A stretch of 64,000 nucleotides of DNA from Thysanoteuthis rhombus (Eukaryota > Mollusca > Cephalopoda > Oegopsida > Thysanoteuthidae), in the NCBI GenBank assembly GCA_963457665.1, contig OY735207.1:48398696-48462695 (forward strand), in the 5' to 3' direction. Below the pieces are notes generated by a model. It ran no database searches. It was not told the DNA's origin and saw only the letters and a list, made by a program, of their open reading frames with translations. Below are positions 1-64,000 of this stretch, piece after piece. Both the position numbers and the translations under genes were made by a program. Each line of letters opens with the position of its first letter. Within the stretch, counting starts at the first letter, position 1.

Positions 1-3000
1 TGACATTTAAGAGTAACTTTGCCGCTTAATAACAACTACTTGATGAAATTTCTGACATATCCCTTGTCTTTTCTAACGAGAAGAACAAATATTTAATTGA
101 AAATGTGATGAAGGAAGTCTTCGCATTTGACAGCTTTATCTTGGTCAAATCCTACAAAAATGTGTGATAAGAGAAATGCTCTATGTAATTGAAATAACCA
201 TCCTATTCTTGGCTAGCTGTGTCAGATATACCCTTTTGGTTAGGGCTTCGTTTCTGGGTGATAAGTCTACAAATGTCCTGATAAAGGTTATCAGAATTGC
301 TGATATTTACTAATTTACTGAAAAACTGTCATTCCTTTTAGAAATTTTTCTTTCAGATACGGTTGTAGATTATATCCAAATGTTAGAAGAGAAAAAGGTG
401 AACTTTTCTTTTCTTTGGTGTTGTTAAAATTGTGCTAGAATTCCTTTACACTTCACAAAATAAATATGGCATTTCTTTTCAAAAAATGAGTTAATTTTGG
501 ATACTGGATTTTATGTTACATTTTAAAGTAAAATTGATAAGATAAAACGTGTATAAATCATCATCATGTCAGTACAATGATATAGTGATCAGTGACGTAT
601 GGGGTATGCATAGGTGTGCTCTGAATTACGGATGCAGAAAAGCGTGAAAATATTTTAGTGTCTGTAAAAAGCAATGTGCATTAAAGGCCTTTTTTGGTGC
701 AATGTAGTGAAGGTGGTTAAAATTTTGAATTTCGAAGTTGTACATTTTTATCCATTCGATTTCACAAACGGCAAACAAATATAAAGAAATGAGAAAATAA
801 TAAAAAGTCTCTTAGTAGTAGAAAATCTTAAAATTACCGTAATTAGCGGACGAACAGTAAAACAGGATTTTATTGCCAATGGCGTTTAAAAGACATTGAG
901 ATGTTTTAGCATTTTTGTGCATCCATAGCTAGCAGCACACATGGGATACAAAGCACCTTACGCTATTGATATTAATGTTCAAGAATTTTTTTTTTATATT
1001 CTGGTTGAATCTTAGGGAGGTTTTTAATAATGAAAATGATACTGGAAATGCTTTTTGCAGAGAAAACTTCATGCAATCAATTTTATCCAGAAGTTCTATC
1101 AAGTACAGAAAATTTGTGAAAATAATGCGAATCCGAAGTGAAGTGAATTCTGCAAGTAAAGTAGTTGGGGAACAAAAACAAAACGTCAAAATGAAAGTCT
1201 TAAAAAAGAAAATTGAGGAAACGCTTGAAAATATACAGGAAAATATTTCAATATCTCACATTTATCTCTATAAAAGCCCGTGCGATTTGGTTTTGAGATA
1301 CGCAAAACATAGCACGTTATGTTTAAACTGGAATATACCCGTCAAATATGCCAGGGTTTTGTATGTATAGATCTGCACTAAGTAGCCTGAAACTATTCGA
1401 TTGTGGATTTTTTTTTTAATAATTGAAATAACTTAATTTTCAAGTTTTTTCCTTAGTCTCAAGTTTAGCTTCTTTATTGTTTTATGAACCATGAAGTCGT
1501 AACAGTTTGTTTTATGACATAATCGATTACGTTACTGTTATGCCATGATAGGAAGGGGAATTAACCAATATTTTGCATACACAACTCCAAAATACGTCTA
1601 TAATATACCGGTAAAATCTATAAGTAGTTCATTCCAACTATGTAGGTACAAAATACATCGAAGATTTTACCAATGATCTCAGACAATTTATTGAAAATTT
1701 GGAGCGTTTACTTAAGTTTTAATTGCAAAAAAAAGTATCGAGTTAGTTGTAAAAATAAAATCCACCTTTGAATCCTTTAAGTAGAATTTTAACTGTTTTT
1801 GATTTTTTTTTTCTCCAAATTAGAACTAACTTCAACGCAATGATTGACTTTTGCTCCCAGAAAAATTTGAACTGTGTAATTAGAAATATTCTAAAAATGA
1901 AGTAGCGGTTTGAGGATTCGACGAAGTTTTTGTCAATTAAATAACTAATTGACGAGATTTTGATAAGAAGAATGTTACTTACTTTTTACTTGAAATATGC
2001 TTAACAAGAACAAAATCTTCATGGTGTATTCACGTGCCTCTGAAATAGAAACCACGGATAAAAGTGATCGCAAGAAGAAAAAACTTTAAGTTGTAGATAA
2101 TTGATTTTTCTAAATACTGGACGTGTCTGGAAAGTTTTGTTTTAAACGTTGATAATGGCATAAAATTTCTTTAAAATGTACAACTAAATAGAATCATTAA
2201 TATTCATTTGTGAAATTGTATTGAATGTTGCAAACTTGACTCATATTTTAAAAAGACAATTTCAATCTATAATCCCATGTTTGTGAACGCTGGTGACGTA
2301 TTTTCACATCCATCGCAAGGACTGTTTTAAGAGAAAAAGAAATGATTTTTCTTGGATGAAAAAAAAGAGAAAAAGGATCACCGGATTTGAGATCGGTAAT
2401 ATTTTTCCTATCACAGGGATAGATTAAGCAAATAATGATGCACGTCAGTTAACACAGGGTAATTAATCTTTTTTTAAATTAATGACGTCACTTAACTGTG
2501 GACAAACAAAGTGAGTTACAGAGATGTTTGGCTCAACAAAAAATTAATTTGTTTACTGCAGTGTCCGTACCCACCCACTAAGCTCAAAGGTCAAGCGGGC
2601 GTCGGACCATTTTTCTATGCTCGTACGTGATAAAAACCGGTTCTAATCTACGAGTGTCCCACGGAGCATTGAAGTATGGATGATGAATAATGACATAACC
2701 AGATATTCTTTAAAAAAATGCAAGAGTATATTTGCATTATCAAAACAGCATCTTATGACGGACACCACTCTAGTTCTGTTGATGATAAGCTGATGTAAAC
2801 ATCATAAATTATTAAACGTCATCAGATGATTGGAAGTATAAAAAAATCTTTGTTAAATATATTCTGGGTATATTTGAAAAAAAACTTTACGGATTTCAAT
2901 CAGTCGGCAAAACCATTGAGTACAGAAAACTGACATTACAATATGCATACAAAAGGCTCAAATTGAATTCCATAAGTAAGAACAGCGCAAAACGTGATGT

Positions 3001-4950
3001 AGAATAATATACATGAAAAATCTTAAAGTAAGATGACTGCAACTGGAAAATTGTAAAACTCTTTTTAAAAATCAATTTAAATGAATTAAAAAATAAACTG
3101 AATATCAAAGCACGATCAAGGATTATATTATGAATGTCTATCAAGAACAAATATTCAAAGGAAATTTATGAATCACCACCACTGATATATGCCTCTTTTA
3201 CATGGTAAATTAAGTAGCGGTTTAGGTAAAATTTGGTCACCTTGATGGAAATACAACCATTGTAGATTTAGAAAGTAAATTTATGATTTAAAAAAAAAAA
3301 AACACAAATTTTGAATCGGTCAGTCACTCAAAAGAAACTGTCGTCTGACCAATTTCTTAAAGCAGCATTTTATGTTGAGGATGATGAATCAAAAATGGAA
3401 AGAAAGGGTTGATCATTTAATGAACAAGATCTCCTGAATGTTTTAGGACAGTGATCACTAGACAGAATTGTGAATATCCAGAAAGCACGTATGGATGCCA
3501 CTGGACACTTCAGGATAAACTTACATCGCAAATTGTGGGTACATAGATATAAGCGCATAAATGAAAAAAGATACATACATAACCTAAACAGAACAGCAGT
3601 GTTTAAACTGGTTTGTTGCGGGTAGCAGTGATCAATGATATTTTTCAGCTCAAGAATGTACTTTTCTGCACGGAATATTATTTTCAATTCTAGGATTGAA
3701 AGGCTGCATAATCGTTAGCTATTAGCATGTTGTTTTGACGTGGACCAATTATTTTATCAACAGCAGTCGATCGCATGTGTGAACATTTAAAGTTTTTACC
3801 AGAAATTACCACTTAGAGTTGAAATAAACTAAAAATTATTAAGTGTTCATATACGTTGTTCGTATTGCTTATCACTTGAAGAAAACGATGAATCATATGA
3901 TTTGTATTGCGCCTATTAAAAGGACGAAAGATACGTCTATTAACCGGGTAAAAGTGTCAAAATGAGCCAATTTTGAACATTAGGGCGAAGCCACATGCTA
4001 ACACTTCACCCTCAGCTAAACAACCACACCCTGATCCACCACCAGTTCAGTATGTGACCTTTTCACAAATGTTCAAAATATTCGTATTTTGATACATTTC
4101 TATGGGTTTTCAAAAAATATTACATATCTGCAAATGGTTGCATTGGAGCGTTGTTGTGCAAAGGTTTTCAGTAAAACATTTGTGCATTGTCTTTCATCCT
4201 TCCATACTCAGGTTTAGGCAATGGTTTCACCGAGTCAGAGATACCTTTACCGATCCTCCAACGTCACCATAAAAAAAAATCAAGTTGAAATGAATAGAGA
4301 GAAGAGGTTGATATAGTCGAAAAATGACTCAGAAAATTATTTTTATTAGAGCCTTACGTTGGAATGAATAATGGTGCTGAGAGCAGATAATACTTTCTAA
4401 TCCCAAAGGCACGTGTGTGCATCCAATGCAAAACTATAATTGAAAATAGAATATTCTGTATTTTCAAAAGCTTTCACCTGTCGTGATAAATGATCAGCGA
4501 TAGTTTCAAAAAGTTAAAGTGATGTGAACAGAGATCGAAAGACCTGTGAGAAAAGATTACTATTTCCAGGTTTAATGCCAAATTTATTTTCAAGTGTACG
4601 TCTAAAATAGAATTTTTTTGAAAATAGAATTTTGCTAAAATTATTGAAACAGCTAGAGATTGTTCACACAGCTGTTTTTACTTTGCACCAAATAAACAAA
4701 TTGCAGATATGACTCATAATAATTTTTTCCATAATACCTTGACATTCGATCAAAGTATTTAAGTTAATGGCAACTTAGATCTTATGATGTAAATCAATGG
4801 CTTGATATTTTTCCTGATCAAGTTGAAGAAATTATAATATCATTCAATGCTTTGTAATTTGCATTTCTGAAACAAAGCGACACATACATAACCAGTCATC
4901 CAACGAAAAAAATCAAGAGAACTGAAGCAAGCTATTTTGACGGTTTTGGT
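1..4950. other. AT-rich DNA, no recognised gene
   Basis: I recognise no protein domain, RNA gene or clear transposon here. The longest frame is 966-1370 (+), 134 codons, rich in Lys, Ile and Asn as AT-rich random frames are; it resembles no family I know and has no visible splice-site-bounded exon structure. Short homopolymer A and T runs are scattered throughout (for example around 3290 and 1405). It could be intron or intergenic sequence. Confidence 0.6.
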
Positions 4951-5079
4951 GACTTGTTTGTTTGTTGTTTACAGATAAAGATGAATGCCGACGAAAAATC
5001 ACTAGTCAGAAAATTAGCAAGCCTTTACCAATTAGTCCAATCCTCATACGATGCTCAACTATCGTGTCTTTATGTCAGA

Positions 5080-5480
5080 ATCATCATAAGCAGCCTTCTA
5101 GTACTCTTTGTTAGACATAGATCTCTTGCAACATCAATCAGACCTTTCTCTCATGTACGCTACGGAGCTGATACTTTCTGAATAGTTCGTCACACCATTT
5201 TATCTTTTTCCCACCAGTTTTGCATATGATCTCTAGGGATCCACGTTGTGGGTTTTGACGTCTAGCGGTTGAATGACATTCTTGTCCCAGGGCTTTACCA
5301 TTGCCATAGGAGATTTCGGATCGATTTTATCACATCTCTGACATTCGTCCTTTTTCCTTTACATACTGTGTTGTCTTGTGATGTCTCTGTTCGATGACAG
5401 CGTGTGTCTCCACCATGTACATCGTATGGTTATCAGTTCAATAGTCAACTCCAAGGATGTGTCCAACATCCGTCGTAGTG
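5080..5480 (-). mobile_element. RTE-clade LINE relic, 3' ORF fragment
   Basis: The minus strand resembles the other RTE copies in this window, especially those at 8.0-8.5 and 43.8-44.2 kb. Shared landmarks on the plus strand are the 'gatcc...ttgtg' block near 5240, a 'gtctagcggtt' block near 5265, and the 'catcgtatggttatcag' block near 5420, in the same order and with similar spacing. These encode the region after the reverse-transcriptase catalytic core, towards the C-terminus of the RTE endonuclease-reverse transcriptase. The frame is broken by many stops and indels, and there is no clear (GAT)n tail. It is a dead, 5'-truncated copy. Confidence 0.7.
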
Positions 5481-5499
5481 GTAGCATAAAGGGGGGGGG

Positions 5500-7000
5500 G
5501 ATAGCAAGTAGTCTTAATTTGATTCAATTGTCTTTCCATACTTGTAAAATATTGCGATATCAAATATTCTACAGGAGCTATTTCCATTAAAATTATTCAT
5601 GGTCATTTTTAACGATCATGACAAGTCTAAATATACTTGAAGAAATCTGCAGTTAAAAAAGGATGATTGCAAATTTTAGCAAGCTGTTGGCCTTGGTTAT
5701 TTTTAAGGAAGCATGGTTTTAGCAGGAGAGCTGTCAATTAAAACTATAGAATATATTTTGGGATTATTTCGAAACTTAAATCCAGCACATACGGGGAGGC
5801 CAAGAAAAAAGGTTAAACGTTGGGATCGAAAACTCCCAGCAGTACGTTCAGAAATAATCACACAAAAGCAATGGAAAACAAAGGGATGAGAATGTTTGTG
5901 ACAGAACTGTAGTGAATCAGCTGATAAAATATGGTGACAGTTGGGTAAAGAAAAACAGTAGTGGAATGTGGATGATTGGATGAAAGTGATATACAAAAAT
6001 CAATCATGAATCTGCACTGGCTAAAGCGATCACACTGGAAACTTTTTCTGGTGTCGTTTTGATGAAATATATAAGCTGACAGCCCAGAAAAAAACAATTT
6101 TCATCGTTGGTATGTCTGGTAAAGGAGATAGCAATTGTTATATTTACCGTCAAAGCTTGGACATTTTTCTTAACCCTTTCACACAGAACAGTTTTAGTGA
6201 TTTTTTAAGGATGAATATGCATCTTACCACAGGGTGAAGAGTGTAAAAGCTTTTCTTTAATGATATGACCAGCAGAAAGTTGGGATTCCAATCTTACTAC
6301 AAATTTATGGTTGAAATTTCTTTTCAAATGGTCCATTGCAAGGCTCGATCTTACAAAACTGATCTGTTATCTGCCAATCAAGAGAATTGGAACCAAATAG
6401 CGGATTTTTCTTTTATTAGTAGTTTATTCTTGACAGAATAGAGGCAGTCTCAAAGGTTAAAGGAGGAGCAACAAAGTACTATTCAAAATTCTTTTGCTGA
6501 TGTTTCCATATTTTTCCTCAAAATTGAATGATTCCTACTTCTCCTTCATTTGATCTGGGATAAATATGCCATTAATCTAAATAATTTAATTCCGATTATT
6601 TGAAATGTATTTCATGAAGCCAGAATATTCAGTTATTAAACAAAATGTGGTTTGTATTATATTTGCTGTTTGTTTATTGCTTCAAAGCGAAAAGAGGGGA
6701 AGAAAAGCTGAATAAACATGCATTAAGTGTGCTAAGTCCATGATTTGTGGCAGGAGTAGTTTTCAAAATCATCTAAATAGTAATTTCTGACATCTAGATT
6801 CAACCAAAACCATCTAAATCAGGATTAAAAACATCGATAAAAATATCTAACAGTGGATTTGAATATCCTTTCTTCAATCCATTTCTGTCGTCTGCTTTAT
6901 TTGTTGCAAAACTCGATGCCTGTTCATACTTGTTGTCGACGAGATTAATACAAAACAGTGGAAAATGTCTTACTGTCCAATGGTAGTGATTATATCTTCA
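5500..7000. other. AT-rich DNA, nothing recognised
   Basis: No gene, RNA or repeat family recognised. A frame at 5703-5996 (-) of 97 codons is unremarkable. The stretch ends where scattered satellite-like units begin near 7.0 kb. Confidence 0.5.
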
Positions 7001-7019
7001 AATATTCATTGGCCACAAT

Positions 7020-7500
7020 CTCCGAAGCAGAATAGTAAGCATCATCTGTTATTTTTTTCTTGTAGTCAAAGTTAGTCATGTTAAACATGGCTGCTGTAAA
7101 GATTATCCTTACTGGATGCCCCTTATGATTGACTTTGAATCACATTGTTGGGTTTTGAAGATTTCAGTGGACACTTTGCAGTGATTAGCTCACTAGTCAA
7201 GTCAAACCATTTCTACTGTAACTATTTTTGTCCTCGACTGTCAGGTTTAGTGAAAGTTAATGGGCATCTACCCATGCAGCATTGGTTACTTGCCTACTCT
7301 CATAGAATATAACTACGGTATTGATTTTTATGGTTACTGGATGCTCGAATCCAGTTACTTTTTGTCAGATATATTCGTTGATATATGACCACCCAGCAGT
7401 GATTAACTGTACAGTTACATAGACTGTCCCGAGTATAATTGTTTCCATCTTCACTGGGTTCCCAATATAAAGTGGACTTCCTAAGGTTGTTGTCACCCGG
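7020..7500 (+). repeat. Diverged units of the ~130-bp satellite
   Basis: At least two segments (near 7170-7300 and 7385-7480) resemble the satellite concentrated at 10.6-13.3 kb. They share the 'gcagtgattagctcactagtc' type of block, followed by 'ctactgtaactattt' and, in the second, 'ttccatcttcactggg'. These are the same ordered sub-blocks seen in the better units. Identity is low and boundaries are uncertain. They look like old outliers of that array. Confidence 0.45.
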
Positions 7501-8032
7501 GGCGGTAACTCAGAGTGTCTCCCCAAATGTTGCCAACTAAAAAAAACTTTCCCAATACACTCACCTGAAAAAATGTATAAAAAAAACACGCAGAAAGAAA
7601 AAAAGGTATATAAAAAAGAAAAAAGATGCAAAAATGCGTTAAAAACACTATTAGCGCTTCATGGCCATTTTTGATAATTGAAATGACTAAACTGATTGCC
7701 AAAAGAAAGAAACACACTAAATTTAGCCTGAAAAGCGCTAAATCAGAAACACCGGTTACTCACCCACTTCAAAAACTTGCCTTTTTTCAAAGATATCTAG
7801 AATGTTGGCGAACTTTTTGCACTACAGTTATATGTACCTTAAAAGATACACTAAATTTCCTTTTTACATAGAATCTGAGGGATTTTATTCCATCTCTGTT
7901 CCTACATAGTAAAATCATACTTTCAGTGGCCGTTGAAAGACGTATATATAAAACACGTACATATTCATCCCTAAATATTGAAAGTATTACAAGAAGTATT
8001 AGTACTAGGGCATTATTTTTTTTCACTTTTCA

Positions 8033-8034
<2 letters not shown>
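7500..8034. other. A-rich DNA, nothing recognised
   Basis: Strongly A-rich between 7540 and 7640. Overlapping frames here on both strands reflect base composition, and no domain is visible. Confidence 0.5.
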
Positions 8035-8077
<43 letters not shown>

Positions 8078-8078
8078 G
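8035..8078. repeat. (ATC)n microsatellite, LINE tail
   Basis: About 14 uninterrupted CAT units on the plus strand, directly abutting the 3' end of the minus-strand RTE element. It is best read as the element's tandem tail rather than an independent microsatellite. Confidence 0.95.
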
Positions 8079-9500
8079 GTCTATTAACAACCGTCGTTAG
8101 GCATAGACCTTACCAAAGATTCGCCAAACCTCTCTATCATGGACATCACGGACTCAGTACTTCCTGAATTTATCTAGCTTGTCACACAATCTTACTTTCT
8201 GTCATAAATAGCCCTGCACCTGATCTCTTGGGATCCACATTGTGAGCCATGATGTCCAGCGGTTGTCTGGCATTCTTGTACTTTGCCATTAGAGTTTTCT
8301 ATGGTGTCCCCTGTCTTTTTTCCGGATACACTACGCTGCCCTATGATATTTACTTGTGCGGTTGAGCATGATTTCCTCCTGTGCACGTAGCATGGTTATC
8401 AGATAGAGGGATCAATCTATTGGTTAGGTTCCATGTTTCAGCTCCGTAAGTGACTATCGGGAGAATACATTTGTTGCATACCCTTCTTTTTACGCCAAAC
8501 TGGACTGTTTCTGAAAGTCGAGCTTGCTTTACCGAAAGCTTGCCAACCTTGTGTGATTCTTCACTTTCTTTCCTTCTTTTGATGACTTCATGGAAACTCA
8601 CTGCCCTACATTGACAGTCGATGGTTGAGTAGCTTTTCAGGAGCCAGCTTGTTCCCTTGGTTGGTTTTCATCTAGGGTTTGGTGATTCACTCGGTGATCA
8701 CTTAGGTGAACAGTTTGTGGATGCTGTTTAGTTGGCTTATTGGCCTGTAGTTGTTGAGGTCTTCTGGGTCACTTTTTTTGTATAACAGCATCATGATTGC
8801 AGTGTTCCATTCTAGTTGTACTTAACTTTGTTGTCGCATAATTTGAATACGGTGACTTGTTTTTCTTGTGATAGTAGGTTGATGATGATGTTCAGGGGCC
8901 TTTCCTTTCTTCGTTTGTTTGATGGCTTGCTTCAATGTTTGTAGAGTAACTTCTGGGAAGTCCTCCAAATGATTACTCTCAGTTCGTTTCCTCTCCATTT
9001 TTGCATCCTTTGTCTGGCGGAATAGAGGTTTTTGTAAAAGTCTTAGATACGTTCAACAATTCATATTTGTTGTCAGTTTTCCATTTCCTTCGAGCACACT
9101 AGTTATTAGCTTTCTTCCTTTACTGAGAGATTTTCCAATATATTTGAATCCTGTACCTCTTTCAAGAATGCTTCCAACGACTATTTTCGTGTATTTTTTT
9201 TTTGTCTTCTCGTCGCTTCTTTTGGATGGTTTTGCTTGGCTTTGTTTCCTCAATCATTTCTATTTCTGTTGTTGGTGGCTTGAAGTTCCTGCGTTTTTAT
9301 GAGATTTTCTGTTTCTCCTGAGTTTGTTTATGCTTTTTAGCTCTTTTGCTTAACTTTGCTGTCGACTTCAATCGGAGGATTTATTACATCGTTGCTGAGC
9401 TTGTTGATGATCTCTCCTGGTTTCGTTAGGAGTTTGTAGTTTTTCTTCAGCTCCAGTGTAAGTGAGTCCTTTTTGAACAGTAAGTAGTTACAGTTTGGTT
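8035..9500 (-). mobile_element. RTE-clade LINE, degenerate, (GAT)n tail
   Basis: Minus-strand non-LTR retrotransposon. Its 3' end is the (ATC)n tract at 8035-8078 as read on the plus strand, that is a (GAT)n tail in the sense direction, which is typical of RTE elements. Frame 8350-8601 (-) reads like the part after the RT core, with 'CILPIVTYGAETWNLTNR' matching the common 'LYGxETWxLT' block. Near 8720-8760 the minus strand resembles the RT N-terminal 'LNNYRPI' block. The distance between these two landmarks is too short for an intact RT, so an internal deletion near 8630 is likely. Many stops and frameshifts show it is inactive. The 5' limit near 9500 is approximate. Confidence 0.85.
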
Positions 9501-10000
9501 TTGAACATTGCAATACGTAAATTGTCCCACGAATATCAAATATGCAAAAAATACGACAGCTGTTTAGATAGTACAGGGTATTGAAAGTTATACTCTTACA
9601 TAATCTAGTTTGCTATGCACTCCTGAACAATACGTTTTTTGGTACCCGTTTACCATTGAGTCCCTATGAAGTATTGGGTATTGGGTTCTACGTAGATTTT
9701 CTGTTTAAAGTAGCAAGGATGAGATATTTACCTCGTAAAACAATTTACTTGCCAATTTTATTCCTTAGAGTTTAAGAGCAGTTATGCAGAAAATTGCATT
9801 TTTATCACCCACCAAAAAAATTCCATTCCTGAATCGCAACAGAATATGAAGCAATGCAATTGTTAGCAGTTTTCCAGAGAGTGATAACAATTGTACAAAG
9901 GTAACAAGAATCAGTTTCTGATTTAATGTTAGTTTTTGAAAGATAATAGAGCAATGAATGTTTTTGTATCTTATGAGGCACCATGTTTTTTGAGATACAT
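9500..10000. other. AT-rich DNA, nothing recognised
   Basis: No recognised gene or repeat. Frames of 64-79 codons on both strands have no identifiable features. Confidence 0.5.
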
Positions 10001-10002
10001 GC

Positions 10003-10330
10003 AATTAGCCCCTGCTACAACGGACATTGATACAACGAGGTTGGGATTTAACGATCACATGGACCATAACGAATCTTTTCATTAACAAAACGGAGTCTGA
10101 TAAAAGCGTCAAATACGTAGACCATCGAACTTGACAGTGAATCTATTCCGTGGAAGCTTTGCATAGATATCTGGCCTCCGGAGATTAAACCACTTAAGAC
10201 TAGACGGATTCAGGCAGATATCGCGGGAAAGCTGATAATTTCGCAACCCTGGGCTGTCTTCAACGGACCAGGAGACATTCTCATCAAAATCATGTAAGGG
10301 AGATGAAGACAAGGTGGTAGAATGTTTGTT
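10003..10330 (-). mobile_element. Possible pogo/Tigger-like DNA transposon relic
   Basis: The stretch 10010-10080 has the 'caacggac...caacgagg...taacga' style of repeated NAACG words seen near the ends of pogo/Tigger-type DNA transposons. Next to it, 10109-10312 (-) is an open 67-codon frame I do not recognise. No matching terminal repeat or TA target duplication was found by eye. The call rests on word composition and is weak. Confidence 0.25.
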
Positions 10331-10629
10331 TCATATGGTGAGCGGAAATGAGTTCAAAATTTGCTAATCTAAAGATTTAAAAAATGAAGTTGATTTTTTT
10401 TTCTTTTTCTGTAATAAAGATCTAGATAATTCAGAGATTTTACTTTATCATGAAAAGCAAGAGATCGTACATAATCTCAGATATTTTTTAATTAGGCAGA
10501 CATTATGGTTTCACTCGTCAGGTAGTGTATTCCCAGGTGGACTGTCCCCCCCACCCCGACCATTGCCTATACCTCTGACTTTGTTCTAGAATAAACTCTG
10601 TTCAATAATCATTAGTGAACACCTTTCTG

Positions 10630-11100
10630 TAGAGCAGCGATTATCAAACTAATTTCGTAGACCACGATCATTGTAAAGATTTGTGTCCTTATAAAGTGCT
10701 CTGTATCTGTGTCCTTGAGACAGACAAAACACAATTTAGTAAATATCAATGGGCACCTTGCACTGCTGAGAACTGATGATCTAGTTAGTCTCGCTGAACC
10801 TACTGTAAAATTATATTTTCAGTACATGCTCAACACCTGTTGCCTTGCACAAGACTAGGTAAGGTTTAGTAATTATCAATGAGTCACTAACAGTTGAGTA
10901 GAGATTAACGAGCTAATCTCTTTAAATCATAACTAATGTTTAGATATCTGGGTGCTTTGAATCCTTTGTCTTATGCTAGACTGAGATAAGCCAAGTAATT
11001 GATACCTGGCACTTTGCCTTAGAGCAGACATTAGCAGATTAGACTCCTTAAAAAAGCACTATTATAAATATTTCAATCCTCTTTTGGTGACCTTCATTTG
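10630..11100 (+). repeat. ~130-bp satellite, left block
   Basis: Three to four diverged tandem units. The phase marker 'tagtaaatat/tagtaattat' recurs near 10737, 10868, 10995 and 11113, a spacing of about 118-131 bp. Each unit also carries a GATTAGC-AACTAATC-like block and, in the better units, a 'ctgtaaagatt' block. High divergence indicates an old array. The array is interrupted at its right end by an RTE fragment. Confidence 0.7.
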
Positions 11101-11325
11101 TGCCTGATTATGTTTAGTAAATGTTGCAAGAATGGCAGACAACTGATGGACACCACGACTCACAGCATGAATTCCCAGAGGTCACATGCGCAACTGAGGC
11201 TAGCAGAATACAAGATGGAGAGACGAACTAGAAAAATAGAGAGATGTGGCGAATCCTTCGGAAGGTCAATGTCCAACGCTGCTCGATGAAAGACCAATTA
11301 TGATGATGATGACAATGATAATGAT
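11100..11325 (+). mobile_element. RTE-clade LINE 3' end fragment
   Basis: The plus strand encodes a degenerate version of the RTE C-terminus: a 'RRTRKIERCGESFGRSMSN' stretch, comparable with the sequence encoded at 49.04-49.32 kb (-), followed by an interrupted (GAT)n tail at about 11299-11328. It is severely 5'-truncated and sits inside the satellite array. Confidence 0.75.
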
Positions 11326-11583
11326 GTTTGGTAAATATTGGTATTAATATGCTAATCAACGTAGAACACTGATTAGCAAGCTAATCCCGTTGGCGATAAC
11401 TATTATAGATATTCCTCTTCTCAACAAATGCCCTATGCCTGCGGCTTCGTGTAAGCAAAAACTTAGTAAATACATTTATCAATCAACAGTAAAGTTTAGC
11501 CTCTACGAAGGACTGCACAAACTTCAAATAGAAAAGGCAAGAGACATTATTATTCGGCATATTGGTAATTTGCATGACATCAC
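11325..11583 (+). repeat. ~130-bp satellite unit after LINE insertion
   Basis: The array resumes with 'ggtaaatattgg' near 11329 and a 'gattagcaagctaatc' block near 11371, which is the conserved unit core. Beyond about 11440 the similarity fades. Confidence 0.5.
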
Positions 11584-11870
11584 TTTCAGGAAAACTTTGC
11601 CAATTTTACAACTTTGGTTGAATGGGAGAAATAGTCTGTAAGCAATAGGGACAAATCAAATAATTGTAAGAATTATTCTCATGATTCTAATCTGGAGAGG
11701 TTATCTCAATTTTCTGGTTCCATCGGTAAAGCAGAAATATGCCGCAATGTTATTCAAGCAGAAATGGCCGACGGCAATCAGTCGGTTAATTGTATCGGAA
11801 TAAGTTATTTGGCATTCTATACACTTCGATAAAAACAGTTGGTTTGATATCCATATCTCATCTGAGTAAG
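11583..11870 (+). repeat. Direct duplication, left copy (~290 bp)
   Basis: Pairs with 13318-13606 in the same orientation, about 1735 bp away. Shared ordered blocks include 'ttcaggaaaa', 'gattctaa.ctg', 'tctcaattttc', 'aatcagtcgg/gatcagccgg' and 'ttggcattctata.actt.gataaaaacagtt'. It carries no recognisable coding potential. Confidence 0.75.
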
Positions 11871-12159
11871 CTATTTAGATAAAGATATTGTGAACAACTC
11901 AAGTCTGCTTCATACATAAACGATTCTTTTTTTTTTCTCTGAAATCAAATCAATTACTATCAAAATTGAACTAGTGAAATTCGGTTTTGACAATGATAAT
12001 ATTCTTGGTGATAACTGCAATAGTAGAATTGGCCATTCATTTTTATAACGGTTGGTGGGTTGTGTCAGAAAAGAAACCAGATCTTTTCCACATGTTTTCT
12101 CCTTTGGAAAAGATCGAATCTAGTTCTTTGCCTGAGGAATGTTCTCTACAATCCTTAGT

Positions 12160-13310
12160 AGATTAGTCACTTTCTGCTGCTTTGGAAATTTAGACTCAGA
12201 TTTTGAGAATTTCAAGTGGTTTACGGCAGTGATTAACAAACCAATCTCGAAGACCATTGCTACTGTAATTATTTCCCACCCACACTGGAAACTTCACTCT
12301 CAGCCATCGGTTGGACTGAAAAAATATTGGTCGACGCCTCGCCGTGGGTCAGGAATTAGCAAACTAATCTAATACACTACCAGTAAGGTAGTGAATATAA
12401 TCCTCACTGGAATTTGGTGAATATTAGTCTCCCCCAGCCATAGAGCAGCGATAAGCAGACGAGTCTTATTAAACAACATTCTGTTAATAATTTCGATCTT
12501 CACTGAATGCTTCACATCTGTTACCTTACGCCAAACAAAGCTGAGTCTTGAAAATATTAGTTTGCTCCTGGCACTGTAGAAGTAATCGCCTCTACGATAA
12601 TGATTTGATCTTAAATTGCTTCTGTATAACTACAGGCTTGTGTCAGATAAAGCCAAATAAGGTATGTATCAACTGGGACCAAGCCGTAGAGCGCAGGTTA
12701 GGAAGCTAGTTTCTTTGAAACGTTATTATTGTAAAGATTTCGATTTTCTTTGGTTCGTCAACTCTTGTAACGTTATGTCAGCTCAAGCTTAGTAAATATC
12801 AATATAAAAATCAAAGATGAAGCAATGATTGGCTTGTTAGTCTCGCTGACCATCGACTTTGAAAAGATCTCAATCATCAGCAGATAGTCTACGCTTATTG
12901 TCCTGTGTCAATAGTCAATATTTACATTAAAATAACCAGGAGCAAAGTTTGAAGAGTAGCGTTTGTCAAATACTTCAAAAGCTTCTGATGGGAGAAAAAT
13001 CAAACGGGGACAAGCACTAAACGTTCTTGAGGAATTATTACTTTAGTACTCTTAAAATATCTGGTACGCTACTAGTACTGTTGTGAACACGATCCTCACT
13101 AGAGTTTAGTAGAAATTAGTAGCCCTTAGCCGTCGGGCAACGATAAGCAGACGAGTCCTCTTAAACAGCACTTCGTTAATAATTTCGATCTTTTGTTGAT
13201 GCTCCACATTTATCACCTTGCGCCAAACAAAGCTGAGTTTTGTAAACATTAGTTACCCCTAACCGTGAAGCAACGATAAACAGACAAGTCTTCTTGGAAA
13301 ACTAGCAAAG
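12160..13310 (+). repeat. ~130-bp satellite, right block
   Basis: Six or more diverged units. Phase markers lie near 12414, 12550, 12660, 12790, 13111 and 13240, spaced about 110-136 bp where consecutive. Recurrent sub-blocks, in order: 'gcagcgataagcagacgagtc', 'ttaataatttcgatcttcactg', 'acctt.cgcca.acaaagctgag', then the 'gtaaatatta' marker. The units at 12430-12550 and 13125-13250 are the most alike. Confidence 0.75.
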
Positions 13311-13317
13311 CGATACA

Positions 13318-13606
13318 ATATTCAGGAAAATCTTTCCGATTTTTACAGCTTTATCATAAATGGAAAGGATAGTGCAGAAGCAATTGAGATAAATCACATC
13401 ACTGGGGAAAATTCTGCTCAGGATTCTAACCTGAGGTCATCTCAATTTTCCTGATTCTTTTATTCCGTAATGCGACAATATGTCGCGGCGGAACTCAAGC
13501 AGACTTTAGCCAACGGCGATCAGCCGGCTAATTGCGTTGAGGCAAGTCAGTTGGCATTCTATATACTTTGATAAAAACAGTTACTCTGATTTCCATATTT
13601 CCCATT
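13318..13606 (+). repeat. Direct duplication, right copy (~290 bp)
   Basis: Right partner of the duplication at 11583-11870. Because both copies sit on the right of a satellite block, the simplest reading is that the satellite plus this flank forms a higher-order unit of about 1.7 kb, of which two copies remain. Confidence 0.75.
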
Positions 13607-13620
13607 TCTTAATTAGATTT

Positions 13621-13850
13621 TTGCCGTGAAATTAGACTGAGGCAATTCAGTTTTTATGAAAACGATTTTTGCAGGAATAATCAGGAGTGGAATTGTCTTC
13701 TTTTTGAAAACGAATCGATGGAATCTTTTTTTTTTTTTTTTTGAAAAGGAGGAAAATTGAATTTCTTTTTTTCTGAATTATATTATTGCCGTGAAATTAG
13801 ACGGACAGAATTCAAAACGATTTGTGCAGCAATGATTCGTGATGAAATAG
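13621..13850 (+). repeat. Two-copy tandem repeat, ~166-bp period
   Basis: 'ttgccgtgaaattagac' occurs exactly at about 13621 and again at about 13787. Each is followed by related 'aattca....aaaacgattt.tgcag.aat' sequence. A long T run separates the copies. Confidence 0.7.
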
Positions 13851-14255
13851 TCACTATTAAAAAAACAAATCTACGGGAAATAAAGCTGAAAAGGTATAAA
13901 ATTGAAGCGGGAACTGTCATTATTTGTGTTGATATTTATAGTAGCTGAGGACCTGGCTAGATTGTATCAATATCGTATTAAGAGGAATTTATCAACACAC
14001 GACTGGTTTTGGAGGAGCTTTGGGGGGGGGGTGCTCTTAATTACTGAAACTCACTCAATATCATACAAAAATTAGATTATACTTTGGCTAAGTAAATCAC
14101 CAATCACCAATTTGGTTATTTAGAGATGCACATCTCTCCTAGTAACATGCTATCGGTCATTTTAGGTGACACTATCTCGCAAGAGTACACGGTGTAGATC
14201 CGGTGTATGTCAGAGTACTGAAACAAATCTAACCACACAATGGTTCTTCCATTAG
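13850..14255. other. AT-rich DNA, nothing recognised
   Basis: No gene or repeat recognised; contains a short G run near 14022. Confidence 0.5.
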
Positions 14256-14520
14256 GGTACATAAAGACTCTGAGCCTTTTCAGCTAGTCAAGGTAAGTAA
14301 CCTTAGATCTGCTGATGACAGCGTTCTCTTTGCTAAATACATTCGTGATCTCCAAATAGAGCTACTCGAACTGAATTAAATGAACAAGAAACCTGGTCTC
14401 CACATAAACTGATGTCATGTACTGCGAACATGTTGCGGGTGAAGACACAACAATCAAAATCGAAAACTTGGAGAAGGAGAAAGTATACAACAACATCTAC
14501 CTAGGACAATGAATCTCTGT
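14255..14520 (+). mobile_element. RTE-clade LINE reverse-transcriptase fragment
   Basis: The plus strand encodes a piece of the RT catalytic region. 'ADDSVLFAK' near 14313 corresponds to the RT motif F(A/V)DDI, with both Asp codons kept, followed by a 'DLQIELLELN' stretch like 'DLQ.MLDD.N' at 49.5 kb, then a stop. The preceding 'acataaagac' block is also shared with 49.34 kb. Neither end matches a full element, and the fragment runs into the minisatellite at 14.55 kb. Confidence 0.75.
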
Positions 14521-14544
14521 GAAATCCTCGAACAAAGAAGGATA

Positions 14545-14775
14545 GTTTTTACTTTGTGCAAAATCTGCACAAAGCAAAAAGCTACCTGCTTGTTACCTTT
14601 TGTGGGTATGTTTTACACAAAGTAAAAAATACTCGCTTCTTATCTTTTTTGGATACATTTTACACAAAATAAAAACAACTCGCTTCTCATCTCTTGCGGA
14701 TGTATTTGCACAAAGTAAAAATCACCTGCTTCTTATATTTTGTGGCTAGAATTTGCGGAAAGTAAAATTCACTCA
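14545..14775 (+). repeat. ~48-bp minisatellite, about 4.5 units
   Basis: Tandem units start with a variant of 'cacaaagtaaaaa', then 'tactcgcttcttatct', then a T/G-rich stretch. They start near 14570, 14619, 14666, 14711 and 14757. The first unit is preceded by an inverted copy of its own start ('tttttactttgtgc' against 'gcacaaagcaaaaa'), giving a hairpin at 14549-14582. Confidence 0.8.
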
Positions 14776-15760
14776 CACAATATCACAATGAGCTTCCTTC
14801 ATCTCGTGAATAAATCTACTTTTAAAAATATGCTGATACCACTTCCCATCCAAGATAGTACTTAAACGAAGGAAAATTACTTTACCCGGTAGTCAGGGTC
14901 TTTTCAGACGAATAGCTATCATGAGATTATCAACTAAGCTTGATATAGCTTGATATGATAACAAAACAAGACCATGATGTTGAAAATACCAGGACTGACG
15001 ACAGTTTACGACAGTTATTTACTAAGCTTAATTTAGTTTCGGTACTCAGCCACAAACGTGGGGCACCTAATGAGGATCAAATTCACTACGTAGTTTTAGC
15101 CTGCTAGACTTAATGGTGATCAGTAATCAACGACCAAACGCTAATATTTGATGAATGATCTCACGGTTGTGGGCCCCAATTAGGATCTCATTACAGTAAT
15201 AATCTGTTGGACTATCACACGAATCACAACTAAACGTTGAGGTGGTATTTTGACCCATGAAAACCCACCGTGACGCCGGTGTCATGTCAAAGTTGGGGAT
15301 ATTCTGGAATATCTCTTTTACTAATGCTTTGAATGTTTAACTCCAGGAGTGTAATTGACATCTACTGAGCATTTGGGTTACTGCTGATAAAGATCATACT
15401 GTTAATATGCTTGTCGCGTTCCGACCGTTACGCTTTCATTGGTGAAAAAAATGACTGGAACGTGGAAATTTAAGTAGAAATGTTTGTGAAACAGATTCTT
15501 TTCGTACGTTTCTGTGTTTTGTTATGGAATAAGACGTTCGTAAAAATTCTGGAATAAGATTTGTATTAGCAACCCAGATGAAATTACTATTTATGCTATG
15601 AACTAAATAAAAAACAAATATTAACGGCATTACTGAAAATATCATTTTATTACCATAAATGATCTGAAATGGAATATTAAAAATTTCGTTTTGAATCTTG
15701 CATAATCTATTAACATAAATTGAATTATTAGGAATATTACTTTTTTTTCATAAATGTCAT
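14776..15760. other. AT-rich DNA with a weak tandem repeat
   Basis: Two diverged copies of a ~110-bp segment may lie at 15045-15142 and 15160-15240; both contain a 'cac..acgtgggg/gttgtggg' block and end in 'acg'. The rest is unrecognised. Confidence 0.4.
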
Positions 15761-15769
15761 TTCTTATTT

Positions 15770-16010
15770 AAGGAGGAAGAATGGAGAAAAGGAGTTTGGT
15801 AGTCAACTGATGCGGTAAGGAGAGAGAGTGGGAGAAAATGAAGAAGTAAACTAAAAAGATGATCGGAAGAGAAAGTAAGGAGGGAAGTTAGGTAGTTAAC
15901 TAATCGAGTAGTAATAGAGACAGGGAGAAAGAAGGCCAAGTAGTATAATAAGGGCGTAGGAAGTGGGGACGGAAGAGAAAGGTAGAGAACTGATGAGGGT
16001 AGGTATACTT
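15770..16010 (+). repeat. Purine-rich (G/A) degenerate repeat
   Basis: The plus strand is almost entirely A and G in GGAGAGA, GGAAGAGAAAG and GGGAGAAA words, with two related blocks ('tagtcaactgatgcgg' near 15800 and 'tagttaactaatcgag' near 15892) about 90 bp apart. It encodes nothing recognisable. Confidence 0.6.
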
Positions 16011-16569
16011 TTGCTGATGACTCTAATCCGTCTTTGTAGAACATTCAGATGAGATCGTGGACCGGCAATGAAGATTGGGAAAGATAAGGGTGAGATTGGG
16101 ACGATATAGACGCAAAGTGTGACAGGAGATGAGAAATGAAACAATGGACACATCTTAGTCATCAACATCCGTGAAATTTCCAAGGGTCCAGCTCGTAAAC
16201 ATTAGTAGCATAGCTACATTTCATTTTTTAATTAGTTCCAAGTTTCGTCAATCCTAATTTCAATTGTTTTCTCCCCAAATTACCAATGCAATTACTCTAT
16301 GACCATTGGTTAGCGGCGTCTCTCCGAAATAATGAATAAGCCTAAAGCTTATTCATCATTTATGCTGTTGACTAAAAACAGTCAAATATCGGTCGGGGTC
16401 GTTGTGGTGGAAAACAACTGAATTTAAGAAGAAAAAAAATACTAGTAATAGATAGCTGAAAATGCTTCATCTAAAGTCATTCAATATAATATTATTGATA
16501 CAATCACGCCATAAGATATAATACATTTTTCTCCCATGTTTTTGCTCGCCAAATCGTTAGGATGCCTTA

Positions 16570-16700
16570 CTGTATAGTAATGAGTAGCAAGCTAATCTCA
16601 ATGATCATTACTACTGTAATAGATGTTTCATAATCGTGGCCTTGAGCCAGACCTAATTGAGCTTAGTATATACTTATGGATGGCGTTTTAGAGAGAAAAA
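16570..16700 (+). repeat. Isolated unit of the ~130-bp satellite
   Basis: Carries the 'gtagcaagctaatctcaatgatcattactactgtaata' order of blocks of the 10.6-13.3 kb satellite, with 'cttagtatatac' at the phase-marker position near 16655. A single unit about 3 kb from the main array. Confidence 0.5.
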
Positions 16701-16859
16701 CAATTGTCCAAATTTTTTGAAGCATTGTTATTATTGATTTTTGACCATTATTTCTTTTCATCTTATTTTTCTCGCTTTTTTTCCCATCATAACGCTCAGG
16801 TAGTTTTTAAATCCCTCAGCTGGAATTTAAGCAGAATAGATCGGAAATAAGAATTCAAA

Positions 16860-16938
16860 AAAAGTAGCCCCGTACGAGATTTGAACTCACATTCAGTATC
16901 GTTGGAAGCCTGATACATCTACTGCTATTCAAACATGA
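16860..16938 (-). repeat. tRNA-like SINE head relic
   Basis: On the minus strand 'gagttcaaatctcgtacgggg' resembles a tRNA T-arm (RNA polymerase III B box) running into an acceptor stem. An 'agcagtagatgtatcagg' stretch about 40 nt upstream could be a decayed A box. The matching 5' acceptor strand is absent, so it is not a functional tRNA. It is followed in sense by a short T run. A chance B-box match is possible. Confidence 0.35.
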
Positions 16939-16969
16939 AGAAAAGTTGGGGTTTTTTTTTCAAATATGA

Positions 16970-17238
16970 GTCAAAAACTTATAATAACGACAATATTTCA
17001 TGAGAAAAGATTCGGACAATTTAAGGCTAATTTATTTACAACTAATCAGATAAGAACAAAAGATGAAAGCAATACTAGTCAAAAATACATTATGATGACA
17101 ATACTTCATCGATGAAATTCCAACAATTTAAGACTATTACATCAGCTGCTATTCGGATACGAAAAATAAGATGAAAAAGTCATAGAAAAAAACATCAAGA
17201 CAATGCTTGAAACAGGAATTCAAACAACCTGAAAGTAT
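16970..17238 (+). repeat. ~106-bp satellite, left part
   Basis: Units begin with variants of 'agtcaaaaa.t' near 16971, 17079 and 17180 (about 108 and 101 bp apart). Each contains 'gacaat.ctt' and 'ttc..acaa' blocks. The array is cut by the foldback insertion at 17239 and continues after it. Confidence 0.75.
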
Positions 17239-17289
17239 TACTTCTATTAATATTCGGACCGTCCTCATCTTGGTTGTTTTTCATACAAC

Positions 17290-17322
17290 GTTTCGGCCGT
17301 TGCACTCTACAGCCTTCATCAG
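17290..17322 (-). ncRNA. Hammerhead-like core, left arm
   Basis: On the minus strand: CTGATGA (17316-17322), a stem II whose left strand carries one change (GGCTGT instead of GGCCGT), then GAAAC (17290-17294). Stem I pairing is poor. It is probably a decayed minimal hammerhead and inactive alone. Confidence 0.4.
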
Positions 17323-17415
17323 GAATCATTTGGTAGGTGTGGGGAAGTGCAGTCAATATACCCCCGTCGGATAAATAAAGGGTTCGGTTCGTTACATCCC
17401 CACACCTACCAGATG

Positions 17416-17460
17416 ATACTTGATGAAGGCCGTAGAGTGCAACGGCCGAAACGTTGTATG
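17416..17460 (+). ncRNA. Hammerhead-like core, right arm
   Basis: TTGATGA (17420-17426), perfect stem II GGCCGT/ACGGCC, GAA (17448-17450), then ACGTT. ATAC before the core can pair with GTAT after it, giving a 4-bp stem I. The first core base is T rather than the invariant C, so self-cleavage is not expected. Confidence 0.4.
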
Positions 17461-17539
17461 AAAAACAACAAAGATGAGGATGGTCCGAATATTAATAGAA
17501 ATAATAATAATACCTAATCTCAAAAATTCAGAGATTACT

Positions 17540-17830
17540 AACCTGAAAGTATAACACCATTATCTACTCGAGTAAGAATATGAATTCGGATTAGAAGTTT
17601 TCAAGAATCTTAATATTTTGTTTAAGAAATTTGAACAACTTCTAACGATAAAGTCCCCTATTACTCAGACACAAAAATATGACGAGAAAATTAGTCAAAA
17701 ATTCGTTATAATGGCAATGCTTCATCTAAGAAATTCAGACAACTCAAGTCAATTACGTCAGCTACTATTCAGCCATGGAAAATCCGATGAAGAAATATAA
17801 GTCAAAAATTGATAACGATTACCATTTTTT
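17540..17830 (+). repeat. ~106-bp satellite, right part
   Basis: Continues the array at 16970-17238 after the foldback insertion. 'agtcaaaaattcgttataatgg' near 17693 and 'agtcaaaaattgataacgatta' near 17801 are 108 bp apart. Removing the insert restores an integral number of ~106-bp units between 17180 and 17694. Confidence 0.75.
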
Positions 17831-20137
17831 GCTTTTAAGAATGCTGGAGACTATTACTGTTTACAGTAATTTGATCGCTTATGAAACCAGGTTTCGTTGC
17901 TAATCACTAACTGTCTTGTATCAGTATCAATATTTCTATCACAAGGTTTGGTAGATTCTTAGAATTCTGTCGCCAATTTCTAATTTTTTGTTTTGTTTGT
18001 TCTTTTGGAGTTTTATTAAGCCTGTTTTAATAGTTGATATTATTCGAAACAGCTGATATAGAGGCAGCATTAATGGGATCTACGAGAACAGTCTGCTAAA
18101 TTAGCATTTTCTCATTCGTCATATCTCCAGGAGACAATCGCTGCTCTTAAAGAACGCACCTTTTTTAATTGCCTTGCCGTTATCTTTCATGAAAAGAACA
18201 CCTGTCACATTGCAATGATCTCAGTTTATCTTCACAGCAGTTTCGATACAAATTAATCAGATTCATCTGGTTTTCAAAATTTATATTCGTTTCTTGTGTT
18301 TCTGCATAACACACACATTAATCTTATCTTATCGATATTTGTATAGTATGGTATAGGGCCAAATGTAGGGACGAGAATTGTGTTACACCAGTCTTCCGAG
18401 GGAGGAGGATTTATATGCTTACAAATCGTTGGGTGAAAACCAACCAACATTCATTGGGTGACAATCCCAGCGACAGACATTATGACAAAAATCAGATTTT
18501 TCTATAAGTTAATTTTGCTACAAGGCCGAAAAGAGTGGAATCGGAAAAGAAATATAGATGGCCAATGTGTTTTCAAAATCAACTTTTTTTTATTGGGCCT
18601 GAACATTAGCACTGGTACTCATAAGTATTACAAAACTATGTGAGCCACAAAAGAGGCCGACTCGAATGAGCTTCTCATTTCCTAACTACACTCTGTCCCC
18701 GACCAATAAGAGTGTATTTTTCGCTTGCAAAAACCATTCAAAGGAAAAAGTTAGCAAAACTTGAATTGTTTGTGGTGCTCTGAGATTAAGTATTTCCATC
18801 ATTACCGATATTTGATGATTCTTTCCAACTGTTTTCGTGTTGTTTCAACCTTTTTGGTTGACTCAGTCTTCAGTCGTTAAACTAAATTTGTAGAAATTCT
18901 AAATAAAGGTGTATATTCAAACGAAACTCAATTCTGCATATCGTACGTAACAAACTCATCTCTCATGGACGATATCTTGAACAACTAGTATGGAATTATA
19001 AGGTAAGGCTCTCAGGTTTTATCTTCCGTTAGTTATGTTTTGTTTTTTCTGTCTCTATTCCAGTCTATATTGTTGACTACGTAGAATCAGTCAAAAGCAC
19101 AAAGTTATTCTAAAAATTTGATGTGAAATATGTGCACCATCACAAATATTTTGGGGAATTTTCATTCATCAATTTCTTTGTTATTCATTGCAACCTTTTA
19201 AATTGATTCATTTCCATGTCGTTGAACTAAACTTTCCGTAGTTTTGAATGAAGTATGAGCTTCGAACTGGACAAAACCTTTTATGTCATATCTTGGGAGT
19301 TCCTCTTTCATGGGCAACGCTTTAGATAGATAGGATACCAAGGCTTTAATGATACCACCTGGTTCTCATCTGTAGCCTGTCACTGCCGTTTAGAAATGTC
19401 CACACAATTCTACTAGAAGCTTTTCGGTCTGTCAGTTGGTCAAATTTATGCAAAGCAACAGAAAAAGGGAGGAGTGAACAGGTGCAACTTCATTAAAGGG
19501 CTTGATGTCATTAAAAGGACTGTATTCTAAAATTTTTTTACTGGCTCCTAACGAAGCCACAGTGGAATATCCGAGGTTAGAATTTATGTATTCAAACCAT
19601 AAAACCAAAAATGGCAAAAAAAAAACCACACCTAAAATGGTCACTGAAAATAATTTTTGCTGGATATTTCCGGATCACCATAATTTACTGATATGAGAAT
19701 CGATAGACCCAAAGGGAGACAACTTCCCTCTCCTTGTCTTTCTGCTCTAACTACAGAGGATGATGAATGCATCGTTGAAATTATAGTTCTTGTTCGTTTG
19801 GGTTTTTTTTATGATACTATTTAACGCTGTAGTGTTGACTGCCAATTATTCGTAGAAATGTTTAAGTTGTTTGAGATTCTGGTATTCAGTCATTAGGAAT
19901 ATTTTTACAAATTTCCTTTTATCATATATTGTTGATTTATATTCCAATGTCGGTTCTTTTTTCAGTAAATCTATTCATCTGCTCTTAAGCTTAATCACTG
20001 AACTTGTCTGAATTTTGTCAGACACATTTTACAAGGGCAATTATTTTTTTCACAAAATCGTCCATACTCTTACAAACAGCTGATTTTATGATTTTATGAT
20101 TTTTTCAGCTTATACTTAGTGACATCAATTTGTACAG

Positions 20138-20140
<3 letters not shown>
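17830..20140. other. AT-rich DNA, nothing recognised
   Basis: No gene, RNA or repeat recognised. Small frames at 19432-19644 (-) and 19502-19696 (+) are compositional. Confidence 0.55.

Positions 20141-20141
<1 letters not shown>

Positions 20142-20198
<57 letters not shown>
20142..20198. repeat. (TA)n microsatellite
   Basis: About 28 uninterrupted TA units bounding the left side of the hammerhead-containing repeat at 20.2-20.35 kb. Confidence 0.97.
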
Positions 20199-20204
<6 letters not shown>

Positions 20205-20348
20205 CACAGTATATGTGGTACAAATAAGACTAGCAGTATAACATAATGTAATAATATATCAATAACATAAAGCCACTTCTGATGAGGCCCGAATAGGGCA
20301 GAAACATGAGCTAGTTTGTGTAGCGAATCTACATTCGGCTATCTATTA

Positions 20349-20350
<2 letters not shown>
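20199..20350 (+). mobile_element. (TA)n-bounded non-autonomous hammerhead element
   Basis: About 150 bp lying exactly between two (TA)n tracts and containing a hammerhead motif at 20271-20330. Its right part, from the GCCC loop to 'gtagcgaatct', is shared with the loci at 23.78, 38.60, 51.70, 51.76 and 54.10 kb. It has no coding capacity. Confidence 0.65.
20271..20330 (+). ncRNA. Type I hammerhead ribozyme motif (stem I decayed)
   Basis: Canonical core CTGATGA (20279-20285). Stem II is GCCC/GGGC with loop GAATA, then GAA (20301-20303). Stem III is ACA.../...TGT ending in the UA cleavage position before GCGAATCT. This copy has the canonical U at core position 7. The 5' strand of stem I (AGCCACTT) does not pair with GCGAATCT, and a G.A pair replaces G-C at the base of stem II. 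Cleavage is unlikely without rescue, but the descent from a hammerhead is clear by comparison with 51.70 kb. Confidence 0.65.

Positions 20351-20420
<70 letters not shown>
20351..20420. repeat. (TA)n microsatellite
   Basis: About 35 TA units immediately right of the hammerhead repeat. Long Tyr-Ile frames read across it are artefacts. Confidence 0.97.
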
Positions 20421-20424
<4 letters not shown>

Positions 20425-20539
20425 ATACTTCATATGTATACGTATATACCATACTTCATATATATATATACTATACTTCATCAAAACATAACAACTGATG
20501 CCATTATTGTATGCAGTTTGCTCGTCGTCACTGTTTGGG

Positions 20540-20700
20540 ATTTCATTTTCATAACGTTTCGACGGAGTGCTATCTTGCCTCCCATGGGTGTCTGTCATGT
20601 TCTGGAACGTTCCCGAATCTTATTCTCGTGGACCATGCGCATACCCTCTCATGCACACTACCTCCTGACCTCAGCGCAGGCTTTGTGACTATCTGATGAA
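20540..20700 (+). repeat. Dispersed repeat, copy 1
   Basis: Resembles 58190-58400 in opposite orientation. Shared blocks are 'ttcataacgtttcgac' (there 'ttcacaacgtctcgac'), then 'ggtgtctgt/ggtatctgt', 'cgaatcttattc/aaatcttattc' and 'gcgcatacc/tgcatcacc'. The 'aacgtttcg' start recalls the foldback arms at 17.3 kb, so it may be another retroelement terminus. Confidence 0.5.
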
Positions 20701-22080
20701 CTTTACCCGCATTTCTATCGACGGGGGCTATGAAAAGCTCAAACAGCTAAAATTGTTCTCCTATGCACTTGTTAAATATTCATTTGGAATAATTTTGCAT
20801 TTTTCTTTTTCGTTGAAAAGTGAATTGTGTTACTATTTAGGAAGTATTTGGCGACGTTCAGGTGCAATACAGACTTGAGGATGGCTGGAGAATATATTAG
20901 CTGGAACGCTGCAATAAGAATATTAGTTGAATAAATGGTAAGATAAAAAACTATTCTAATAATGAACAGTGTCATTTTCTTGATTTTTGTATTACTGGAC
21001 TTTTCTATTCAAGGCTTAGAAAATTGCTGATAAAAGAAAAACTTCCTATCCACCAATTTGAACCATGGACTATACAACTGAAACAAATACACAATTTTTC
21101 AAAAAACTCGTTCATAGTAATTTTAAAATATATTCATGAAATTTTTTGCGTTAATAGACTAGTTAGTATATGAAACCAGAGCCTTAAGAACCTTCAGGAA
21201 AATATGTATTTAGGATAAATAAAGACGATTACTACGCCAGCAAAACGTATTCAGTATCATGGCATATCCAGTTTCATAGCAAACGTTATTTCTTCTCTTC
21301 AAAGTTATAATCAATAAAGAAAATGTGACAATTTTCACAAAAAAGCACATAAATATGACAACCGTCACAACACAACCAAAACAATTTCAAAATGAAGTTA
21401 GTTGAAATTAAGTATTACTTATGCTATGTAAAGACAAAAAACAATATGAACTTTTTTGCCAACCAATAAAAACGCAAGTTGATATCACAGCTGTCACAAT
21501 ACAATGAGAACCGATTTCTTTATGTAGTTAAAACCAAACCATTATCGTATGAAACGTTGACAAGCACAGACCAAACTTGTCGACCAGCGTAATAGTTAAG
21601 AGTTGCAAAAACTAACGAAATGATTGCAGAGATATATTCAATATCCCACGCTACTGAAAGCTACTTGAAATGGTTGCTCCTGATCTGTGTTGTTCTCGTA
21701 TCAGTATCCTAAAGAAAACGATTTCAGCGTCCATAAATGAAATATTAACGAAGCAGACAAAATAACTGCTCATTGTTGAAGGGAAACAACGGTTATGTTT
21801 GTGCTATGAGCTGATATTCAGATATAACGGAAGGAGACACTGATAAAAAGGTCTCTTTCTTGAATAGGTTAGGGCAAACATAATTAAGGGCATGGACAGT
21901 CGAATAGACGACTGGACATTATTCATGAGGATCGATCCAGACGTGGGCGGAAAGCATATATTTACAACCTCCTTAATTTGTTTCGATGGATCTAATTGGA
22001 TGTATTGATAACTATCACAGCGTGGGCGTACATTCCAAATGGTTTCACTTAGATTATTTACTCTGGATCTCCCACTTAAT
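20700..22080. other. AT-rich DNA, nothing recognised
   Basis: No recognised gene, RNA or repeat. Confidence 0.5.
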
Positions 22081-22139
22081 GCGAAACATTACGCGCAGTT
22101 ATTCATTTTTTTATAGCAGACTGTGGGATGCCTTGACTC

Positions 22140-22520
22140 CTTCTTCAAAATGCACATATTAGTTCTCTGCAGCAAATGATTTTGCTTTTTACGTGTTTGA
22201 AGTTGATGAAAGAAATAGGGATATTTCTGTGTTGTTATGTTGTCTAATGGGAGCGGGGCATGTTTGTATCTGTGTAGGTTAAAGTCATGTTTGGTTTGAA
22301 ATGAAGAAAGGTCTGTCGGAGGCGGGCTCAAACATGCAAACAGCAAAATTTTCTATGAACTGCTGCAAATTTTTCTTTTCGGAAAAGATGGCTGGCACCA
22401 GTCGAAATGCGTCAAATATGCCCATGGAATAATTAAAAAATTGTGGTAAAACTCTTCCTCTCTTTAAAGTTTTTTCTTTAACTTCCAATTGTCTTTTTTA
22501 TCAACATTCTGTCGGATCAA
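22140..22520. repeat. Dispersed repeat, rearranged copy
   Basis: Two blocks also found at 32.77-33.07 kb. Block B (22165-22330, same orientation) includes 'tttgctttttac.cgtttga' and 'gttaa.gt.cggtttgaaatga'. Block A (22345-22515, inverted) includes 'gaaaagatggctggcacc'. At 32.8 kb the order is A then B in one orientation. Here it is B followed by inverted A, as expected if a retroelement sensed on the minus strand at 32.8 kb had inserted here with an inverted 5' segment. Confidence 0.65.
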
Positions 22521-22651
22521 AGGTGCAATGTTGCATCACTGGCATGCAACTCAGAGTCACCACAAAGCACTGAATTTTCTATGCACACCTATCTGCATAT
22601 ACTCTATCCCCGATATCGAGCACTCTCCCTTCAAGGGTAACTCAACCCTCA

Positions 22652-22659
<8 letters not shown>

Positions 22660-22719
<60 letters not shown>
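22660..22719. repeat. (TA)n microsatellite
   Basis: About 30 TA units. Confidence 0.97.
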
Positions 22720-22723
<4 letters not shown>

Positions 22724-23770
22724 ATGTTCCCTCTTCAGTTTGTTTTAAACATTTCACACATTTGTTGCTGGGGAGGGTTTATCAGTTTGAGGGATAATTT
22801 TTTACTTGAGGTTGAACGGGAGTTTATACCAGATGATTTCCCCACCTCTACTTTTTTGTTGCTGCTATATTTTACTGTATTAGATCTTACTTTTTCATCG
22901 TATTGAAAGCTATTTCCGGTAAAACTGCTGTCCTTTAAGTTATCAGTGTATTCATTCTGAACCGTTGAATATTATTTTGTTTGAAGAATTTTATATATTA
23001 GCCTAGTTTCTTTTGCTGTGGGGATCTCTATAAAGATTTTGTTTTGGTGGTTAGATCTTGTGTTGATATATGTGATGTCTGGTTTCAGGGTGTTATCATT
23101 TAGATTAAGAGTGACATCCCAAAAAATGTAGAATCTTTACGTCAGTTTGAATTAAAGCTTTAAAGTCCATTTCTTCCATTTATCTAATGATTCATTTTTT
23201 CATTTTTTTTGCATGAAAGTACCAGCACCGCTCAAAATTTTCTATTAAAAAACATAATTTGTTACCCTACATAGAGGTACCCCAAAATCAATCGCCATAG
23301 CTGTCTAATTTTCCTTGTTATCATTATCAGTAGTAGTAGCAGCATTACCATTAATATTACCATTATTATTACTCTATACTCAAGCCACTTTAAAAACAAT
23401 CCAATCACCTCTTCATATCTGTCTTAGATATGTACAAACATAACGAAATGATTAAACTAACAACTGAAGTCATGTAAAAGTGAACCCAAATAAGGGAGAG
23501 CAGATTAGAATAAGAATGAAATAGATCGAAGGAGGAAACACACCACATAAAACTGATGATTTAACAACATACTGGTGAAGAAAGTGTCTACAGTATCCTC
23601 TGCTAATTCATAACTACTACACTGTAAATTATCTCGACTATGTAAAGCATAATATGCTGTGACCAACGACTATATGAGGGAAAGAAATACATATACAGAT
23701 ATATAAACAGAGTAAAAGGAAAGGTTTTCCACCTACAAGAAAAGACACACACTCAAAAACGTCCTAAATG
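22720..23770. other. AT-rich DNA, nothing recognised
   Basis: No recognised gene, RNA or repeat; a short (TAG/CAT)-like patch lies near 23325-23370. Confidence 0.5.
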
Positions 23771-23961
23771 GGGATCCAAAATGAATCTAAGCTCAAACAG
23801 AAGACAGAAACATAAACATGTTTGTGTAGCAAATCTTTATCTCATCGTATCTAAAGCTCTACTTCAACTTAACTTGATGTTTCATGTTAAAAGTATGGAA
23901 GCACTTCATGAAACAAACACATCGAATATATCTACATATATTATACTGGATTCCCGATTCG

Positions 23962-23966
<5 letters not shown>
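23770..23966 (-). mobile_element. (TA)n-bounded non-autonomous hammerhead element
   Basis: Read on the minus strand from the (TA)n tract at 23.97 kb, it contains the same ~120-bp segment as 51.55-51.69 kb ('gaagtgct', 'aacat.aaacat', 'gtagagctt') followed by the complement of a hammerhead motif. The segment order matches 51.55-51.76 kb throughout. Confidence 0.6.
23781..23836 (+). ncRNA. Hammerhead motif relic
   Basis: Retains GAAACAT, a stem III of ACAT/GTGT around 'aaacatgttt', the UA cleavage position and 'gcaaatct' of stem I. The CTGANGA core and stem II are degraded ('ctcaaacagaagaca'). Inactive; assigned only by similarity to the better copies. Confidence 0.5.
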
Positions 23967-24024
<58 letters not shown>

Positions 24025-24041
24025 GTATGTATACATCCACC

Positions 24042-24122
<81 letters not shown>
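23967..24122. repeat. (TA)n-(TA)n-(GA)n compound microsatellite
   Basis: Two long TA tracts (about 23967-24022 and 24042-24094) separated by a short 'atgtatgtatacatcc' segment and followed by about 14 GA units. Confidence 0.97.
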
Positions 24123-24126
<4 letters not shown>

Positions 24127-27100
24127 ATAATGGAACACCGAGTATATATGAACAAGTCAGGTACTGACCCACCTTATTTTGTTAATTCATAGTCAAAAAG
24201 CACCAGAATATTCTTGTGTTAGAACACTAGTTATTCTAGCAGCGTTTGTTTATTTGGCAATAATACCTTCCCTGGCTTTGATATATCGACCACTAGATTG
24301 CACAACAGACAGATTATAGTATCCAACCGGCTATATATAGCAAAACAAAAGCCAAAATAAGCCGAGCTATTTTCTTTTTCCTCCTTTCCATTCATCACAT
24401 TATCATTAACCCAGCCTACCTTTCATTCCTTTGATTATATGAACTCTGCAAACAATCCAATTTATTATGGAACTCCCATTAACCCACTTATACGCAGCTC
24501 CTTATCCATTATTCAAATCTGCATTAGATTCGTATTGTTTCTATTCCTTCCTAGCATCACCCTGCTGATAAAAGACTCCATTTTGCTCCATAGATCTCAG
24601 GGAAAATCGCAAAGCTTGAAAGTATTTCAATTCTGTGAATGTATTCCAGACTGACAACGCTCGTGTTATTCCATACTGATATCCTTAATTACCTTAGACA
24701 CGTATATCTGTTTTCAGTTCTTTCCTTCGTCTCTACATTCCTTCTTATCTCCCATATTCAGTGTTTTATTTCATCATCTTTGTCAATGGTAAATACAATC
24801 ACTTTCGATAATCTTGCTGACCAGGGAATTGTAAAACATAAAAAGTAACTCCGAGAAACATGGTTGCAATTAATCATTTTTTGATAAACAAACGAAAAAC
24901 TACTCGATTTGATTTTTAAAAAAAATATCCTTGTATTTTTTCTGTGCCTGGCATATTATCATTGTTTTTTTTTTGTCTACACAAAGTAAATAAAAAGTCT
25001 AACCTATGAATGCGTTGTTTATCAGACAACTTTGGAACTTGAAAGCTAAAAGTAATCCCAAAAATCATGCTTTATGTAAACAGGTATTTGATAAACGAGC
25101 AAGGAATCTGGTAGCTTTGGTTTACACTTTTTACTTTAAAGATATACATCTATGAAGTTATACCTGGCGTAATCGTATTCTCTTTGTGTCAGTATTCTAA
25201 GCAAATGAAGTTATTGACCTGCAAATTTTTTACCTAATCTTTAAACAAAAAATATTCTTTGAATGAAAATAATGGTTTATACTAATCTGATAGGATCAAT
25301 TTTTCATTGCAGGTAATGATATATTTCATAAAGAAAGGTTGTTATTTTCGCAAGTGAACAGTAATAAAAAAAATACCTCAAGAATTGAATTGTAATGAGT
25401 ACATCTCAAATATTTGTGTGGAAAAATCAGTCACTAGGTAATCAATATTTGATTAACAAATATGAAGCTAGATTGTGTTCGTTAATATTTTCTGTTTTTA
25501 TTATGATACCGGTAATATCACATCGTTTATTTATATCATCTCAAGAATAGATCAGTGCGTTCATTCACTTCACCTTGAGCAGATTACAAGGAGGAGTTGA
25601 TGCAGTGAGTTCCCGCCCTTTTAATGGATTATACATTATACATTGTCAACAAGTTTATGTGTCTCAGGAAGGGAAGCTCAGCTAATTGAATTAGAACTAT
25701 ACTTTACCGTCTGAAGATGAAATTTAGTCACCCTCACGTCTTCTGGATGGTTGAGCAAAATTAATGAACCTTTTGTTAAGTAAATGCCTAGATAATCAAT
25801 GTTATCTCAGAGGGAAATTTATCCTGCAAATGAGCCTAAACCCAATTTCACTGTAATGATCACACTTACAGCGACAAAGCAAATTGAAGAGTTTGAATGA
25901 AAATGGAACAATATTCATGGTTTAATATTTAGAGCCGACTTCATAAAAAAACAGTATAAGTGGGTGAGTTATCGTTGTTTTTTTTATGAATCTCTGCTCA
26001 CCCATTTACAAATATTCCTCTGCTCCACTTCCAACCATTCGTTTTCTTACAGACCAAATATTTTAGTTAGTTAAAAAAACTATGGTTAACCATAAAAAAT
26101 TTACGGTTAACAATTTTCAAATTCTTTCGAGTACATTTCAGCACACAATCAGTGTATTGTAAGTTTCAAAAATGAGAAAGACAGATTGCCTGCGACCAAA
26201 AAGCATTTAGGGATATCATATGTCATCTATTTGATTGCGAATGATTTCATTAAAGAAGTGTATTGAAACACGGGAATATTCGAATCGTTCGTGGTCAGGA
26301 ATTAATGCATGCGTTATTGCCAGATGACGGCTATTATATATATATATATATATATAATGAAAAAGAGTTACCAACTTTTTATCACTTTATTAATGCTTTA
26401 AACTACAGTAAAAAGCTAATTGTCAATGGTAAGCTATTATTGCAAGTGTTGCTGTTAGAAATAGGGTTATTATATTTGTAATGTGAATACATTACCAATG
26501 ATTCTACTTCAGAGATGCATTGAAACTTTGGAGGAAATAGATTATCAGTGGTCAGGATTTATTGTCAGGAAGACTGGCAGAACAGGATTGGTATATGCAT
26601 AATGTAAACGTGTTGCTATTGATTTGATGAATGCATTGTAAATGATTTTACCCGAGAAATGTATCGGAAATTAGGAAAATGGATTCCCATTTGTCTGAAA
26701 CAAAGGCGGGCGTGACTGACAGATTTATTGTATTTATAATTTCTTGAAACCATCAGAATATACGGGATGAACAATTTTCAAGAACCTATAACAGAGGCAA
26801 TCAAGTTCCAGCAATAATTATCCACTGTCACACCAAGATTGCCGCTGACTATCACTGGTAATCAAGTGACTGCATACAACTCTCTCAAATCTCCAGAACT
26901 CTCCTCTGTGTTTTTGCTCACCTCAACATAGCCGTGCTGTTGAGTGTCTCATTTCTTTCCTGGATATCTAACAATATGTTCTCCTTGCTAGGGTCTTCAG
27001 CACTCCAAACATAGTATGCTTGACAATTACCTTTATAGTTCAGCACAACTGCAGCTTTAGGTCGAAGGCCTTGTATTTATTTTTTTTCTGTTTAATCCTG

Positions 27101-28640
27101 TTGTCCACTGAATTGGTTGCATACAATATTCGCCATCTTTTCCTTCTTATTTTATAAAACAATTCTGCCTGATCCCATTGCTCGGGGTCTGATGCTAATC
27201 CGTATTTCAAGCCCCCCCACCCACTACAATCATCCTCTTTCTCCTACAAACCCTTCAATTTCTGTTTATACCAGTATTTTGTATGGTCAGCGCCTCACTA
27301 CCTACACATCAAATTTCCACAAGCTAAATTCTGTTTTTTAAATTTCACTCAGAGACACTAAACCTCTTCAAATATTTTTTCCCATTTCATTCAATCAGGT
27401 TGTTTTACATGATAAGTAAGTACTGACAATTTTTTTAACGTGCGCTGCCTAATCTTGTTCGTAGCATGAGATGGACATACCCTGACCGACTTGACCACGG
27501 AGGCCAATCAGCAGATAAATCCAATTTTCTTCATTTAACTACGTTCTCCCTTTTCCTACTTTCTTCGTATCATTTTCTTTTATTTAGACCTAATACTATG
27601 TAAGACAAACTCCCATGGATGCGGGGTTTCAGTCCGAATCATTCCAGGAACTACGTTTGTTTTCTAATACACGATGTATGTTGCAATCTCGCCATTACGA
27701 TCTTTGATTCGGCTCAGTAGTTATCATAGTCATTATTTCAACTGTCATACTCAACAATTTATTCATTTCTCCGGCGATGTCCCGTTATGCTTTATTTTTT
27801 TCCCTTTTAACCCCTTTTCAATATGGCGCCCGTTTGAATAGCGACGATCATGATCCAAGAAGATCTTTTTTTTTCTTCTTGCATATAAAACACTCAAGCA
27901 GCCTATTCTTTGGATTCTCGGGCGTGGTCCTAGTATATTTCATAATTTCTTTTCTTATCAAATTTCAACGCGTAGTCCGTTAGAACTGCAAAATCTATTC
28001 TCTTCCCCTTGTACACAACAAACCCCCTGCTCCCCATCCTTACAATTATCGAGAATATTTTATTATAACCTGTAGTTTGTTACAAAAAGAGATCGACAAA
28101 CTGACAGAATCCCTTTTCCAATTTCATAAAAACTTGACCCAATCTCCCTGATGATTTGAGTGCTTTCTTAGAATTCCAGTTGCATCGGAATGTTCTTTTT
28201 CTTTTTTTTTTTTTCATGAATATCTTTGGTCTGTTCCCATGAGTTAACATGAACGAATCCTAGTTGTTTTCTTATTCGTGTTGTGGTCAGTTTACCGCTT
28301 GAAGCTATTTATCGTCATAAATTTGGAGTGTATTTCGGACAAGGTTCAGTAAGCTCATCTTGCAGCTTATTGTAGTTTGATTATCACTAGGTGGCCCATA
28401 CTTTGTGCTAAAGCTAGTGCTTATTAAGCAACTGTCATATTCTTCATTAACAATACGGGGCTTCCAGACAAGCACTTGATTACTTTCTAATCAACATGAC
28501 AGAAATATGGCTTTACATGTGGAGTTGTTTATTAACAATGTGAACAATTCACAGACACATACACACATTATATGAGATTCCAGAAATTTCCTTCTCATCT
28601 CATAAAAGCAAATACGACACCTGGTTCACTTTGAAGCAGC
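24123..28640. other. AT-rich DNA, no recognised gene
   Basis: No domain, RNA gene or repeat family recognised in about 4.5 kb apart from a short (TA)11 at about 26335-26356. Frames of 65-75 codons lack recognisable features. Confidence 0.55.
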
Positions 28641-28649
28641 AACAATTGA

Positions 28650-29060
28650 TTTAATTTCAAGAGATGGGTCCTCGAGACATCGTCCGCTTACTTCGACATA
28701 TGCTGCAGACACCAGGAGAAGCTCTTAGCCTGTTGCAATATAATAGGAGCGTGCAGCTTGATGGATCAATCTCCGGACACCAGGTTTGAGTTAATTATTG
28801 TTAGTGTTTTAATAGATTAACTTTGAAAGTTATTTTTCTAACATTCAGACAGGGTTTAATTCGCAACAGATGGGTCCTCAAGACATTTCTTGGTTATCTT
28901 GACCTGTGCTGCAGACACAAGGACGAGCTCTTGGCTCTGTCGCTATCAGTGTGATGGGGAGGTCAAAATTAGTTATTATTAATCGTTTAGTTAATTTACT
29001 TCGAAATCTTATTTTATAAACTCTTTTAAGGACTTCAGACAGGGTTAAATGCACAATGAT
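28650..29060 (+). repeat. ~206-bp tandem repeat, about two units
   Basis: 'agatgggtcctc.agacat' occurs near 28661 and 28867; 'gctgcagacac.aggagaagctctt' near 28702 has its counterpart near 28908; 'ttcagacagggtt.aat' occurs near 28845 and 29034. Identity is about 75-80% by eye in the best block. The unit is richer in G+C than its surroundings. The short open stretch over the repeat is not a family I recognise. Confidence 0.75.
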
Positions 29061-30000
29061 GATCTGTAAAACAAGTTTGCTGACGAAGACTCTACAGTGA
29101 GGTGCTCAAAGTATGTATGCTCTTTATCACAACGATGAGAATTTATGAAATTTGGATTTTCTTTTTCATGTTATCATTTGGAAAATTATGTTTGCAACTC
29201 TTGTTGTCTTGTGTGTCTTCAATCAATGTCGTAATTATGTTCAAGTCGTACATTCGTGTTCAATTGATAGAATGAAGGATGAAAAGGAGAAAAGTACTGA
29301 GCGAAATCTTAACTCCTGGGGCAATATGCTTGCGGAGAAGGCTGGCTAACGGAAAGCTGTAATGATTACAACAAGGTTCAAGACTGTAATCAAAACAATA
29401 CATTGAATCATCATTGATGCTGTAGTTGGGTGACAATTAAAGAAAAATTGGCCGGCCAATTTATTGAAAGATCAAGATAAAGACGGGTGAAATATAAAAA
29501 AGAATCTTCGTTCAAGGTTGAATTTGTACAACTACCTAGATTTAAATGTGTTCATATCGATTTCATATTGATTATTCTGTAATTCGTGATCCTTTCTGTT
29601 ATATTTAGTAGTTTGATCTCTCATCTCGGAAGTCAACTTCTTTGACTCTTTTTAACGTCCTGACCTAATTCTCTGCCGACTCCCCGAATGCACTGTACTC
29701 AGTGGGTTGCAGATAGCTTTGGGATCCCGCTTTTATTGATCCAGCAACAAATTTAGTGAACACTCTCCAAAGTCGATTTTGAATATTTCAAGATGAGTAT
29801 AAATTTCAAAGGTTCAACGAATGCCACATCATTCATTTCGATTTTCTGCTACTAGCTGCAGTTATTTACTGTTTCATTTAAAACTAACAGATACCCGTAA
29901 GAAACGACGATGTTACATGGTGTATTGATCGGCACCAAGGCGCATAGACCTAATTTATTAGGTTACTTATCCATTTGGGTTATTGATAGCGCAAATGTTT
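29060..30000. other. AT-rich DNA, nothing recognised
   Basis: No recognised gene or repeat; the 65-codon frame at 29152-29349 (+) starts with a hydrophobic stretch but has no other feature. Confidence 0.5.
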
Positions 30001-30004
30001 TAAT

Positions 30005-30400
30005 CTTAAGTTTCTCAACTTTTAAAAGGCGATCGAACATAAAGTTTCAAGACAAATGTTATGAAAGGAAAGATAAGATTGAGAATAGTTGTTCTTTTGT
30101 AAATAACAAGAAATTCATTCAGAAAAATATTTGAAAGTAAAAAGATATCGTCTGCGACTACGTTGTGGAAAGAAATCTCTAGTGAAAAAATGGCGGTGTT
30201 ACTTACGTATAGATAAATCATGCAGGTATATAACTTAGAGTAAACATATTCATTTCAAACAAAATAAGGGTTGTATTTTCTTTTAATTAAAAGACGGGAG
30301 TGGCTGTCAGGGATTAGGGAGTAAAGTCTGAGTTTAGAGAATGCGATGGGGGAATTGAGTCGAAAGGCAGACTTCACCGATAGGAATCAAAGAAATAAAA
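30005..30400 (+). repeat. Dispersed direct repeat, left copy
   Basis: Matches 35355-35680 in the same orientation. Shared blocks are 'gaacataaagtttcaa', 'cgtatagataaatcat.ca', 'gtt.tattttctttta/ca' and, further right, 'gtgaagtctga.tt/gtaaagtctgagtt'. The copies differ by several indels. Confidence 0.7.
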
Positions 30401-32520
30401 TAATGTATAAAAAGACAACGGATATTCAAAGAAGCAAATTGATATTAGAAAGATGATGGGCATTAGTAATTGGCTCATGACAAGGTTAACAATGGATGAA
30501 CAATATTTTTTCTGTTATTAATGCTTAGACGATAGTTATTAGACGGTGGTCTTGTGTAGTACTCACTTATCTACATCTTCTCCTACTTGAATCATGGCAT
30601 ACCAGAGACAAGACATTTTTGCCAAGATACCTAAGGATAGGATAGAGTCGGAAGGATGTGGATTCATACTGTTGATATTAGTAGTTGCAGCGGAGATTCG
30701 AAATGGTTTCCTATTTCTATTTTCTATGCCAAAAACCGTTACACGAGCCTATCATGAGTGAAAAATAACAATGAATATACGAGTTCCGTCTGGAGAGTTT
30801 CCAGATATTTCATTTGATGATGATGAATAGATAGTCTTCATAGAACAATGGCGCCTTATTCCCCTTTAGATTATTCCCCCTAGCAGCATCACGCAGGAAA
30901 TACCAGCGTTGCCCGGGAGAAAGAAACCTCGAATACAACATGAGAGAATAAATAATGCTAAACTGTTCGCCGAAGTTAGCGTGGTCCCGCCCATTGAGTA
31001 TGAGAGGTTATTTCATCTCCGGGCAACGTTGGAAATCCCTGCTGATTCAATATATTCATGGAATTCAATCTTAAAATTTAAGGTCTTTCATTGACCGGAT
31101 CTTACAATTCAGCCTCGGGTGCAGCACTGAGGCGTCGATATCTAGTACACCGGTGTTGGAAGTTAGCATGTTCCAGCGTCCACACATTGATTTATCAGTA
31201 TACATTGACTACGCAGTGAAATTAAGCATCATCTAGAGCTCAGGCGTTTAGATAGGAGAATTATTTAATAACTGGTCTTTGAGATCTAAATTTTTCCAGT
31301 GCCCAAGCGTCAAATTTAGCAACTTACAATTTTCGGGCGTGTGAAAGGCAAGGTTAAACCTTCAGTCGCATTTCCTGAGGTGTTGGTAATCTTTCTACAT
31401 TTCCAAAGTATTTAGACCGTGTCTTCTCCTAGTTAACCTAACCCAGTTCCAGCAAAACCTTCCAAGAATCTTGCTTGCCAAGACATCTATACCAGGTGCA
31501 ACTCTCGTGACTATAGAAAGATGAGTTTTCACACTCGTCTCCAAACATTATTTGTGAGGTATGTTCTCTCACCTTTATCCCATAATATTTGTTACATTCA
31601 CTCGTTGAAATCTGTATATAATTGTGAGAATCATTATGGGACACAATGCGTAAAAGAACGAAAGTTGTACCAGATATGACCTTGGAAGGAGCCGTGACTC
31701 GGGTCTTCTTTCTTCATCAATTATTCTAGTGTGCATCTGATCCTCCCTGTCAAAATTAGTATAGATTAATTGAAGAATGGTGACGTTCAAGACAAAAAAT
31801 AAACAACTTTAGTTCTCATTATATAGATTAACCCTGGAAATAGCCCGGATCGAGTACTTCCTATCTAATGAATAGAAAGTGGACAGTTCTTGCCTATGAA
31901 ACACGAAAAAATGCTTACATATACGAAATATATGTCCACATTGAAATTAATGTGATCAACTACAGTAATCGAAAAAACCCGCCCCCGCGCCGGAAAAAGC
32001 CAAGAATTATTTTTGAAAAGATCGATGCTGATCAGAAACGAGTATCAAAATGGACAGAAATATTTCCCATCATGCCACGCTGTTTTAGAATTCATTGGCG
32101 CATTGAAAAAAAAGAAAGAAAACAATGCAAACAAGGGGAAGAACAGATGCCATTTTCCACGTAAAAGGAACGAACGAAAACAACAATTTTCTTTTGATAT
32201 TTGTATTCGATTTTTTTTTCTTTTTTGTGTGTGTGTGTGACAAAAGTGGAACACCTGAACCGGATATTTCAGTCGATAAAAAATGAAATCGATAGCGAGA
32301 AATGAACAGGATATAGTTCGAGTTCATGAATAAAGTAGTTCAAGTCATGTGCTGGGACAAGAAAATTTGTAATAAAATGGTGAATTACAGAATAAAATGA
32401 TGGATAAAAACATCGATTTAGTGTAGAACGCAATAAAAGATGATACAATGATTACAAATGTTAAGAATTTCTGAATTAGCAGTGAAAAGCTATGTGTAAT
32501 AAAAGAGAAAGCATATTATT
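30400..32520. other. AT-rich DNA, nothing recognised
   Basis: No recognised gene. A 98-codon Lys/Arg-rich frame at 31868-32164 (+) and a 71-codon frame at 31575-31790 (-) match nothing I know. A short (GT)n patch lies at 32226-32239. Confidence 0.5.
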
Positions 32521-32548
32521 TGTCCATTGTTATTAATCCAACATTCTC

Positions 32549-32553
<5 letters not shown>

Positions 32554-32612
<59 letters not shown>
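32554..32612. repeat. (TA)n microsatellite
   Basis: About 29 TA units, 150 bp left of the 32.77 kb dispersed repeat. Confidence 0.97.
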
Positions 32613-32614
<2 letters not shown>

Positions 32615-32764
32615 ATCAAGAAATGGACATATTTGGTTCGATAGAATGAATCATAAACTGTGTTATATCATATAAAAACTTTTTTGAGATGGTATCCTGT
32701 CGTTACACTGTTATTATATCATTTGCCCGAGGCAACGTAAATATAACAAAACACTGGATTGTAT

Positions 32765-33075
32765 ATGTGAACTCATCCGACAGAATCTCGATATAAGTAA
32801 CAATTGGAAAGGTGAAGGAAAAAGCAGGTGTTTCTTCTCAAGAAAAAAGAAATTATCATTGGATGAGCATGTTTCGATGCATACCGACAGGTGCCAGCCA
32901 TCTTTTCAAAAAATAAACTTGTAGCAGAGCAATGTTTTGCTTTTTACTCGTTTGAGATTGAGGAAAGAAATTTGGATATTCCTGTGTCATTTGGTCATTA
33001 AGTAGGAGAGGGAAGGAAGGTGTTTGTACGTGTATAGATGAGAGTTAAGTTCGGTTTTAAATGAGGAGGATATGT
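32765..33075. repeat. Dispersed repeat, colinear copy
   Basis: Block A (32765-32935, with 'ggtgccagccatcttttc') and block B (32935-33075, with 'gcaatgttttgctttttac') occur here in one orientation. The same blocks are rearranged at 22.14-22.52 kb. Short minus-strand frames over block B at both loci share residues such as 'LSS', 'YP.FF.Q.QT.KKQN'. This hints that the repeat was once coding, but the family is unknown to me. Confidence 0.65.
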
Positions 33076-33267
33076 GAGAGTAAAGGTCAGATGGTGTTTG
33101 TTTCCTGTCTCTGTGGGTGTTTGTCATGTGTTATATAACCCTGCCCAACATATATGAACACCTATCCAAAAATGCTAAATACGAAACCCATTCTGAAAGA
33201 ACCAACTTTCTTAAGTACAAAACATTTTAATCCCAACTCCTTCTTTCACTGCCCCTCCTTCGTGTCT

Positions 33268-33382
33268 ATATATATATATATATACATACATACATACATA
33301 TATATATATATATAGATAGATAGATAGATAGATATAGAGAGATATAGAGAGATAGATAGAGAGAGAGATAGAGAGAGAGAAA
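33268..33382. repeat. (TA)n/(GATA)n/(GA)n compound microsatellite
   Basis: TA units, 'catacatacata', more TA, then GATA units and a GA-rich tail. Confidence 0.95.
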
Positions 33383-34000
33383 GAAATAATTTAAATAAAA
33401 CTACTCTATGTAAAGATAATTCAAATAAAAAGTAGTGCAGTTGATTTTTTTAGAATACTTTTAATCAAATTAAAAATGTTCAATATATACATGTATACAT
33501 ATGAAATCGTAATAATGTTTTGGAAATTAGGTAACCAAGAGAGAAAAATTCAGTCTTTGTTAGTGAAGAAGATCATTGCATTGACTGGAACCACGGAAAG
33601 GGGAAAACATTTGGCTTTAGTTCATCCGCCCGACTGCTAAGTAGTTGGGTGAGTTGGGAGATCGAACATGGAATGCCATATAACAAATTGTTCGAGTTTA
33701 TCATTGGAATCACCCATTGAGGTGTTACTATCCGCTAAAAAGTGGTTTTGTTTCAAGCATGAATATGAAAATACTTTATTTAATGATTAAAAGTGTTTTT
33801 CAAAATATTTGATGGAAGTTTTATGTTATACACGATTTTAAAAAATGGACTTTAAAGTTAGTGGAAAATAATTGTCAAATTCTAAGGTTGAATGTGCTGG
33901 TAGGGAATCGACTCTGAAAAGTTTTTCTTTTCTGTGTAAATAGTATTCTTGGAGATGATATCATTAATTGGTATATATGCAGTCTAAAATTAAAACTGAC
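33383..34000. other. AT-rich DNA, nothing recognised
   Basis: No recognised feature. Confidence 0.5.
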
Positions 34001-34006
34001 TCAACG

Positions 34007-34066
34007 GATTTTGTGTTCACATGGGTGAACACCAAATCGAAATGACATGAAGAGCGAGTCATGTCA
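34007..34066. other. Two adjacent hairpins
   Basis: Hairpin 1 pairs GATTTTGTGTTCAC (34007-34020) with GTGAACACCAAATC (34025-34038), 13 of 14 positions, across a 4-nt ATGG loop. Hairpin 2 pairs TGACATGA (34043-34050) with TCATGTCA (34059-34066), perfect, with an 8-nt loop. Function unknown. Confidence 0.6.
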
Positions 34067-34189
34067 GTTGTTATGCTAATTGATCCCTCATCGTTAAAAA
34101 TGTTTTTAGGGTTACCAATGTAAGTAAGTCTTGTTTCATGAAGTAAGTATGTTGTAAAAAATATGTAATAGACATCGAATCTCATATAA

Positions 34190-34340
34190 AATGATAAACT
34201 AAATTCATGGCATAAACTATACGAGAAACGGAGGTGTTGTTTGATCAACACTGCTGAGGTGCCATGTTAATTTAATTGTTTTTTTTTTTTAAATCTCCAA
34301 AATAGGTATATGGTAAATAATTGATAATCCAAACAAAAGA
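34190..34340 (+). repeat. Dispersed direct repeat, left copy
   Basis: Matches 57430-57590. Shared blocks are 'gcataa.cta/gcataagttg', 'ggaggtg.tgtttgat', 'aactgctg..gtgccatgtta' and 'gataatc'. The 57.4 kb copy begins right after a (TA)n tract. Confidence 0.6.
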
Positions 34341-34460
34341 TGATTTATACATTGTATAAAAATAACCAAGTATAAGGGAAAAAGGAAAAACACTTTGGAT
34401 GATTACATACATTTTATTGTTAGGTATTTAGAAACGGATGACTGAAGTGACACAAAACAA

Positions 34461-34541
<81 letters not shown>

Positions 34542-34542
34542 C
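34461..34542. repeat. (TA)n-(TG)n compound microsatellite
   Basis: About 32 TA units with one interruption, followed by a short TG run. Confidence 0.97.
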
Positions 34543-34623
34543 GTATTGTATTCGTTGCCCGACTTTTAACAAGAGGTTGAACTTTCCCGGTTGTCTTTTT
34601 CCTCGATTGGTTGTTATCCAAGG

Positions 34624-35129
34624 CTAAATAACCCAGTCTACAATGGTATTTACCCATAGCTGGAGGGAAACGAAATAGATTCCTATTTCTCCCAAGGGCA
34701 TCGGTGTGAAGTCAACGTAGATTTTTTCCAATTCTGTTCCCCAAACTACTAACCGTTGGGCAACTGGAATCTTCCCCGTAAGAGACGGTTTGTTGGTGCA
34801 CAATACGACGACTCCTAAACCATGGTGATGAGGATTCACACTTGAGACAAAAGTATAAGAATCACTCGTGAATGTAAATGCTTTGTTCTTGATATAATCG
34901 CTTTGTTCTGTAGAGTTACGTAGAAAGTTCATAAGGGAAGGGTTAGGTTTGTCCGTATCCATTTTTTTTCCTTTGAATCTTTCCCAACGTTGTTATTTCT
35001 TTCAAAACCGCTCTTGCTTTGAAAACAATTCAACCATTGATGGAGCTTCTTCCATTGATACAACAATAAATAAAAGAGAAAAAATGGCAAAGATATGACC
35101 CAGGTTGTCCATGAAAAAACACAGTTCAC
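34624..35129 (-). other. Unrecognised coding-like segment (repeated at 36.4 kb)
   Basis: An open minus-strand frame of 112 codons (34624-34962) has no family I recognise. About 40 nt of it and its upstream flank (34940-35010) resemble 36440-36540 (-); both encode RNNN...SK in one frame and KP.PSL in another. In a different frame just upstream, a short peptide starting MDNLGHIFAIFSLLF looks like a signal sequence, but it ends after about 36 residues. A broken gene copy, a repeat, or chance are all possible. Confidence 0.2.
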
Positions 35130-35354
35130 AATGCATTTAGAATATCATGGTCAGTTCCCTGAGCCAATCAGTTTTTCTATTAGATATGTTGTTTAAATGA
35201 ATGTAAAATTATTTACAATTTTTGACGTTTTATTATAAATATTTGCATATACCTGTAAAAATAGCATGATTTCCTTTGAGAGTATCAACATCAAGAAACA
35301 TAAAATCAATCTATCCGGTGATCTATTATTGATAGTTCAAGAGTTCGAATTTTT

Positions 35355-35680
35355 ATGTCTCCACTTTTAAAGGGTAATTGAACATAAAGTTTCAAAGAGA
35401 AATGTTTTGAAAGAAAAATACCGGGACTGTAGAAAAAATAATAAAAGATCTTTGGATCATTCACGTATAGATAAATCATACAATCATATATTTTAGTGTA
35501 AATGTGTTTATTTGAAACAAAGTTGGAGTTATATTTTCTTTCAGTTGAAAATACAAACTTTGAATTAAAGCTGAAGAAAATCAGTGAATAGGTTGAGTTG
35601 TCTATAGAAATATTAGTGGTGGATAGCGAATTTGGAGTGAAGTCTGACTTGAAAGATGATAAGAAGAAGGTATTGGGTCA
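35355..35680 (+). repeat. Dispersed direct repeat, right copy
   Basis: Right partner of 30005-30400, about 5.35 kb away; see that entry for the shared blocks. Confidence 0.7.
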
Positions 35681-37730
35681 AAAGGTTCACGTCCGTTTTC
35701 TAAATACCCCTTTCCCCAAGACTGAGCAAGTAATAATAAGTTTTCAAAATTCATATAATTTTTTGGGGAATACCGGTTTTTGTGTGGCCTAACTATATCC
35801 TATGTCTTGTAATGGTCACAGACGCTCTGATATATTCATAACCCTTCTATTGTTTACAGGCATGTATTAGTAAAAAAGAAATCGGCACTAGAAGCCTAAA
35901 ACCATTTTTCGGGTAATTTTTTTCTTTAATAACTCAAATATCTTAATTGTAATTGTTTTAGTTTCAAATTAACTCGGGATGTTTTAATATGTGCTCAGGA
36001 ATAAAGTTTCAATGGTTTCAATGGCGTATACTTCATTGCTATGTCATAATGAGGGAAAATTAACCAATGAGAGGCATGAGACAGAGAAAAGAACAGAAAT
36101 CGCTATATATGCGTATGTTATGTTTATAATTTTTCTTTTATTATCATGGTGAATAACTAAGCTTAGTTCAGTCTGGTACAAATGAAGGATGCCTAGATAG
36201 AATTGGACTCACAACAGTAGCACCAATAAACATGGCGCTGCCTATGGAACATTGTTATCAACTCATGTTTCCAACGAACAAGGCGTACATTTTTATTAGT
36301 GGGTTATATAGAATTTTTTTCTCATAACAATAATGAAAAATGGATTCATAAAAAATAAATGCTTTGAGATTTCAAAGAAAGAAACAATACACGAGGAAAT
36401 ATACATTTATAGTCGAGTATATATCCCTCTAGGATTATCTCTAATTCAGGCGTGATTCTGTAAGGGAAGGGTCGGGTTTCTGATTTTCGATTGTCTTCAT
36501 CCTTAGAATATATCTCTGAGTTGTTATTTCTTTGATAGCCTGCAAGTCTTTGAATGTTATGTAACATGAGTAGACTGACATTTGATGATCATCTCTTCTT
36601 TGATTCAAACATGAAGGAAAGACAGACGGATTCAAAAAAGAACAGACAATTACAATGAGTCGGATGAGGGTTTAAAGGAAGGAGAACTTGTTGGCGAAGG
36701 AATATTGATTAACCGTCATAAGAGGGGAGACGGTTATGACTGAGTATCTGAGAAGAGAACCGAGGATTTGTATTCAAATGGATTGGAAGATGAGCAGATG
36801 GATTCAATGCCACCATTGTATTCCCCTGCTGCTGCGGCAACATGTATGGTGTTATATGTAAACAACTTTGAATTCACTTAAAAGTGTCAAAGGAAGAGAC
36901 AGGTTGACATAACAAATAATCCACAGGAGGAATGAAGTTAAGAGTAATTACTCTTCGACAAAAATCAGACGAATTCTGTCTTATAGCTAACAGGGTGTTT
37001 TCGATAGAAATAAAAATGACACAATAAGAAAAATCGAATCTATTTATTCCGTTAGTGATGCTTACTCTGACTATCATTCTCCTCTGATTTTTCAATGTAT
37101 ATCCTTGGTAAAAAAATATTTATATTTCTATAGGAAAACCATTGGCAATGCATTCACGTTATATATACAAGAGCTCAAATCCTGAGGGTGAAGTTTGCAT
37201 TAATTTCTAACTGCTGAAAATTTTCGTGATTTTTGATATGCCTCTATAGTTAAATGATTAAAATAATTTTTGACAGCGATATCATTAGCTATACACTCAC
37301 ATTATATAAAAATACCCCCTTATTTGGTCCATATTGCCTGTATTAATTCCTCACTACAAACAGCCCCTTTCCTACTGATATTCCATACATTTTGTACGGT
37401 TGAATCATTAGGATTTTCAATTAGAAAAAAAACATTAGCTTTACATTCACAAAATACATAGAATAGTCCTAATCTGTAAATAATACTTTTTTTCAAAACC
37501 TTAACCAATGAAAATCAGTTGTTTTTTCATCTTTGATGTACAATATATTGATTAAAAACCAAAACTTACAAAAACCAAAAGTCGGAACTAGATCATCATA
37601 TTTTCTCCTAAGATCCCAAATGAAGAAACAGGGGAGTAGTCAGGTGACGGTGTGTTAGTGGAGCAACAATTGAAAAAGCCTAAACCTTGTTCAAATACAG
37701 TCAGTAAGCGTGGTTACTGTCTCTTTTCTA
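35680..37730. other. AT-rich DNA, nothing recognised
   Basis: Apart from the 36440-36540 segment similar to 34.94-35.01 kb, no gene or repeat is recognised. Confidence 0.5.
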
Positions 37731-37739
37731 CTAAGCTGC

Positions 37740-37870
37740 AATTATTAGCTGTATTGCTATACAATAGAAACCCATTATTACGACAGGCGTCCAAGGACAC
37801 CGTAATAACGGGTTCTCCATTATAACTAATGGATTTTGTACGGAGTGTATCAGTAATGAGACACAAAAAA
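37740..37870. mobile_element. Possible pogo/Tigger-like element end
   Basis: The words 'cccattattacgacagg', 'cgtaataacgggttc' and 'cattataacta' within 100 bp resemble the repeated TTATAACG-type words at the ends of pogo/Tigger DNA transposons. No transposase or second end was identified. Confidence 0.25.
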
Positions 37871-38464
37871 TAAACAAAAATGATCTTTATCACCCTTTCA
37901 TGGAGGATAACTGGTGGCAATGAATTTTATAAGTTCCAGTTCGAACTATCTTCTTTAAATGCATAGATATATTCATGTGCTGTGGTTGCAAACTTATTTA
38001 AGACATTCATGTAGATATGAAAGCAAATATTCCGTTAGAACGCATTTGCCATTGCCGTTAGAGCCAATGCCAGTACAGCAACGATGCAATGAATATAAAA
38101 TCTTACTATTGACTTCGTTAGTCATATAAACGCCTTGTACTTTTAGGAACTGTTTTCAAAGATTTGGTCCCTAAAATATACATTGAAACATATAATTTAT
38201 CATCCCGGATAGGATAAGTTTTTCTTTACAGAACATCGCTAGTTAACTGGGGGTTTTGATTGGACTGAATCAAAAATACTTGAGCTAACTATTATATGTT
38301 ACAGAAAGAATGAGTCTATTCTAGACTTCTTAAGTCCGGGAGCATCATTTTCGTGAGATCAGTCACTGATAATTATCACGGTTATCATTTTAGCTATTTA
38401 GAATTTGTTGAGTATTGGCTGTTGTAGAGTGGAATTTCTTCTCACTTACCGACACATATTCACA

Positions 38465-38470
<6 letters not shown>
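37870..38470. other. AT-rich DNA, nothing recognised
   Basis: No recognised feature. Confidence 0.45.
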
Positions 38471-38473
<3 letters not shown>

Positions 38474-38506
<33 letters not shown>

Positions 38507-38522
38507 CGCGTGCGCGCACACG

Positions 38523-38582
<60 letters not shown>

Positions 38583-38588
38583 TATATA
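38474..38588. repeat. (CA)n-(TA)n compound microsatellite
   Basis: A CA tract, a short 'tgcgcgtgcgcg' alternating purine-pyrimidine island, a second CA tract and about 24 TA units. It adjoins the 3' side of the hammerhead motif at 38.6 kb. Confidence 0.97.
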
Positions 38589-38597
38589 GTGAAAGGT

Positions 38598-38657
38598 AGT
38601 TATGCTACACAAACACGTTTATGTTCCCATCCTGTTTGGGCCACTTCAGGTGAATGA
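38598..38657 (-). ncRNA. Hammerhead motif at 3' end of PLE remnant
   Basis: Minus strand: CTGAAGT in place of CTGANGA, GGCCC then AAACA in the loop, and GGA in place of GAA. Stem III ACAT/GTGT around 'aaacgtgttt' and the UA cleavage position before GC are intact. TCATTCAC before the core and GCATAACT after pair poorly. It is degenerate but lies on the same strand as, and about 400 nt downstream of, the last PLE coding block. This is the expected position in a PLE terminal repeat. Confidence 0.6.
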
Positions 38658-39064
38658 TTTTGTACGTTTTAGATTCTTGTTTGGGGAATTTGTGGGTGTT
38701 GCAAAGTTACATTACGTAACATTACGTGTAGGATTTATAAATAAAAGTACGCTGAAAAGTCTTCTAAGGGATCTTTTGATCTTAACCTTGATTTTTACAT
38801 TAAATTTATTGCCTATGTCAGGATCCTTTATGGCCATGGGTGATTGTATTGTTCTCAATTAATTAGTCATGGGGGGGAGTAAATAATGTTGATAAGATGT
38901 TTGTTCACGGTGATGAGTACGTGGATAAACTGTCGATATTACTTTTGGTGATTTAATGTATGGGGTTCTGAGTTATTTTTATCAAAGAGAATTTTGAGCG
39001 ATGCCAGCATTTTTTGGGCTATTTCATTTTTCCTGTTTAATAAATCTTCGTTATTTTTTATTCG

Positions 39065-39437
39065 TTATTTTAACAAAATTGAGTATTTCAAATTTCTTAT
39101 TCATACAGAAGTAACATGGATTTTCCATATTCTGGTATATATTGGTTTGTCATGAAATTTTCGTTTTTACTGTTGATTCGTAATAAATTCAGTACATTTT
39201 TCAGTAATATGTAGTCAATGTATTATTTTTATATTTTCCGTTCATAAAAGATGTTGTATGGTTGGCTAATCTAAGTTCAAATGACGTTTCCGATATTCCG
39301 ATATAATATTTTAGTTTTAAGGGCCTTTCCTCGGTTGATGTATCTACTTGGTGCACTATATTTGATCTGAGACGTGTGTTTTGCAGAGGGCAACCATTCT
39401 TAATGGTACAATTGCAGTCTTGTTTGTTTATGTTCAT
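39065..39437 (-). pseudogene. PLE GIY-YIG endonuclease domain, broken
   Basis: The open part (39201-39437) holds 'CNCTIKNGCPLQ', which matches the Cys-rich motif before the PLE nuclease, then 'YYIGISETSF', an Arg, 'NHTTSF' and 'KYKNNT', matching the YIG, Arg, His and Asn blocks of PLE GIY-YIG domains. The first half of the GIY-YIG motif is altered ('IVHQV' where I would expect a GIY/VYKA-like block). Three in-frame TGA codons follow; at least one falls where the family has Trp, suggesting TGG to TGA decay. After them the CxxC block continues in frame. In live elements this nuclease is thought to nick the target for reverse transcription. Confidence 0.85.
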
Positions 39438-39592
39438 GATTTACTTATTTCTGTTGTTCCGATAATTCTATTATGTTTTGTAATGATTGTATTGAAATTT
39501 TCAGTACAACTAAAGCTGATTTTACAATTCGTTTTTGTTCAATATTTTGCTTAGTGGATGTTTTTGGGGGTGGGGGAATTATAAGAATATAT

Positions 39593-39593
<1 letters not shown>

Positions 39594-39641
<48 letters not shown>

Positions 39642-39657
39642 ATATATATATATATAT
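39594..39657. repeat. (TA)n microsatellite
   Basis: About 30 TA units with TGTA interruptions, close to the truncated 5' end of the PLE remnant. Confidence 0.95.
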
Positions 39658-39659
39658 GC

Positions 39660-42500
39660 ATTTTATTCAAAAATGTTTTATTTTTAGCAGATTATGGATA
39701 CTCGCCCTGTATAGTCAGAGATGTTTTCAGGCATTAGCAAAAATGTGTGAAAGAAAATATATTTCCATGAATTCCTTTATTCCTTCCTTACAGTAAAAGA
39801 AGGGAAGGGAGAAAGTGCACGTGTGCGTGCGCGTGTGAGACACAAGAGAGACTCAATCATTTCGATGTGGTTTCGGTATAGAACTGAAAGAAAGAGTCCT
39901 CTTGAGAGGGAGAGAGAGAATCAATGGGGGTTTGTCAAATTTTTCTATAGAAAAAGAGTTAAATCAAATTATAATTAAATGAAATGAAGGCATTTTTTTC
40001 AAGTATGTTTTGATTGTTATTACTATTAACAACGATATTTCTGTATTGAGAGTTGCTATAAACGTCATCATAAATTTAAAAAGAAAAAAATACAGTGTTT
40101 CATTATTCCAAAGTTAAAATTCCTGAAATTTTTCATGAAACCGGATGTACATTCTGAACGGCCATGCCCTTGTATTATCAATTTATACAAAGACAAAAAC
40201 GTTCTCAAAACTGAAACGTTTGGTGGAAAAAATAGATCTTACAAAGGGTTAAAGAGGAAGCGATTTCAAGTCGTTATATCGTTATGAATATCATGAAACG
40301 TAAACGAAATATGAAGTTATAATCTATGAATATTAGAAAAGACCGGGGCTAGATGGTAACAAGGACAGTTTGAATCACTTACAGTGGAGCAAGCAAACAT
40401 CGTAGCCGATTACTGCTAATGCAAGTTCAGGACACAGCTCTTTGTAGATTTTAGAGTTCGGCCCAAACCGAGCACCTAATCTTATTCAAATAGAGAACAA
40501 GGTTATAAGTGTAACTTACAAGATATTTTTTGCCATCGTACTAAGCTCGTGATTATTCTTCTAGTCATGTGGTTTCGCACAATACAAAGTGAACATCTGA
40601 CTTACCCTGTGACCCAACTAGTTGTTTATCTCCCATTTGACCAAAAATTCAGAGCTCTCACTGATGTAAATTCAAAATTACTAATCCTAATCTTGTAGCC
40701 TGGCAGTAAATTTACACTTGGAAGATCGACTTAACACAGTAAGCATCACTTTAGTATGCTGTATACAATCAGGTTTGTAATTTTATTTGTGACCAAACGT
40801 TTCTTATTAAATATATTGTTCTCCTTGGGGACAACATTAAGTTAAAACATAATTCGAGTTATGTATGTAAAGCAAACTGACATTCAAGGTGAGCAGACCA
40901 CGCACAGACCCATGACAATATGAAAAAAAGAAAAAAACCCTTCGCCATCTTTGATGGCTAGAGTTGTTTAACAATGACTGAGGTTATAAGATATCGAACT
41001 TTTATTTCAAGAAAAAACAACTTATGATGGAGATCAGTTGTTAATAGGGTTTGAAGGTCGACTGAAAGTTCTGTTCTGTCAAGTAAACAAAGTGTAGTAA
41101 ATATAATACTGTACTAGACCATACAATTACTCATTTAAAGGTGAGGCAGTATGATATGTAAGTATCGGAATTATCAGTTACACATTCTTCAAACCATCAT
41201 TTACCCCTGCTTTACCTTGTCTCTTTCTAAGAAAGAGACAAAGTGAAATCTGGGGGAGGTTTCTATCCTTTTTTTTTTTTTTTTTAATTGTTGATGTAAC
41301 TTTGTCTTAAACTTCACCTTGCATTACTTGAAGCTGAATCTCAATTTTCAATGCAGTTCTGTAACTAACTCAAAATTTTCAATGAATTTTTCCGATCATT
41401 TAATAATCTTCATTATGTTCTGTCGAAGCTCGAACTTAGTTTTAGAGCCCGTGCAGGAAGGGAAAAATCTTTCCACACATTTCTTACGGGGGAAGCCCTT
41501 CGTTTTTTCTCTTCCCATTTACGCTGGTTATTCTCTATTGTAGACATCGAATCAACGTTCCAGGTTTGGTATACTTTTGCAGTGGGTTAGCAAGCATTAC
41601 GTAGACTTGGCCAAGCTGTTAATGGCTCGGAAATGGCATTGGTGCACCATATTCAAATTCCCGCTCGGGTAGTTTGTGATCACTTTTCATTTACCAATTC
41701 AGTAAATAAGTACGCGTTGAGCAAGGAACTTGTACTAATAACTGTGGAGCTATGTAATTTGTGAGAAAGTTTGTGCTAATTTATTCAATAAATCTTTTAG
41801 CCTACTCGTACAAACTAGTCCGAATGATTAATAGAATATCTGTTTCCTGTATCTTGTAATTCAATACAACCAGTCGTATGATACTTGGAAAGGTAACCTT
41901 GTTTCCCGAGAAAAGCCTTAAAGGACACAACATGGTTCGCCGACGATTTCAAGGGCAAGGGATAATTTGAAAGATATGTATAGTATGTGTTCACTTCACA
42001 GTGTTCTTTTAGGAAAGTCATGGATCCACATACCCTAATTGGCCTGGCCAGAAATTTCTTCCCTAATGTCGTATGTTACTTAGAGAGGAGACCGGCTCCA
42101 TTAAATAAGCTCGTTACCCCGAGAAATGCCATAAAAGATACCGAAATGGGGATGATTTGATTCGAAATGCACGTGAAACATCGATTCAAAAGTAATGTTG
42201 TTATTCAAGTTTAAGTGTAACCTTTTATTAACCACCTTTGAAATTCGTTTTTTTTTTGGGGGGGGGGTCAGAATCAATAATCAAGTCTGTTTGCCTCTGG
42301 TTGTTGGATCAAGTAGTGACAGCATTGAAAAAGTTCAATAATCTGTATCGTTCCAGTGTCTGCACGCCTTAGACAATCGACACTACAAAAACAGATTAAT
42401 ACATTCTTTACCGAACATGTAATTCAAAATATAAACGGATCAACAGGGAAATTTCAAATCAGTTTTTAATCTGAATGGCTTCATTTGCGAGATTAAAAAT
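39660..42500. other. AT-rich DNA, no recognised gene
   Basis: No domain, RNA or repeat recognised. Contains a 25-bp near-perfect palindrome at 41217-41241 (12-bp arms) and a T run at 41270-41284. Confidence 0.55.
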
Positions 42501-43750
42501 TTCTATAACACATTTTTAAATAAAAAAGGCATGTACTCGCAAAAACTGGCAAGCACATGCATAAATACGATAACACACATATACACTCACATACACACAT
42601 ACGGACAAACGAAACACAGATGCACACAAAAACACCTACACAGACACCACACAAGCAGATAACACACAAGTGCTCTCAGATGCACGCAAACTCATACTGA
42701 GATACAAACAAACAAAACCTAGAAATAAAAGACAGAGAAAGGCAAGTTGAAATAAAAGCTTTTGGCGGCAAAGGTTGTTTTTTTTCTTGCCCCATAGTTC
42801 CATTATATTCTGGCAGCAATTCCGTTATCCATGTTTTGCTTTTGTTTTTTTACGTTGGCAACAAATGGAACCCGTCGGCAAATTCGATTTCATATGCCCG
42901 ATGGCTGTTAGATTATACTTGAGACCTATGAACGCTTCAGGATGAGAACCTGCATCAAATCACAGCAATGTTGTTCCCAATCACAGAAACAGATTCAGAA
43001 TCACCTTTTTTTTTTTTTTTTGTAAGAATTCGACTTATCCTGCTAATTAGAATAGCGAGGTCATTTTTCATAGGTTCATGTCAAAATGAACCGATATGCA
43101 CGAATCAATCAAATAATATGACGTTTAGAATATAGAGTTTTACTCAGTTTGACCGCGTACGGTGCACGTCTAAAAAGGGAAAAACTCTGTATTACAGCAA
43201 TGGAGAGGATCTTTCTACGTTGAAATTCGAAAAAATCGAACTTCTACCTGAGCTCAAATACCGACCATCATTGGCATCTATGAAGAATATAGCGTCCCCT
43301 TATTGATGGTATCACCTTCCACGGTTTCAATTATCCACACTTATCCCCATATATAAATAATCCATAAGTTGTACGCAACAATGGTCTTTCGGAACAAGAA
43401 TAATGATGTTATCAGTTCGGATATGTTGAAGAAACGTTGTGAAGTGCTCGATGTGAGTGAAATGGTTTTCATCTTGATAAAGACTGTACAATCGTACACC
43501 GATGTTGCTATAGATATGAGGTAGGAACGAATTTTCTATCAGTCACATAACTTTATATCGGTATATGTTATTTAAACATCACTCAATGTCGCTATCATCA
43601 TCTGTTTATCAAATATGAAGAACACATTATCATAGGTGTGTACGTATCAGAAAAAGCATATTGTATATCAGTCTGGTAATATCAGAGAGATCAAGGCGTC
43701 TGCTGGAATCTTTGAATATATTCCGCATGGATAAGGTAGACTAATGTATA
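42500..43750. other. Degenerate CA-rich tract and unrecognised DNA
   Basis: 42560-42720 is rich in interspersed CACA and ACAC words with no pure array. The rest is unrecognised. A T run lies at 43004-43021. Confidence 0.5.
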
Positions 43751-43776
43751 TATCAGGCCTCGAATATTGCAACCAT

Positions 43777-44270
43777 TATCATCATCATCATCATCATGCT
43801 TCATGCGTCCATTGTTGAATCCAGATCTCCCCAAAGATATGCCAGACCTCTTTACCGTCGGTGACACGGAGCCAGTACTTTCTAAACTTGTCAAGTTCGT
43901 CACACCATCTTATTTTTTGCCCGTCACAATTTCTCATATGATCTCTTGGGAACAACCCTGTAAGTCGTGATGTCCAGCAGTTGTCTTGCATTTCTGCAGC
44001 ATCACCAGCCCATTGCCATTTGAGTTTCTCAATGGATACTATGATACCTTTGACTCATATTCTACCTTTACTAACTTGTGCCATGCGGAGATTCCTCCGA
44101 TTGATATTGACTATGGGTCCATCACGTGCACGCTGCAGGGTCCTCAATCTTTTGGTTTGCTTCCATGTTTCTGCCCCATTGGTAACAGGGGACTAAAGGG
44201 ATGTTTTTGTCTTTAAAGGTTTTGCTTGCTCTACCATAAGCTTGTCAACTTATGATTTGCACAATCAGTG
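43777..44270 (-). mobile_element. RTE-clade LINE 3' end, (GAT)n tail
   Basis: Sense is the minus strand; the tail is the (ATC)n tract at 43777-43797. The frame 43794-43991 (-) encodes the conserved RTE C-terminus: 'DNCWTSRLTGLFPRDHMRN', then a 'RW.DEL.KF' block and a terminal 'W..FGE.W.QQWT' motif. Among the copies here this one keeps the C-terminus best. It is 5'-truncated near 44270, within the block that matches 8.4-8.5 kb. Confidence 0.9.
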
Positions 44271-44588
44271 TGGTACACGACTAAATTATGTGAAATTCTT
44301 AAATATTGCCATAATATAAGAAACATGTGGAGAGCAAAAAATCCAAAACGTTCATAGCAACTCTTTCGTATGGATTCTTATAAATTGAGCAATGCGTGAA
44401 GAACATTTTTCCCAATACTGTATATGCAGCGATAGTCTGAATTCCTTCCTTTGTATAACCAGTAAATATATTTCATGTTTCTACTGAACAAAGGAAACCA
44501 TACCAAATTGACATCAATACTTGTCTGACTATATCTAGCTTAACGAGAAGACTTGCGAATATCTTTGCTTAATTCAATCGTGCCAATT

Positions 44589-44590
<2 letters not shown>
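44271..44590. other. AT-rich DNA, nothing recognised
   Basis: No recognised feature. Confidence 0.45.

Positions 44591-44592
<2 letters not shown>

Positions 44593-44641
<49 letters not shown>
44593..44641. repeat. (TA)n microsatellite
   Basis: About 24 TA units. Confidence 0.97.
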
Positions 44642-44643
<2 letters not shown>

Positions 44644-45166
44644 AGTTTCTTTCAATGTGCCAATTTTTCAAGAGGATTGTAAACGTAGAATATTCTGGAT
44701 AAAGTAAAAGAATAAATATCCTGTGAATATAACAATATTCACATGTAAAGGTGTTTTGTCATTTGTATCGATGATATCACGTTTGTAAGCACGCAGTCTG
44801 TGATTCAAACCGACAGAACTGATTCAAAATTCACATGAGTAAACACTCAATAGAAGTGACACAGACAGCGATTAATGTTTGCTGTTATACTTACCGAGTC
44901 CTCGTCGATTAATACACTTTTAGAGATGATCTACGTAATTAATCACTATTTGAAAAATTAGATGATGTGTAATATAAAAAAAGCATCCATACACAACACA
45001 TTATGGTAATACCCAGTGTGAAATAACAATTACACGTTTAACATAAGCATTGCAAACAACCTAGAATACCAAAAAAATTTTACCCCTATTACCATTATAA
45101 GGAAGAATCTGTAAAACATAAAAACGCTGAAAATTACATAGATTACTTAGGGGGATGCGAAGCTTT

Positions 45167-45170
<4 letters not shown>
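44642..45170. other. AT-rich DNA, nothing recognised
   Basis: No recognised feature. Confidence 0.45.

Positions 45171-45172
<2 letters not shown>

Positions 45173-45220
<48 letters not shown>
45173..45220. repeat. (TA)n microsatellite
   Basis: About 24 TA units. Confidence 0.97.
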
Positions 45221-45854
<634 letters not shown>

Positions 45855-46031
45855 TCATATATTCAGGTGAGATTGTAGAACGAAAAACCACAAGGCGATC
45901 ATTGATTCAAATGACAAATACCTGTACGATTATATATTGATATTTTTGCATGTTATTCATTCTTTTAATCTATCCAGAAGCTGTGTTTACAATCCTCTCG
46001 AAGAATTGGAAACCGGGAAGAAACCTGAAAT

Positions 46032-46162
46032 CTCTTCTTTTTCTTCTTCTCCTTTTTTCTCCCCCTCCTCCTCCTCTTCCTTCTTCTTCTTCTTCTTCTT
46101 CTTCTTCTTCTTCTTCTTCTTCTTCTTCTTCTTCTTCTTCTTCTTCTTCTTCTTCTTCTCCT
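46032..46162. repeat. (TTC)n pyrimidine tract
   Basis: Pure TTC units occupy about 46079-46159, preceded by a mixed CCT/TCT pyrimidine stretch. Poly-Phe, poly-Ser and, on the other strand, poly-Arg frames are products of this tract. A pyrimidine tract with mirror symmetry of this length can form triplex DNA. Confidence 0.97.
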
Positions 46163-46510
46163 CATCAATTCACAATGAGGTATTCTGCATCCACAACTGA
46201 GAGATCGGAAGAGATCAATCATCGTTCGTATTTTCTTTTTTATTCATTGAGAATGAGCGCGGTTTAATAATAGATGACACATAACCAGAGATTCTTTTTC
46301 AACGTTCAATCCACGTTGTATGTTTGCATACCAGATCGATAGAGACAAATGCATATTAGATTTCAACTTATACACACCTATCTTTCGTCTTGCAGCGCGA
46401 CCACGCTGCTTTTTATTCCAAATTCTCTGCCTGTGATGAAAAACTTCCGTTTGATGGTCAAACAAAATATGATATAAATAGGTGCGGTAAAACGGTCAAC
46501 GATCGTCTGA
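46163..46510. other. AT-rich DNA, nothing recognised
   Basis: No recognised feature. Confidence 0.45.
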
Positions 46511-46511
46511 C

Positions 46512-46570
46512 CTAGTAGTAGTAGTAGTACTAGCAGTAGTAGTACTAGTAGTAGTAGTACTAGTAGTAGT
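46512..46570. repeat. (TAG)n with TAC interruptions
   Basis: TAG units with regular 'tactag' interruptions every 12-20 bp, which make it partly self-complementary (TAGTACTA). Confidence 0.95.
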
Positions 46571-49015
46571 AAAAAAACACATATTCACCGTATTATTTAG
46601 AGTTGATAGTCATCGCCTTATTTAGCAAATTTGGTGTAGAATCGACGGTGAGAAAAAGGTCTGAGAACAGACAAACTCTCCTTATTTTGAATCGTCCGCC
46701 CGCCTACTTCTCAGTGCACAAAAGGCTTTTGCTCTCCCTGCATAGCTTCGAACGAGGCACACTTGGTCTATTCCTCTAAAGATAGCCGCGATTCGCACCG
46801 ATAATATCATAAAAATGAAAAAAGAACACCGCATGATTGATCATCAATACCGTTAGGGTTTATGAACTGGACTATCTATACACACTGCTTTTGGGGCAAA
46901 ACATCCCACTGCAAAAAAAGTCGCTTTGATTACTGGATATTCCTCAGAAGAGACAGAAACGCTAAAAAGAGATAGCTGTAGTATATACAGAATGGTATCC
47001 GTGTTTATAGATGCAAGATTTTTTCAATGCTTATTGTGTTTACACGGGTAAGGTACACCAATAAGACTGTGGCCTAATGATGGAAAAAGTATTTATCTTG
47101 CACAGCAATAACGATTTTTTAGCATAGTGTTCCTTGCAATTATACTCGATTCATTGCTGAATAATATTAATACAAGTCGAACATTATAGTGAAAATTCCA
47201 AACTAAAACCCAATTGATAATTACATGCAAGGCTACGTCAGTGGCTCGATATTCACAGATACGGCTGATTGTTCCAGGGATGCTTAAAAATATAGAATTG
47301 TAAATTAGGAGATGACAGCGTAAAGCAATGTCTTGGATCAAAAAAACAATAACCAGGAATGATTTATACTATGAGTTATGAACCGTAAAGACTGGCCGAC
47401 AAGAATTTCCTATTTGTGCTGACGAATGTCATTAGAAATGTTAATAAGAAGCAAAGTCTCAAAAGACGGAAATAAACGTCTCCGAACTTCCGACTTGTCG
47501 AAAGACTTTGAAACAAATACATTAGATTCGATTACGTACAATACTGTGAGTTCTGGAATTTGAAAAAAAAACACACAATGAAAAATTAGAATAACTGTTT
47601 ATTGCATTGTTGATTTGAAGTGAAGTGTTAACAACAGGATCTACGATTGCACCAAGCAAAAAAATTTTCACACGATCTTGTTCCGTGAGCTCCAGTTGTT
47701 TTACCATACGGACGATTTGAGAAAAGTTTGTTTTTTGATCGGACGGAACCGGAGTCATTTACTGAGCAGACACTAACTCACACTGCCTTCATATCCAATC
47801 ACAGCATAGAAAAATCGAGCAACACATTCCCAGACCATTTGCAATATTGGTTCGCAGGGCAATGGGGATACTCTCTTTTAACTGTGTCCACAAGCATGTT
47901 GGAAGAATGACTCGGATTTTGGTTTCTACCAAGCCTTTTCAAATGGTCAGTTAGGTCACGCAAGTGGAAGAATGTTGGCACATCTGCTCTTTCCACGGTT
48001 GAAATTCCAGTTCAAAATCTCAATTCAGTAAAAAGATAATCCTAATTTTCATTGTTCTCATTTTTGAGTACACCGAGTATAGCAAACCTATGATCATGTG
48101 AAAAAACAATCAATATAATCTTTCCCTAAAGTCAGATTTGGCTGGTAACGAGGAAATCCATCCGTTTCAATTGTTGCATAACAGTCTTGTGTTTGCATAG
48201 AAGAGGGTAATATTATTCATGGGGAATATTCGAGTAACAAAGAACTGACCAAGATGCTTTTTGGTTTCTTGTAATTTAAAAAAAAAATTTCAAAATCCAT
48301 CAGACAGTGGTGATGCATGTATTTTGAAAGAGACGGAGACAGAGACAGAAAGAGAGGGATTAAAATAATTGCACTCTGTTCCTTTAGTATTTTCAAAAAA
48401 GAAATTTCCAAACTATTCCCCTACACCAGTTCTTGGGCTGATGATAGTGTATGCTCACACAGAGATATTGTCTTGCCAAAGGTTGAAGTTGGATAACCAG
48501 TGACTAAAGAATTCTGCTCCCACTTAGAACAAAATCCTCTTTCTTTTAACATATTTCGTACCGGACTAAAACTTATCAAAATCGCTGAGTTAACGATTCA
48601 TAATTAACCCAACCTAAAAGATCCATTCCCTCTCTTTTACTCAAAATTCTTTTCTTTGTCTCTATGTCTTTCTCACTTCTATCAACTGCTAACTTCTCTT
48701 CTAACATCACCAACCTGGCTACCTGCATGATCTAAATCTTTTGTTTGGACTGTTCACTTATTTGTACCATTCTTCAGAATCATCGCCAATGATCTCATTC
48801 TGCCATATTAATCCTCCCCGAGATTCGAGAGCCACCATGGGATGGAGTGCTGGAAATGAGATCTTGGACTCGCCCAAAGTCGAGCGGCATTCTTTCAAAA
48901 TTATTTTAGATTTTGTGTGATAAATGGGTAAAGTATACCAATAGAATGATTAGTTTTACTGCAAAAAAGTTTAAACTCTATACGGTGGGTATTCCAGATA
49001 AAAATTCACTTGATA
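46571..49015. other. AT-rich DNA, no recognised gene
   Basis: No recognised domain. Minus-strand frames at 47799-47996 and 47522-47758 look mildly protein-like (charged, mixed composition), but I cannot assign them and they are in different frames. Possibly an old mobile-element relic. Confidence 0.4.
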
Positions 49016-49660
49016 ATGATCCATCATCATCAGTCTCTCACCGTCCGTCATTGGACATAGACTTTCCCCAGGATTCACCACACTTTTTTATTATAGGCGT
49101 CGCAGAATCACAATTTCTTGGATTTTGTCTAGTTCGTCTTTCTATCTTGTATTTTGTTGTGAGTCGTGATGTCCATCGGTTGCCTGTCATTCTTAAAACA
49201 TGGCCTTGATCTCTTCCTCTTTCATGGGTCTCATGGAAATTCGTTGTCCTAGGTAGATGTAGTGGTCTACTTTTGACAGTTATGTCCTTATTCTCAATGT
49301 GATCGTTGCAAATCACAGCAATCCTTTTCTCAAGCTACATAAAGACTTTGAACCTTTTCAGCTTCGAAAAAGAGTACAACAAGGGGATACCAGCTCACCC
49401 AAACTCACCACAACCTGCCTTGAGATGATCTTCCAAAACCTGGACGGGGAGAATAGAGAAATCAAAATAGACAACGAATATCTAAACAACCTAAGATTTG
49501 TATACGACATCATTCTTTTGCAAAAAACCTACACGACCTCCAACTAATGCTAGATGATCGAAATGAGGAAAACAAAAAAAATTGCCTACACATGAACTTC
49601 AGTAAAATGAAAATCATGCGCAACAATCACATCGAGAATAAGGCAGGGAATCAATTGAGA
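49016..49660 (-). mobile_element. RTE-clade LINE with inverted 5' segment
   Basis: The 3' part (49016-49318) is in minus-strand sense and encodes a 'GHVLRMTGNRWTSRLT' block before a short degenerate ATC tail near 49019. The adjoining part (49325-49660) encodes the RT region on the plus strand: 'VQQGDTSSPKL' (RT motif GxxQGDxxSP), then 'LRFVYDIILL', where FADDI has become FVYDI. The block HIEN occurs at the start of the minus segment (about 49285-49310) and at the outer end of the plus segment (about 49615-49645). This fits twin priming with a small duplication at the break. Confidence 0.85.
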
Positions 49661-51479
49661 AAAATACTGATAATACGTTGATTTAAGGCTTCTCACTAAA
49701 TTTTGTCTTTATAATAGATACAATTTATCAAAATTCAATGACTTATTCTTTATCTAGACTTTTGGCAAATATCGTTTAAATTGAAAAAAATGATTGATTA
49801 AAAAGAAATATATGGGATAGTCAAAATTCATCAGAACGGTTCATCCTGGAACGTCACTAAAATTAATCACATTCTTGGCATCTGTTTCATGATTCAGCCA
49901 AGCTCAGCTTCCGATAAGTGAATTTGACAGAAAGAGCCAAAAAATGGAGCAGAATGGAAATTGATGATGATTGAGAGCTCTTCACGAACACGTCAAGATC
50001 TGAAATCTTTTATTGATGTCTTCGATCCTGTGAGAAATAACATTAAATCAGTATTAAGAGAAGAATAAACAAGTTTTTTTAGCTATTCGCCCTGGCTTTT
50101 GTATTATATTTGTTAGTTTCCTTTGAGGTATCATAGATGATTACAATGAATCTTCGAAAAGGGGATTTCAATAAAGCTGAACTGGAACAAGATTTTTGGA
50201 ACTATTTATGAAGATCAATGCCATTTTTAATCAATCAGTTGATGCAAAAACGTTCAGAGTCTTTTTTAAACAAAATCCTTAACGAGAAGGAATCAATATA
50301 TATTTGCTACGGGGGAAGATGAAAGTGTACCACCATTGGTCAATTAGTACGTTGCTAACTGTTGTCAAGTAAATTTCCATCCAAAATTTCCGCCGTATCG
50401 CCTTTAATCTTTATATTTCTTTTAATGCTTTCAACTCGGAATCTATCGTCACGATGAAGTAAAAAGTATTTGTAATATTCAATAAATACTTGTTCCATCA
50501 TCAGGCCACGGACGAATTTAATTATCCTGTAAACATATCAACTGATATTATCATTATTCAACCATTAGTCTGTCTCCTTGTTTCCTCTGATATGACACTA
50601 CTTTTTAGTTGAATTGTGAATGCCAAATTTGAAAAACGAGTCCAGTTTTTATTATATGAATTTTTTATTGCATTTTCTGATGATTTTATATTGCTAGAAC
50701 CATAGATCAGATGGGGGCACTGAAGTGATAAAATTGAAGGCACAATGTTGACAGGTATAAAAAAAACATGCAGCATGTGAAAGATCTTTCTTTCCAAGCT
50801 CCATGATAGTTTGCAGTGTTGCCATAGAAAATTTAGAACAGTCGTCAGCATGCAGCAGAATCTTAAGTCGTGTTCTCTGACCAAAATAAAGCACCTTTGT
50901 ACTACAATGCAACTTCCAAGGGGACCAATTACTCACCGTAGCTTTGAGCTGTGACACTTTGCTCAGGTTTCAGTGATTCATAAAAAAAAATAATTCTCTA
51001 TGAATCTAACGAATCATAGAAAAAGACTTTTCCTCCAGTAAATTCCATTTACCTTTAAGATTTGTCTTAATATTAACAAGATTTACTTCGTTTTGGATTT
51101 CTGTATGACCACATTTTTTTTTCTTCCAGAGACTATACTGTCAAGAATGACTTTTTTGTATCGAATGGAAAGTTACAAAATAGTGCCGAAACTTAAACAT
51201 GGAACATGTTATCTGAACTTCTGAATAACTCGTGAGACTTGATACAGCTTTTAACTTTTGGATCAGTTTGCCTACGGATTTAAATCAATATGTTTGTAGC
51301 CCCGTAATTAGTTATCATTTGAAATTTTCATTCCATGATCTGAAGTATTAACTTTATAATGTGATTGACGTACTTCCCCAAATTACAGGCAATTACAAAG
51401 ACTAAGATTATGTTGGAAAAATATTAATAACGTAAAATGTATATTCATCATCATGACATGGTTTCGTTGATTTACGTGA

Positions 51480-51480
<1 letters not shown>
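49660..51480. other. AT-rich DNA, nothing recognised
   Basis: Frames at 50558-50884 (-, 108 codons) and 50694-50957 (-, 87 codons) overlap each other, and neither resembles a known family. Confidence 0.5.

Positions 51481-51483
<3 letters not shown>

Positions 51484-51550
<67 letters not shown>
51484..51550. repeat. (TA)n microsatellite
   Basis: About 33 TA units forming the left boundary of the hammerhead element. Confidence 0.97.
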
Positions 51551-51553
<3 letters not shown>

Positions 51554-51696
51554 AATGCAAACCAGGAATGCCCTATAAGATGATATAATATGATACAATA
51601 TCAGATGTATGATGGGTTTAATCCACGAAGTGCTCGATAAATTCAACATCAAACATAAATTTGATTTAGAGCAGAGCTTGGAATATAATGTAACAA

Positions 51697-51756
51697 GGAT
51701 TCGCTACATAAACACGTTAATGTTTCTGCCCTATTTGGGCTTCTTCAGGCGAATCC
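51697..51756 (-). ncRNA. Type I hammerhead ribozyme, best copy
   Basis: Minus strand, 60 nt. Stem I: GGATTCGC pairs perfectly with GCGAATCC. Core CTGAAGA (CUGANGA; position 7 is variable in natural hammerheads). Stem II: GCCC/GGGC closed by AAATA, with an A.A mismatch at its base where G-C is usual. Then GAA. Stem III: ACAT/ATGT with a 10-nt loop. The cleavage position is the A of ATGTA, directly before GCGAATCC (between 51705 and 51704), which satisfies the NUH rule. Stems II and III are closed and stem I is open, so the topology is type I, as in PLE, schistosome and retrozyme hammerheads. The mismatch may lower activity. Confidence 0.82.
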
Positions 51757-51761
51757 TTCAT

Positions 51762-51815
51762 CTGAAGATTTCCAAAAAAAGCAGAGCATAAATGTGTCGT
51801 GTAGCGAATCTTTAG
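51762..51815 (+). ncRNA. Degenerate hammerhead, head to head
   Basis: Plus strand: CTGAAGA, a stem II region decayed to 'tttccaaaaaaagca', GAG instead of GAA, then 'cataaatgtgtcgtgta' and the intact GCGAATCT strand. Shares 'gaatcc' with the 5' end of the minus-strand copy. Confidence 0.55.
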
Positions 51816-51817
51816 TC

Positions 51818-51821
<4 letters not shown>

Positions 51822-51877
<56 letters not shown>

Positions 51878-51899
51878 ATGTGTGTGTGTGTGTGTTTGT
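51822..51899. repeat. (TA)n-(TG)n compound microsatellite
   Basis: About 23 TA units then TG units, right boundary of the hammerhead element. Confidence 0.97.
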
Positions 51900-51914
51900 A
51901 TGTACCGTCCCACC

Positions 51915-52820
51915 CATGGAGCAGTGCTGACCCGGGGAAACTGATACCCTGCAGCTGGGACGAGTAATAATAGGAGAGCCCAAAAACGAGTCCAAAGGCC
52001 TCCAATGCGTGTGACAGTGCGTAGACTCAGTGAAACCTCATTGGCTAACGCATTGCACCGGCGCACCCGGTCTTTGATACACACCGTCTCCGGCCCACTC
52101 GGCAGGCAAGTGTCAGTACTGACCCTCAGTCTCTGACGTGGAACAGATGCTACACTTTAATATTTCAAGAGGCTAGAAAAAGTGGTGGGTTCTATTTATG
52201 TATGGTCCCCCCACGGCGGAATTTGACGCAAGGTCGGGCTTAACCTGGGGAAAATAGGAGATATCCTTCAAAAAGTGGCTCCAGCCGACGCGGCTATGGT
52301 TCACTTTGTAGCCAAAGCAACCTCCACCACGAAAATGTTCACCAGGGGACCTGCTCCTTTAAGTGCAATGCAGCAGTGCTGCTCCGGGGAATCTATTCAT
52401 CTACTGTCCCACCACAGCGGAACAAGGTTCGGCTTAACGTGGGAAGAATAGGTAACCACTTCCAAAAATGGCTCCAGCCGACGCGACTTCGATTGACAAG
52501 CGACCGTAGAAACTAAAGCAACCTCCATCACGAAAGCGTCCACCAGGGGACCTTCTCCTTTAAGTGCAATGGAGCAGTGCTGCTCCGGGGAAACTGTTCC
52601 CCCGCAGCTGAGCCGAGTAATAGTGGGAGACCTCGAGGACGAGTCCAAAGGCCTCCAATGCGCTTAGCAGTGGCAGCCTCAGTAAAACTTCATTGGCTAA
52701 CGCATTTGATACACACTCCCTCTCCGGCCCATTCGACAGGCAAGTGTAAGTACCGACTCCTCAGTCTATGCTGGGGAATAGATACTACACTTTTATCCTG
52801 CCCAAAAAGGCCAGAAAAAA
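51915..52820 (+). repeat. GC-richer A-B-B-A duplicated block
   Basis: About 900 bp clearly richer in G+C than the rest. A copies: 51917-52195 and 52567-52815, sharing 'gagcagtgctg', 'cgagtccaaaggcctccaat', 'cattggctaacgcatt' and 'ctccggccca.tcg.caggc'. B copies: about 52196-52385 and 52386-52580, sharing 'tggctccagccgacgcg', 'aaagcaacctcca.cacga' and 'ccaggggacct.ctccttta'. Copies are directly repeated and about 80-85% alike by eye. Short frames on both strands do not persist between copies, so coding is unlikely. Not a family I recognise. Confidence 0.8.
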
Positions 52821-53238
52821 GGGGGTACACGTGTCTGTGTGTTATCGGTGCATCCGTCTGTATGGGAGGACGCATGTATGTGTGCACACACGTGATTGCA
52901 CCCTGGAATTTGATACAGGGATGCTGTTGAACTCACACACCATACTTAATAAAGCTTGCTACATTATATAGAAATTCCTCAATATAAACTATCACTGACG
53001 TCGTTGACAGAAAAATATTAGTCCTCATGGTCCTCTGAATCACTCTACTAATGTGAAAGCAACTCTATTCTATGTGAAATCAAATTCGTAGATATATATT
53101 TCGAGTGGTTCACCGAATTCTGCAATAGATCACAGGATTGAATCACACAGATCAAAGCTTGGATGAATCATCGACAAATATTTTCAAGAACCGATTTAAC
53201 TCAAGGAATATACCTGTTGAAATACGAAACAAAAAAAG

Positions 53239-53240
<2 letters not shown>
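52820..53240. other. Unrecognised DNA
   Basis: No recognised feature. Confidence 0.45.
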
Positions 53241-53241
<1 letters not shown>

Positions 53242-53326
<85 letters not shown>

Positions 53327-53346
53327 GGAAGAGAGAGAGAAATAGA
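53242..53346. repeat. (TA)n-(GA)n compound microsatellite
   Basis: About 20 TA units followed by GA units with GGGA interruptions. Confidence 0.97.
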
Positions 53347-53800
53347 GGATGATTGATAGATATAGGAAAATAAGTAAGTGAATCCCGCGATAAGAGTCGA
53401 ATTAATCCGAGAAAAGTGTAAAAAAGATAAGCCGAACTTTTTAGGTATGACTTTCGGGAATAGGTTTTTTTTTTAACCATCAATTTCTCTATCATAATTT
53501 ACAAAAAAAAACTACCATGCCGAAAAACTCTTATTCACCCTTTCAAACAACACCAACCCCTTTCAGCTATCATTTTGATAAATAGCTCATGTTATACCTT
53601 TGTTGTTTTTGTTTTGTTTTTTTGTGTGGTTTGTTTTGTTTTGTTTTTTTTCATTTTTATCGTAAGGATTTTTTTTTTGTAACATAGGGCTTTCTTATTA
53701 TTATCAAGTACTAGACGATGAGGGATCAGTATGTACAATAAAAGATGTTTATCGTGTCACTTCTATCGAATTTTCGCGCATGTGAATGTTAAAGCCGTTA
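53347..53800. other. AT-rich DNA, nothing recognised
   Basis: T-rich stretch with GTTTT words at 53600-53680; no gene recognised. Confidence 0.45.
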
Positions 53801-53817
53801 TATATACATGTATATAT

Positions 53818-53867
53818 TCATTAGTTTTGTTTCTGGAAATATTTCCAAAAACTGATTCCATTTAGGA
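53818..53867 (+). repeat. Short direct repeat, copy 1
   Basis: 'ttttgtttctggaaatattt' followed by 'caaaaactgattc.attta' recurs at 54622-54665 in the same orientation, about 95% alike over 45 bp. In both places it lies close to a (TA)n tract. Confidence 0.8.
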
Positions 53868-53900
53868 AATATAGTGACTAAAATACAAAACAATGCAATC

Positions 53901-53902
<2 letters not shown>

Positions 53903-53989
<87 letters not shown>

Positions 53990-53990
53990 A

Positions 53991-54016
<26 letters not shown>
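53903..54016. repeat. (TA)n-(CA)n compound microsatellite
   Basis: About 40 TA units with one CATA interruption, then about 14 CA units. Confidence 0.97.
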
Positions 54017-54021
<5 letters not shown>

Positions 54022-54029
54022 ATATGAAC

Positions 54030-54165
54030 CGGAGAGTGCTTGTTGTATTCAATGTTGAACATTAAGTTGACTTAGAGTGGAGCTTGAAAAATGATGGAGA
54101 AAAAAGAAGCCCATATAGGACAGGAACATAAACAACGTGTTTTTGTAGCAAATCCCTTATTTAAT

Positions 54166-54168
<3 letters not shown>
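54030..54168 (+). mobile_element. (TA)n-bounded hammerhead element, relic
   Basis: 'ttcaatgttgaacattaagt' followed by 'gacttagagtggagcttg' matches 51641-51681. A plus-strand hammerhead relic follows directly, without the inverted copy seen at 51.70 kb, then (TA)n. Confidence 0.6.
54095..54155 (+). ncRNA. Hammerhead motif relic
   Basis: Retains 'gaagccc.atatagga', then GGAACAT, 'aaacaacgtgtttttgta' and 'gcaaatccc'. The CTGANGA core has decayed to 'gagaaaaaa'. Inactive; placed in the family by order of blocks. Confidence 0.5.

Positions 54169-54219
<51 letters not shown>
54169..54219. repeat. (TA)n microsatellite
   Basis: About 25 TA units followed by a GA-rich stretch. Confidence 0.97.
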
Positions 54220-54222
<3 letters not shown>

Positions 54223-54590
54223 GAGAGGGAAAGAGAGTGAGGGAGAGAAAGTTTTATTCATTTAAGGATTACTTTATTTATAATGCATTAAAAGTGTTGC
54301 AGATTTATATTCGTAATTCCTGGAGTACTTTTTCTTGATTCATTTTTACTTATGCCCATTGCATCTGGAAACATTAGCTGCAACATCGTCAACAACAACA
54401 ACAACAACAACAACAATCACATCGGATTCAATAAACCATAATAAATTGAAAAGTGACATTCCATAAGCCATTATTAAATTCAAAGAAATATTAAATACGC
54501 AATAATCAATTTTCTTTTCATAACGGAGAGATATAAGACAAATTGGTACATTTTATAAACAGACGTACTTACGCACATATATGCACAATC
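54220..54590. other. AT-rich DNA with (CAA)n
   Basis: Contains about eight CAA units at 54393-54416. Nothing else recognised. Confidence 0.6.
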
Positions 54591-54594
<4 letters not shown>

Positions 54595-54625
<31 letters not shown>

Positions 54626-54665
54626 TTTGTTTCTGGAAATATTTTCAAAAACTGATTCGATTTAA
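54595..54665 (+). repeat. (TA)n and short direct repeat, copy 2
   Basis: A short (TA)n tract (54595-54621) followed by the second copy of the 45-bp repeat described at 53818. Confidence 0.85.
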
Positions 54666-54744
54666 TGCGTAAAACATAAATACATAGACGGAGAGAGGGA
54701 GAGAAAGGGAGAGATAGAAATGCAATATATTACATTAGATACGG

Positions 54745-55152
54745 AAGAAAATCACACATCCTTAAGAAGAGGTTAAACAAATAATGTGTCTTTCTGTTAG
54801 TCACCTACGGAGCTAAAACATAGAATCTAAGCTAAAGCTTGGCTCTCAAACAGAGAAACATACTCAACATAACACGTACAGATTGCAAAACATTACAATA
54901 TATGAGAGGAAAAACAGGAGTTTGAGATACGATAAGGTGCATTAAAAAACTCAAATGGCAATGAGTTGGTAATGCTGCAAGAGTGGCTGACAACCTTCGA
55001 GCGTCAAGACTCAAAAGATGGGTCACCGGAAATCACATGAAAAACATGGCCGACAAAATACAAGATGGCGTAACGAACTAGACAAGTTCAGAAAATCACG
55101 GTACTGCAATGCTCATGATAGAGAGGGCTGGCAAATCTTAGGGAAGGTCTAA

Positions 55153-55198
<46 letters not shown>
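54745..55198 (+). mobile_element. RTE-clade LINE 3' end, (GAT)n tail
   Basis: Plus-strand sense. Landmarks match the reverse complement of 43.8-44.27 kb: 'ttagtcacctacggagctaaaaca' (the LVTYGAET-like block), 'actcaaatggcaatgag', 'gtcaccggaaatcacatga' and 'cgaactagacaagttcagaaaat', then a (GAT)n tail at 55154-55198. Frameshifts interrupt the coding sequence. 5'-truncated near 54745. Confidence 0.85.
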
Positions 55199-56335
55199 CG
55201 ACGAAGTACAAAATAGGAACAATGAATGTGTATCTATGACACTTCTATCTAAGATTTAAGTATCGCTTAGCTCATCATAGGATCATTTGTCATCCCTCAG
55301 CCCTCCACCTTGATCAAAGCGTAGTATCTGTTTTCAGTGCATTCTCTGGAAGCTTTGTACCGATGATGGCACACTGATGCTAGTTATTGCAAAGCACAAG
55401 AGGCATAGGATCCGTCCTGTCTCCTCAAAAATAAGTCTGCCAAGTTTCGGTGGGGTAAGAAAACCCCAGGGAAACATTGCCCTCTTGTACTTAAAGGGAT
55501 GGTTCGGGCTTGCCAAGTTGTGGGGACTTGGACAATTTTTTAATGTCTCCCGTACACCGAACCCCCACATTAAACTGACTTAGTATCACATCTTGCTCTC
55601 GTAGAAATATGGATCGACGTGTAGCATCTGTGCTATGTAGTGGAAATTACGGACTGAGGAAGAACAGAAAAAAAGTCATACTGTTCTTTAGAATAATTAA
55701 AAGGTGTAGTACCGGTCCACAACTCTTTTTTTTCTTTTCTTTTTTTTTTTCTTTTTTCAGCTGATACCATCTGATCATCCGATAGGTGAAATAAATAAAA
55801 TATACGTGATTATTCTAAATAGATTCAACCGAAAGAAGAAGAAAAACACGATTTTCTGGCTATTGCTATCCCCTACCCTTACATCTTCTCTTGAGGAGCC
55901 TAAAAGGAAATTATTGATTTTAGCTTTCAGAATTTCTCATATTGTCATTTCATATTTCAGTGGATTTTGCTCTATTCTGTTATTGATTATTTCTTTTCGT
56001 ATTATTTCTTAATGTAATCATTTCAAAATTTCCCCGTCCCCATCGCTATGGATCGAGAATAGGCACAAATACATTTAAAATTTATTTAACTTCTTCTTTG
56101 TTTTTACTTTCCTCATCAGCTTTTGTACATTAAATTGTAAAAGGCTTCAATTATACGAAAACAGGAAGATAAATTCAAAAATATACGATGTTCATGTAAT
56201 ACACAGGAATACATGCGCACGTACTATTTGACCGATTTGTTGTTTGATATGTACACACTTCGGCTCAAAGATAGATAGGAACAAGTTCAAATAGATGTTA
56301 ACGTATCTAAGTTGACATGGGAGATGTGAGAAAGA
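55199..56335. other. AT-rich DNA, nothing recognised
   Basis: Frames of 68-78 codons near 55334-55583 on both strands overlap one another and have no recognised feature. A T-rich tract lies at 55726-55760. Confidence 0.5.
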
Positions 56336-56336
56336 A

Positions 56337-56339
<3 letters not shown>

Positions 56340-56406
<67 letters not shown>

Positions 56407-56479
56407 ATATATGTATATATGCATATATATATATATGTATGTATACATATATATATATATATGCATATATATATATATG

Positions 56480-56554
<75 letters not shown>
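56340..56554. repeat. Long interrupted (TA)n array
   Basis: About 215 bp of TA units with periodic GTATA and GCATA interruptions, the longest TA tract in the window. Tyr-Ile frames on both strands are artefacts. Confidence 0.97.
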
Positions 56555-56556
<2 letters not shown>

Positions 56557-57383
56557 AGGAACCCGAAGCTATTTTTTTGTGTGATTTATCATTAACGATT
56601 CAAGTATCCTAATCAGACAAAAGTCTTGAGAGTTTCAATGAAGAAGAAACAATTGCCAAATAAGCAATAAAAACACATACAATGAATAATAAGGGACTGG
56701 CTGCTGCAGGGTCAGACTCGACTCTAATTTCTATTCGAACAGCAGATGACGACTGCAATTTTTCTATTGTATATATAACAAAGTCTAAAAATATGAAAAA
56801 AGTCTAAAAATATCGGTTTTTTTTTTTACATAAATGTTTCCATCCATTTGAATTAAATGAGCTCGTGCGTATTTGCATGATAGATTTTCTTTAATATCTG
56901 CTCAATCGATAAGATGGCCTCCTGTAACTCAGTTCAATATAGATAGGAGAAGTGGATTTTACATACCGTTTTGGATTCCTGTTACGACGGGGAAACAAAA
57001 AAAAAACTCTTGAGTTTGGCAATAAACACCCCAAATCAGAATAGAAAAAGGGAGATTCCGTTGGGTGTTTTATGCAGTCTCTGTCATTTCCCCTTCCGTT
57101 GTACATCTGTGTTCATTCTTCTGTCCATCCCCAGCGTCAAAAAAGGGAATAAAAGCTTTGTAAAATCAGGAAAAAAGGTTTTCCAATATTTCTAGGCATT
57201 TATGCACAGGAAACATATGTAGATAACATTGAATTTAGTTTTTTTAAAAATACACTAAGATTTTTATGCCATTATAGACTACTGAGAATCTGATTGACGC
57301 TGCATACTTACGTACCTTCTTATCTCTAACGGAAAGGAATAATGAAAGCTCCCAGACTCGGCGGCATTTTTGACTGGCTTCGG

Positions 57384-57384
<1 letters not shown>
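56555..57384. other. AT-rich DNA, nothing recognised
   Basis: No recognised gene or repeat. Confidence 0.5.

Positions 57385-57430
<46 letters not shown>
57385..57430. repeat. (TA)n microsatellite
   Basis: About 23 TA units, immediately left of a dispersed repeat copy. Confidence 0.97.
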
Positions 57431-57435
<5 letters not shown>

Positions 57436-57590
57436 ACAAACTACATATGAAGCATAAGTTGTATATTAAAATCATATCTGAAAGGGAGGTGGTGTTTGAT
57501 GGAAACTGCTGGATGCCATGTTAAGACAACTCTCTCGTGTTTAGAGTCCCCGAAACGGTTACATGATAGACAACTGATTATCTTTGGTCG
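57430..57590 (+). repeat. Dispersed direct repeat, right copy
   Basis: Partner of 34190-34340; shares 'ggaggtg.tgtttgat' and 'ctg..tgccatgtta'. It directly follows a (TA)n tract. Confidence 0.6.
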
Positions 57591-57686
57591 AAAACTGATT
57601 ATTTCAAAAAGAGAAAAATCACTTAAACTTCCGTAATAATGATTTTTTTTTGTTTGTTCAGTGTTTAAAGCTGAGGAGCTTTCTGG

Positions 57687-57690
<4 letters not shown>

Positions 57691-57772
<82 letters not shown>

Positions 57773-57808
57773 GTGTGTTTGTGTGTGTGTGTGTGTGTAT
57801 GTATGTGT
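57691..57808. repeat. (TA)n-(GT)n compound microsatellite
   Basis: About 37 TA units with one TTA slip, then GT units. Confidence 0.97.
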
Positions 57809-58189
57809 GATGCCAATTTTAAGGTCAGATTTTGATACAGATTTCGATATAAAAAATATAGTTTACTTTTTTGAAATCCTATGAATGCAAACATGCACCA
57901 TTAATATCTATTGACCATGGTAGACTATACCAAATGATATTTTCTTTATGGGATCCAGTATCTTTTGATGCAAAAATAGACCTCTTTGAATTTTTCGAGT
58001 AAAGCTCCCTGATTTTTATACCTGTTATGTTCACAAAGAAGGTTCGAAGGCTTTGACTGAATGTATATTATACAAAGTTGTGTTAATCATTTCAAAAACA
58101 TTGCCCACGTTCTACGTTTAGATTATTCAACAGCAGACCAAGTATAAACATAGTGAATAAGACATAATAACGTGAAAGGACTATTGTTG
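57809..58189. other. AT-rich DNA, nothing recognised
   Basis: No recognised feature. Confidence 0.45.
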
Positions 58190-58400
58190 AACTTGGGATT
58201 CTATAGAGATTGCCCCGGAGATGGCAGCGCATGTAAATGGGTGGTCTAGAGCCCGGAGACCAGACGACAATTCCCAAGACCACGCAGACGCGAGCACCTG
58301 GCGTGACGCGTTTTAGAGGTGATGCATACGTCTGCCGGAATAAGATTTGGTAACTTTTTTAAATACCACAGATACCTATGGTACACTGTCGAGACGTTGT
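58190..58400 (-). repeat. Dispersed repeat, copy 2
   Basis: Inverted relative to 20540-20700; see that entry. The segment 58200-58320 is locally GC-richer than its surroundings and has no counterpart I could align at 20.6 kb. Confidence 0.5.
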
Positions 58401-59995
58401 GAAAAAAAAACATTCGGTGAGTGTGGCTAAATTTCATAGGCTGTTAATTTTGCTACAGGAGTGTAATAAGATCCTGGACGAACATTATCACGGATAAAAA
58501 TTGGTTCATATCGTTCAAAAAGCTTTTGGAACTGTAGTACTCATATTTTATTTTGCCTATATATTTACCACGACGTTTCAATCAATTCAATTGAAATTAA
58601 GTTAACCTTTTCATGACTACACTGTTAGGGCACTTAAAGCCTAATCCTCCAAAAAGGGTATTAAAAAGGCCAAAACGATTGTACTTTTCGTTTGATGTTT
58701 AAAAATTACAGATTTTTAAAAAAATACAATCATGATTGGGTACATTGGTTTTAGAGCATTTCAGGCATTTATCTTAGAATAGAAGAAAACGCAGAATTGG
58801 CTGAAAACATTGCCAACATATCTTTCCTGTTCAGTCATGAAATGTGAATTAATTTCTGCATTGGCTCTATACGATGATGACATCATTGTCCGTGGATGTG
58901 GAAGCATCTTCTCCATATTTCGTCTGACATACAGACCCGTAGATTTTCAAGAGAGATCTATGGGACATATATATCCCAGCTGTAGAAATATGATGTTATT
59001 TATGTCCAATGAGCCTCTAAAGGGTGAAATTAGAAAATACACATTATACACATTAACAACCATAAAACTCCGTGAAAAGTGTTTTTCATTTATACATTCC
59101 CTCCGTTTTTCCTCACATCCTGTTTTTTCTCGTTTCTTCTCGGATTTTACCACTTGGGCATTTTTCTTTTTTTTTTTTTTTTGCAGTTGGATGTTCTGGG
59201 TTGGGAGAAGAGATCCTAACATTTTTATGAGACTCAACTGAATCGACGATCAGGCACATAGATTTTTTCAGATTTTCCTGATGTTTACCATGTGAGTTTT
59301 ACAAACTATACGAGCTTTACGCATGATTTGTATACGAACATGAACATTTGCCGCTTTTTGTGGAGTTACGTGGCTGAATTATTGGTGAAAAAACAGATCG
59401 TGTGAAACGTGTTCTGAGCTGCATATAAGTAAAAAGAAAAACAAACAAAAAAAAACTTAATTTTGTTTCCTAAAAAAATCTACCCGGCAGGAGGCCAGGA
59501 AATTCACAAGGCAGAGCACAAAATTAATTCATATGTGTTTGGTGCGCGGATATATTCAAGATTAAGAGAAGTACCCATTCCCCTGACGCCTTTGTAGCAG
59601 AGACCACATCATAAAAGACAATATCTGTCTGTACATACAGATACGCATGTAAGACCCTAGGTTACACCAGGCCCAATGCCATATTTGCCTTCGTGAGGAA
59701 GCAAATAAATATCATCATCTGTAAGCTTTGTTAGTCCCCAACCATAACGGTCTTAGTTCTTGGAAAAGGCTTGACGAATGGCATTCGTTAACCACATTGC
59801 CTTGCGTTTACTTATACAGAAATGAACAATCTTTATGATCTCAATTTATTAAGATTTACAACCTTACATCGTAAAACTTATTTTATTGGTTGGATTTGTA
59901 ATGATGAATTGTGGCGATATTTTTCAATTTCAATTATTTCCCATATTTTTATACATGTATCGTTTGGGATTTTATTTATATCAATGTTTTAGTCT
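58400..59995. other. AT-rich DNA, no recognised gene
   Basis: Contains the longest open frame of the window, 58810-59241 (+), 143 codons. It runs through a poly-T stretch encoding poly-Phe and resembles no family I know. The T tract ending in 'ttgcag' near 59185 looks like a splice acceptor, but no matching exon can be recognised. Confidence 0.45.
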
Positions 59996-59999
59996 GATG

Positions 60000-60240
60000 C
60001 TAGTGGTGGTAGCTAAATGGTTGGTACCACGGAAAATCGAATCTGTGATCTGTGTTCTAATGCCAACTGAAAAAGTTTGCGTTAACGCTGCATTGATGCG
60101 CTAGCGGAAGGCATAAATCGATCTCTTTTCACCCCACCGTAGCCATGGGTGAATTGCAGGATAGACTGGGCTCCTCAGATTTGGTTGGCCAAGAGCCTGG
60201 GAGACTAACCGCTCTTAATCGAATAAAAATCTAACCTATC
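60000..60240 (+). repeat. tRNA-derived SINE relic
   Basis: 'gtggtagctaaatggttggtaccac' (60003-60027) contains a close match to the RNA polymerase III A box (TAGCTAAATGG) in a D-arm-like hairpin. 'gtgttctaatgcc' about 40 nt downstream resembles a B box (GGTTCGAATCC). The spacing is that of a tRNA, but acceptor pairing is not evident. The GC-richer sequence to about 60240 may be the SINE body. No poly-A or simple tail is clear. Confidence 0.45.
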
Positions 60241-61860
60241 GTCTGTCATCGCGTGAGGGTTGCAATGGAGAGATTAGAGAATGTGTTATTGATATGTGAG
60301 GTTAACGTGGCTCTGTTGGAGCTTCGATTGGCGTAACATGCCAGAATTTGATAATAATGAAATGTTGAAAAAAAGATAAAGACGAAATGTTCACGTTGAA
60401 TAAAGGAGAATAAAAACAGACGAACCGAATAACGCAAGTACTGGCTCTACTTCTTCACAACAACTCATGTGCAAGTGCAAGATTTAAAAAAATACTTTAT
60501 ATCAATAAAATGTTTAGTTCTGCTTCGTTTCATTTTATATGTGATTTCATTTTATTACACTCAAATGATTTCTCTATGATATATTAATTTTTACTGTACC
60601 TTGAACAGGATTGAAAGGGCTGTTTTCCTTCTGTCTGGTATTGTGTTCTTCGGGGAAACAACATATTTCCCATTTGCCTCCTCGAAAGACGGATGAAAGC
60701 TTTTTAAATCAAATCTTCAAACCTCACCCACTGATCCTTGGAGAAAAGATTCTTCAGTCAACTATACTAAATCGTATAATTACATTTGACATTAGCCACT
60801 TTCAAACATGTAAAAAGCTTTCACAATGGACAGGAAATGGATTTCTGCTTTATTCATATATTGCAGCCTTTCAAATTATTTCTCCTGTAAAATCTGATTT
60901 ATTTATTTTTTTCAGTCATTTTGCAAATTCTGAATGTTGGCTCGAAGAATGGGGACGACATTTTTCATTTTTCCAGAGAGCGAAATGAGATAGTTTGAGG
61001 ATTACGATGTACACAAGTTACGACAATGCGCTCTTACAACCTTCATTAGATAACAAAGTGTACATGCACCAATGATGTAATAAGATTGAGGAGGGAATTT
61101 GAAAGGTCAAAGTACTTGTTACTAATGAGCTATTTTTTTGTTTTTATTTTCCTGTATGATTTAACATGTCTCATTAGTTAAAGCTTCAGGAAAATGTATT
61201 AGAATTCAAAATGATGTCTATTATTTATTGGCCCCACGGCCAGGTCGTGACGCTTGTGCTGGAACCACCTGATAAAACAATAAAGAGTAGAATTCCCGAC
61301 CTTATTTCGTTTTACTCCGTACTGGGGCTGCTTTATATCCTGTAAATAATACATTTGTCTGCTTTTGTGTTCGTGCATCCAGGGGCTTCTAACGCATCAG
61401 AATCATCTGAAGGCAACTCTGTGCACTTTCGACAATTAAGTGACGTGTCAATGAGAATGACCGAAATTTAAAACCTTTTTTTATTCATTTCTGTTTATGA
61501 TCTTCTCTAACTGCCATTAACAAAACAAAAACACGATTTCAAGACACCGTTGTTCAACGTCATTACTGCCTAAAACTTGAAAGCAGATGAGGAAATTATT
61601 TTAGTCACATTTGACGCACTTATACTATCCATCTTGTTCCTCACTCGGTACCTCCCTGCGTACATACGATACACATCATATTTATCGCACCTTTCAAATC
61701 TAATTCACGCAATGTTAAACAGGGGTCAGTAATAATCAGAGCATTCTCTTAATTTTTATTATAAAATTTTTCCTTTCTTTTTGTTCCTCATTTTGTTTGT
61801 CGATGAGCATGTGCCTTAAACTTTCATCGAAACTTCCAATATCTAGTCTCCTAAATGACT
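60240..61860. other. AT-rich DNA, no recognised gene
   Basis: A 125-codon frame at 60611-60988 (+) is preceded by a pyrimidine-rich stretch ending 'cttgaacag', like a splice acceptor. The protein has no domain I recognise, so an exon cannot be claimed. Confidence 0.4.
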
Positions 61861-61861
61861 G

Positions 61862-61862
61862 A

Positions 61863-61910
<48 letters not shown>

Positions 61911-63200
61911 ATTTACCTACATTTCAGCATCTGTCATTGGGTATAGATCTTCTCCAAATTTCGCCAAATATCTCCATCATGAACGTTGTGGAGCAAATAC
62001 TCTCCGAATTTCTCTAGCCCATTACGCCATATTACTTTACGTCGGCCATAATTTCGAATGTGATATCTGGGGATCCACCTTGTGAGTCGTGATATCCAGT
62101 GTTCGTCTGACTTTTCTGCAACATGGCAAGTTTAGATTTCTGCGGATTTGTATAATATCGACAGCTATCTTTTTTTCTATTGTACTATGATGTCTTGCAA
62201 TCTCATCATGAGAGATCAGGCATGATTCTCAGTCGTTGTCAGTTTGAGGGTCAATCTTTTGGTTAGGTTCTGTTTCAGCCCCATAGGAGACTATCAGGAC
62301 GATGCAATGGTTATAAACCCTTCTTTTGGGAACTTGTGGAATTTTCCTGTCCTCGAAATTCGACCTAGCTCTACCGAAAGTATGCCAAGTATAGTTCATC
62401 GCCAACCAACTTTCTTGTTTCCTTCATTCGGTCCATCTTGCATTTTCAAGAGATCATGGAGGTTTATAATAAAAAGGAAGAAAGTTTCATAATAAAAAGG
62501 ACGTCAACAAATCTGAGGCCTGATCCCTTCGTATCCCCAGTAAAGGTTTTGAAAGATCATTTCATTGTCGGTTGTGAAGAGTCAGGGTGAGTTGATATCA
62601 TTTGGTCTTATTCCTTTTTCTTGTCGAAAAGGCTAAGGATCTTTATGTATCCTGCATCAGTAGATGTGTTGCAATACGCTGACATGTACGGGGTCTACGA
62701 CTTGTTGCACGATAGTGTCAGTGATTTGTGGGATTTCTACTGAGTCAAGGGCTTTTTTTATCGTCACTAAATGCTATATTGAGAGGCATTCTATATTCTG
62801 TTGCTTTCTCTTTTACTTGGTTTACTGAATGGCGATAGTAGATGGTTGATTAACTTTTTCTGAAGCCATAATTTTCCTGTGGTTGGTTTCCATCTAATGC
62901 TTTTATGGTTTGGTTGGTGGTTACTTTGGTAAAAAAAAATTGTAGATGCAGTTGCGTAGGCTTATTGGCCTGTTATTGTTGAGGTCTTTCGTGTTTACCT
63001 TTTTCATACAACAGCATTATGATTGCAGTGTTCCAATATTCTAGGACTTGAGTTTGTTTGAGGCAGGCATACGTCGATTACAATGGTTAATTTTTTTAGA
63101 GATGACATTCCCAACTTTTTTGCGTTGGTAATGTTATCAGGTCCAGGTGCTTCTTTTTTGTTAGATAGCTCATCCACAATTAAAAATGAGATAACCCTTC
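61862..63200 (-). mobile_element. RTE-clade LINE, longest copy after 8.0 kb
   Basis: Minus-strand sense with a (GAT)n tail (61863-61910 on the plus strand as ATC). Landmarks towards the 5' end: the C-terminal block at 61930-62080, the 'ggttaggttc' block near 62260, the RT region near 62520-62660 (matching 49.34-49.46 kb), and the N-terminal RT block near 62960-63040 that parallels 8.72-8.80 kb (encoding 'LNN.RPI'-like sequence). Numerous stops. The 5' limit near 63200 is approximate. Confidence 0.85.
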
Positions 63201-63690
63201 GAAAATTGTAGTATCCTTCCTTCCACTACATTGATCAGACTTTGATATGAGCAATAAATGCACATCGTACGTATTGACGAACTATCGATGTGAGACACAT
63301 CAAAAATACAAAATGACTGGCCCCACTCATGTTTGACGATAGATGTAATTGCTTCTCACATCTTAAATTGTAAGGTAGAACGGTTTGTACAAGATCTCAA
63401 TCATCACGGTTCAAAAAAATTCCTTACATAATTTGATCGCAATTGCCTCTCCAATTTACGCCTTTTCGACTCACGAAAGGTTTTAAAGGGAAACTCTCCT
63501 TTTGGATAGTGGATGAGGGACCTATCCTTGAAGGATTTGATTCATTTCGTTGAAAGTACATATTTTAACAGTACTTAGATGCGTACATGAAACCCACAAT
63601 GTATGTCATATGTTAGAAATATCATTTGGTCTGATATCCTTCATCTTGGTTGCTTTCATCGTAATTTTACGTAACAGCAAGAAAGATGGA
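63200..63690. other. AT-rich DNA, nothing recognised
   Basis: No recognised feature. Confidence 0.45.
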
Positions 63691-63754
63691 GACAATGCAA
63701 TAAAACACCCTGGAATAATATCTTACATATGGAACAATTCTTTATTCCAGATCT

Positions 63755-63985
63755 TCAAATAACACCAGAATAACCCGGAAACACATCAGTCGGAATGTCA
63801 TATTTAAATATAAATTAATATAATAAATTAACATAAAGAGTCTTGTCCTAATGATCCATGGAGTAATCACAATGGTTCACCTTAAAACACCAGATAACAC
63901 CAGAATGTCCTTACAACACATCGGCTGAAATGTTGTATCATAGCAATTGAGATAAGTGTTCTTGTCGTAATAAATACAGAAACGA
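63755..63985 (+). repeat. Imperfect tandem repeat, ~135-bp period
   Basis: 'caaataacaccagaat' (about 63757) and 'cagataacaccagaat' (about 63890) begin two related units. Both continue with 'acacatc.g..gaaatgt' and end near 'gt.cttgtc.taat'. A further 'aaaacacc' block precedes each. The array may continue past the window edge. Confidence 0.65.
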
Positions 63986-64000
63986 TAGCGATACTGTACT

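Follow-up and report, generated by a model that had tools for sequence, protein, structure and literature searches.

The window, a stretch of 64,000 nucleotides from the Thysanoteuthis rhombus genome, carries on its minus strand, at 51697-51756, a complete type I hammerhead layout. Read from 51756 to 51697, this strand is GGATTCGC-CTGAAGA-A-GCCC-AAATA-GGGC-A-GAA-ACATTAACGTGTTTATGT-A-GCGAATCC (elements in Table 1). The conserved core of type I hammerheads consists of C3 U4 G5 A6, G8 A9, G12 A13 A14, A15.1-U16.1 and H17, and all of these letters are present here, together with three helices of which stem I is open-ended. Each element lies exactly where the original prediction had placed it, and the perfect 8-bp stem I that it described in fact reaches 10 bp. 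A descriptor consisting of the core, a 4-bp stem II (one base mismatch tolerated), GAAA, a 4-bp stem III, NUH and stem I returned this single match on both strands of the window, regardless of whether stem I was set at 4, 5, 6, 8 or 10 bp. No match was obtained in 400 dinucleotide-shuffled windows at stem I lengths of 4, 5, 6 or 8 bp.

Table 1. Hammerhead motif, its insertion, further copies and protein remnant in the window (window coordinates).
Feature	Position	Strand	Evidence or remark
Type I hammerhead motif, long-tail arm	51697..51756	-	sequence; descriptor and shuffles; family profile 73.9 bits (this copy, as L002, is itself among the 20 profile seeds)
Stem I, GGATTCGC with GCGAATCC	51749-51756 with 51697-51704	-	10 bp, AA/TT included
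Core CTGAAGA	51742-51748	-	sequence
Stem II, GCCC/GGGC	51737-51740 / 51728-51731	-	A51741 opposite A51727
GAA of core	51724-51726	-	sequence
Stem III, ACAT/ATGT		-	two further pairs beyond one T.T mismatch
A17	51705	-	predicted cut 51705/51704
145-nt long tail of that arm, reaching (TA)n	51552..51696	-	tail score 113 (highest among shuffled tails, 27)
Degenerate partner hammerhead copy, head-to-head, short tail	51754..51813	+	profile 25.2 bits, E 2.8e-6
(TA)n tract, one insertion end	51483..51551	.	boundary read
(TA)n tract, other insertion end	51820..51868	.	boundary read
Subfamily B copy (CTGATGAGGCCC...), without stem I 5' strand	20271..20332	+	profile search
Decayed copy, long tail	23775..23838	+	profile 35.9 bits; tail class L
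Decayed copy, short tail, downstream of PLE protein remnant	38596..38657	-	profile 43.0 bits
PLE protein remnant (RT C-terminus / GIY-YIG region)	39054..39578	-	tblastn
Decayed copy, short tail, inverted long tail fused upstream (by eye)	54093..54157	+	profile 37.1 bits

Copies of the motif number about two thousand or more in the genome, and the one in the window is decayed. A core pattern with free positions gave 1,893 exact matches genome-wide and the reversed-pattern control gave none, while a 121-bp query found at least 53 matches in the 2.73-Gb genome (window copy included; many are partial and some represent both strands of one place). A profile built from 20 copies detected 72 copies in 32 sources, that is, the window and 31 loci, with six copies inside the window; 54 of the 72 were retained for alignment and covariation, the 18 excluded being partial, gapped or weak. 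The copies fall into at least two subfamilies, A (CTGAAGAAGCCC) and B (CTGATGAGGCCC). Subfamily B is represented by L053-L055, which were picked by the exact core pattern and are therefore unusable for testing core conservation, and by five other rows from the profile search. From C3 on, the majority forms of A and B show 8 differences, none in the core and none pair-breaking, those in the stems preserving pairing but altering one side only; random changes, treated as independent, match this tolerance in 0.03% of trials when uniform and in 0.17% when transition-biased. Of 50 full-span 62-nt copies, 29 have every core letter intact. The 8-10 bp stem I, although present at this site, is partly peculiar to the window copy, since, among the 54 copies in the alignment, G-C occupies the 7th pair in 23 and the 8th pair in 7.

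The base of stem II (10.1-11.1) is paired in type I hammerheads, and in the window copy it is unpaired, with A opposite A. This mismatch, noted in the original prediction as a reason for caution, is real, but A opposite A or G is the usual state across the family; among the first 100 core matches listed, 91 carry A at 11.1 (hand count). Also among the first 100 listed, T (5) or C (2) stands at 11.1, in all seven cases facing G at 10.1 (hand count); there the stem II base could pair, and these copies may be the better ribozymes to test. Stem I of the window copy is an uninterrupted 10-bp helix without a loop for the loop I - loop II tertiary contact, a feature of fast hammerhead variants. In a covariance-model search over the window no hammerhead match reached the gathering score; Rfam Hammerhead_1 (RF00163; cut-off 34) aligned over the whole motif length at 20.5 bits. 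Among ten further sources, three family copies scored 19.0-20.9 bits on the Rfam hammerhead model; neither the remaining family copies there nor the subfamily-B pairs L053-L055 gave an Rfam hammerhead match up to E 5.

Taken by itself, a 76-nt piece gave a much stronger fold than shuffled sequences did (z -4.9; matched by 0 of 200), its minimum-energy fold containing a shifted hairpin in place of stem III. For the 64-nt motif, adopting the hammerhead costs 3.0 kcal/mol relative to the best fold. The RNA of the whole insert is predicted to fold arm against inverted arm, with the motif buried. For the majority form of subfamily A the hammerhead is the best structure (gap 0.0), and for that of B it nearly is (0.4 kcal/mol). 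Over 54 copies, helices I, II and III are paired in 70.6%, 81.5% and 91.2% of cells, respectively, and the overall value of 80.5% compares with 29.8-41.8% in slid controls. This figure equals that of shuffles (mean 80.7), so that the 54 copies show no excess of compensatory stem changes, a pattern expected from neutral decay of copies. RNAalifold found no common structure.

That the motif is a functional stand-alone type I hammerhead, cutting its transcript at 51705/51704 and having a role at the locus, is very improbable. Nothing is missing from the core, the NUH cut site or the three helices, the 10-bp stem I and the strong fold of the isolated piece point the same way, and no shuffled window contained such a motif. 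Nevertheless, the sub-threshold Rfam score, the A.A at the base of stem II, the loopless stem I, the gap of 3.0 kcal/mol to the best fold, the pairing of both arms that hides the motif in the whole-insert RNA, and its place among many decaying copies, with the core letters complete in 29 of 50 full-span ones, speak against it. We dropped this as the main reading on the basis of the Rfam score, covariation, arm-against-arm fold and energy gap. The assignment to type I hammerheads is supported, while the proposal of a well-preserved, possibly self-cleaving ribozyme is not, given the Rfam result, the missing stem I loop, the arm-against-arm fold and the covariation. Based on that fold and on covariation no better than shuffles, the copy at 51697-51756 is probably inactive and would not be expected to cleave efficiently.

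The motif forms one arm of an insertion of approximately 270 bp between two (TA)n tracts, and the partner arm begins where the motif ends, in a head-to-head arrangement. "Well-preserved" is therefore apt for the motif but not for the element, which is a short insertion with a degenerate partner arm. The 72 profile copies divide into 34 with the long tail and 38 without it ("short tail" denotes no similarity to the long tail, with scores of at most 21 as against at least 44 for "long"); the short arm of L012 is truncated within the motif. Each of the 23 nearest inverted pairs within 1,200 nt combined one long and one short tail, as did, by eye, 3 of 3 separately picked inverted pairs, giving 26 of 26 in all. 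As L002-L051 were selected by similarity to a query that covers the junction plus some of the partner arm, the head-to-head share in this set is not a genome frequency. For 28 of the 38 short-tail copies a (TA)6+ tract occurs no more than 80 nt downstream, compared with 6% at random positions; for 29 of the 34 long-tail copies one occurs 90-260 nt downstream, compared with 11%. The family thus shows two traits of Penelope-like elements (PLEs), namely a preference for AT-rich targets and terminal repeats that are often inverted, with a tail on one.

In longer copies, PLE-type protein sequence that probably includes a GIY-YIG nuclease part precedes the motif by a few hundred bases. Within the window, the remnant at 39054-39578 is located about 400 nt upstream of the motif copy ending at 38657 and was matched in tblastn by P0007 (37% over 123 aa, E 8.8e-18) and by P0001, P0003, P0004 and P0014 (E 3.3e-8 or lower). 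Pfam and NCBIfam searches on the protein pieces returned nothing, or sub-threshold unrelated names; PF26215.1 is a precomputed label on three homologues (P0002-P0004), and Foldseek alone was not significant. Of the carriers put forward in the original prediction, PLEs are therefore borne out by copies downstream of PLE-type protein, in the window as well as elsewhere. A DNA transposon with terminal inverted repeats was considered and dropped, because the translated body yielded PLE-type protein. As a separate observation, two equally oriented PLE fragments in L047 (4112-7185), which are 71% alike across about 1.27 kb, make up a partial tandem of the type described for PLEs. PLE hammerheads were reportedly described by Cervera and de la Pena in 2014 and by Lunse et al. 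in 2017, as named in citing papers. A chance resemblance without any ribozyme history would be compatible with the sub-threshold Rfam score and with covariation no greater than in shuffles, yet the 400 empty shuffled windows, the two subfamilies keeping the whole core and all pairs despite 8 other differences, and the linkage to PLEs, known carriers of hammerheads, leave this an exceedingly remote prospect.

We also considered whether the copies could derive from a non-autonomous animal retrozyme, with tandem type I hammerhead repeats and circular RNA, mobilised by a PLE. Many copies consist of motif and tail only, 15 of 22 sources lack PLE protein, and four same-strand neighbour pairs occur within 600 nt (start-to-start 189, 201, 322 and 558 nt), three of them at a spacing of 189-322 nt that compares with a retrozyme unit of 150-450 bp; moreover, retrozymes and PLEs co-occur in animals (PMC7229834). 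A retrozyme-like origin is hence conceivable for part of the family on account of the four same-strand pairs. However, the 32 sources showed no same-strand array with at least three regularly spaced units, each of the four pairs has at least one copy of only 19-27 bits, inverted pairs are commoner (23, albeit in a sample that favours them), and PLE sequence is continuous with some copies. We regard this origin as highly unlikely. The animal non-LTR retrozymes and the axolotl HHR_Amex2 described in PMC7229834 have the type I hammerhead in common with the family, but in the family no regular tandem arrays were seen, stem I has no loop and some copies are linked to PLE protein. HHR_Amex2 is likewise mismatched at the base of helix II, with U.U there as opposed to A.A here, and its monomer is reported there to cleave weakly (22% in one hour).

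The motif is, very probably, the hammerhead of the terminal repeat of a widely spread PLE family, and the copy at 51697-51756 a relic within its insertion. What is observed are dispersed copies, some of them linked to PLE protein, (TA)n beside most of them, and inverted arms of which one is long-tailed and the other not. We propose that the nuclease of the element would have opened a TA-rich site, and that the element RNA would have been reverse-transcribed from priming on both strands at two distinct internal starts, one yielding the long tail and the other the short one. The two cDNAs would then have been joined 5' end to 5' end at hammerhead stem I. The hammerhead of the parent element could probably cleave multimeric or protein-bound RNA slowly, by analogy with other PLEs. 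In the lizard PAc (PMC11167929), two internal start sites, used by the enzyme to extend both strands, set the tail, and the hammerhead needed its protein for cleavage and was dispensable for insertion; for rotifer Penelope, PMC3846280 describes inverted terminal repeats with a tail on one and palindromic junctions. Taken together with the long/short pairs, the PAc and rotifer data lead us to read each pair as one insertion event.

A further possibility, which we consider doubtful, is that stem I itself is the joining site, at which opposite-strand cDNAs end and join via the complementary ATTCGC/GCGAAT arms, so that the ribozyme sequence would serve the insertion architecture, as junction or by self-priming, besides or instead of RNA cleavage. 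This idea stems from the C3-to-C3 gaps in close inverted pairs, which are 6-19 nt in 13 of 17 and 6, 6 and 10 nt in three further inverted pairs, and from inverted long tails fused at or near stem I in L005 and at 54093-54157.

Keeping to the reading of the motif as a PLE terminal-repeat hammerhead, the family resembles known PLE hammerheads in its type I layout, PLE association and many dispersed copies. Hammerheads in PLE pseudo-LTRs are known, and PMC7761336 describes them as minimal, without helix III or loop contacts, and of unknown role. PLE hammerheads are described as weak, or as showing activity solely in dimeric form or together with protein. In contrast to the missing or minimal helix III described there, that of the family majority form comprises 7 bp, and A opposite A or G at the stem II base is likewise unlike the PLE hammerheads so described. 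In L052, considering the downstream copy only, the motif lies downstream of the ORF stop, whereas the hammerhead of PAc from Anolis overlaps the start codon (PMC11167929). With bdelloid rotifer Penelope, as PMC3846280 describes it, the family shares head-to-head inverted terminal repeats, an optional one-sided tail and palindromic junctions, but the tail of the window copy is 145 nt compared with 31 bp, and most family copies lie beside (TA)n, unlike those in the rotifer; the rotifer target duplications of 9-10 bp have no counterpart that could be judged within (TA)n.

Because PLEs are already known to carry hammerheads, the window motif is mostly ordinary, and the single copy has no special importance. 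The family is a further PLE hammerhead family, whose helix III exceeds in length what has been reported for PLEs, and we found no description of it in the open-access literature searched. It contributes a PLE hammerhead whose helix III is real, together with a very large insertion set, in which many inverted junctions fall on the ribozyme, making it a good natural sample for tests of PLE integration; the same sample could tell whether the ribozyme or merely its sequence is required.

Several minor observations concern other features. One genome match reported by Rfam Hammerhead_1, with 73 of 299,496 candidates scored, exceeds the cut-off at 35.6 bits (L001, about 1501-1544, plus strand; G000:C6:42974529-42974572) and belongs to another family, CACTGAAGAGTC..GACGAAACAGCTGTCTGTGG; in its relatives L007 (2501, minus strand) and L011 (1811, plus strand) the stem II bases differ and still pair, as judged by eye. 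Positions 17262-17450 on the minus strand of the window hold a second hammerhead-like motif of a different kind, CTGATGAAGGCTGTAGAGTGCAACGGCCGAAACGTT. By eye, its inverted partner stands some 100 nt upstream, a head-to-head arrangement like that of the main motif but in another repeat. Many miRNA-family matches were not taken as genes, as they fall on (TA)n/(CA)n or on inverted arms. Near a motif copy in L014, positions 666-747 (plus strand) gave a tRNA match of 33.1 bits against an Rfam cut-off of 29, possibly a tRNA gene or a tRNA-derived SINE. Finally, direct-repeat blocks about 200 and 640-650 bp apart, 82-91% alike (D3-D8), occupy 51916-52796 of the window.
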